Made by a program: the position numbers and the translations under genes
Part shown: in pieces, positions 1 to 35,231 of the stretch
How positions within the stretch are numbered: position 1 is the first letter of the stretch
Layout of the letters: every line of letters starts with the position of its first letter
Notes under the pieces: model-generated
Told to the model about the DNA's origin: nothing
What the model saw: only the letters and a program-made list of their open reading frames with translations
The model's database searches: none
Virus record (IMG/VR): IMGVR_UViG_3300047169_000098
Coordinates: 1-35,231 of that record
DNA from: a virus
Length of the DNA stretch: 35,231 nt
Strand: one strand, 5' to 3'

Positions 1-1236
1 TCATGTTCGCACCATCGCAGTCAGCCAGGCGGCCAGATCAGCGCCAATCGCCCCGTCCACGTCGATCAGCTCATAGTTCCAGGCGGTCTGCACTTCGTAC
101 TTGCTGATTGCCGTACGCGTCACGCTGGGCTGATCAGCGAAGTAGCTCACCACCGGGCTTTCTGCCGCCGGGTAAGTTCCGCCGGTACCGGGAGCGGCCG
201 TGCTTGTGCCACTTTGGCTGATGCGGGCCAGCGTGGTGGGCTTGGCCACGGCGATCGGGGTCGCGCCCGGGTAGGTGTAAACGTCATACGCCTGGTTGTT
301 GCCGGTGATTTTTAGAGACCGGGTGTGGGCCAGCAGGCCATCGCCATCGGCACTGGAAAGTACCGTGAATGCGCATTCCAGATTCCAGCCCTTGATCTTG
401 CTGAATCGCACGCTTTCATCGGTGATCGAGCCGGTGGTGGGCCGCAGGGCGGCCACCAGGTCGGTGTAGCTGCCAGTGTTGGGTTTTAAGGTCAGGCGGT
501 ATTCGGTGCGGGTCACCAGCCGCTGCTGCTCGTTGCGATCGGTGGAGGTGGTTGCTTCGCCATCCACCACAACGCACCCGCCGCCGGTGGGCAGGGCGGT
601 GGCCAGTTGCTCGGCGGAAATGCGATACTGGCAGGTGAAGTCGGTTACGTGTGTGGTGCTGCCACCCGACACCTGCTGGGTTGCGGTGGGAGTGCTCACC
701 TCCCAGCTGCTGACGTAGCTGCTGGAGTTGTACGTGGTCTGGAAGTCAGTCAGGACGGCCGGGAACTGGCTGCCTGGATCGGGGGCGGTGATCGTGCCCG
801 TCTGTTCTATTTGCAGCAGCCCATCACTGCGCGTGGTGATGCGGCGGCGATAGGCGGAAAGGAAGCTGGCAAAGAAGGCCTTGGCGGCCACGGTGGCGCG
901 TACCTTGCGGTAGCCGCCGCCTTCGCCGCCAAGAATTTCAAAGGCGATGTGCGGGCCGTTTTCATAACAGTCGCTGGCCAGCAGCTGATACAGCACCACG
1001 CCGCCGCCGCTCACGTTGAAATCCTGCCCGCTCACCTGGGCGCCGGAGATCGCGGCGATGGCCGTGGCCAGAGCGGCCGGGTCAGCGCAGGAAATAAACC
1101 CTTCCAGCGTGGCGGTCACGCTGGTGGCCACCTGTCCCACATCCGCCTGCACGATCGGGCTGTTTGACCATTGCACGTCCTCTACCTGCATCGGCAGCGG
1201 GCAGGCCATCAGGGAAGAAAGATCGATGGTGGGCAT
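1..1236 (-). CDS. Putative distal tail protein, 411 aa
   Basis: This is a complete reading frame whose stop codon lies exactly at the window edge. I do not recognise the family. The ATG at 1234-1236 is preferred over the upstream in-frame start at 1296 because a GGAGGTG ribosome site lies about 10 bases before it and the extra 20 residues are Arg/His-rich, unlike the rest. The protein is rich in Thr, Ser, Gly and Ala with alternating beta-strand-like stretches, and has no signal peptide or membrane segment. It follows the tape-measure gene on the same strand, where siphoviruses usually encode distal tail or tail-tip proteins. That role is inferred from position only. Confidence 0.7.
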   Translation of the reverse strand: MPTIDLSSLMACPLPMQVEDVQWSNSPIVQADVGQVATSVTATLEGFISCADPAALATAIAAISGAQVSGQDFNVSGGGVVLYQLLASDCYENGPHIAFEILGGEGGGYRKVRATVAAKAFFASFLSAYRRRITTRSDGLLQIEQTGTITAPDPGSQFPAVLTDFQTTYNSSSYVSSWEVSTPTATQQVSGGSTTHVTDFTCQYRISAEQLATALPTGGGCVVVDGEATTSTDRNEQQRLVTRTEYRLTLKPNTGSYTDLVAALRPTTGSITDESVRFSKIKGWNLECAFTVLSSADGDGLLAHTRSLKITGNNQAYDVYTYPGATPIAVAKPTTLARISQSGTSTAAPGTGGTYPAAESPVVSYFADQPSVTRTAISKYEVQTAWNYELIDVDGAIGADLAAWLTAMVRT

Positions 1237-1238
1237 GC

Positions 1239-1258
1239 TCACCGGACACCTCCGGTGA
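1239..1258 (-). promoter_or_regulatory. Hairpin enclosing the ribosome site of the 411-aa gene
   Basis: TCACCGGA and TCCGGTGA form a perfect 8-bp stem around a 4-base loop, immediately before the start codon at 1236. In the minus-strand transcript the GGA of the GGAGGTG ribosome site is in the stem and GGTG is in the loop. Such a fold could limit translation of the tail gene. That effect is inferred. Confidence 0.45.
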
Positions 1259-1428
1259 AAATTCGCATGCCGCGCGCGCCGCACATGCCCGCGCAATTAA
1301 AAGCCAGAGGCATCCGCCGGCCACGTTTGCCGGCGTCGGGGCTACAGCTTTTCCCTGGCATCGCGCGCGAGGTATCGCTTACGCACGCTTCAGCGGCTTC
1401 CCGTCGCTGTGTAACACGAATGAAGCTC

Positions 1429-1573
1429 CAATGACGAATGACGAATGGCCAAACAAGAGCCTGGCCATCGAAGGCCGCTGCCGGTCGGCGAGCATGTGTG
1501 TTTGTTTCGGTCATTTGAACATTCGTCATTGGGTCATTCATTCGTCATTCGAATTTCGTACTTCGAATTTTCC
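1429..1573. repeat. Heptamer repeat element (GACGAAT family), inverted arms
   Basis: The left arm carries two and a half GACGAAT units (1430-1446). The right arm (about 1517-1573) carries the reverse complement ATTCGTC with degenerate copies. A spacer of about 70 bases separates them. The whole 1297-1573 gap between the tape-measure tail and the 411-aa gene contains no convincing gene. It holds this element and a GC-rich stretch before it. Confidence 0.7.
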
Positions 1574-2317
1574 TCAAGAGCCTCCCATCGTGGCGGCGGT
1601 GGTGGCGGCGGTGACCGCGCCGGCGAGCTGCTCATCGTGGTTTTTCTGCACCTTTTGCAGCTGGGCGTGAACCAGGTTGGCAATGACGCCAGCGGTTTGC
1701 GCGGCGTCGGTCTTAGCCTGCACGGTGATGTTGTAGTTGTTGGTCACGTTGCCGGGCTTAGCATCGTTGCCCGGCCGGCCGCCCACGCCGCCGCCGCGCA
1801 CGGTGCTGGTCAACTGGTCGATCGATCGGGAAAGCTGGGTGAACTGCTGTCCCATTTCCGAAACTCGGCCGCCGGTGGAAGCCGCGGCAGTGGTGGGCGT
1901 GGCATCTGCGCCACGGCCGGGGCTCAGCGCCCCGCGTTTGGCGATGGAATCCTGTTCGGGGGCGTGGCCGGCGCGCCACTGGGCGATCGAATCGGGGCCG
2001 GCGTCGGTTCGGGCACCGAGCGTGTTGCCGGTGGTCTGATTGCGGCTGGCCCGGTCCGACTGTCGCAGGTTGTCGTATTGCTCTTTGGTCAGTGTGCCAC
2101 CCAGACCACCGCCGCTGGAGGATTTCACGTGATAAAGCCCGTCCGCATCGGGCGTGGCGTCGGTCAGTTCGCCTCGCTCGGTGCTGTAGTCGGCCCGGTG
2201 TGGCGCGGGGCGAGCGGCGGCGGGGGCGGCGCTTGCAAGGGGCGCGGCAACGGCCGCGGCGACACTTGGCGTGGTCACCACCGCAGCAACGGCGGCGTGC
2301 GCGGCGGTCTGCACCAC
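1574..2317 (-). CDS. C-terminal part of the tape measure protein, out of frame
   Basis: This frame follows directly on the tape-measure gene and overlaps its end. It begins with an Ala/Pro-rich linker, has no ATG or ribosome site (only GTG codons near 2317), and ends with a segment around VTNNYNITVQA and a Gln/Lys-rich helix, like the C-termini of tape measures. The boundary with the upstream frame lies at a 35-base heptamer array (2346-2380). Removing exactly those 35 bases joins the upstream frame, ending ...TASEA, to this one at SSPAAPAPE. I therefore read it as the detached second part of one tape measure of about 750 residues. Occasional frameshifting or slippage could still produce the full protein. 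Confidence 0.65.
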   Translation of the reverse strand: MVQTAAHAAVAAVVTTPSVAAAVAAPLASAAPAAARPAPHRADYSTERGELTDATPDADGLYHVKSSSGGGLGGTLTKEQYDNLRQSDRASRNQTTGNTLGARTDAGPDSIAQWRAGHAPEQDSIAKRGALSPGRGADATPTTAAASTGGRVSEMGQQFTQLSRSIDQLTSTVRGGGVGGRPGNDAKPGNVTNNYNITVQAKTDAAQTAGVIANLVHAQLQKVQKNHDEQLAGAVTAATTAATMGGS

Positions 2318-3882
2318 TTCTGGCGCGGGCGCTGCAGGGCTTGATTCACTTGGACGTTGGACGTTGGACGTTGAACGTTCGCCTCTGAAGCAGTTTGCGA
2401 AGCGGATTGCTCTTTCGGGTGGTACGTCACACCCAGTTCTTTCGCCGCCTGCTCGGCAGTCATGCCGGCAGTGCCTGATGTCCGTGGCGCGCCAGGTGCC
2501 AGCCCCGCGGCTTCATTCAGCTTGTCGATCAGCGCTGTGGTCTTGTCCTGCAGCCAGGACATCGCTTCGCCGATCTTGTGGAAGATCTCATAGATCGCAT
2601 CCAGCGCGGGCTTGAGCGCTTCGAACGCGCCCTTGAGCGCCCCCGTGTCCACCGTGGCCGATTTGAACTGAACGACAACCCAATCAAAGGCTTCCTTGAG
2701 GCTTTTGCCCATCACAATAGCAAGCGCTTCCAGAATGCCGATCAGCGCCTGCACGTCGCCACGGAATACCGCGCTGTGCGTATAAAGCTCACCAAAGGCG
2801 ATGCCGAGTGCCCCGGCGATGGCGATGGGCGCGGCGATCGCTCCGGCCAACGCGGCCAACGGACCCAGCAGCGCCGTCGCCGCCGTGCCGATTGCCGGCA
2901 GTGACACCACCGCCAACACACCCAGCGCCCCGCTTACCCCTTCGATGGCCGCGATGATCTCGGGCGCGTAGGCTTCAATGACCGCGTACCCTTTACCGAT
3001 CGCCGCAACAATCGCGTTGACTGCCGCTTCGATCTTGGGCTCGATCTCATCCATGTGCCTGGAGAGATACTCCAGGATCGGTTTTGCAACCGCCCTTTGA
3101 ATGCCCTCGAAAGCCTTTTCAAAATAGCTTTGAAGCCTGGCGGCGTCCGATCCGATCTTCACGCTGTGCTCATCCACCGCGCCGCCCAGGCGGTCCATCG
3201 CGTCGGCGGTCTTGTCGAATTCCTCCCGGCTCATCGACATCACTGGAATCAGCGAAGCGCCTGCACGGCCCAGCAGCGCGTGGGCGGTGGAGTTGCGGTC
3301 AAAGGCGCTGGTCATGCCGCCGATGCTGTCTCGCACGCGTTCAAACAGCGCCTGAGGCGACTTCATCAGCTCAGCCAGTTGCGTCGAGTCGATTCCGAGC
3401 TTGGCGAATGATTCGCTTGCCTTTTTATCGCCATCAGCCGCGGCGGCGGCGCGTTCTTCGAGGATTTTGAATCCCATCCCCAACTGCTCGATCCCAACGC
3501 CGGCCGTGCTGGCCACGTTGGCGAAGCGATCCATGAACTCGACCGAAGTTCCCGCCTTCTCTGCCTCCAGCCCGAGGCGATGGAAATCCGCTGCCACCTC
3601 ACCCACCGCCTCGCGGGCAAAGCCCAGGGCGGTGGTGATGGCGTTCAATGAGCCGATGATCGGCCCCTCGCTGAACCCGGCGAATACGCCCTGCAGTTGC
3701 TGGGCAAACTCACCCACGGCCGGCCCCAGCGCTGATTCAAAAACAGTGACGATTGACTCGCACACCTCGCGGATTTTTCCAGCGCCGCTTTCGGCGTGGG
3801 TGTGCGCTTCCTGGAAGCCACGGGTGAAACTGGTGGTGTCCAGATCCAGCGAACCTTTGATTGTGCCGGCGTCAAAGCTCAT
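2275..3882 (-). CDS. Tail tape measure protein (N-terminal part)
   Basis: The tape measure sets tail length and fills the tail tube. This 535-aa frame starts at an ATG after the tail chaperone genes, the standard order for long-tailed phages. The N-terminal half is helical with coiled-coil character (Ala/Glu/Lys/Arg-rich, about residues 20-290). A strongly hydrophobic block follows at about 310-365, typical of tape measures that insert into membranes. Residues 395-475 are again helical. After residue 501 the frame runs through a heptamer repeat array and ends in about 30 Arg/Pro-rich residues unlike the rest. The natural continuation lies in the next frame (1574-2317). The gene looks broken by the repeat. 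Confidence 0.85.
   Translation of the reverse strand: MSFDAGTIKGSLDLDTTSFTRGFQEAHTHAESGAGKIREVCESIVTVFESALGPAVGEFAQQLQGVFAGFSEGPIIGSLNAITTALGFAREAVGEVAADFHRLGLEAEKAGTSVEFMDRFANVASTAGVGIEQLGMGFKILEERAAAAADGDKKASESFAKLGIDSTQLAELMKSPQALFERVRDSIGGMTSAFDRNSTAHALLGRAGASLIPVMSMSREEFDKTADAMDRLGGAVDEHSVKIGSDAARLQSYFEKAFEGIQRAVAKPILEYLSRHMDEIEPKIEAAVNAIVAAIGKGYAVIEAYAPEIIAAIEGVSGALGVLAVVSLPAIGTAATALLGPLAALAGAIAAPIAIAGALGIAFGELYTHSAVFRGDVQALIGILEALAIVMGKSLKEAFDWVVVQFKSATVDTGALKGAFEALKPALDAIYEIFHKIGEAMSWLQDKTTALIDKLNEAAGLAPGAPRTSGTAGMTAEQAAKELGVTYHPKEQSASQTASEANVQRPTSNVQVNQALQRPRQKWCRPPRTPPLLRW
2346..2380 (-). repeat. 35-bp heptamer array (CAACGTC family) inside the tape measure gene
   Basis: On the minus strand it reads GAACGTT, three CAACGTC units, then CAAGTGA: five heptamers, 35 bases. 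The same terminal CAAGTGA ends two other arrays, at 20984-21025 and 21343-21384. Deleting these 35 bases restores a single tape-measure frame, which points to an insertion. Confidence 0.85.
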
Positions 3883-3895
3883 TTTTCAATCCGGT

Positions 3896-4225
3896 TTACT
3901 TCCAGCCCAGCGACGCCCCATGCTCTGCCAGCGCCGCCTTGAGCGCATAGGGGTCGCTGTAGCCGCTCACGACGGTGGTCTTGTCATCCACTTTTCTGCT
4001 CGTGGGGCCTTTGGGCATTTCAGGTTCCTCTTCGTTTCCCTTCAGCACGTCCAGCAGGTGCATCGCCACGTCGGCGGGCATGAGCAGCGCTTCGGCCCAA
4101 CTGCCCGCAAGGCCGCTGGCGATCACCGCGGTGGCGAGTTGCCAGGCAAAGTTTGCCATTCCGCCTGAACCATCTGGCGTGCCAGGCTGCTGGCCAGACT
4201 GCCCTGGGCGGCGTCGGCCTCGCTT
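3896..4225 (-). CDS. Tail assembly chaperone GT, downstream (T) part, made by -1 frameshift
   Basis: This frame is open, with no stop, from the slippery A-run at 4224-4232 to 3896. It also contains an internal ATG at 4159 without a convincing ribosome site. Counting from the frameshift it adds 109 residues to the first 89 of the upstream gene, giving a 198-aa GT product. The first part is Arg/Gly/Pro-rich. The rest is a helical segment (WQLATAVIASGLAGSWAEAL) and a charged tail. In lambda-type phages GT bridges tail tube subunits and the tape measure during assembly. The gene sits between the tail tube and tape-measure genes as expected. The frameshift is predicted, not shown. Confidence 0.75.
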   Translation of the reverse strand, partial: KRGRRRPGQSGQQPGTPDGSGGMANFAWQLATAVIASGLAGSWAEALLMPADVAMHLLDVLKGNEEEPEMPKGPTSRKVDDKTTVVSGYSDPYALKAALAEHGASLGWK

Positions 4226-4491
4226 TTTTTTTGGCTGTGCAGGGAGAAATATTCCATGTACCCCGCGATGAAGGCTTCAGAGATGGGCAGGTCCCAGCGG
4301 ATGCCAGGCGGCTCGACAAAAAAGCTGTCGAGCAGTGCGGCAATGTGCTCGATTTTCTGGCCGCCGGTAGCCTGGATCGCCCCCAGCTCGCCAATGCCCG
4401 GCCGGCGGGTCTTGTGCTCTTTGCCATCCACCTTGACGGAAAAATCCCAGGGGAGCACGTGAGCGAGAATCTGATCGATGTTTAATTGCAT
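4123..4491 (-). CDS. Tail assembly chaperone G
   Basis: This 122-aa protein starts at the ATG at 4491. The longer upstream frame only translates heptamer repeat DNA. It begins MQLNIDQILAHVLPW and lies between the tail tube and tape-measure genes, the place of gpG in lambda and gp41 in Mu-like phages. Residues 86-90 are SQKKS, read from CAA AAA AAA AGC, a phase-correct slippery site that allows a -1 shift into the T frame. The last 37 bases overlap the ATG-started part of T. The family call rests on position, size and the frameshift site; sequence similarity to G proteins is not obvious by eye. Confidence 0.75.
   Translation of the reverse strand: MQLNIDQILAHVLPWDFSVKVDGKEHKTRRPGIGELGAIQATGGQKIEHIAALLDSFFVEPPGIRWDLPISEAFIAGYMEYFSLHSQKKSEADAAQGSLASSLARQMVQAEWQTLPGNSPPR
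4224..4232 (-). promoter_or_regulatory. Programmed -1 frameshift site (A9 slippery run)
   Basis: The minus strand has nine A residues, read in the G frame as CAA AAA AAA AGC. Bases 4231-4225 form A AAA AAA with the two AAA codons in the zero frame. Slipping back one base enters the T frame, which has no stop until 3896. A -1 shift between the tail chaperone genes is conserved in many long-tailed phages. Confidence 0.8.
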
Positions 4492-4588
4492 GGTCAGTTG
4501 TCCGTTGTCAGTTGTCAGTTGTGGGTTGTTGGTCGTGGGTTGCCAGTGCGTCTTCACAACGGACCACTGGCAACTGACCACTGACCCA
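4492..4588. repeat. Heptamer repeat element (GTTGTCA family) with inverted arms
   Basis: GTTGTCA-type units run from about 4493 to 4548, and reverse-complement units from about 4565 to 4586. The arms contain a perfect 10-bp inverted repeat, GTTGCCAGTG (4539-4548) and CACTGGCAAC (4565-4574), around a 16-base spacer. The element fills the gap between the tail tube and chaperone G genes. Confidence 0.75.
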
Positions 4589-5131
4589 TTACGTTCCCTT
4601 GATCGTGCCCATGCCAAGGTTGATCACGCCGCTGCTGGTCTGCATTCCAGGCCGATCCGGATAATTGCGGAAGTCCACTTCCACCACGTCTTCGCTGCCG
4701 TTGTCTCTTTTTGGCAGCGGCACCTTCAGGCAGACCGCGTGGTTGTAGGTCAGGTCCATCGTGGTATCGGTGTCGGCCCGATCGGTTGGGTGCAACAGCA
4801 GCACCTTGCCGTAGGAGTACATGTCGGCGTTCAGGGGCGGTGCCAGGACGACGGGCGTGCCGGCGGACTGATTGCTCCAGACGCACAGCGCGCGCTGCAT
4901 GGCCACGGTGATCTCGCGAAACTGCACCGAGATGATTTCCTTCGCACCAACGAAGCGCTGGCCGATCACGTTCTTCTTGCCGGTGGTCCCTGTTGTGATG
5001 TCTTCGAACATCAGCTCGGTCTTGGTCGGGTCGACCATGTCGACCAGGCCCATGTCGGTGCCGTTGTAGGTCACCTGCCACGCGCCGCGGGTTGAGGGGG
5101 GCAATACAATTACTCCAGCATCTTCTGGCAT
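4589..5131 (-). CDS. Major tail tube protein
   Basis: This 180-aa protein has the beta-rich composition expected of a tail tube subunit. It begins with an ATG preceded by AAGGA. Features include YNGTDMGLVD near residue 22, FEDITTGTTGKKNVIGQRF in the middle, and a C-terminal VEVDFRNYPD segment. It follows the tail terminator gene and precedes the chaperone and tape-measure genes, the canonical place of the tube gene in siphovirus tail modules. No sheath gene accompanies it, which argues against a contractile tail. Confidence 0.75.
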   Translation of the reverse strand: MPEDAGVIVLPPSTRGAWQVTYNGTDMGLVDMVDPTKTELMFEDITTGTTGKKNVIGQRFVGAKEIISVQFREITVAMQRALCVWSNQSAGTPVVLAPPLNADMYSYGKVLLLHPTDRADTDTTMDLTYNHAVCLKVPLPKRDNGSEDVVEVDFRNYPDRPGMQTSSGVINLGMGTIKGT

Positions 5132-5152
5132 GACGATTTCCTTCCCGGCGGT

Positions 5153-5650
5153 TTAGGCCGATTTAAAGTATCCAAGGTCAAAGTTGCACGAGATCTTCAC
5201 CCGGCCGCGTTCATCGCGGCCGATCTGCCCCGGCGGCGATACGGTGACCGCACTGATCAGCCGCCAGGTGCCGTCGCTTGAGTTGTCATCCAGCTTCAGG
5301 CCGGGGATGTCGCGGGCACGCAGTTCCTTCTCCTGGTTGTCCAGGACGAATGCACGGAACAGGCCGTGGGCCAGCCTGCCGGCGTCGGGATCACTCTTGC
5401 CCACGGTCATGATGTTCACCGCGATGGTGGGCTTGGGGTTGTTGCGTTCCTTGGCCCCGCCATAGATGCGCACCGAGGCAAAGTTGTCCGCCGCAAAATC
5501 TTCATCCGCCTGGTTTAAAAACAGGTTGAACGGCGCGCTGCCCCCGAAGCGGCAATAGGCCACCACCAGCGCCGGCGACAGTATGGTGGCCGCCCGTGCC
5601 GCCGCCCAGGTGCAGTAGGAGTGAAGGAAGTTTTGCGGGTCATACAACAT
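5153..5650 (-). CDS. Tail terminator / tail completion protein
   Basis: This 165-aa protein lies between the gp10-like connector and the tail tube genes, where tail terminators (lambda gpU-type) are encoded. Its start overlaps the upstream stop as ATGA. The order of elements (RIYGGAKERNNPKPTIAVNIMTV in the middle, then LARDIPG-like and VSPPGQIGRDERGRVKIS segments) suggests a compact alpha/beta fold. The terminator would cap the tube and dock it to the head. The assignment is by position and size. Confidence 0.55.
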   Translation of the reverse strand: MLYDPQNFLHSYCTWAAARAATILSPALVVAYCRFGGSAPFNLFLNQADEDFAADNFASVRIYGGAKERNNPKPTIAVNIMTVGKSDPDAGRLAHGLFRAFVLDNQEKELRARDIPGLKLDDNSSDGTWRLISAVTVSPPGQIGRDERGRVKISCNFDLGYFKSA

Positions 5651-6048
5651 CAGCCCAGCGCCCCCTTCATCTTGGCCGCCACGTGGGGCGCGAGTTTCGG
5701 CGTGCGTTCCCGCATCGTGTTTTCCAGGTATTTGGCCTGCCCCGGCGATTCGTGGTTCCAGTCCAACTCCTCGTGCTGGCGGGCCGCGTATACCGTGTTG
5801 AAACCACAGCTGCTCTCGATCGACTCGGCGGTCGCCTGGGCCGGTTCGAAGGTGGCCGATGCCTGCAGGGTTCCTGGAGCGGGATCATTCGGGCTGAAGA
5901 GGCCTCCGCCCACCGGCGCAATTTCTGCCGCCGCCCCGATCAGCGCGGCGGTGAATTCATTCAGCGCCTGCACCGCGGCAGCGATCTGCTGGGTGCGGGC
6001 CATTCGGAGGGCCGCCTGAAGTTTGGATGGATCAAAATTATCACTCAT
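5650..6048 (-). CDS. HK97 gp10-like head-tail connector protein
   Basis: This protein of about 132 aa begins at the ATG at 6048; a GTG three codons upstream is possible. The first 50 residues form amphipathic helices. The second half has the pattern YAARQHEELDWNH followed by GQAKYLENTM, which matches the 'Q-H-E ... G-Q-A-K-Y-L' signature common to HK97 gp10-type neck or minor head proteins. Such proteins join the filled head to the tail. The gene is coupled by ATGA overlap to the tail terminator gene. I am fairly sure of the family. Confidence 0.75.
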   Translation of the reverse strand: MSDNFDPSKLQAALRMARTQQIAAAVQALNEFTAALIGAAAEIAPVGGGLFSPNDPAPGTLQASATFEPAQATAESIESSCGFNTVYAARQHEELDWNHESPGQAKYLENTMRERTPKLAPHVAAKMKGALG

Positions 6049-6053
6049 CAGAA

Positions 6054-6404
6054 TCACTCACTCTTGCAGACGCATCTCACGGCCGACAATCCGCCCACCA
6101 GCAATCCGGCAAGCTTGATCAGCAGCGATTGGGCGGGAAACACATTGCCGGCAACCGGATCGGGCACCACCACCACGCGGCACTTGGCAAGCAGAAAATT
6201 CACCGCGGTGGGCCAGGTGTCGATGGCCACGTACAGCTCCGTGTCGGCCTGGATCTTCTGCTGGTCCACCAGCCGCTGCACCGCGCGGGTGATCTCGGTC
6301 ACGCAACAGCGATGGGAAATCGTCATTCCAGTGGCATAGGCGATGCCGCCGCCGGCTGCAGGCGCCGGTGTGTCGATGCGGGTGATGGTGCCGTTCTCGA
6401 TCAT
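6054..6404 (-). CDS. Putative head-tail connector component
   Basis: This 116-aa protein starts at an ATG that overlaps the preceding stop as ATGA. I do not recognise the family. It has a Pro/Gly-rich start, a central segment ITRAVQRLVDQQKIQADTELYVAI that looks like helix then strand, and a hydrophobic C-terminal stretch (about residues 90-108, KLAGLLVGGLS). It is one of four small genes between the adaptor and tail terminator genes, a stretch that normally encodes connector and stopper proteins. Confidence 0.6.
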   Translation of the reverse strand: MIENGTITRIDTPAPAAGGGIAYATGMTISHRCCVTEITRAVQRLVDQQKIQADTELYVAIDTWPTAVNFLLAKCRVVVVPDPVAGNVFPAQSLLIKLAGLLVGGLSAVRCVCKSE

Positions 6405-6613
6405 TCTTTCCTCACTTCACGCACCCATTCGGCGCAGCTTTCGATCCGGGCGTACACGTTTCCCAATACGTGCTGCAGGCGGCGCGTCCCCTCGCCATCC
6501 TTGTTACGGGTCACGATGATCTGCACCGTGTCCCACCGGGTCCGCAGCATGCGCGAATGCGCTTGGAGCATCGCCATGTCGCCGGGCTGAAACATGTCGG
6601 CCGTGTCCGTCAC
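6401..6613 (-). CDS. Small head-tail joining protein
   Basis: This 70-aa protein starts with a GTG at 6613 that overlaps the stop of the adaptor gene as GTGA. Upstream in-frame ATGs lie inside that gene and are unlikely. It contains MLQAHSRMLRTRWDTVQIIV and a charged helical C-terminus ending REVRKE. Its size and position resemble the short stopper proteins of HK97-type connectors, but no diagnostic motif is visible. Confidence 0.6.
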   Translation of the reverse strand: MTDTADMFQPGDMAMLQAHSRMLRTRWDTVQIIVTRNKDGEGTRRLQHVLGNVYARIESCAEWVREVRKE

Positions 6614-7161
6614 AGCAGCCTCCCGCCCGACAGCTGGTACTTCTTGATCAGCAGGTAGGCATCGCGGCAAAGCCCGGTGCGCAGGCCTGCGCCGTCTTTG
6701 TAAGTTTCGCGAAGCGGTCCGGTGGAAACGTCAACAACGCCCTCATGCTGGTCGTTCAGCCGGCGGCTGCCGCCCTTGGCGATGAAGTTCGCCTGGTAGA
6801 TGCAGGCGACCAGAACGTCGTTGGGCACAACGGCCAGAAGCGAATTGGGGTCTACATCCCAAACTTCATCGCCCCAGAAAATGCCGGCAGGCAGCGCGCC
6901 GGTGATGTAGCCAAACTGCGCGAAGTAAGGATGGTTCGACGGTTCGCGTGCCCAGCGGGGAAATTCGTTGAGCTGATTGAGCACGTCGAACCGCCGGCCC
7001 TGGTACTTGTTGGGGTTGGTGTCGATGTCGCTGCTGGCGCGCAGCAGGATCGCGGTCTTCTGCCCGGCGTCGGTCACGGCAAGATATGCCGGGATCAGCG
7101 CCGCCGGAATGGTGGCGGCGATCGCGTCGGCGGCGGCGTTGGTGGCGAAGTAATTGTTCAT
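6610..7161 (-). CDS. Head-to-tail adaptor (DnaT-like / gp6-type)
   Basis: This 183-aa protein has an N-terminal pattern seen in a phage adaptor family annotated as DnaT-like: a two-helix start with DAIAATIPAALIPAYL, then TAILLRASSDID, KYQGRR and QLNEFPRW. The RASxxID...GR...FPR series is the most telling part. The C-terminal third is also helical and ends YLLIKKYQLSGG. The adaptor would bind beneath the portal. It is the first gene of the connector block, after the 135-aa unknown protein. Confidence 0.7.
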   Translation of the reverse strand: MNNYFATNAAADAIAATIPAALIPAYLAVTDAGQKTAILLRASSDIDTNPNKYQGRRFDVLNQLNEFPRWAREPSNHPYFAQFGYITGALPAGIFWGDEVWDVDPNSLLAVVPNDVLVACIYQANFIAKGGSRRLNDQHEGVVDVSTGPLRETYKDGAGLRTGLCRDAYLLIKKYQLSGGRLL

Positions 7162-7569
7162 TTAGTCATTACTCCGTTTTTTCAAAAATCCCCGCACCTG
7201 GACCGTCACTCCCGCGGCTGATGCAGTCTTCGCCTGGAGGATCAGCTCATACGCGCCGCCCTGCAGTTTCACCTGAAAGGTTCCAGGCCCAAAAGGGAAG
7301 GCCAGCGCGGGGAGTATGTAGCTTTCGTTCGCCAGCGCCGGCGTATTGAAGCCCGCGCCGTCGCATACCACCAGCGGATTGGGATCGTCGCGAACGGCCG
7401 CCTGCAGCAGTTGAATGTCGCCGATCGATCCGCCGGCCACGCTCACGCTCAGCAGGCAGTTGTGCCCATGCGCGGGGATTCGGCAGATTTCCTGTTGAGT
7501 GGTGGCCGTGGTGACCGGCTGCGCGCCCGAATCAAACTGCCCGTCGTTTTGAACTGTGACTAAATCCAT
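7162..7569 (-). CDS. Putative structural protein, 135 aa
   Basis: I do not recognise this protein. It is beta-rich and low in charge until a basic end (RGFLKKRS). Segments such as AHGHNCLLSVSVAGG and PFGPGTFQVKLQGGAYELILQA suggest a small jelly-roll or Ig-like domain, as in virion decoration proteins. It sits between the 1012-aa SGNH protein and the adaptor gene. Heptamer-like sequence at 7571-7591 lies just upstream of its start. Confidence 0.6.
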   Translation of the reverse strand: MDLVTVQNDGQFDSGAQPVTTATTQQEICRIPAHGHNCLLSVSVAGGSIGDIQLLQAAVRDDPNPLVVCDGAGFNTPALANESYILPALAFPFGPGTFQVKLQGGAYELILQAKTASAAGVTVQVRGFLKKRSND

Positions 7570-7584
7570 GGTGGTTGTCCGTTA

Positions 7585-10500
7585 TCAGTTGCCGAAGACT
7601 CCCTGGGGTGTTGTGGTGGGGGCACCCCCCGTGGCGAAGGTGCCAGAGCCGTTGGCGACGTTGGGGGAGCTTTGCGTGAAATCCGGCGTACCGCCAGAAC
7701 CATCGTTCAGCAGGTTCGCCAACGTGCCCGGATAGGCAACCTGGTAGACCACGCTCATTTTCGTGGTGTTGTCCACCACCGAGCCGTGGATGTCGGTCGC
7801 GTTAGTGCCATCGACAGGTTCGATGTCCACAAAGAACTGGCTCTGGAGCGCGTCAACCGAGGGAACGATCAGCGGGCTGGAAGAGACGATCGGCTGCCCA
7901 TCATTGGCCACCGTCCAGGTGATCGCGCTGGCCGAGGCGCTCGCGCCAACCGGCGACGTTGCGACCATCCCAAAGCTGGGCACGCCGATCGGTGCCCAGT
8001 CGGCGGTGTAGAACAAGACCCAGGTGGTTGGGTTCAACAGCCGCAGAGCAGGGCCACCAGCGCCGGCGATGGCGCTGCCCGAAGGTGTGAGCGCCGTGAT
8101 CGGGTAAAGATCCACCGTCCAAGTGCCGCCGTTGGTGTCGTTGGGCGACGAGGCTTTACCCATTTTCCATTGCGTGCCATTCAGGGATTCGAACAGCATG
8201 ACGTATCCGCCGGCGGGATGAGGAAGCACCTTGGTATTTTGCACGCCGTTCATTCCGGCGACGGCGTTGTATGCCAGGATAGTGTTTGCTGTACCCAGCA
8301 CTGCCCCGGTAGCGGGGTTCAGTGTGTTGTGTCGCAGCCCTCCGCCGCTGATCGCGTTGCTATAGTTAATCCGCAACTGACCGGCAGAGCCCCACCACAG
8401 CGAGCTGCGACCGCACGATCCGCTTTCGCCGCCGGCACCGCCGCCGATGATCGGTCCAAGATCGGTAATCGTCTTGCCATCGGGCGAGGTCCCGAAGTGG
8501 ATAACCTCATTGTCATAACCAACAGAAAAGGTGTGGACGTAACCAACGCCATTGAGGTTGCGAAGCACATTGGGCTCTTGCCACGCAAATTTGTTGACGC
8601 CGCCGCCGAGCGGGACCGGTGCCGAAAGTTTGGATTGAATCGATGCGTACCGCAAGTTGCCTAGGTAATCCGAAAGCGCTTCGGCGGTGGTCCAGCATCG
8701 ATTATCGAATAGCGGTTCGGAGATTGCCCCCGCCAAATACTGCTGTGCCCCGGCTGGTCCGTTATAGGCTCCGATGGTCGGCTGATATGTTGCCGTCGAG
8801 GTGATCGCTCCCCATTGCGAACTTGTCTCGATGATCTTTGCGCCGTTGACGTACACCCGCAGATAGCTGCCGCTGCTGCTGATCGCGATGCGGTAGTTGA
8901 TGCCGTGAATGAACGGGAAGGAGTTGACCGAGGTTGCGATGACGGCATTGCTGTTATTGATCGCAACTCGCAGCGACAGCTTGCCGCTGCCGCCTGATCC
9001 GCTGTGTGCCGAATACAGGTCGATCGCGGTTTCGTGCCCGCTGCTGCCAGTGCCTGCATAAAACAATCGCCGGTCGGTCGATCCATCGTTCACCGGAAGG
9101 TCAGAGGATGGGTTGAACCAGAACGCGATGGTTGCATCGTAGATGCCTTTAGCAAGCACCGGGGCACTGATGCACTGACTTGTACCGTTCAGCACGATGC
9201 TGTTGCCCGTTCCACTGGGCGTGCTGCTGCTCCAGGTTGGCGCGCCGGCAAAGTTCATCGTCGTCTGTCCCAGGCGATCCAGCGAGCTTGTGCCGCTGCC
9301 CTCTTGGAACAGGAACTGGGCGGTGGTAGATCGATCCAACGGGAGCGGCGCGGCAGTCGTGTAGTTTGCCAGTGTCGTCTTGAACGCCGAGTAGGACCGG
9401 TTCCACTTAACGCTGTAGCCGGCGTCGGTGAGATGCGCACCGTCATACGAATAGGATTGATTCGCCTGAATGAACTCGTTCCAAGCCAGGTCACCAGCCC
9501 AGATCGTGCGACCATTCACCAACGTCTTGTAAGCTTGCTCGTAGGCGGTAATAAGCGTATTGCTTCCAGCGTTCCAGGCGTTGCCGCTGTTGATGGATCC
9601 CGCGAGGTTGATCCAGCTTCCGCCATCCAGCACGCAGACGATCCCCACCGCGTTGTAAGCCGTGATGATCGTGTTGATGTTGGCGATGTGTTGAGTGACC
9701 GACAGGGCGACGGCTGTTTTCGCGTCGTTGGGTCCAAAGTCGCCACCGAGAATCACAAACTGACAGCCATCGCCTTGTGCGTTTGCAACCAACGTAGCAA
9801 GGCCGGATGATCCGTTGGTTCCGTTGATCACATCGCTGGAGTTGGTTCCGCTCACCGCGTCGTTGCGAACGCGGATTTGAATACCATTCGGGCCTCGACC
9901 TGCCCACGATCCAAACCATGCACCGGTGGCTTCGTTCGACCCGTTGTAACCTCGGGTAACTGATGCTCCAATCAATTGAACCGCGATCTCGGTGGATGAA
10001 TCGTAGGCGACGGCATACGCGACATTGGCAGTGTTGCCCTGTCCACCCGCAGTAGTCGGATCGACGTAGATTCCATTATAGGTTCCGCTCAAGGGACTGC
10101 TGGAATCGCTGGCTGATTGCATCAGCACGCCGTTAACAGTCAGGCGGAGATTGTTCCCGTTCGTGCGAGACAGCCTGACGACGTTGATGTCATTTTTGAT
10201 GATCTCGTTTCCAAATGCCACGCTATTGGTCAGCCACGTGAGCGTTCCGCTTGCCTCCTTGAATATGTCGTATTTGCTAGTGCTGCGGCCCACCGAAACG
10301 CCGTAACCGTCTAATGTGTTTGCCGTCGCTGAACCGCTGATGGACACCAGTGGCATGTAGTTTGGAATCGCTGTGATTGGCCCAACGAGGTCAATTTTAA
10401 ACGCAGTGTTGGTGCCCGTTGGTTTGTTGAATACAAACTCACCCCCGACGCCTGTCGATCCCGACGTCGGCGAGAGCACATTTGACTCAATCAATGGCAC

Positions 10501-10623
10501 GTGGCCAGCGCCGCTGAATTGCTGATACCAACCAGTCGTGCCGTCGTCGCTGGTGTGAGCGAGGAGCGAGACGTTGTTGGCGCCGACAAACGAGTCGATT
10601 AATAGTTTGGATGAGGGTCGCAT
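7585..10623 (-). CDS. Multidomain virion protein with SGNH esterase and LamG domains, 1012 aa
   Basis: Residues 1-210 form a beta-rich, lectin-like region. Residues 215-410 have the SGNH/GDSL hydrolase blocks: GASVTRG with the probable nucleophile Ser221, GGDFGPND at 293-300, and DGAHLTDAG with Asp394 and His397. Residues 430-650 look like a LamG/concanavalin-type domain. Residues 660-1012 contain repeated Gly-rich beta segments such as FGTSPDGKTI, possibly a beta-propeller. Phage SGNH domains often deacetylate or cleave surface polysaccharide. No signal peptide is present, so a virion part that binds and trims host glycans is likely. The gene lies in the head/connector region, not after the tape measure, which is unusual for a tail fibre. 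A head fibre is possible. Confidence 0.75.
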   Translation of the reverse strand: MRPSSKLLIDSFVGANNVSLLAHTSDDGTTGWYQQFSGAGHVPLIESNVLSPTSGSTGVGGEFVFNKPTGTNTAFKIDLVGPITAIPNYMPLVSISGSATANTLDGYGVSVGRSTSKYDIFKEASGTLTWLTNSVAFGNEIIKNDINVVRLSRTNGNNLRLTVNGVLMQSASDSSSPLSGTYNGIYVDPTTAGGQGNTANVAYAVAYDSSTEIAVQLIGASVTRGYNGSNEATGAWFGSWAGRGPNGIQIRVRNDAVSGTNSSDVINGTNGSSGLATLVANAQGDGCQFVILGGDFGPNDAKTAVALSVTQHIANINTIITAYNAVGIVCVLDGGSWINLAGSINSGNAWNAGSNTLITAYEQAYKTLVNGRTIWAGDLAWNEFIQANQSYSYDGAHLTDAGYSVKWNRSYSAFKTTLANYTTAAPLPLDRSTTAQFLFQEGSGTSSLDRLGQTTMNFAGAPTWSSSTPSGTGNSIVLNGTSQCISAPVLAKGIYDATIAFWFNPSSDLPVNDGSTDRRLFYAGTGSSGHETAIDLYSAHSGSGGSGKLSLRVAINNSNAVIATSVNSFPFIHGINYRIAISSSGSYLRVYVNGAKIIETSSQWGAITSTATYQPTIGAYNGPAGAQQYLAGAISEPLFDNRCWTTAEALSDYLGNLRYASIQSKLSAPVPLGGGVNKFAWQEPNVLRNLNGVGYVHTFSVGYDNEVIHFGTSPDGKTITDLGPIIGGGAGGESGSCGRSSLWWGSAGQLRINYSNAISGGGLRHNTLNPATGAVLGTANTILAYNAVAGMNGVQNTKVLPHPAGGYVMLFESLNGTQWKMGKASSPNDTNGGTWTVDLYPITALTPSGSAIAGAGGPALRLLNPTTWVLFYTADWAPIGVPSFGMVATSPVGASASASAITWTVANDGQPIVSSSPLIVPSVDALQSQFFVDIEPVDGTNATDIHGSVVDNTTKMSVVYQVAYPGTLANLLNDGSGGTPDFTQSSPNVANGSGTFATGGAPTTTPQGVFGN

Positions 10624-10625
10624 TT

Positions 10626-11870
10626 TTAGTGGGTTTCGTTCAGCAGGGGCCAGTGCGTTACACCCAGCGGTTGATAGTTCTGATCCAGCATCGCGGTCAC
10701 ATCATCCGAGGGGTGGCCGGTCGGGATCGCCGAGAAGTGGATCACAACCAGGCTGGTGCTTCGGATCGCGTTTATCGCCACCGCCAGTCGCGCGCTCCAC
10801 TGGGCCAGCGTTTCGCCCTTTTTCATCCGCAGATTCCACTCGGACACCCAGCCCTGAATGTCATTCGCGCCGCAGAAGGCATCGAACTGGCGGAACTGTT
10901 TGGCCAGCCAGTTTTCGTCATCGGAGTAGAGGTGGAGGTCGAGGTTCTTCAGCCCCGCATATTGCCCGGCGTCATAGCGAGAAACGATGCCGGCAAAGTC
11001 GTTGATCCGCGAAGGGGCAACGGCCACGATGCCACCGGCGGAGTAGATCGGGCCGACTGTTGCACAGTATCGCGTCGCCGCGGCATCACCGCCCAAAAAG
11101 TAGGTGCCCGGATCAGCGAGGTTGCGAACGGTATTAAATTCGTTGCCGAGTAACACCGCATCGACGGCCTTGCCGGCCACGATCCGGCGGGCGTTGGCCG
11201 CGCCGTCATCCGCCCAGGGCTGCTTGCCGGGCAGCTGCACCTGCAGGGCGGTTTTGAATCCCGCCGCTTTGATCTTGCGATTGAGAGCCCAGTACCCATC
11301 GCCTGACTTGAGCAGCTGGGGCTCTTCCTCCCAGGTGCGCCAAAAGGTGAGCCCGATCGCATGCCCCATGACGGGCAACTGCGGATGGAGCGTAAAGTCG
11401 CCCGAGGCGTAGTCGGCCCCGACCAGGTTCTCGCCGTACAGCGCCACGCCAAACTGCGCAGCCGGTGGCGTCACCGGCGGAGGCGGCGGAGCGTTGGCCA
11501 GGTTGAACGTGGTGGCCGGGATGGTTGCACCATTGACCACTACCTCGATCGTGTGCCTTCCCACCGCCAGCGTCAGCGGCTGGCGATTGCCTGGACAATA
11601 GGGCGGCTGGTAGCAGGCCGTGGCGGCCTGCTGATCCATTTTAAAGACCACCTTGGCCGTGTGACCCTCGGCCAGGCCAAAGTCATAGCTGAGGGTCCAC
11701 TTGGCCGGCAGCTGCGACAGATACAGCGTCTGCCCCAGCACGGCCGTCTCCACGCCCGTGGCGCAGTCGCGGACGCGAATCACGGGCTGGGTGGTGCTCG
11801 CCGCTGGCTGCGCACCGGCGCAGGCCATGGCGGGCATGAGCAGCATCAGCATTAAAATCAACCGTCGCAT
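10626..11870 (-). CDS. Secreted glycoside hydrolase-like protein, 414 aa
   Basis: The protein starts with a basic residue pair and a hydrophobic segment ending AMACAGA, a probable signal peptide; a weak lipobox is possible at Cys17. Residues 30-125 form a beta domain. A Pro-rich linker follows (127-137), then a TIM-barrel-like domain. LLGNEFN (Glu244) and GWVSEWN (Glu344) fit the acid/base and nucleophile of clan GH-A enzymes (GH5/GH39-like). The start at 11870 has GGGAG six bases upstream. The gene is directly followed by the SGNH protein. An exported enzyme inside a capsid operon is unexpected. It could serve lysis, since no classical endolysin is seen, or alter the lysogen's surface. Both roles are inferred. 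Confidence 0.7.
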   Translation of the reverse strand: MRRLILMLMLLMPAMACAGAQPAASTTQPVIRVRDCATGVETAVLGQTLYLSQLPAKWTLSYDFGLAEGHTAKVVFKMDQQAATACYQPPYCPGNRQPLTLAVGRHTIEVVVNGATIPATTFNLANAPPPPPVTPPAAQFGVALYGENLVGADYASGDFTLHPQLPVMGHAIGLTFWRTWEEEPQLLKSGDGYWALNRKIKAAGFKTALQVQLPGKQPWADDGAANARRIVAGKAVDAVLLGNEFNTVRNLADPGTYFLGGDAAATRYCATVGPIYSAGGIVAVAPSRINDFAGIVSRYDAGQYAGLKNLDLHLYSDDENWLAKQFRQFDAFCGANDIQGWVSEWNLRMKKGETLAQWSARLAVAINAIRSTSLVVIHFSAIPTGHPSDDVTAMLDQNYQPLGVTHWPLLNETH

Positions 11871-11884
11871 GGGTTGCTCCCAAC

Positions 11885-11919
11885 TTGAATGTTGAACGTT
11901 GAGCGTTGAAAGTGGAATG
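11885..11919. repeat. Heptamer array (TTGAACG family)
   Basis: Five consecutive degenerate heptamers (TTGAATG, TTGAACG, TTGAGCG, TTGAAAG, TGGAATG) lie in the gap between the 85-aa gene and the glycosidase gene. This is the CAACGTC family seen on the other strand. Confidence 0.7.
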
Positions 11920-11927
11920 TCCGCCGT

Positions 11928-12185
11928 TTACTCCTCAACCGCCTCAACCTCGTACCCGGAGTTGCGGAACTGGTCGGCGACAAACAGTTCGTCGGTCACC
12001 GCTTCGCCGTGATTGAGCACAAGCCCAAATCGCACGGCGCGACGGATTGGGATTGGCGACTTGATCCGCCATCGCTTGGGCCGGCCAAGGTTCTCAAGCT
12101 CTGCGGCGGCGAGCGATTCGTCCGCGCCGGCAAACTTTCCCGCAGGTCCAGGCGAGTCGGCGGTTTTTTCTTTCTTGCTTGCCAC
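11928..12185 (-). CDS. Small phage protein, 85 aa
   Basis: A GTG start at 12185 follows an AAAGGAG ribosome site by seven bases. The first 25 residues are charged and probably disordered. The core has GRPKRWRIKSPIPIRRAVRFG, then a strand-rich region with VTDELFVADQF and an acidic end (EVEAVEE). I do not recognise the family. It lies among capsid-associated genes. Confidence 0.6.
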   Translation of the reverse strand: MASKKEKTADSPGPAGKFAGADESLAAAELENLGRPKRWRIKSPIPIRRAVRFGLVLNHGEAVTDELFVADQFRNSGYEVEAVEE

Positions 12186-12196
12186 GATGTGGCTCC

Positions 12197-12256
12197 TTTC
12201 AGTTGCTGGTCAGTGGCCAGTTGCCGTTATCCACAAGGGACAACTCGCAACGGACC
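12197..12256. repeat. Heptamer element (GTTGTCA family)
   Basis: Degenerate AGTTGCT/GGTCAGT/GGCCAGT/TGCCGTT units are followed by inverted units (ACAACTCGCAACGG). The element occupies the gap between the possible cement gene and the 85-aa gene. Confidence 0.6.
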
Positions 12257-12259
12257 CGA

Positions 12260-12688
12260 TCAGTGATTGCCGGTGTTGGGGTTCAGCCACGCTTCGTAGG
12301 TGATGGTGGGCGCGGTGCCCGCGATCACCAGGTTCAGCCGGCTGTAGCGCAGCCGCTTCATGGCGAACATCGCCACGACGCCAACGGCGGTGACCGCAAG
12401 CGTGGTCGTGATGTCCACCCAGGTGCTGCCGTCGGCGCTTTCCTGGAAGTGGAACGTGTAGGTTTCATCGCCCACGCTGGTCTTGATCGCCGTGACATTG
12501 ATCACGGCGGCATACACCCGGCCCGCGCCGCCGGGGGCAAAGCCAACGCCATGGTCATAGCCGCCCGCTGAAGCGGTCGGACCCTGGCTGATGGCGGGAG
12601 TCCCGCCGGTGGCCGTCTGGGTGATGGGCGTGCTGCCCGGAACACCGGTCAGGCGAAGCTGTTCGTCTTGGGGAGTTGGGATAAACAT
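12260..12688 (-). CDS. Possible capsid cement/decoration protein
   Basis: This 142-aa protein starts at an ATG with AAAGGA eight bases upstream. The first 45 residues are flexible, rich in Thr, Gly and Pro. The rest alternates strands (YAAVINVTAIKTS, ETYTFHFQESADGSTW, ARLNLVIAG-like region, TITYEAWLNP), a pattern consistent with a beta-sandwich. It lies directly after the major capsid gene, where Mu- and HK97-like phages encode cement or decoration proteins. The role is inferred from fold pattern and place. Confidence 0.55.
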   Translation of the reverse strand: MFIPTPQDEQLRLTGVPGSTPITQTATGGTPAISQGPTASAGGYDHGVGFAPGGAGRVYAAVINVTAIKTSVGDETYTFHFQESADGSTWVDITTTLAVTAVGVVAMFAMKRLRYSRLNLVIAGTAPTITYEAWLNPNTGNH

Positions 12689-12691
12689 TTG

Positions 12692-12731
12692 CGTTGTCCT
12701 TTGGTCAGTTACGAGTTGTCAGTTGCCAGTT
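12692..12731. repeat. Heptamer array (GTTGTCA family)
   Basis: Units GTTGTCC, GGTCAGT, GAGTTGTC and AGTTGCC lie between the major capsid gene and the possible cement gene. They are degenerate copies of the family seen at 4492-4588. Confidence 0.6.
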
Positions 12732-12744
12732 TTCGGTTCGACTA

Positions 12745-13722
12745 TCAGGTCGCCGTTGCGGTGATGCCGGCGTAGCGCGTGGCGGCGCGCGGATGAAATA
12801 CGCCCAGGCCCGCCACGCACTGAACCAGGTCCTTGTAGTATTCGCCGAAATCGCCCACGTCCTTGTATTGGATCGGGCTGCCCGATGTGGTCAGGTCCAG
12901 CGAGGGTTCCTCGCTGACCGGCGAGCTTCCATCGGCGTTGAACATCTTCACCAGCCCCTGGATGCCTTCCTGGTCCGCCTCTTCACCAAACCAGCAGCAG
13001 TAGATGCTGGTGGTGTTGTTGTTGTTCCCCATGGTTTCGGTGTTGGAAAGCGGCGGTTGCGGCGTGCCCAGTTCGTCCAGCGTCACGATCTGCGAGTCGT
13101 TGAACTTCAGAATCTGCGTTCCGCTGGCGTCAAATACGCCCATGCCCTTGGCCTCAGCGCGCACCTGGCTGGACAACGCGCGCCGCGCCGACTTGTTCAT
13201 GAACAGCGGCTTCTCTTCATTGCGCGTTCCGATCGTGCGGTCCTGCGTTTGAATCACCTGGTCCAGCACGATCGGGCCGCCGTTGGTGCCGGCGCTGATC
13301 ACCTGGCTGCCCGCGAGGCGAGGGGCCAGCCCCAAAAATGATCCGACGATCTTGCTCGGGTCGCCGTTGAAAAAGTAGTAATCGAAGAACAGGCCCGCGT
13401 TCTTGATCTTCGAAACCACCTTGCTGCGGCGCGTGACGATGTTGGCGATCACCGAATCGGTCTGCACCGGTCCGCCGAAGATGGCCAGCGTCTCCACCTC
13501 GGGGTTGATCACGCCGGGATCCTGCGATCCGAACACGCCGTTGATATTTCGGAAGCCGATGCCGGGCAGCGCCGACTCCAGATCGTACCGGTACGCCAGG
13601 GAGGTGATCGGGATGAGCTTGAGCATCTTGAGTATCACCGATTTGGCGGGGAAGAGCTGGATCAGCCCCTGCATCAGATCGTCCTCGACCTGCGCGGTGA
13701 AATCGGACATTGAAAGAGCCAT
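12745..13722 (-). CDS. Major capsid protein
   Basis: This 325-aa protein follows the scaffold gene and is the right length for an HK97-fold capsid subunit. It has an N-terminal helix (TAQVEDDLMQGLIQLFPA), strands with DLESALPGIGFRNING, a spine-helix-like region (VTRRSKVVSKIKNAGLFFDY), a segment LFMNKSARRALSSQVRAEAKG as found in capsid P/A domains, and a C-terminal region rich in beta strands. The start ATG is preceded by GAGAAGG. No capsid protease gene is visible beside it. The call rests on these patterns and on gene order. Confidence 0.85.
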   Translation of the reverse strand: MALSMSDFTAQVEDDLMQGLIQLFPAKSVILKMLKLIPITSLAYRYDLESALPGIGFRNINGVFGSQDPGVINPEVETLAIFGGPVQTDSVIANIVTRRSKVVSKIKNAGLFFDYYFFNGDPSKIVGSFLGLAPRLAGSQVISAGTNGGPIVLDQVIQTQDRTIGTRNEEKPLFMNKSARRALSSQVRAEAKGMGVFDASGTQILKFNDSQIVTLDELGTPQPPLSNTETMGNNNNTTSIYCCWFGEEADQEGIQGLVKMFNADGSSPVSEEPSLDLTTSGSPIQYKDVGDFGEYYKDLVQCVAGLGVFHPRAATRYAGITATAT

Positions 13723-13797
13723 GACCTTCTCGCTTTCATGCCGCCACGCGGGCGGCTGTTAGAAATCCTTTTCCAGACTCGGAATCGTTCGGTGCGT

Positions 13798-14394
13798 TCA
13801 ATCCTTTGGCGCGATCTTCGGTGCCCGTGCCATGAAGCCGCGCATGATCTTCTGCATGGGCGACAGCTTGGATTTGTCCACCACCGCCGCATTGGGCGGA
13901 TTGCCCGTGGTGACCTTGCCGGTCACATCCGGGACCTTGAAACCATTGGCCTTCAAGTCCTCACGGTATTGCGTGCGGATCGCCTCGCCGGCCGCGACCA
14001 GCACCGACTGGTCTTCGGTGGCGGGCAGGTCCTTGAGGTACGCCGCGGGAATGCCCTTGAGCGATTTCTCGATGAACGCGCTGCGCGTGCGGTTGGCGCT
14101 TTCGGTGGCGGCGCGAGCCGCCTCGCGCTTGTCGAGCATCGTGGTGAGCTCCTCAGCGGTGATCGCCTTGGGGGCGGCCGCCTCGGTTGTCGCTTTTGCC
14201 ACGGGGGCGGTCTTGCCCTCCAGCTGAGCGATCTTTTCGTGCAGCGGCTTGGTGTGCTTTTCGAGCATCGCTTCGAAGCTCTTCTCGAAAGCCTTCGGAT
14301 CGAACGCCGGGGCTGCCGTCGCCTGGGCCGCCTGGGCCGCGGTGCCCGGATCGGCCGTTGCCGGATCGGCAGCGGTTTGAGATTGCTTCTCCAT
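13798..14394 (-). CDS. Capsid scaffold-like protein
   Basis: This 198-aa protein starts at the ATG at 14394, with AAGGA just upstream; a longer frame to 14454 lacks such a site. It is rich in Ala, Lys, Glu and Thr, with a disordered N-terminus and a long charged helix (AFEKSFEAMLEKHTKPLHEK, continuing). A basic C-terminus includes KIMRGFMARAPK. These are features of scaffold proteins that guide capsid assembly. The gene lies between the MuF-type and major capsid genes. No serine-protease motif is seen, so it is a scaffold without fused protease. Confidence 0.7.
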   Translation of the reverse strand: MEKQSQTAADPATADPGTAAQAAQATAAPAFDPKAFEKSFEAMLEKHTKPLHEKIAQLEGKTAPVAKATTEAAAPKAITAEELTTMLDKREAARAATESANRTRSAFIEKSLKGIPAAYLKDLPATEDQSVLVAAGEAIRTQYREDLKANGFKVPDVTGKVTTGNPPNAAVVDKSKLSPMQKIMRGFMARAPKIAPKD

Positions 14395-14453
14395 GGGAGT
14401 CCTTTCAGCCGCCGGTGGCGACTTTTGAAGTGGGGATGAAACGGGTTTAAACA

Positions 14454-15461
14454 CTATTTGGTGCCTCCGTAAGCAGCGCCATAGGTCTTCTTGACCTTGT
14501 CGTACAAGCCAAGCGATTGGAACCGCTTGGCGGCCTGGGAGGGATCGATGCCCAGCATCGCGTCCTGGTCATCATGCCCCTGCGCGAACGACAGTTCGCG
14601 ATCGGTGGCCAGCTCTTCGATGAACGGGCGGGTGGACTTTGAGCAGTTGGGATGAAACGGCGGCCCGTCGCTGGGCAGATCGTCCAGCGCGGGATATTTG
14701 TCGCTCTTGCCGCTGATCGAATAGACCTGGCCAAGGTACGCCGTGCACCAGTTCACTGATACGCGGCCGATGATGCTGACCAGGTCAATGCCCAGCGTCT
14801 GCAGGCGATCGTGCCGGCTCTGCACCGTGGCTTGGCGCGTCTTGGTGCGTGCCACCATCTGGGCGTAATAACCCACGTCATATTCGCGTATGCCGGCCGA
14901 GGTCTGGATCGGCACCTTCTCGCCGTGCACCGCCTGGAGGGCCTCGCGAAGATGATGGATGGTCTCCGCCGGCTCGCCGCTGATCACCCCGCCCGCGAGG
15001 ATGGTGTTGATCTCATCCTCGCCCAGCCCGCGCTGGGCGGTGGCCCGAAGCACCCGCTTGGCCCTCTCGCCCATGTTGTCCGCCGCCTTGTACAGGTCCT
15101 TGGCGGTGTCCAGGGCGAACTGCTGCGCGGCCCCGTGATCGATCAGGGCAAAGCTGCCGCGGATCGATACCGGGTCAACATCCAGGCCCACCGCCGCGGC
15201 CTGCTGGTCCGCGCGGGCGATACCGCCGGCCATGGCGTTGGCGATCGCACTGCCGGTCCACTTCGCAGCCTGAGTTTTTAGCTGCCGCTGAATCTCATCA
15301 ATCTGCGCCGACAGTTGCTGGGCGCGGGCCAGCTTGGCGGGCGAGTTGCCCGGCTCGGTCACGATCGCGGCGATGCGGGCGGCGGCGTTCTGGTAGTAAC
15401 GCTGCAGCTGCTCAACCGTCGCCTGGGCCACGCCGGAGTTGGAAACTTCTGGGAGGCTCAT
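14454..15461 (-). CDS. MuF-type minor capsid protein
   Basis: This 335-aa protein resembles SPP1 gp7 / Mu gpF proteins that bind the portal and enter the capsid. The N-terminal half is helical. A central pattern VARTKTRQATVQSRHDRLQ, then VNWCTAYLGQVYSISG and PPFHPNCSKSTRPF, matches the C...G..Y...H.NC signature of the MuF domain. Its ATG overlaps the portal stop as ATGA. The order portal then MuF protein is typical. The tail (about 40 residues after the motif) is short and carries no obvious toxin domain. Confidence 0.85.
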   Translation of the reverse strand: MSLPEVSNSGVAQATVEQLQRYYQNAAARIAAIVTEPGNSPAKLARAQQLSAQIDEIQRQLKTQAAKWTGSAIANAMAGGIARADQQAAAVGLDVDPVSIRGSFALIDHGAAQQFALDTAKDLYKAADNMGERAKRVLRATAQRGLGEDEINTILAGGVISGEPAETIHHLREALQAVHGEKVPIQTSAGIREYDVGYYAQMVARTKTRQATVQSRHDRLQTLGIDLVSIIGRVSVNWCTAYLGQVYSISGKSDKYPALDDLPSDGPPFHPNCSKSTRPFIEELATDRELSFAQGHDDQDAMLGIDPSQAAKRFQSLGLYDKVKKTYGAAYGGTK

Positions 15462-17029
15462 GCCGCCACCTCTCGTTGCGATTCAGCCACGGCCGCATCG
15501 GCGGCGGTTTCCTCACCGGCCTCAATCGACTGATCCCCCTGGCCCGATCCGGGCATCTGCGTGCCGAGGAACACGGACGGGGTCTGCGCCTTGGCGGTCG
15601 CCTCGTTCTCAGTCTTGATTTCCTCCAGCTCCTCCGCGGCGGCCACCGGCTCGGGAATCTGCACGTCGACCGATCGCTTAAGGCTGATGACACCCGCGCC
15701 GCGCTTGGCCGCGAGAATCTGCGCCTCTTCGAGTTCGTCGGTGGGAATGCCGTCGTTGAACTCAACGCCGATAGGCAGGCAGTTGTAGTGATAGCCCGGC
15801 AGGGTGTTTTCCAGCTGCTGGGCCACGCCCAGCAACCGCTTGATGCCGGTGGACCAGTAGGCCGCCTTTCGCTCGGCTTTCTTCAGCGGCGTGATGCACT
15901 GCACGCGCACTTTTTTGTAGGCGTCGTTGTGCGCACCCTCGCGCAGGCCCAGAAGCACGGGCGACATTTCCTGCATTACGAGCAGACTGGCGACGGCGAA
16001 GTCGCGGTCCTTCATCGCGTTTTCGATCTGCGAATTGGTCAACTCGATGTATTGGCCGATTTCATTCTTGTCACGGAACCAGAACACTTCATCGCTGGCC
16101 CGAAGGTTCCCCTGCTTGTCGGCGGCATCCACGTGCATCGCCAACTTTGGACTCGCATGCTTGGCGATGACATCCGCCAGTTGCGTCTGCTTCGCGTTTA
16201 CCATGTCCATCAAATCCAGCGCGCCATCGAAATCGCTGACCGGCTGCCCGCGCATCACCCAGTTGGGAATGAAGGTGATGGTGTTGCGGTCGATGCCGGT
16301 GAAGGTGGTGTCCGCCAGGGGCGGGAATCCTTCAGGCACCGGCCATTGATCCATCCGCAACCGAAGATACGGCTTGCCGGCGTTGTCGAGCTGCCAGAGC
16401 GCGCGGTCGATGCGGCCGGCGGAGTATTTGATCTGCAGCAGCAGGTTCAGCGGCGCATCGGGCGTTCCCACGTTTGCCACCCGGAAGCGGTTGTAGCCCG
16501 CGTATTGCCCATCGGGCTGCAGGTCGCCGATCGGGAAAATCTCGTTTCCGTCCACGCCCTCCAGGTAGACCTCTCCGTTGAAGATAACCGTCTCGATATA
16601 GGCCGCCGCCTCGGCACACGCGTCCAGCGCCTTGCCATACAGCAACGTGCGGAGATTGGTCCGCTCCACCAAGGCTTCGAGATATTTTTGCTGAAGGGGA
16701 TCGCTCACCTTGAACCGGGGCTGCTCGCCCAGCAGCAGGTCCGTGGATTTGATCGCGCACAGGCCGAGCAGGTTGTATCGCAGATAGCGCTGCTTGACAG
16801 AAGAGCCAGCGCGGACCTTGGGAAAGTCGAATTGGGTGCGACCCTCTCGCAAGTAGTAAGTGCGATGGTCGCCATCCAGCAGCATGCGGGCCTGTCGTAT
16901 TCGCTCCAGCTGCATCTGCTGCTTTTGATCCAGGAACGCGCCATAGCCCTCGGGGCGCATCGAATTGAACGCGAGCGACGTGCTCATCACCCAGACAACC
17001 GGAATGGTATTGATGATCTGCATGATCAC
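15458..17029 (-). CDS. Portal protein
   Basis: This protein of about 523 aa begins with GTG at 17029, overlapping the terminase stop as GTGA; an ATG two codons on is an alternative. It has the layout of SPP1 gp6-type portals: N-terminal helical wing (QMQLERIRQARMLLDGDHR, then YYLREGR), a clip/stem region with NLRTLLYGKALDACAE, the long helical crown after NSQIENAMKDRDFAVASLL, and an acidic, Glu/Ala-rich tail. The ring forms the DNA gate and docks terminase and the neck proteins. Its position after the large terminase agrees. Confidence 0.9.
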   Translation of the reverse strand: MIMQIINTIPVVWVMSTSLAFNSMRPEGYGAFLDQKQQMQLERIRQARMLLDGDHRTYYLREGRTQFDFPKVRAGSSVKQRYLRYNLLGLCAIKSTDLLLGEQPRFKVSDPLQQKYLEALVERTNLRTLLYGKALDACAEAAAYIETVIFNGEVYLEGVDGNEIFPIGDLQPDGQYAGYNRFRVANVGTPDAPLNLLLQIKYSAGRIDRALWQLDNAGKPYLRLRMDQWPVPEGFPPLADTTFTGIDRNTITFIPNWVMRGQPVSDFDGALDLMDMVNAKQTQLADVIAKHASPKLAMHVDAADKQGNLRASDEVFWFRDKNEIGQYIELTNSQIENAMKDRDFAVASLLVMQEMSPVLLGLREGAHNDAYKKVRVQCITPLKKAERKAAYWSTGIKRLLGVAQQLENTLPGYHYNCLPIGVEFNDGIPTDELEEAQILAAKRGAGVISLKRSVDVQIPEPVAAAEELEEIKTENEATAKAQTPSVFLGTQMPGSGQGDQSIEAGEETAADAAVAESQREVAA

Positions 17030-18387
17030 ATTCCCAACGGTTTACGGAGTAAGGAGGGAGGGAGTGGCACCCGTGCCTGATCCATCGCATCGGTCATCAG
17101 CGCCCCGGCCCAGAATCGGTCGGCGTGGCCGGCATCGTCGCTGTCGGCGTTCAGCCGCACATTCCCGCCTGCCGTGACCGTCTTGCGGGTCTTGTGCAGG
17201 TCCTCGCGCAGATCGTCGTCATCGGGGATGCGAATCCGCTTGTCTTCAAACAGCCCCTTGAACGGGGCGGCGATCGCCGCCTTGCGGGGGCCGCTCAGGA
17301 TGACACCTTCGGCACGGGCGCGATAGCGATCAGTCATGGTCTCGGCCAGCATTTCGCCCATGCCGGTCTGGTCGATGTTGCCTCGGCGAACGGCGCGGTT
17401 CTGGTAGAGCCGGTCGAGCAGGCCCACCTGCACTGAGAACTTTCGCTCCTCTCCATCCAGCACGCGCAGCAGGCGAGTCCAGTAGATGTCGCCCACCTTT
17501 TCGCAGGCCCACAGCACGCACAGATCGTGGCGGCGGGAAACGTCATAGCCGGCGTACACTTCGCCGGTGAGGGCGGCGGGGTCTTCGATCAGCTTCAGCT
17601 TGGGCACGCGGGCCGCGTCGATCAGTTGATAGTTGAGATACGCGGTCGCGTCGGTGTTGGGGATGCAGCAGAATTCTTCCGACCATTCGGTTTCGTCCAC
17701 GCAGTCGCCGCGGATGTCGGAGATAAACTCGGCCCGCGCCTCTGCAGTGTCCTTGCCAGTGATCTTGCCCACCAGGCCCTGGGCAACGGCATCCTCCAGC
17801 GTTACACGGTGCAGGCTCCATTTCAGCGGGTCACGCTTGCCGGCGCGAATCTCGATGATGATCTTGTTGAACAGCGTTCCTTCGCCGTTGTGCGTGGAAA
17901 TGATGCGAAGCGTGTGGCCCCACACCTTTGCCGAAGCGCCGGCGCTTTTCAGAACCGCTCGCTGGTTTTTGTGGAACGCAAATTCGTCCAGGGTGACATC
18001 GCCGCCAAACCCGCGGAAGGCATCGGCGCTGCTGGAGAGCGCGATAATGCGGGCACCGGGCTTGCCCGATCCGGCCTTGGGTGCGAAGCGGATGGTGAAC
18101 CCTTTGAGGTCGGAGTCCTTGAAGACCGGCTGCTCGCCCATGTCCTCCACCACCGCGCCGAACAACCGGGCGTACATCTTGCAGTACTCCAGGAATTCCC
18201 CGGCGGTTTCTTTCGTTCGCGAGGCGAAGATGTGATCGGTGCCCAGCTTGATCCGGCGCTCGACCGAGCGGTATGCCTCCGCGTAAGTGAAGCCGATACG
18301 GCGCGATTTCTCCGCCACCGCCGTCCGCGTCTCATCGCGAATCCAGGCGATCTGGTAGGGCAGAAAATAATCGAGGGAAATGCTCAC
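17026..18387 (-). CDS. Terminase large subunit (Mu gp28-like)
   Basis: This 453-aa protein packages DNA. An ATPase domain has an atypical P-loop EKSRRIGFT (26-34), Walker B VTLDEF with Asp134/Glu135, and coupling motif STHNG (164-168). A RuvC-type nuclease domain shows GYDVSRRHD (Asp282), NIDQTGMGE (Asp339) and a HADRFWA-type motif (His421-Asp423). The KSRRIGFT form is characteristic of Mu gp28-type terminases. The GTG start at 18387 overlaps the stop of a 58-aa gene as GTGA. The gene is complete. Confidence 0.93.
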   Translation of the reverse strand: MSISLDYFLPYQIAWIRDETRTAVAEKSRRIGFTYAEAYRSVERRIKLGTDHIFASRTKETAGEFLEYCKMYARLFGAVVEDMGEQPVFKDSDLKGFTIRFAPKAGSGKPGARIIALSSSADAFRGFGGDVTLDEFAFHKNQRAVLKSAGASAKVWGHTLRIISTHNGEGTLFNKIIIEIRAGKRDPLKWSLHRVTLEDAVAQGLVGKITGKDTAEARAEFISDIRGDCVDETEWSEEFCCIPNTDATAYLNYQLIDAARVPKLKLIEDPAALTGEVYAGYDVSRRHDLCVLWACEKVGDIYWTRLLRVLDGEERKFSVQVGLLDRLYQNRAVRRGNIDQTGMGEMLAETMTDRYRARAEGVILSGPRKAAIAAPFKGLFEDKRIRIPDDDDLREDLHKTRKTVTAGGNVRLNADSDDAGHADRFWAGALMTDAMDQARVPLPPSLLRKPLGM

Positions 18388-18560
18388 TTAATTTCAATTC
18401 CACATCGAAGCACGAATGCCGCAACACGACACAGGGAAATCGCCACACGCCGCCGCCAGCCAAGCCAGCCAAAAGCTCCGCGGCTCAAATCAGAAAAATT
18501 CAGTTCGAGCGTCATCGACTGCATGACGGCCACACCGATCTTTTGTGCATCCACGTTCAC
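18384..18560 (-). CDS. Small basic protein between terminase genes, 58 aa
   Basis: This short gene is coupled at both ends: its GTG start overlaps the gp27-like stop (GTGA) and its TGA overlaps the GTG of the large terminase (GTGA). The protein has TLELNFSDL, a Trp/Arg-rich middle (GWLGWRRR) and a hydrophobic, Arg/Cys-containing C-terminus (LCRVAAFVLRCGIEI). Small proteins of this type are often found in phage operons but I know no function. The tight coupling and the absence of other content in this 170-base interval make the gene convincing. Confidence 0.65.
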   Translation of the reverse strand: MNVDAQKIGVAVMQSMTLELNFSDLSRGAFGWLGWRRRVAISLCRVAAFVLRCGIEIK

Positions 18561-19096
18561 GCCGCCTCCTTAATGCCAAGAATCTCACGCACCTTGTTCA
18601 CCACGGCCTCTCCGCTCGCGCCGGTTCTAGCCATCTGTTCGCCGGTCTTCAGCGCCGTCGTCGCCAGGGTCTTGTATTGCTCCAACTCCGACTTGCTCCC
18701 GACCAGATTCCGCAAGCTGCGGGTCATTCGCTGGACATCCAGCGGATCAATCTCCCCGCCGGCTTCGAGCTGGCTGGCCTGCTCAAACACCACCTGGGTG
18801 AGCTGCATTACCGCAGCATCGGCGACGTCGCCGAAAGAGCCCTTGTTCACCGCGCCTTTGATGGCGGTGGCCAGCTCGCTCGATCGGGAAAAACGTTCTT
18901 CCATCAATCGGGCTTCAAACCCCGTTTTCCAGTTCCACGCGGCGTTGCGGCTGATCTTCTCGCCGGTGCTCTGGATCAGATCCGCCACGAAGCCGTGGAT
19001 GTCGTCCACCGTGCGAGCCCGCTCACGGCAGAAGTTCTCCAGCTGCTCGATCTGAGCAGCGGTGAGAACTTCGAGGATGCGGAGCATGGCGGCCAT
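18557..19096 (-). CDS. Small terminase-like protein (DUF3486, Mu gp27 family)
   Basis: This 179-aa protein lies upstream of the large terminase. It has the helical, charged composition of DUF3486 proteins, including a segment NAAWNWKTGFEARLMEERFS, and ends VNKVREILGIK. The family is found at the small-terminase position in Mu-like phages, where it recognises DNA for packaging. Its start overlaps the preceding stop (TAATG). Confidence 0.75.
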   Translation of the reverse strand: MAAMLRILEVLTAAQIEQLENFCRERARTVDDIHGFVADLIQSTGEKISRNAAWNWKTGFEARLMEERFSRSSELATAIKGAVNKGSFGDVADAAVMQLTQVVFEQASQLEAGGEIDPLDVQRMTRSLRNLVGSKSELEQYKTLATTALKTGEQMARTGASGEAVVNKVREILGIKEAA

Positions 19097-19452
19097 TAAT
19101 CCACCACCCGCTCATCCGCGATGCCAGGCACCGGGGGAATCAGTTCCTCGACCAACTGCACGCCCTTGAACGTGATGGCGTATTGATGATGCATCGCGCG
19201 GATGTCCTGCCACTGATGCAGTTTCCCCACCGACCTTCGCTCGATTACGCCGGCATCGGCCAGATCTCGGCAAAGCGCGATGAAGTGCCCCTCATCGCGG
19301 AAGCCCATGTCGCGACCGACCAATTTTGAAACCTGATCCATGACCCAGTCGCCGGTATAGCCGCTGTCGCGCGGTGCATGCCGGCGGGCGCTGTGCAGCA
19401 CAGTGAGGATCCGCCGGCGGAGGTTTTCGTCGCGTTCGCGATCTTCGGTCAT
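19096..19452 (-). CDS. Winged-helix-like protein, Mu gp26 position
   Basis: This 118-aa protein has a winged-helix look: helices around NLRRRILTVLHSAR and DWVMDQVSKLVG, then RDEGHFIALCRDLADAGVIERR as recognition helix and wing, then strands HQYAITFKGVQLVEE. It is coupled by ATGA to the membrane protein upstream and overlaps the gp27-like gene. Its place corresponds to Mu gp26. A DNA-binding role in packaging or in late gene control is possible but not shown. Confidence 0.65.
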   Translation of the reverse strand: MTEDRERDENLRRRILTVLHSARRHAPRDSGYTGDWVMDQVSKLVGRDMGFRDEGHFIALCRDLADAGVIERRSVGKLHQWQDIRAMHHQYAITFKGVQLVEELIPPVPGIADERVVD

Positions 19453-19907
19453 TCGCCCTCTCCGATTCGCTTGCCCATGATCAACTGCGTGACGTGCTGC
19501 TCGTGGCGCTCAAGGTCTTCGCGGGTGCAAAACGTCTGAGCCATGTAGTGGCGCAGTTCGCCAAACTTCTCGGTGATCTGCAGTGTGAAGCTCTCCCGCT
19601 TATCCCGCTGGGCCGAGAATTCTTCATCGCCGCTGCACAGCCGCTGGTTGATCCCGCCCACCCGCTCGGACAAAGCGCTCAACTGAGCGCTCAGCCCCGA
19701 CATCGCCGCCGCCACCTTCAGGGTGATCACTTCGTCCTGCTTGTCGCTCAGTGTCGTTTCCAGCTTGTCCACCTTGGCGGCGCTCGCACTGACGTTGAAG
19801 AGCCAGATCGTCAGCAGGACCGTTGCCGCGGCCGTCAATACCGAGATGCAGCCGAAGACGATTTCGACGGTCACCAGCGGATCGCTTGTCGCTAAAAAAA
19901 TCGGCAT
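19449..19907 (-). CDS. Membrane-anchored coiled-coil protein (Mu gp25 / DUF2730-like)
   Basis: From the ATG at 19907, which has AAGAG upstream, the product is 152 aa; a start at 19970 would add 21 residues. One membrane segment (VEIVFGCISVLTAAATVLLT, about residues 14-40) is followed by a long coiled coil (AKVDKLETTLSDKQDEV onward) and a charged end. Mu gp25 (DUF2730) has the same plan and position. With the lipoprotein at 20488-20952 it could also act as an i-spanin-like pair during lysis. That is a guess. Confidence 0.7.
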   Translation of the reverse strand: MPIFLATSDPLVTVEIVFGCISVLTAAATVLLTIWLFNVSASAAKVDKLETTLSDKQDEVITLKVAAAMSGLSAQLSALSERVGGINQRLCSGDEEFSAQRDKRESFTLQITEKFGELRHYMAQTFCTREDLERHEQHVTQLIMGKRIGEGE

Positions 19908-19983
19908 TCGAAATCTCTTCAAAACGCTTTTGAAATCGGGCGGCGGCGCTTCAGCGACACCGCCGCCCATCCGGGCTTCACGA

Positions 19984-20421
19984 TCAGTTGCCCGCGGGGG
20001 GATTGCTCAAGTCCACCTGGCCCACCGGCGCGCCGGTTGTGCCGCTGGTCGAGGTGGCGTTCAGCACGCCGTTGATCGCGTCGATGTCCGCCTGGTCGTA
20101 GGCGTTGGCCTGGGCCGTCGCCAGCTGGCTTTGCAGCTGGGTGTACTCGGTGGACAGTTCGGCGCGGGCCTGCTGAGATACGGCCAGCTGTGAATTCAGA
20201 TTTTTGATTGCGTCTGCTGCGCGTCCCATGTCGGTCTCCTGACGGTGAAGTTTCTGTTCCAGTTCTTCGATGCTCCCGATCAGCTTTTCGAACCATCGAA
20301 TCAGACGGGGCATCGATACTTCCGAGTCAACCCGCACACCCGTGTGCTGATGCTCGGAAAACTTTTCCAGCATCTGGCGAACATTGGCCGCGACCGACTC
20401 CATCAATGCCGCAAGCCGCAT
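19984..20421 (-). CDS. Coiled-coil protein of the late operon, 145 aa
   Basis: This 145-aa protein is mostly a coiled coil: LIRWFEKLIGSIEELEQKLH leads into Asp/Ala/Gln-rich heptads to about residue 105, then a Thr/Gly/Pro-rich tail. It has no membrane segment. I do not recognise the family. It lies between the lipoprotein and gp25-like genes at the head of the late operon. The start at 20421 has no strong ribosome site; the Met at residue 7 is possible. Confidence 0.65.
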   Translation of the reverse strand: MRLAALMESVAANVRQMLEKFSEHQHTGVRVDSEVSMPRLIRWFEKLIGSIEELEQKLHRQETDMGRAADAIKNLNSQLAVSQQARAELSTEYTQLQSQLATAQANAYDQADIDAINGVLNATSTSGTTGAPVGQVDLSNPPAGN

Positions 20422-20487
20422 ATCGCTGCGGCGGGGCGGTATGGGCTGCTTGAAAAGCTCGCTCCAATACGAAGGCGGGATACGCCC

Positions 20488-20952
20488 TCACGTTGCCGAG
20501 GCCGGCGGCGTTGCGGTTGCGGGCGGCACCGGCGCGGCGGCAACTATGCCGGCGGCATCCCGGACGATTTTTTCGGTTTTGCTCGACCAGGCCACGTTGG
20601 GTTGGTTCCACGCCTTCACGTCGCCAATCACTTCCTGCACGGCGTGCTTGGCGTCGCTGGTTTCCCACTTCGCGGCCACGGTCACGCCGGTAGCCACGAT
20701 GCCCAGCACGCTGCCGGCAATGCCGATCCAGGGCGTGGCCGGCGGGTAGATCGCCTCGGTAGTGGTCACGATGGGGTTGGCCGGCTGGGTGGCACTGCCA
20801 ACCAGCTGCGTCTGGGCCGTGGTGGCACTACGGGAAAATCCGTTGAGCTGATCGGCGTTGCAGCCGCTGAGCGAGGCCATCACGGCAGCCCAGACGACAC
20901 ACGCGAGGAGGGCGATCAGGGAAAAAACGATTGCACGGGAGGCAGATTTCAT
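20488..20952 (-). CDS. Lipoprotein at the head of the late operon
   Basis: From the ATG at 20952 (AAAGGA upstream) this is a 154-aa protein. The long frame extending to 21462 only translates heptamer DNA and is rejected. The signal sequence has a hydrophobic core (AIVFSLIALLACVVWAAVM) and a lipobox LSGC, then a Thr/Ala-rich region, a second hydrophobic stretch (WIGIAGSVLGIVATGVTVAA) and a Thr/Pro/Ala tail. It is probably lipidated and membrane-facing. As first gene of the late operon it may take part in lysis (o-spanin-like) or superinfection exclusion. This is inference. Confidence 0.7.
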   Translation of the reverse strand: MKSASRAIVFSLIALLACVVWAAVMASLSGCNADQLNGFSRSATTAQTQLVGSATQPANPIVTTTEAIYPPATPWIGIAGSVLGIVATGVTVAAKWETSDAKHAVQEVIGDVKAWNQPNVAWSSKTEKIVRDAAGIVAAAPVPPATATPPASAT

Positions 20953-20983
20953 GGTGGATTCCTTTGCGAAGGGGAAGAGGGCA

Positions 20984-21025
20984 AACGTCCAACGTCCAAC
21001 GTTCAACGTCCAACGTTCAAGTGAA
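20984..21025. repeat. Heptamer array (AACGTCC family)
   Basis: Six heptamers run without gaps: AACGTCC twice, AACGTTC, AACGTCC, AACGTTC, then AAGTGAA. The end CAAGTGA is identical to that of the arrays at 2346-2380 (other strand) and 21343-21384. It lies in the leader of the late operon. Confidence 0.8.
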
Positions 21026-21041
21026 GAGGTTGCCTGTCCGT

Positions 21042-21069
21042 GAGGCCTCCGCACGATTGCGGAGGCCTC
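21042..21069. other. Perfect 12-bp stem-loop
   Basis: GAGGCCTCCGCA and TGCGGAGGCCTC surround the tetraloop CGAT. There is no T-run on either side, so it may be a regulator site or a structured RNA leader rather than a terminator. Confidence 0.6.
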
Positions 21070-21104
21070 GCGGCCATCGGGGCAGTGGTGAAAAGTATTC
21101 GAGT

Positions 21105-21138
21105 AAAAACCGGCGGCGCGTGGGTGTGCACCGCCGGT
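21105..21138 (-). terminator. Terminator-like hairpin (minus strand)
   Basis: An 8-bp stem ACCGGCGG / CCGCCGGT encloses a 14-base loop. On the minus strand it is followed by a run of T. Confidence 0.45.
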
Positions 21139-21267
21139 GGAGGGGAGAGAACCATTGCGGGGTTCCACGCCTTCGGTAGGTAATCGAAAGTTGGTGGTGG
21201 GCCGCGACGATTGCCGGTCATATGCCCGTTGATCGCCGCAGTTTTCCCCCTTCAGGGGTTGATTCAA

Positions 21268-21300
21268 ATTAAAGCCGGCGGTGGTTGTTTCACCGCCGGC
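21268..21300 (-). terminator. Terminator of the immunity operon
   Basis: A 10-bp stem GCCGGCGGTG / CACCGCCGGC surrounds a 7-base loop. On the minus strand it is followed by TTTAATTTG. It lies downstream of the last immunity-operon gene (21587-22066). Confidence 0.6.
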
Positions 21301-21342
21301 TGGCGGAGGAGGAAACGAGGGCTGCGCGATGGAATTCGGGGC

Positions 21343-21384
21343 GAACGTCGAACGTCCAACTTTCAACGTCCAACGTCCAAGTGA
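21343..21384. repeat. Heptamer array (GAACGTC/CAACGTC family)
   Basis: Six heptamers: GAACGTC twice, CAACTTT, CAACGTC twice, CAAGTGA. The order and end match the array inside the tape-measure gene. Confidence 0.8.
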
Positions 21385-21456
21385 AGATTTTGCTTCCGTG
21401 CAGGCCATCGGCGAACTTCCGTGTTCAGCCGATCGACCGGGCGTTAAAACAAGAAC

Positions 21457-21499
21457 GCCCACGGTCGATCAGCGGCGGCGCTGTTCGCGTGGGCTTTTT
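21457..21499 (+). terminator. Plus-strand hairpin with T-run
   Basis: GCCCACG (21457-21463) pairs with CGTGGGC (21488-21494), which is directly followed by five T. A small nested stem AGCG/CGCT lies in the loop. No plus-strand gene precedes it, so it may end a short untranslated RNA or be a remnant. Confidence 0.45.
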
Positions 21500-21586
21500 G
21501 CGTTGAATTATCTAACCGTCTTCGAGACGACTTGACCCGGCTCGATGCGCGGGATGAAACACTAATCGCGATGGTTTGTCAAGGGC

Positions 21587-22066
21587 CTAGCGACTGATTG
21601 TTGGGCCGGTGCCACCAACATAGCGGCCAAGCTCTTCGTAGCCTGCATCACTGAAAACGCGGGCGATTTTGTACGGCTGGTTGCCAAAAGAAGCCACGTA
21701 AAGCCCCTGCAAAATCCCCTCTTTTGCGGCCTTGTCGTCGGCATCCCATTGAACTGCGTTTACCCGCAGGATGCCGCGCTCATAGTCCACATCAGTGATT
21801 GCGTGCTGGACGATCGACGCGGCAACCATCGCCTTGAAGTCGGCTATTTTCTTCTGCTGATCCTCAGTGAGCGGCGTCGCCGCAGTCTCCGGCGGGGCCG
21901 GGGCGACAGCGGTGGCCTGCGGGTCGACCCGCGGAGCGGGGCCTTGCATGACGGTGGGAACAAATGGCGTTTCTGCCGCCTTCTTTGGCGGATCAACCGT
22001 CACTTTGATCACAGCGGCAGCGAACAGAATTCCAACTCCGACTCCAATTTTATTGACCAATCCCAC
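21587..22066 (-). CDS. Membrane-anchored protein of the immunity operon, 159 aa
   Basis: A GTG start at 22066 has AGGAG six bases upstream. One N-terminal membrane helix (IGVGVGILFAAAVIKV, residues 7-22) is followed by a Pro/Ala-rich linker (about 25-62) and a C-terminal domain from LTEDQQKKIADFKAMVAASI to the end, helix then strands. I do not recognise the domain. The C-terminal part would lie outside the inner membrane. As the last gene behind the repressor it could be a lysogenic-conversion or exclusion protein; this is inferred from position only. Confidence 0.65.
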   Translation of the reverse strand: MGLVNKIGVGVGILFAAAVIKVTVDPPKKAAETPFVPTVMQGPAPRVDPQATAVAPAPPETAATPLTEDQQKKIADFKAMVAASIVQHAITDVDYERGILRVNAVQWDADDKAAKEGILQGLYVASFGNQPYKIARVFSDAGYEELGRYVGGTGPTISR

Positions 22067-22078
22067 GTGCTTCTCCTG

Positions 22079-22345
22079 TTAAAAAATTTCGTCAAACGCG
22101 CGGGAAATATCATCGTCGCTCTTTTTTCTTCTGGGCTTGGCGAAGGCCGCGCTGCTCTTTCGCCGCTCAAGTTTCTGATTGCAATGGTTGCAGACTTTCA
22201 CGCTCTTTTTTCCCTCCCTCCACACGTAATACTTTCGATGGAGAAGGTTGCCGCACAGCTGGCAATTCCTGCTGCTGGAGCGACCGGCCCGAGTTGCGGC
22301 CCAGAGCAAAAATGCAACACCGAAAGCCACGCATGCCACGCCCAT
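22079..22345 (-). CDS. Small membrane zinc-ribbon protein
   Basis: This 88-aa protein has AAGGGG five bases before its ATG. It has one N-terminal membrane segment (ACVAFGVAFLLWAATRAG), then CQLC and CNHC about 24 residues apart, a probable zinc ribbon, and a basic then acidic C-terminus (RRKKSDDD...). It lies between the repressor gene and the 159-aa membrane protein gene in one transcript. Function unknown. Confidence 0.65.
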   Translation of the reverse strand: MGVACVAFGVAFLLWAATRAGRSSSRNCQLCGNLLHRKYYVWREGKKSVKVCNHCNQKLERRKSSAAFAKPRRKKSDDDISRAFDEIF

Positions 22346-22357
22346 AGTAACCCCTTT

Positions 22358-23086
22358 TCACTTGATCAATCTCGGCGGTGTGAACTTTCCGCACACCCGT
22401 CCCACGCGGGATACCTTGGCCGCATCGACGTTCAGCGGCTCGTACTTTTGATTGAGCGGCACAAGCTTCAACCGCCCTTCACCCATCATGTAAACGCGCT
22501 TGAAAGTGGCCAGCCCGTCGCCGCTGCCATCCAGCTGCACCATCGCATCCTCACCATCGCGCAGATCTGTCGTTGCGATGTTCTGGAGAATGACGAACTC
22601 TCCTGGCAGATAGTTGGGAGACATTGAATCGCCTACGATCTCCAGCGCGTAAACCCCTTCGGCACCGGCAAACTTAATGGGCAACCGCTTGCCGTTGTCG
22701 GCATCCCAATCCTCATAACTTTCCACCATGCCACCCGCTGCCACGCGGCCCATGATAGGAATGCCGTTTTCCTGATCACCAACGGGAATCAGGTTCGGAT
22801 CGCCCCGGTTCGTACGCCCCTGCGCAGCGTGCTCCCATTCGATGATCCGGTCATCCGCTATTGTATCAATCTCACCCCGCTCCAGACGGTCAAGGTCTTT
22901 GACGCTGACCTTGAGCGTGCGAGCCAGCCAGAGCCGCGTCGACCGCTCGATGCCAGCAAACGAACGCTCGGAAAATATTCGATTGACCGTGCGCAGCGAG
23001 ACCCCGGAAACCTCGGCCAGTTCCGTTTGAGAGCGAATGCCTACCAGTTCCATCCGGTGCAGCAGCCAGGACAAAACATCTGCCAT
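22358..23086 (-). CDS. S24-family (LexA/CI-type) phage repressor
   Basis: From the ATG at 23086 the product is 242 aa; the frame extends to 23194, but that part would run through the promoter region. The N-terminal helix-turn-helix has SQTELAEVSGVSLRTVNRIF. The C-terminal S24 domain has GRVAAGGM, the usual Ala-Gly cleavage bond (about 117/118), GDSMSPNYLPGEFV with the catalytic Ser (154), and ATFKRVY with the catalytic Lys (196). By analogy with LexA and CI it should cleave itself when RecA is activated, linking induction to DNA damage. It diverges from the Cro-like gene and heads the immunity operon. Confidence 0.92.
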   Translation of the reverse strand: MADVLSWLLHRMELVGIRSQTELAEVSGVSLRTVNRIFSERSFAGIERSTRLWLARTLKVSVKDLDRLERGEIDTIADDRIIEWEHAAQGRTNRGDPNLIPVGDQENGIPIMGRVAAGGMVESYEDWDADNGKRLPIKFAGAEGVYALEIVGDSMSPNYLPGEFVILQNIATTDLRDGEDAMVQLDGSGDGLATFKRVYMMGEGRLKLVPLNQKYEPLNVDAAKVSRVGRVCGKFTPPRLIK

Positions 23087-23125
23087 CGCCACGCAGATTA
23101 GCAACGCGACACAAGGCATGCCAAG

Positions 23126-23147
23126 AAAATCCGAATAAAATCCGAAT
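23126..23147. promoter_or_regulatory. Tandem 11-bp operator-like repeat
   Basis: AAAATCCGAAT occurs twice in direct succession, one helical turn apart, seven bases before the early -35 box. It is a likely binding site of the repressor or Cro. Confidence 0.6.
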
Positions 23148-23153
23148 CTTCTC

Positions 23154-23183
23154 TTGACTACATGCCAAATGGCGTTATATATT
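23154..23183 (+). promoter_or_regulatory. Early promoter (sigma70-type)
   Basis: TTGACT (23154-23159) and TATATA (23176-23181, spacing 16) or TATATT (23178-23183, spacing 18) make a strong promoter reading toward the Cro-like gene. The predicted start of transcription falls at or next to the ATG at 23188, so the transcript may be leaderless. Confidence 0.7.
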
Positions 23184-23217
23184 CCACATGTCACGCCACG
23201 TGACGTACCAAATGGCT
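23162..23217. promoter_or_regulatory. Operator-like repeats in the early promoter
   Basis: CCAAATGGC occurs at 23165-23173, between the -35 and -10 boxes, and again at 23208-23216. Between them is the dyad GTCACG-CCA-CGTGAC (23190-23204), which overlaps the Cro start. Proteins bound here would block the promoter. Confidence 0.55.
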
Positions 23218-23418
23218 CGCCAAGTTGATAACCTCACTGCTGCCCGCCGGGATGTCTGTCTGACCGTAGACGAACTCGCCCGGTCTGTCGGCGTGCATGT
23301 TTCGACGGTGGTGGATTGGTCCAAAGGGCGAACTCGCCCGCAGGTCCGGTTTTTAAAGCCCTTGGCGAAGAGCCTGAAAAAAACCGTCGCGGAAGTGAAC
23401 GCGATGTTCGGAACTTGA
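23188..23418 (+). CDS. Cro-like helix-turn-helix regulator
   Basis: This 76-aa protein consists of a single XRE-type HTH: LTVDELARSVGVHVSTVVDW is the central helix pair, followed by RPQVRFLKPLAKSLKKTVAEV. It diverges from the S24 repressor, as Cro or Ner does in Mu-like phages. No ribosome site precedes the ATG at 23188, and the promoter is so close that the message may begin at the start codon; an ATG at 23212 is an alternative. It probably represses the early and repressor promoters. Confidence 0.8.
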   Translation: MSRHVTYQMARQVDNLTAARRDVCLTVDELARSVGVHVSTVVDWSKGRTRPQVRFLKPLAKSLKKTVAEVNAMFGT

Positions 23419-23434
23419 TCCGGCTCACGCGCCT

Positions 23435-23474
23435 GCCGGGCGGCTTCACCGCCGCCCGGCCGCGTGGGCTTTTT
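23435..23474 (+). terminator. Hairpins with T-run after the Cro-like gene
   Basis: A 9-bp stem GCCGGGCGG / CCGCCCGGC (23435-23443, 23452-23460) is followed by a short GCCC/GGGC alternative stem and five T at 23470-23474. It could attenuate early transcription between Cro and the CsrA-like gene. Confidence 0.5.
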
Positions 23475-23536
23475 AACGAAGCACGGGTGAACAAAACACC
23501 AGGCACAGCCCGCGACAGCGGGAGCTTCTGGAAAGG

Positions 23537-23648
23537 CCAGTCCGGATCGAAAGGTTCGGCTGGTTTATGAACGAAGGTTCGAAACGCTCGGGTGCGGCAT
23601 ACACCCCAGCCTCCAAAGACGGCCCGCCGGATCGAAGGGTCCGGCGGG
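23537..23648 (+). promoter_or_regulatory. Two related stem-loops in the leader of the CsrA-like gene
   Basis: Hairpin 1 (23537-23563) pairs CCAG-CCG-GATC with GGTT-CGG-CTGG, one bulged T, around a GAAA tetraloop. Hairpin 2 (23623-23648) is a perfect 11-bp stem (one G-T pair) around GAAG. Both share CCGGATCGAA(A/G)GG and are followed by TT(A/G)ATGAA. GGA lies in the paired 5' side of each. They look like duplicated copies of one RNA element. No gene is supported between 23419 and 23677. Confidence 0.6.
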
Positions 23649-23677
23649 TTGATGAAAGTTTTACCGGAGAATCAGGG

Positions 23678-24016
23678 ATGCTAGTTCTCACCCGAAAAGA
23701 AGGTCAGCAGATCACCTGCCAGACCACCCGCCCGAATGGTGATGATGAAAAAGTCACCATCACGCATGTCGGCTACCAGCCGTACATCGATCTTCTCTCC
23801 CTCACCATCAAAGGCCCCGGCTACTTTTTGAGCTGCTCGATCGAGCGCGGTTGCCGGGTGGCCGCAAAGATCAACGGCCAGTGGATGGAGATCGAGTACT
23901 CCACATCGCACAACCTTGGCCAGAAGATCGGCATCATCGCCGACAAGTCGATCGACATCCGCCGCGATGATGTCGTTTCGATCAAGCCGGCGGCGGAAAT
24001 GGCGGTGGCATCGTGA
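23678..24016 (+). CDS. Extended CsrA-like RNA-binding protein, 112 aa
   Basis: The N-terminus MLVLTRKEGQQI is the CsrA signature, and residues 81-103 (GQKIGIIADKSIDIRRDDVV) match the second half of CsrA (RIGI.AP..V.V.R.E). Leu4, Arg6 and the Arg at 96, the equivalents of RNA-binding residues L4, R6 and R44, are kept. CsrA is about 60 aa; here some 45 residues with strands (DLLSLTIKGPGYFLSCSIE, KINGQWMEIEY) are inserted before the last strands. GGAG lies eight bases before the ATG. TCAGGGATGC across the start resembles the CsrA consensus site, so autoregulation is plausible. CsrA represses or activates translation by binding GGA sites in mRNA. The phage target is unknown. Confidence 0.7.
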   Translation: MLVLTRKEGQQITCQTTRPNGDDEKVTITHVGYQPYIDLLSLTIKGPGYFLSCSIERGCRVAAKINGQWMEIEYSTSHNLGQKIGIIADKSIDIRRDDVVSIKPAAEMAVAS

Positions 24017-24192
24017 ACCGCAAACGCATTGAGCGTCCACGTCATTGCCCACGATGCAAGACGGTTGTGAACGTGATCAGAGAGGGCAAGTGCCGCAATC
24101 TCTGCTACCCAACCCATCGCATGCCGAGCAAGGTGCAACGCGATCTTCTGGATTCAAAGATTTCGATCCCGCGGAAGGCGGTGGCGTCATGA
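24013..24192 (+). CDS. Tiny zinc-finger protein, 59 aa
   Basis: The GTG start at 24013 overlaps the stop of the CsrA-like gene (GTGA) and the stop overlaps the next start (ATGA). Residues Cys12, Cys15, Cys27 and Cys31 (CPRC, then CRNLC) suggest a zinc-binding knuckle. The rest is basic (MNRKRIERPRH) with a helical C-terminal part. It is one of several tiny zinc proteins in the early operon. Function unknown; DNA or RNA binding is possible. Confidence 0.6.
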   Translation: MNRKRIERPRHCPRCKTVVNVIREGKCRNLCYPTHRMPSKVQRDLLDSKISIPRKAVAS

Positions 24193-24482
24193 GGGAAATG
24201 CAAATTGCAGAATGCAGAATGCAGAATGAAGAGCTGGTTGACGAGGCTTGCGAGCGTGATCGTTACGAGGACGATTTCCCGGCAACTTGCTTCTGCCCCT
24301 ATTGCTCCCGCCAGGTGAACGTGCGAACCAATGTGCCGGCGTCCGATCCCTACCTTGAACTGCACGAATCCGGGGGCGGGACGTTCTGCGAAGGCAGCTG
24401 CCTGTCGGTGGCGTTCATTGATGATCTGCTCGTCGACGCAGTCCGTGATCTGTTTTCAGAACAGAGGGCGGTGGCGTCATGA
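24189..24482 (+). CDS. Small zinc-ribbon protein, 97 aa
   Basis: The ATG at 24189 overlaps the previous stop as ATGA. The first codons are made of GCAGAAT heptamers (24199-24227). The body has FCPYCSRQVNV and a second cysteine pair near GTFCEGSCLSV, a probable zinc ribbon, then a helical end (LVDAVRDLFSEQ). The C-terminus ends AVAS like its two upstream neighbours because the same 16-base junction sequence is used. Function unknown. Confidence 0.6.
   Translation: MREMQIAECRMQNEELVDEACERDRYEDDFPATCFCPYCSRQVNVRTNVPASDPYLELHESGGGTFCEGSCLSVAFIDDLLVDAVRDLFSEQRAVAS
24199..24227. repeat. Heptamer array (GCAGAAT family)
   Basis: Three exact GCAGAAT units (24207-24227) follow a degenerate one, inside the first codons of the 97-aa gene. 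The same family occurs on the opposite strand at 25744-25786. Confidence 0.75.
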
Positions 24483-24721
24483 GTGCAACAGTAATCACTG
24501 ATCGCCAGTTGCTGGCAAGCCTCAAGTCCGACACCTGCCTGGGCTGCGGTTCGTCCAAGATTATTCGCAAGACCTTCTGCCCCTATTGCTACCAGCAGTT
24601 GTCCAAGCAGCAGCAGCGGGCGCTGTATGACCGAATCGGCCATGGCTACGAGGAAGCGGTGGCCTCGGCCCTCACGACCCTCAAGCAACACAAGCCTCAT
24701 CTGCCGAAGGGGGTCGCATGA
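24479..24721 (+). CDS. Small zinc-ribbon protein, 80 aa
   Basis: The ATG overlaps the previous stop as ATGA. CLGC and CPYC, 12 residues apart (DTCLGCGSS... KTFCPYC), form a probable zinc ribbon, followed by a helical stretch YQQLSKQQQRALYDRIG and a second helix. It is coupled to the next gene at 24718 in the same way. Function unknown. Confidence 0.65.
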   Translation: MSATVITDRQLLASLKSDTCLGCGSSKIIRKTFCPYCYQQLSKQQQRALYDRIGHGYEEAVASALTTLKQHKPHLPKGVA

Positions 24722-25056
24722 TCCTCCTCAACAAACAACCCATCGACGAAACCAGCGCGCACGTGGTGGAACTATTCAATAAGCACGTGGTCAAGGTGCA
24801 TCCGATGGCCAGCGAGAAATCGCTGCGGCCTGACATTCACACCACTGTAGTGGTGGAGATGTTCGACACCAGCGATGCGGCCCTGTCGTTTGCCCAGAAG
24901 CTGAACAAGGCCAAGCACGGCCACGTCTATCGGATCGAATACGGCCCCAAGGGTCCGGCACTGAAAGACCTGGGATCAATCAAAGCAGCAGCAGCAGCAG
25001 CAGCAGCAAACGTCGCGCCGCTGTTTGACAATTCGCGGATCGGAGTGATGCGATGA
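24718..25056 (+). CDS. Early-operon protein with a polyalanine tract, 112 aa
   Basis: I do not recognise this protein. It begins MILLNKQPIDETSAHVVELF, has alternating strands and helices (TTVVVEMFDT, DAALSFAQKLNKA), and carries eight alanines near residue 90-97 encoded by (GCA)8 at 24985-25008. It is coupled on both sides by ATGA overlaps. The perfect trinucleotide repeat makes length variation between relatives likely. Confidence 0.6.
   Translation: MILLNKQPIDETSAHVVELFNKHVVKVHPMASEKSLRPDIHTTVVVEMFDTSDAALSFAQKLNKAKHGHVYRIEYGPKGPALKDLGSIKAAAAAAAANVAPLFDNSRIGVMR
25036..25056 (+). repeat. Duplicated translation-start cassette, copy 1
   Basis: CGGATCGGAGTGATGCGATG plus A recurs exactly at 25179-25199. 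Each copy ends one gene and starts the next, carrying its ribosome site (GGAG) and ATGA junction. Confidence 0.8.
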
Positions 25057-25199
25057 AGGACTCTTCCTGCATGCACTGCGGTCGGCTCATGCACCCTCGG
25101 GCGTTGCCATGGCACCAACAACGATGCAAGGCGAACCCCGCGAGAACGCCCACAAAGAAGGAGCAATTGAAAAGTCAACGGATCGGAGTGATGCGATGA
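25053..25199 (+). CDS. Tiny zinc-knuckle protein, 48 aa
   Basis: The gene starts at the ATG in the first cassette and stops in the second, overlapping both neighbours by ATGA. It encodes SCMHCGRLMHP and WHQQRC, so Cys6, Cys9, His21 and Cys25 could bind one zinc. The C-terminal part is basic (KANPARTPTKKEQ). Its last residues RIGVMR are those of the preceding gene because the junction is duplicated. Function unknown. Confidence 0.55.
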   Translation: MKDSSCMHCGRLMHPRALPWHQQRCKANPARTPTKKEQLKSQRIGVMR

Positions 25200-25531
25200 T
25201 CCTGAAGGTATTCGTGAAAAAGACCAAGGCCGGCCGTGACCTTGCCGGCAGGCAGCTGGCCGTGCTGGAGAACAAGCGGAAGTTTCATCTGCATCGATCG
25301 GTTGTGAAGCAACTGTTTCGCACCGCCGACCGGGGCCGCGATGCCGCCGAGAAGCGCGCTGGAGACTGGGGGCACCTTGCTTGGACGATCGAAGGCATGT
25401 CGTTGCCTTCCAAGCTGAAACAACAATGGCTGCTCGCCACCGAACACCAGCGAACTGTGGAGGTGTCGATCGCTGGCGAATTTCACAAACAGCGGGAGAA
25501 GCTTCTCACGCAGATCGACGCGGCGTTTTAG
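25196..25531 (+). CDS. Early-operon protein, 111 aa
   Basis: From the ATG at 25196, in the duplicated cassette with GGAG upstream, the product is 111 aa. A longer frame from 25109 would overlap the zinc-knuckle gene and is not preferred. It begins MILKVFVKKTKAGRDLAGRQ, then a charged helical region (FHLHRSVVKQLFRTADRG) and ends QREKLLTQIDAAF. I do not recognise it; it may be a small nucleic-acid-binding protein by composition. Confidence 0.6.
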   Translation: MILKVFVKKTKAGRDLAGRQLAVLENKRKFHLHRSVVKQLFRTADRGRDAAEKRAGDWGHLAWTIEGMSLPSKLKQQWLLATEHQRTVEVSIAGEFHKQREKLLTQIDAAF

Positions 25532-25565
25532 TTCGACGTTCAAAGTTCGACGTTCGATGTTCGTT
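25531..25565. repeat. Heptamer array (GTTCGAC family)
   Basis: GTTCGAC, GTTCAAA, GTTCGAC, GTTCGAT and a partial unit fill the gap after the 111-aa gene. The units are degenerate relatives of the AACGTCC family. Confidence 0.7.
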
Positions 25566-25582
25566 TTAACTCGGAGTTTCAA

Positions 25583-26095
25583 ATGTCAACCACCTGCTCA
25601 CTTCCCCTTCCCCTCAGCCACGCTCAGACCGAGCAGGGCTGGTGCCCGCAGTGCGAGGGGATCATTCCCCAGGGCAACATCACGCTGACCAACAAGGCCA
25701 GCACCGGCCTGGGCAGCCATCGCCGCCAGCATGTGGAAGGCGGTCTGATTCTTCGTTCTGCATTCTGCATTTTGCACTCTGCATTTTCTTCCATGACCGA
25801 ATCCCAATACATCATCGAACGCTCCTCGCCGATCGAGCTTCGCGACCTGCATCGCATGGGCGTTGCGTTGCCTCATCACCTGCTAGCCAAGATGGAGCGC
25901 GACACCGGCCCCCAGCTGACGCTGAAGGCCGAAGCAATCCGCGAAGGCCGATTCACCCGCGTGCCGGGACGACGAACGCACACACCAGTCTGCCCCGCCC
26001 AGGTGGCCGGGAAGGAGAATGGCAAGGACGCTGCCGGCAAGGATGCTGCCGGCCGCCTGCGCGTGGCAGACTCAAAACGGGGAGGCAAGCGATGA
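25583..26095 (+). CDS. Probable fusion of two small genes before the transposase
   Basis: The open frame encodes 170 residues. The first 55 have a CPQC pair (GWCPQCEGIIPQGNITLTNK), half a zinc ribbon. Then a GCAGAAT-type heptamer array is read as ILRSAFCILHSAFSS, after which MTESQYIIERSS begins a second protein-like part (ATG at 25793) with a helical region and a Lys/Ala-rich tail containing KDAAGKDAAG. I suspect that two genes were joined when the array landed between them and removed the first stop. The end overlaps the transposase start as ATGA. Functions unknown. Confidence 0.5.
   Translation: MSTTCSLPLPLSHAQTEQGWCPQCEGIIPQGNITLTNKASTGLGSHRRQHVEGGLILRSAFCILHSAFSSMTESQYIIERSSPIELRDLHRMGVALPHHLLAKMERDTGPQLTLKAEAIREGRFTRVPGRRTHTPVCPAQVAGKENGKDAAGKDAAGRLRVADSKRGGKR
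25744..25786. repeat. Heptamer array (GCAGAAT family, inverted)
   Basis: TCTGCAT-type units (reverse complement of ATGCAGA) run through 25744-25786, in the opposite direction to the array at 24199-24227. Confidence 0.7.
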
Positions 26096-28125
26096 ACGCA
26101 AACGCGCTGTCGATCCCCGCCCCGATCGGCGTGGTCTGGATCGACCTTGAAACCGCCGCCGAGCGATCCGGCAAGAGCGTTGGCCATATCCGCCGGCTCT
26201 GCGGCGATCGCTGGATGGGCGAAGGGCTGGCCAAGCTGGAACAACCCGCCGGTGGCGGCAAGAGCAGCTGGTTCGTGCGCGAGGATGCCGACCCCGGTTT
26301 CTCTAGGGTGAAATTCGCCGAGCAGCTCACCAAACAGTTCGATATGCGAACGGTGAGCACCAAGGCCCGCAACAAGGCCACCGAGCGCCAGCGCATCGTG
26401 CAACTGTGGCAGGCGGATGTAGCCGCCGGCCGGCAGCTGCGGGTGCCCGAAACCCAGATCACCGCCAAGTTCATCGAGCGGATGAAGATTGAGGAAGGCA
26501 AAAACCTTTCCCGTGCCACGCTCTTCAACTGGCAGCGCGCCGCCCGCGATGGCATCCAGGGCCTGATCAATGTATATGGCAACGGAGGCACCGGCAGCGA
26601 GATCGAGGCCCCTGATCCGTTCCTGGAAGCGGTCAAAAGATTCTGGCTGCGCGAGAGCCGGCCGCCGCTGAAAACCTGCTACGATTTTGCCGTTCGCCAG
26701 GCGAAGATCGAAGGCTGGGCGGTCTGCAGCTTCAAAACCATTCAGCGGCGGATCGACACCCTGCCTCAGCAGCTGGTCATTAAAAAACGCTACGGCGAAA
26801 CCGCCTTCGTCAACCAGGTGCTTCCGCCGGCCCGGCGTGACTATCGGTCGATCGACTCTAACAGCTGGTGGTGCTCGGACCATCACCAGTTCGATTGCTG
26901 GGTCCTGGTCGGAAAGGACGAAAAGGGCAAGCCCAAATACGCCCGCCCCTGGATCACCGGCTGGGAAGACCTGCGCAGCCGAAAGATTGTCGGCTGGCAC
27001 ATCTTCGCCCACGATCCCAACCAATCGACCATCCTCCTATCCCTGCGGTCGGGCTGCCTTGCCCATGGCGTGCCCCAGCACGTCTATATCGACAACGGCA
27101 AGGATTATGACTGCTACACCCTCCAGGGTGTGACCAAGGCCCAGCGGCAGCGAACGATGGCCGGCCAGCGTGCCGTTGTGCGCCGGCGGATCAAGGTGCA
27201 GGTGGACGGGATGGAAGTGGGTGGCGTTCTCGGGGCATTGGACATCAAGCTCACCCACGCCATCGCTTTTAACGCCAAGGCCAAGCCGATCGAGCGTTTC
27301 TTCAATACCGTCTGCAACCGCTTCACTAAATTTGTGGACACCTACTGCGGCCGTAATCCCCAGGAGCGGCCCGAGAATCTGCCCGACAAGATGGGCAACG
27401 CGCTCACGATTGAGGAATTTGCTGATCGGTTCGACACCTGGCTGGAAGCGGATTATCACGAGCGCGTTCATGGCGGCGATGCGATGGACGGCCTGACACC
27501 CAACGCCGCCTTTGAGCAATTCATGGTCCGCCGCCGCGTCGCTCGCGAGGAAGACCTGCAGCTGCTCATCGCCCGCACCAGCAAGCCGATTACCGTCGAC
27601 CGTGAGGGAGTCATCTGGCGCGGCATCCGATACGGCAAGGGGGATGCCGCGTTGTTCCCGTACTTCAAGAAAAAGGTGTTTCTGCGGATTGACCCCAGCG
27701 ACATCTCCTGCGCCGCCGCCTTCACCGAAGATGACCGGTTTATCGCGTGTCTTGCCGCGAACTGGGATCTGCCGTTTGGGGCGACCGATGAGGAATTCCG
27801 CCGCGCGGAACGCGATCGCAAGAACACGCGCGAGTTGACCAACCGGTACCTGAAGCTCGGACCGCAGCGCCGCCGCGCTGATGTAATGGAGACCATGGCG
27901 CTCAATCGTGCCGATGATGCCCGCAAGCAGCTACCGGCCCCCGGTTTAATCCCCGTTCGAACGTCCCTCGAGGGACAATTCATTACCGCAGAGGCGATGC
28001 AGCCCAGAGAACAGCATCGGCCAAAAATGATCGACATGGTGGCGGCGGCGGGCGACCTGGGTGCCGGCGCATTTGGGTCCAGTGGAAGTTTTAAGATGGC
28101 TGACTTTTTTGAGGACGATCAATGA
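26092..28125 (+). CDS. DDE transposase (MuA-like)
   Basis: This 677-aa protein starts at an ATG with GGGAGG upstream. It cuts and joins the phage ends during integration and replication. The N-terminal part has a helix-turn-helix (ETAAERSGKSVGHIRRL) and end-binding helices. The RNase-H-like core carries SDHHQFD (Asp263), YIDNGKDY (Asp334) and AKPIERFF (Glu401), matching the D-D-E of MuA. A beta-barrel-like segment and a C-terminal helical tail, which in MuA binds MuB, follow. Its stop overlaps the MuB-like start. Length and order agree with MuA (663 aa). Confidence 0.93.
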   Translation: MNANALSIPAPIGVVWIDLETAAERSGKSVGHIRRLCGDRWMGEGLAKLEQPAGGGKSSWFVREDADPGFSRVKFAEQLTKQFDMRTVSTKARNKATERQRIVQLWQADVAAGRQLRVPETQITAKFIERMKIEEGKNLSRATLFNWQRAARDGIQGLINVYGNGGTGSEIEAPDPFLEAVKRFWLRESRPPLKTCYDFAVRQAKIEGWAVCSFKTIQRRIDTLPQQLVIKKRYGETAFVNQVLPPARRDYRSIDSNSWWCSDHHQFDCWVLVGKDEKGKPKYARPWITGWEDLRSRKIVGWHIFAHDPNQSTILLSLRSGCLAHGVPQHVYIDNGKDYDCYTLQGVTKAQRQRTMAGQRAVVRRRIKVQVDGMEVGGVLGALDIKLTHAIAFNAKAKPIERFFNTVCNRFTKFVDTYCGRNPQERPENLPDKMGNALTIEEFADRFDTWLEADYHERVHGGDAMDGLTPNAAFEQFMVRRRVAREEDLQLLIARTSKPITVDREGVIWRGIRYGKGDAALFPYFKKKVFLRIDPSDISCAAAFTEDDRFIACLAANWDLPFGATDEEFRRAERDRKNTRELTNRYLKLGPQRRRADVMETMALNRADDARKQLPAPGLIPVRTSLEGQFITAEAMQPREQHRPKMIDMVAAAGDLGAGAFGSSGSFKMADFFEDDQ

Positions 28126-29255
28126 ACCCACACGGATCAGAGGACAGGTGGGTTGAACGTCTGGCGCAGGAAGCGCGCATATTAGGAGAAGCACGGATGC
28201 TACGAGACGAACAACCGGTGACCCCTGAAGCGATAGAGGCGATCAAGGCGCAATTCACGGCGTTGCTTACGCGGATCGAAAAGACCAACACCTGGGCGGC
28301 CCGGTCGCTGGGCATCAGCGAATCGGTGCTGAGCCAGGTGATGAGTGGAACCTACGCCGGAGATTCTGAAAAGCACATCCGGCAGATCGACAAATGGGTT
28401 GAGACCCAGATACTGCGCGAGACCGCGCCACGCCCGGCGGGCTTTGTCAAAACCAAAATCGCCGAGCGCATCTACGCCACCGCCCGATGGGTAAGCGAGA
28501 TCAACGCGATCGGCGTGGTGCACGGACCCGCCGGCATCGGCAAGACGATCACGCTTCAGGCCATTCGCGCCGAGACGCCCGGCAGTGTGTTTATCCGCGT
28601 GATGAATACCGGCATTTCGCAACTGGCGGTGCTGGAATCGATCGCGCCAGAGATTCGCCTGGGCAGCGCGCCGGTGCACTGCAACGAACTGTCCAGGGCG
28701 ATCATCTCCAAGTTGAAGGGAACCAACCGCCTGATCATCGTGGACGAGATTCACAAGTTGGTGGGTCGTAGCAAGGACGCGGCGCTGCATTGCCTTCGGG
28801 AAATCCACGATGAGACCGAATGCCCGATGCTATGGTCCGGGATGAGCAATTTTGCCGACTACATCCAGAGCGGCGTGGAGCGGTTCGAACCGCTGGATCA
28901 GATCAACAGCCGGATCAAATACTGGCTGAACCTCCGCGACCTGGCGGACAACCGCAACGGCGGACCCGGGCTCTATACCGTGGAGGACATCCGCAAGTGG
29001 ATCAACGCGATGAAGATCCGCGTGGCCGATGATGCGATCCGCTACCTGCAGATGCTGGCCAACACGCCGGGCATGGGCGCGCTGCGGACCTGTGATGGCC
29101 TGATGCGCATTGCCCAGAAGTTTCAGGCCCGCGCCGGCGGCGACAAGCCGATCACCGCACAAATGCTGCGGGAAATCCGCGGCGAGCAGTTCGGCGTGAT
29201 GGCCGCTGAGCAGTTCGACAAGCGGATGGAACTACGGATTGCGAAGGTGGGATGA
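28122..29255 (+). CDS. AAA+ ATPase, transposition target protein (MuB-like)
   Basis: This 377-aa protein overlaps the transposase stop by ATGA and has GAGG upstream. The N-terminal domain has a helix-turn-helix (WAARSLGISESVLSQVM, about 58-74). The ATPase has Walker A GPAGIGKT (135-142) and Walker B LIIVDEIH (204-211). A C-terminal helical domain follows. MuB binds target DNA, activates MuA and prevents self-integration. An internal start at 28200 has its own AGGAG, so a shorter form is possible. Confidence 0.92.
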   Translation: MNPHGSEDRWVERLAQEARILGEARMLRDEQPVTPEAIEAIKAQFTALLTRIEKTNTWAARSLGISESVLSQVMSGTYAGDSEKHIRQIDKWVETQILRETAPRPAGFVKTKIAERIYATARWVSEINAIGVVHGPAGIGKTITLQAIRAETPGSVFIRVMNTGISQLAVLESIAPEIRLGSAPVHCNELSRAIISKLKGTNRLIIVDEIHKLVGRSKDAALHCLREIHDETECPMLWSGMSNFADYIQSGVERFEPLDQINSRIKYWLNLRDLADNRNGGPGLYTVEDIRKWINAMKIRVADDAIRYLQMLANTPGMGALRTCDGLMRIAQKFQARAGGDKPITAQMLREIRGEQFGVMAAEQFDKRMELRIAKVG

Positions 29256-29623
29256 TCATGGCCATGAGTTCCAAAACAAGGGCGGCATACAACAAGGCGA
29301 TCAACACGATCAATTGGAGGACCATATGCACGCAAAGATCGAGGGCGACGATGAGTAACAGCATCACCGATTCTCTGCTCCCCAGGCCAAAGCCACTCAT
29401 CCGCGTTCGGTTGATCCCGGCCGGTGCGCCATTCGTTCAATCTGGCTTGGAGATACGGCCGCCAACACCCGACGACCGCTCATATGTTGTTGCTTCAGAA
29501 GACTTGGTCTGGAGGACAGGCTGGGGCTGGGAACCGCCATCGATGCTTCTCTCCGCGACACCAGACCGAATCAACTACACGGTCACCCCGACTTTAAACC
29601 CCGAGCGGAGGCCCGGCAAATGA
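29252..29623 (+). CDS. Early protein after MuB, start uncertain
   Basis: The frame starts in an ATGA overlap with the MuB-like gene (123 aa). The first 33 residues are low in pattern. A second start at 29351 has GAGGG six bases upstream and gives 90 aa beginning MSNSITDSLLPRPKPLIRVR, the better-looking part. A tiny frame of ten codons (29326-29355), with a very good TTGGAGG site, lies in between and may be a remnant or a coupling peptide. The protein has Trp-rich WRTGWGWEPPSM and no known domain. Confidence 0.5.
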   Translation: MIMAMSSKTRAAYNKAINTINWRTICTQRSRATMSNSITDSLLPRPKPLIRVRLIPAGAPFVQSGLEIRPPTPDDRSYVVASEDLVWRTGWGWEPPSMLLSATPDRINYTVTPTLNPERRPGK

Positions 29624-29826
29624 CCACCAGTGTCCAGATCTATCAAGGCTTGCAGCTGAAGGCCTGCCCCTTCTGCGGCGGCGCGCCGGAGTTAAAACGC
29701 GCTCCTGGGGAAAAGCAGCTTGGCTATTTGATCCAGTGTGATCATCCCGACTGCACAGTGGTGGTCGTTGCCGGCCCTTGCGCCACCGAGGCGGAAGTGG
29801 CCGGCCAGTGGAACCAACGGGTATGA
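29620..29826 (+). CDS. Lar-like restriction-alleviation zinc-finger protein
   Basis: This 68-aa protein has the layout of the Lar family: LKACPFCGGAPEL near the start, CDHPDC in the middle, and a final EAEVAGQWNQR. Lar proteins in Rac-type prophages relieve type I restriction, probably by stimulating host modification. The ATG overlaps the preceding stop as ATGA. The family has many members of unknown role, so antirestriction is a family-based guess. Confidence 0.75.
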   Translation: MTTSVQIYQGLQLKACPFCGGAPELKRAPGEKQLGYLIQCDHPDCTVVVVAGPCATEAEVAGQWNQRV

Positions 29827-30092
29827 AAAAGGGCATCCACAACTACCAGCTCAGAATCCTCCGCGTGGCAGCGGAGGACCCATCTGGAATTCTGTATTGG
29901 GATCGATCCGCTTGTCAGGCGCTGGTGAAGCGTGGCTTTGCCTCCTGGAACGGCGTGACCGCTTACATCACTGATGCCGGCCGCGAACGCGCCAAGCTGA
30001 AAGCCGACTACTGCATCAAACGCGACGGCCAGCCGGTCGATCCGTCGATGATGGAGGATCTGCCGACCACAGACAAGGCGGGGCTACCATGA
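29823..30092 (+). CDS. Small early protein, 89 aa, winged-helix-like
   Basis: The ATG at 29823 overlaps the Lar-like stop as ATGA; an upstream ATG lies inside that gene. The pattern NYQLRILRVAAEDP, CQALVKRGFASWNG, TAYITDAGRERAK resembles a small winged-helix protein that ends with the 'ItdaGr' strand and helix common in phage DNA-binding proteins. Function unknown. It is coupled to the ASCH gene at 30089. Confidence 0.6.
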   Translation: MKKGIHNYQLRILRVAAEDPSGILYWDRSACQALVKRGFASWNGVTAYITDAGRERAKLKADYCIKRDGQPVDPSMMEDLPTTDKAGLP

Positions 30093-30568
30093 AAGCCATT
30101 TCTCTCTGGCAGCCGTGGGCTACGCTTATCGCCATCGGTGCAAAAAAAATCGAGACGCGAAGCTGGGAAACCGCACATCGCGGCCAGATTGCAATTCATG
30201 CAGCGAAGAGATGGGACCGAGGCCTGGATTTGATGTGTGAAAGCGAGCCTTTTGCATCCGCACTCAATTTTATGGATGCTCATCGAGAGCGTTACGCATT
30301 GCCGTTGGGGGCAATCGTGGCTGTGGCCCATCTTGATGTGTGCGTGTTGAGTTCAGGAGGTGCCAGTCGCGGTTTTCTTATTGATGGAACGATCGTCAAA
30401 GATCCAGAGTTCTCTTTTGGTGACTATTCTCCAGGAAGATTTGCGTGGAAGCTTTCGAACGTTCGGAAGCTCCCTGTCCCGCTGCCGTGGGCTGGATCAC
30501 AGCGGATATTCAACGTACCCGATCAGATTATTATCGAGGCTTTAAATGGGGTGGAACATGCCCACTAA
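30089..30568 (+). CDS. ASCH-domain protein
   Basis: This 159-aa protein has the start motif KAISLWQPWATLI, then KKIETRSWETAHRGQIAIHAAK, as in ASCH (PUA-like) domains, which bind RNA or modified bases. LGAIVAVAHLDV is the conserved strand after the helix, and GRFAWKLSNVRKLPVPLPW the usual C-terminal part. The ATG overlaps the previous stop as ATGA. ASCH genes are common in phages; a role in RNA handling or defence evasion is possible. Confidence 0.8.
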   Translation: MKAISLWQPWATLIAIGAKKIETRSWETAHRGQIAIHAAKRWDRGLDLMCESEPFASALNFMDAHRERYALPLGAIVAVAHLDVCVLSSGGASRGFLIDGTIVKDPEFSFGDYSPGRFAWKLSNVRKLPVPLPWAGSQRIFNVPDQIIIEALNGVEHAH

Positions 30569-31085
30569 AGCCCAAATCCAGATCGTCCAGATCGCCCGCC
30601 GCCAGGGCGGGCTGAATGAGCCGCAGTATCGCTGGCTGCTTTGGAATGTTGCCGGCGTGAAGTCCACCACCGAACTGACCAACGAGGATGTGGAGCGGGT
30701 GATGGACGTGCTGGAGGGGATGGGATTCGTGGATTCGAAAAACGGCCCCGGCTACTGGGGCAAAAAAGCCGCTCGCATCGGCTTCGCCGCCAACGATCGC
30801 ATGATTCGCAAGATCGAAGCAATGGCCGCTGAAACCAGGTACCCGCTGCCCGCCCTGGTCCACCGCTTCAGCAACAAACGCACCGACCAGGTCGCCCAGC
30901 TGCTGCCCCGCGAAGCGTGGATGCTGATCGAGGGGCTGAAGGCGATGATTGAACGTGGCCAAAGTGTCCAATGCGTTCAGTGCGGCCACCCTCGGGAAGT
31001 CGATTCCCACCAACCTTGCCCAAGTTGCGCGGGTGAGCATGGAAATCAGCCAGCCGGCTCAAAGGAGGATGAAATTCCGTTTTAA
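30558..31085 (+). CDS. gemA: GemA regulatory protein (Mu gp16-like)
   Basis: The ATG at 30558 follows GGGGTGG; a start at 30546 is possible. The N-terminal part TKAQIQIVQIARRQGGL, YRWLLWNVAGVKSTTELT and EDVERVMDVLEGMGF is the gp16/GemA domain of Mu-like phages. Near the C-terminus, CVQCGHP and CPSC form a zinc ribbon, an addition not typical of Mu. In Mu, GemA affects host gene expression and DNA supercoiling. It lies downstream of the transposition genes as in Mu. Confidence 0.85.
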   Translation: MPTKAQIQIVQIARRQGGLNEPQYRWLLWNVAGVKSTTELTNEDVERVMDVLEGMGFVDSKNGPGYWGKKAARIGFAANDRMIRKIEAMAAETRYPLPALVHRFSNKRTDQVAQLLPREAWMLIEGLKAMIERGQSVQCVQCGHPREVDSHQPCPSCAGEHGNQPAGSKEDEIPF

Positions 31086-31184
31086 ATGCGGAGCGATGCG
31101 ATGCTACGAACACCGCACCGCCCCTGACCTCAGCCCTGAATTGCCCAAGGCATCGGCTTCCAGTTCTTTCGGTCAAGGAAGGCC

Positions 31185-31856
31185 ATGACTTTGGAATTTG
31201 AGCGTTATCGTGCCCTTCGACGTGAGGGCGTTTCAATGCTGGCAGAGCTCCCGGATCGCTCTGTTGATGCTTTTGTGACTGATCCGCCGTATGGGATCGA
31301 GATGAATCTCCACACGCTGCCAGGACGCGACTGCCGCATCGCCGGCGACGGCCGTGCTGAAGCCAGAGCGCTTTGGCGCGCGTGGATTCCCCAGGCGTTT
31401 CGGGTGGCGAAGGACAACACCGCACACGTGGTCTTCGGCACCTACAAATCGCCCTGGATGTTCGATCTGCTCAACAGCTGCTTCCGCGTGAAGGGCTGCA
31501 TTGTATGGGACAAACGCCGAATGGGCCTTGGCTACCACCTTCGCCAGCAGTGGGAGATGGCATACTTTGTCGTCAAGGGCAGGCCGCCGGTGCGCGACAA
31601 TGCTGTTCGTGATGTCTGGTCAATTACTAAGCTGACCAAGCCTGCGCACCCGTGCCAGAAGCCGGTGGAACTGTTGCAAAGGGCAATACGCCTCGTGAGT
31701 GATCCGGGTATGCTGATCTGCGATCCTTTTGCTGGCGTCTTCAGCACTGGCGTGGCCGCGATGGCAGAACGCCGGCGTTTTATTGGATCAGAGATCGACG
31801 TGAGGCATTACCGGCTGGGACTTAAACGAATAAAAGAGGCGATCAATGAGACCTAA
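31185..31856 (+). CDS. Beta-class DNA methyltransferase
   Basis: The 223-aa protein starts at an ATG with AAGGA five bases upstream. DPPYGI (33-36, motif IV) precedes HPCQKP (155-160) and ICDPFAGVFSTG (DPFAG 180-184, motif I), so the order is that of beta-class N4-cytosine or N6-adenine methyltransferases. It is short for the class and lacks a large target domain. No restriction gene is beside it; it is probably a solitary enzyme that protects phage DNA. Confidence 0.88.
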   Translation: MTLEFERYRALRREGVSMLAELPDRSVDAFVTDPPYGIEMNLHTLPGRDCRIAGDGRAEARALWRAWIPQAFRVAKDNTAHVVFGTYKSPWMFDLLNSCFRVKGCIVWDKRRMGLGYHLRQQWEMAYFVVKGRPPVRDNAVRDVWSITKLTKPAHPCQKPVELLQRAIRLVSDPGMLICDPFAGVFSTGVAAMAERRRFIGSEIDVRHYRLGLKRIKEAINET

Positions 31857-32067
31857 ATCCGAAGAGCAAATACCAAGTTTCAGCAAAAGGATCGTGGTTG
31901 AAGATATTGAGCTCGTTGAGCGTGTGACGATGCTTGTTTCGTTAGAAGACGGACCCGACCTTTTAACTGAGGTTGCATCGAAGAACTGGAAGCTTGTCAG
32001 TTCGTCGTTCAAGCGCGGGGAGTCCAAGCAATGGATGAATCAATGGACCATCGAACGCATTAAATAA
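31846..32067 (+). CDS. Small early protein, 73 aa
   Basis: The ATG overlaps the methyltransferase end by 11 bases and has AGAGG upstream. The product is mixed alpha/beta with EDIELVERVTMLVSLED and a Trp/Lys-rich end. I do not recognise it. Between its stop and 32158 only short stop-broken frames are seen, for example MTEAEPGHTPWASYRK at 32086. Confidence 0.5.
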   Translation: MRPKSEEQIPSFSKRIVVEDIELVERVTMLVSLEDGPDLLTEVASKNWKLVSSSFKRGESKQWMNQWTIERIK

Positions 32068-32158
32068 AATAGTTGGCATGGCCCGATGACTGAGGCCGAG
32101 CCGGGGCATACGCCATGGGCGTCGTATCGCAAGTGATCTGGTCACTGTCAAGGCTTGA

Positions 32159-32980
32159 GGAGCTTTCCCTTCAATCCGGGCTTTTTATATCAAAGCCGCA
32201 GAAGACTGGGTCGAGTTTGAATTCAGCCTCTCGCCACCCACAAATTCGCTCTGGTCCACCAGCAAGCTGGCCGGCGAAGTCGCCGCGGTCTCCAGCGGCG
32301 GCCGGCGTAAATCCATCCTCGCCATTCTTGAGCGGGAAGGCCCGCAAACCATCTTCGAAATCGCCGCCCGCCTAGGCTGCCACGATCATCAGATCAGCGG
32401 CCGCTTTGGTGAGCTGGAACGTGACATGCTGATCAAGCGCACCGGCGAGCGCCGCGTCAAACCCAAAACCAACTGCCAGTGCGATGTCTGGGCACTGCAG
32501 ACCCGAGAAGGCCCGCAGCTGCCCGACGCGGCCGATCTGCTGGGCTACCCGGTCACAGCGAAGATCGGCGACGAAGGTTTCTTCGAGCGCAGCCGCGTTC
32601 ACGAGGCCGAGCTGCCGGGCATTCCTTATGCCGCGATGCAGGGGCTCCGCCAGGTTATCCGCGTGGAGATCATCGAGTGCCCAGGCTGCGGACGGTTTCT
32701 GAAGTTCATCGAAAAAGGAAAGTACGGTTGCGGCATATCCAGGGCTTGTGACCGAGGCCGGCAAGACACCCGTGCTTGGCTTGATCATGAAGCACAGCAA
32801 TGCTCTGAGCGAAAGCCCAGGGCGACAATTAAGGTTTTTCAAAAAGTGACCCGAAATCGGGCCGCTTTTTCTGCGCGCACGCAGAATGAAGATCGACAAA
32901 ACCGCGTGCCAAATTCGGATCGGCGGCGCGCGATTCATGCACGATGCGCGATTCTCATCGAATGTTGGAATCGCCTGTAA
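32159..32980 (+). CDS. Winged-helix and zinc-ribbon protein without a clear start
   Basis: The frame is open from 32159, but the first ATG is at 32426, inside the domain. Codons from about 32189 (IKAAEDWVEFEF) onward look coding: RRKSILAILEREGPQTIFEI and ELERDMLIKRTGE form a winged helix, and CPGCGRFLKF with CGISRAC a zinc ribbon (about 32680-32750). AGGAG at 32158-32162 would suit a non-standard start around 32171-32189. After about 32760 the frame overlaps a bidirectional terminator and is doubtful. The gene may be 5'-truncated or frameshifted. Confidence 0.45.
   Translation, partial: GAFPSIRAFYIKAAEDWVEFEFSLSPPTNSLWSTSKLAGEVAAVSSGGRRKSILAILEREGPQTIFEIAARLGCHDHQISGRFGELERDMLIKRTGERRVKPKTNCQCDVWALQTREGPQLPDAADLLGYPVTAKIGDEGFFERSRVHEAELPGIPYAAMQGLRQVIRVEIIECPGCGRFLKFIEKGKYGCGISRACDRGRQDTRAWLDHEAQQCSERKPRATIKVFQKVTRNRAAFSARTQNEDRQNRVPNSDRRRAIHARCAILIECWNRL
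32841..32870. terminator. Bidirectional terminator at the end of the early operon
   Basis: AAAAAGTGaCCCGA pairs with TCGGGcCGCTTTTT around a two-base loop. The T-run on the plus strand and A-run at the 5' side allow termination in both directions. Confidence 0.65.
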
Positions 32981-33026
32981 ACCCCGGTTGAATGGTGTTT
33001 AACGCCGTGCCTAAGAATCGCGCGCC
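32925..33026. repeat. 12-bp inverted repeat near the probable prophage end
   Basis: GGCGCGCGATTC (32925-32936) and GAATCGCGCGCC (33015-33026) are exact reverse complements 78 bases apart. A further GCGCGATTC lies at 32946-32954. Repeated sites near a Mu-type end would suit transposase binding, but the cleavage point is not identified. Confidence 0.5.
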
Positions 33027-33317
33027 GGTCTAAGTTCGGCTGGCGTGGCAGCGTCGCCGCGATCTCAGTCTAGGTTTTGCACGGATGCCGGCAAACGCTT
33101 GTAAGTCACGGCCCCACCGAGCCGCAACCGTCTTTCTATATCCGCCTACGTCCGTCTAAGTCCGCCTGTCCCTTTACATGCATGACCCCCTCTGGCGGGG
33201 TCAAAAACGGGGTTGGTGATGCAACGTGCAACGTCCGGGCGGCAAAACGATGCATCAACGTTGCATCGCCAAAATCCACTTGCCACATCGCCAAGATTCG
33301 CCGATATTGCCCGCCCT
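32981..33317. other. Intergenic region between prophage genes and transketolase
   Basis: No gene is supported in these 337 bases. They contain several copies of TCTAAG/TCTAGG, three 10-base units at 33141-33170, and the hairpin GACCCC-CTCTG-GGGGTC-like at 33184-33202. The prophage right end probably falls here or just to the left. Confidence 0.6.
33141..33170. repeat. Three tandem decamers
   Basis: TCCGCCTACG, TCCGTCTAAG and TCCGCCTGTC follow each other without gaps, one per helical turn. Confidence 0.6.
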
Positions 33318-35231
33318 ATGGCCACCGAAAACTTCCCCATCGATTTGTCCAAGCTCAAGCCCCTTTCCTTGAGCGTCAAGCAAACCTCATTAACCGACGA
33401 GCAGAAGGCAACGCTGCTGCACAACATCCAGTTGTGTCGCGATGCGATTGTCTTCTTCACCGCCTTGGCCGGTGCCAAGGGTTTGAGCGGTCACACTGGC
33501 GGAGCGTACGACACCGTACCGGAAGTGATGATCGTCCGCGCGTTGATTGCCGGCGGTGCGCCGATCGTGCCGGTCTTCTACGATGAAGCGGGGCATCGCG
33601 TGGCCACGCAATATCTGCTCAGCGTGTTGAACGGCGCAATGCCGGCCGAAAAACTCCTGCACTATCGCGAGTACAACCAGGGCCTTCCCGGTCATCCCGA
33701 AAAAGGCCTGACGCCCGGCGTGGAATTCGCCAGCGGACGCCTCGGTCACATGTGGGCCTTCTGCAACGGCGTCGCCATGGCCAACCCCGGTAAGGCCGTG
33801 GTGGTGCTGGGTTCCGACGGATCGCAGATGGAAGGCGACAACGCCGAAGCCGCCCGCCTGGCGGTTGGCAAGCAGCTCAACGTAAAGGTGCTGGTCGACG
33901 ACAACAACGTCACGATCAGCGGGCATCCGCAAACCTACATGTCCGGCTACGACCTGACCCGCACCCTGTCGGGTTACGGCTATCAGGTCGACACCACCAT
34001 GGGTGAAGATATCGACGCACTGTTCGTCGCCCTCGCCAAGGTGTTCGACAACGATCGCCCCCACGGTCTGGTGATCAAGCGCGAGATGGCCCCCGGCATC
34101 GAAGGGGCCGAAGGATCACCCCACGCGCACGAAGTGTTGAAGGTGGAAACGGCCGTCAAATACCTGGAAAAACGCGGCGGATACGAAAAAGCCATCGAGA
34201 TCCTCAAGGCCGGCAAACCCGACAAGAGCCCGCTGGTCTACAAAGGCTCCAGCGGTGTCGGCAAGAACCGCGACGATTTCGGCAAGATCATCAACTCGAT
34301 TCTCGACGGCATGAGCGAAGCCGACCGCATCGCCAGCGTCCGCGTCTTCGACAACGACCTGGAAGGCTCCTGCGGCACCAACCATATCCGCAAGGCCCAC
34401 CCCGAAGTCTTCGTGCAGGGCGGTATCATGGAGCGCGGCAACTTCTCCGCCGCGTGTGGATTCGGTTCCTCCAAGGGCAAGCAGGGCATCTTCGCCACAT
34501 TCAGCGCTTTCCTGGAAATGTGCATCAGCGAAATCACGATGGCTCGCCTGAACTTCAGCAACGTGATCGCCCATTTCAGCCACAGCGGTTGCGACGACAT
34601 GGCCGACAACACCTGCCACTTCGGTATCAACAGCATGTACGCCGACGGCGGGGTCACCCCCGGTCATGGTGACGACACCACCCGCTTGTATTTCCCCGCC
34701 GATCAACACCAGTTTGCTGCGTGCCTGAAAAAGATCTTCCCCGACCCCGGCCTGCGGTTCCTCTTCAGCAACCGCGCCCCGGTGCCCGATCTGCTGGACG
34801 ACGCCGGCAAGCCGATCTACAAGGATCAACCCTTCGAGCCCGGCAAGGACTACATCGTCCGCGAAGCCGGCGCCGGCCAGGGGTACATCGTCTCTTTTGG
34901 TGAAGTGGTATACCGTGCCCTCGATGCCGTGCTGACCCTGAAAGAGCAGGGCAAACAAGTCGGCCTGATCAACAAGCCCACGTTGAACGTGATTGACGAA
35001 GCGATGATGAAAAAGCTCGCCGCCGCCCCGTGGGTCCTGGTCGCCGAAGGCTGGAACGTAAAGACCGGCTTAGGCAGCCGCTTCGGCAGCCACCTGCTGC
35101 AAGCCGGCTTCAAAGGCAAATACAACCACATCGGCGTGAACAAGGAAGGCTCCGGCGGCCTGTGGCAGCAAATCGGCTATCAAGGCCTGGACCCCGCGGG
35201 AATCCTCGCGGCGGTGAAGGCCCTGTCGTAA
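33318..35231 (+). CDS. Transketolase (host gene)
   Basis: This 637-aa thiamine-diphosphate enzyme moves two-carbon units between sugar phosphates in the pentose phosphate pathway. The ThDP motif is GSDG (165-168) to DDNN (194-197). GHTGG (His59) and GHPEKGLTPGVE (His126) fit the substrate site. GGIMERGN supplies the Glu372 that activates the cofactor. GVEFASGRLG is the usual transketolase pattern. The ATG at 33318 lacks a clear ribosome site; the longer frame from 33213 reads intergenic sequence. The stop is at the window end. It shows no phage relation and marks the host side of the junction. Confidence 0.85.
   Translation: MATENFPIDLSKLKPLSLSVKQTSLTDEQKATLLHNIQLCRDAIVFFTALAGAKGLSGHTGGAYDTVPEVMIVRALIAGGAPIVPVFYDEAGHRVATQYLLSVLNGAMPAEKLLHYREYNQGLPGHPEKGLTPGVEFASGRLGHMWAFCNGVAMANPGKAVVVLGSDGSQMEGDNAEAARLAVGKQLNVKVLVDDNNVTISGHPQTYMSGYDLTRTLSGYGYQVDTTMGEDIDALFVALAKVFDNDRPHGLVIKREMAPGIEGAEGSPHAHEVLKVETAVKYLEKRGGYEKAIEILKAGKPDKSPLVYKGSSGVGKNRDDFGKIINSILDGMSEADRIASVRVFDNDLEGSCGTNHIRKAHPEVFVQGGIMERGNFSAACGFGSSKGKQGIFATFSAFLEMCISEITMARLNFSNVIAHFSHSGCDDMADNTCHFGINSMYADGGVTPGHGDDTTRLYFPADQHQFAACLKKIFPDPGLRFLFSNRAPVPDLLDDAGKPIYKDQPFEPGKDYIVREAGAGQGYIVSFGEVVYRALDAVLTLKEQGKQVGLINKPTLNVIDEAMMKKLAAAPWVLVAEGWNVKTGLGSRFGSHLLQAGFKGKYNHIGVNKEGSGGLWQQIGYQGLDPAGILAAVKALS

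Follow-up and report, generated by a model that had tools for sequence, protein, structure and literature searches.

What becomes of the CsrA dimer when a single chain carries both recognisable ends of the family, separated by an extra stretch of protein? The question is raised by P0001, a CsrA-like protein of 112 amino acids encoded on a viral DNA of 35,231 bases (IMG/VR record IMGVR_UViG_3300047169_000098, analysed at its full length and referred to as the window). Work on CsrA has treated it as an obligate homodimer with two sites, and the dependence of its action on bridging two GGA motifs is normally probed with engineered proteins. On balance, P0001 is probably a single-chain CsrA pseudo-dimer, composed of two fused units with one canonical GGA-binding site, which would serve the phage as a post-transcriptional regulator.

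The gene and its genomic setting

The open reading frame is present exactly where the original prediction had placed it and has the predicted size, with its ATG at 23678, its TGA at 24014-24016, and a Shine-Dalgarno-like GGAG 8 nt upstream of the ATG; the translation reads MLVLTRKEGQQITCQTTRPNGDDEKVTITHVGYQPYIDLLSLTIKGPGYFLSCSIERGCRVAAKINGQWMEIEYSTSHNLGQKIGIIADKSIDIRRDDVVSIKPAAEMAVAS. The record is a Mu-like prophage, as had been proposed, with genes for a MuA-type transposase, an AAA protein in the MuB position, GemA, an S24 repressor and a Cro-like HTH protein, all of which were found, and with head, portal, terminase and tape-measure genes on the other side of the record. The placement of the gene "just after Cro" holds only in part: the Cro-like gene lies upstream, but a gap of 260 nt with a strong terminator-like hairpin intervenes, so that the two genes may not share a transcript (Table 1). 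The right end of the window is occupied by a transketolase gene (33213-35231), which runs to the end of the record and is 63% identical to planctomycete genomes; taken as host DNA flanking the prophage, it makes a planctomycete the probable host.

Table 1. Positions in the window of the CsrA-like gene, its putative parts and neighbouring features
Feature	Position	Strand	Basis or remark
Putative single-chain CsrA-like protein P0001, 112 aa	23678..24016	+	stop codon counted in
Putative copy 1 β1-β2, residues 1-17, MLVLTR motif (L4, T5, R6), half of the putative retained RNA site	23678..23728	+	Pfam stretch 1-29, AlphaFold2 strands 2-6 and 11-17
"Inserted" stretch, residues 18-68, predicted strands 23-34, 39-45, 50-56, 60-65	23729..23881	+	AlphaFold2, profile test P=0.005, parallel in family A5
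Putative copy 2 β3-β5, residues 68-99, GxxAxxxIxIRR (A88, I92, I94, R96), other half of the putative retained RNA site	23879..23974	+	CsrA profile 83-99, AlphaFold2 strands 68-78, 81-87, 93-96
RBS GGAG and, at the start codon, GGA of CAGGGAUG; candidate element for autoregulation	23666..23680	+	unconserved
Divergent CI/S24-type repressor	22358..23194	-	PF00717 61.9 bits
Cro-like HTH regulator	23188..23418	+	PF01381 27.9 bits
GC hairpin resembling a terminator, with T-run, between the Cro-like and CsrA-like genes	23422..23474	+	hairpin 23422-23469
Zinc-ribbon-like protein, downstream of P0001	24189..24482	+	36% over 53 aa, E 2e-10 vs relative
MuA-type transposase	26047..28125	+	PF09039, PF02914, PF09299

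The start of the gene might hold an autoregulatory site, with the GGAG and the GGA of CAGGGAUG as possible elements. Autoregulation via CAGGGAUG was set aside as a candidate: the motif occurs once in the window against 1.7 copies expected, which is chance level, and the GGA elements are not conserved in a related phage. The early region further contains an N6/N4 DNA methylase gene (31185-31856) and two kinds of repeated gene junction. The same 16-nt stop-start junction, GGCGGTGGC(A/G)TC(A/G)TGA, closes three consecutive small genes (24001-24016, 24177-24192 and 24467-24482), all of which end in -AVAS, with 0.2 matches expected by chance; these repeats look like a cassette or a duplicated gene junction. 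A different junction repeat of 21 nt, CGGATCGGAGTGATGCGATGA, is found in identical form at 25036-25056 and 25179-25199, at two successive gene ends (-RIGVMR).

Relationship of P0001 to the CsrA family

Members of the CsrA/RsmA/RsmE family (PF02599) are strand-swapped homodimers with chains of about 60 amino acids. The profile search that had been suggested as a check places P0001 above the curated cut-off of this family (28.1 vs 27 bits), in two stretches at both ends of the protein; residues 1-29 correspond to profile positions 1-23, and residues 83-99 match the profile as well. Both ends are thus recognisable, as originally noticed, and L4, T5, R6 and R96, the last being the equivalent of CsrA R44, are in place. 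In addition, A88, I92 and I94 are kept, which completes the set of RNA-contact residues expected of the family. The scores against the NCBIfam equivalog models TIGR00202 and NF002469 (12.8 vs 70.1 and 17 vs 73 bits) are far under their cut-offs, so that P0001 is to be regarded as a divergent relative and not as a CsrA orthologue. It shares with CsrA/RsmA/RsmE the N-terminal MLVL[ST]R strand, the C-terminal GIxAPxxVxIxR strand and the GGA-contact positions, but differs in its 112 amino acids and nine predicted strands, where one five-stranded unit of about 60 amino acids per chain is the rule, and in the two units and the single canonical RNA site predicted per chain. The extra stretch between the ends exists, although it comprises about 52-55 residues (roughly 16-68) and not the 45 or so first estimated.

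A search with the MuA transposase led to related phages, one of which, IMGVR_UViG_3300037231_000288, encodes a homologue of P0001, designated P0004, in a gene also located upstream of the MuA transposase; directly after the P0004 gene lies the relative of the zinc-ribbon-like protein to which Table 1 refers. P0004 is 43% identical to P0001 over residues 1-100 (E 5e-18; 43-45% identity for the pair), scores 30.5 bits against Pfam CsrA in two stretches, over the cut-off of 27, and has the same layout, residues 73-101 corresponding to profile positions 18-46. P0001 is therefore no accident of one sequence. A third close member was not found in IMG/VR with P0001, the two-sequence alignment, P0004 or a middle-to-end alignment as queries, nor were further members found in a GTDB-based genome collection, in 392 and 397 planctomycete genomes, in GenBank phages or in PLSDB plasmids; these searches were pattern-based or sampled and do not, as a consequence, prove the phage family to be rare.

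Among the other MuA-related phages, one (G005) encodes a divergent CsrA-like protein of 64 amino acids, P0003, which stays under the Pfam cut-off; its gene (L012:979-1170, minus strand) adjoins a DNA methyltransferase. Fifty further MuA-related phage records contained no CsrA. In another related Mu-like phage, a stand-alone DnaA domain IV (PF08299, 74 bits; L005:7669-7986) is encoded just upstream of MuA. Weak CsrA matches in the phages Phabio and Possum were judged to be due to chance, and PTXU04 and MT837633 each match one CsrA unit only.

Predicted fold and the nature of the middle stretch

The best AlphaFold2 model of P0001 (pLDDT 74.8, pTM 0.67) has nine strands, at residues 2-6, 11-17, 23-34, 39-45, 50-56, 60-65, 68-78, 81-87 and 93-96; it is the only confident one of five, the other four having a pLDDT below 40, with an alignment of two sequences as input. 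The extra stretch sits between β2 and β3, the position at which RsmN/RsmF of Pseudomonas aeruginosa (PMC3791407; PDB 4K59, 4KJI, 4KRW), the nearest precedent, carries an insert. In RsmN, as is predicted for P0001, β1-β2 at the start of the chain pair with β3-β5 at its end (RsmN aligns to residues 1-88 of the A5 model described below), and R62 corresponds to R96. The insert of RsmN, however, is a helix of 16 residues, and RsmN remains a two-site dimer, whereas the middle of P0001 comprises about 50 residues, is predicted to form strands and has nothing of a short helical insert.

Residues 18-68 are read as β3-β4 of a first copy followed by β1-β2 of a second, with degenerate site residues, and, according to the model, the middle is unlikely to be a foreign insert. 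Compared with CsrA β3-β4, it scores better than shuffled sequences (z 3.3, P 0.005), the corresponding value for P0004 being marginal (P 0.07), and HMMER returned no significant CsrA match in the middle of the pair; the duplication signal in the sequence of P0001 is weak. A PDB search with the P0001 model retrieved generic β-sandwiches, with no CsrA chain among the matches listed, a result that is little informative because the solved CsrA chains are strand-swapped. In the BFVD the same model matched seven viral proteins of 81-118 amino acids with probability 1.00, one of which (114 amino acids) is annotated "Carbon storage regulator"; the entries retrieved include A0A6J5RUQ1, A0A6J7WXS8, A0A088F6N9, A0A6G5YEX0, A0A6G5YD98 and A0A2H4PHU8. 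As the strands of the extra stretch resemble those of a second CsrA unit, the chain is probably its own dimer, and the model lends moderate support to the interpretation of the nine strands as two fused CsrA units with one strand lost. It had been expected that the insertion would either alter the dimer or add a binding surface; the dimer must indeed change, but a second canonical surface appears to have been lost and none added.

Two-unit CsrA proteins in planctomycetes and in a Pseudomonas phage

A scan of 149 planctomycete genomes for the CsrA family revealed CsrA in 54 of them, with up to 17 matches per genome, and yielded short proteins in which a single reading frame matches CsrA twice. 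Two genomes (G055, G076) hold the unusual number of up to 15-17 matches each, and in three loci (L138, L139, L020) an N-terminal CsrA domain is followed by response-regulator receiver-like sequence. The two-match family, called A5 here since no published name for a planctomycete single-chain CsrA was found, is chromosomal, comprises 83-92 amino acids and occurs in eight planctomycete genomes. Residues 1-52 correspond to CsrA 1-53, with a degenerate last strand, and residues 48-86 to CsrA 9-47, where the sequence match starts past the first strand.

The A5 model has the same nine strands (pLDDT 87.2, all five models 78-87). It aligns with CsrA/RsmA/RsmE chains over residues 38-90 (50-53 aligned; Z 4.3-4.9, which is middling) and with RsmN/RsmF over residues 1-88 (Z 4.5-4.7, likewise middling; rmsd 2.2-2.5, 32-33% identity), and these alignments span nearly the whole of the short CsrA and RsmN target chains. 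In terms of the model, the first two and last three strands of A5 may be read as an RsmN-like half, with the middle supplying the other half. The order β1-4, β1'-5' can be assigned one-to-one between the A5 model and the one confident P0001 model of five. In a profile-profile comparison, the phage pair and A5 align over their full length (1-100 to 1-88, E 2.5e-5), and the two models have seven PDB neighbours in common among those listed, with an identical match at rank 1. A5 resembles P0001 in its nine strands of the same order, in the invariant R6 and last-strand arginine and in the degenerate second site, but it has shorter loops, is chromosomal, reveals both copies by sequence and shares about 17-23% identity with the phage protein.

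A further case is provided by Pseudomonas phage vsMR (OR687460, 22204-22479), where an open reading frame of 92 amino acids matches Pfam CsrA with 58 bits in two clear stretches. Like P0001, this protein is phage-encoded and has two CsrA stretches in one chain; it differs in its unrelated host group, in an identity of about 16% and in a clearer CsrA signal. Convergence, and not common descent, may account for the layout that the A5 and phage proteins have in common.

The putative RNA site and a proposed mode of action

RsmN recognises the GGA bases through backbone groups of β5 (A54, V58, I60, R62) and through L4 and L6 of β1 (PMC3791407). The equivalent residues of P0001 are L4, R6, A88, I92, I94 and R96, which are kept or conservatively replaced in P0004. 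Across all aligned single-chain proteins, phage, chromosomal and vsMR, the positions M1, R6, G85, I86 and R96 (P0001 numbering) are invariant, and each of the three groups keeps contact residues in both the N-terminal (R6) and C-terminal (R44 equivalent) strands. Their second site, in contrast, appears to have degenerated: copy 1 is without an Arg44-bearing β5, and the position of R6 in β1 of copy 2 is taken by I55 in P0001 and by a leucine in P0004 (by alignment), from which the loss of the second RNA site is deduced.

It can be envisaged that one P0001 chain, in the fused order β1-β2-β3-β4/β1'-β2'-β3'-β4'-β5', builds the two-sheet sandwich that CsrA makes from two chains, and that one canonical GGA-binding site is made up jointly of L4, T5 and R6 in the N-terminal strand and A88, I92, I94 and R96 in the last. 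The two sites bridged by a CsrA dimer are 10-63 nt apart (PMC3856055); with one canonical site per chain, P0001 could bind GGA without such bridging. Expressed from the early region, it would occupy single GGA sites in leaders or regulatory RNAs, repressing or protecting transcripts, and would compete with host CsrA without two-site bridging. It might in this way redirect host mRNAs, as was first suggested. For P0001 itself, we infer the monomeric state, RNA binding, the targets and the competition with host CsrA.

Alternative explanations

The arrangement seen in RsmN/RsmF offers a different account, in which P0001 is a CsrA protomer with an unrelated β-rich insert between β2 and β3, forming a homodimer that has two RNA sites and gains a further surface from the insert. 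The extra stretch lies exactly where RsmN has its 16-residue helix (PMC3791407), HMMER does not recognise it as CsrA, and a second chain would provide the second RNA site. Yet the four strands predicted for the middle follow a CsrA-like order, its sequence weakly matches CsrA β3-β4 and aligns column by column with families whose middle is clearly CsrA, and the A5 model already completes the sandwich in one chain; a foreign insert in a two-site homodimer is therefore held to be unlikely, and a fused pair of units remains the preferred reading.

What such a chain does may be viewed differently as well. P0001 might be an antagonist of host CsrA, whose main effect would come from contact with that protein, or from sequestering Csr regulatory RNAs, instead of from regulating the translation of particular mRNAs. 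In favour of this, a chain with one site would be able to compete although it does not bridge; the transketolase of host type beside the prophage suggests that the host is a planctomycete, and CsrA is found in many members of that phylum (54 of the 149 genomes scanned, with up to 17 matches in one). The residues retained, on the other hand, are the RNA-contacting ones, and neither an interface for host CsrA nor a regulatory RNA has been identified, so that this role is considered rather improbable. Still further from expectation is a protein that has kept the CsrA fold, lost RNA binding and taken on a different function, perhaps structural or linked to DNA. The score barely over the Pfam cut-off, the failure of the equivalog models and the replacement of P37 of CsrA by D89 would agree with it, but few positions are as well conserved between P0001 and P0004 as those that correspond to RNA contacts, which also recur in the other families, and there is little reason to expect that RNA binding was given up. 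The single-chain pseudo-dimer with one GGA-binding site is accordingly retained as the favoured description of P0001.

Biological significance

Ordinary phage-encoded CsrA has been described in 30 phages (PMC7366521) and is common, with 46 loci in IMG/VR and about 95 GenBank records; these proteins are phage-borne like P0001, but have standard length and one CsrA unit per chain. Tandem, fused or single-chain CsrA was not encountered in the literature searched, which included few subscription papers, and while the ordinary form is already known, the fused one-site form appears to be without a published description in that literature. A wider generalisation, put forward tentatively and with more doubt than confidence, is that the single-chain, one-site CsrA constitutes a separate architecture that recurs, with examples in Mu-like phages of planctomycetes, in a chromosomal lineage of the same phylum and in a Pseudomonas phage, and that it is a monovalent GGA-binder by which phages might reprogram or blunt the host Csr system. 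If this is true, phages and planctomycetes share, or converge on, a monovalent CsrA, and a natural dimer-fused chain with one site would provide a ready-made test of the need for bridging in CsrA action. P0001 itself represents a concrete candidate for post-transcriptional regulation by a phage in a phylum with few well-characterised phages.
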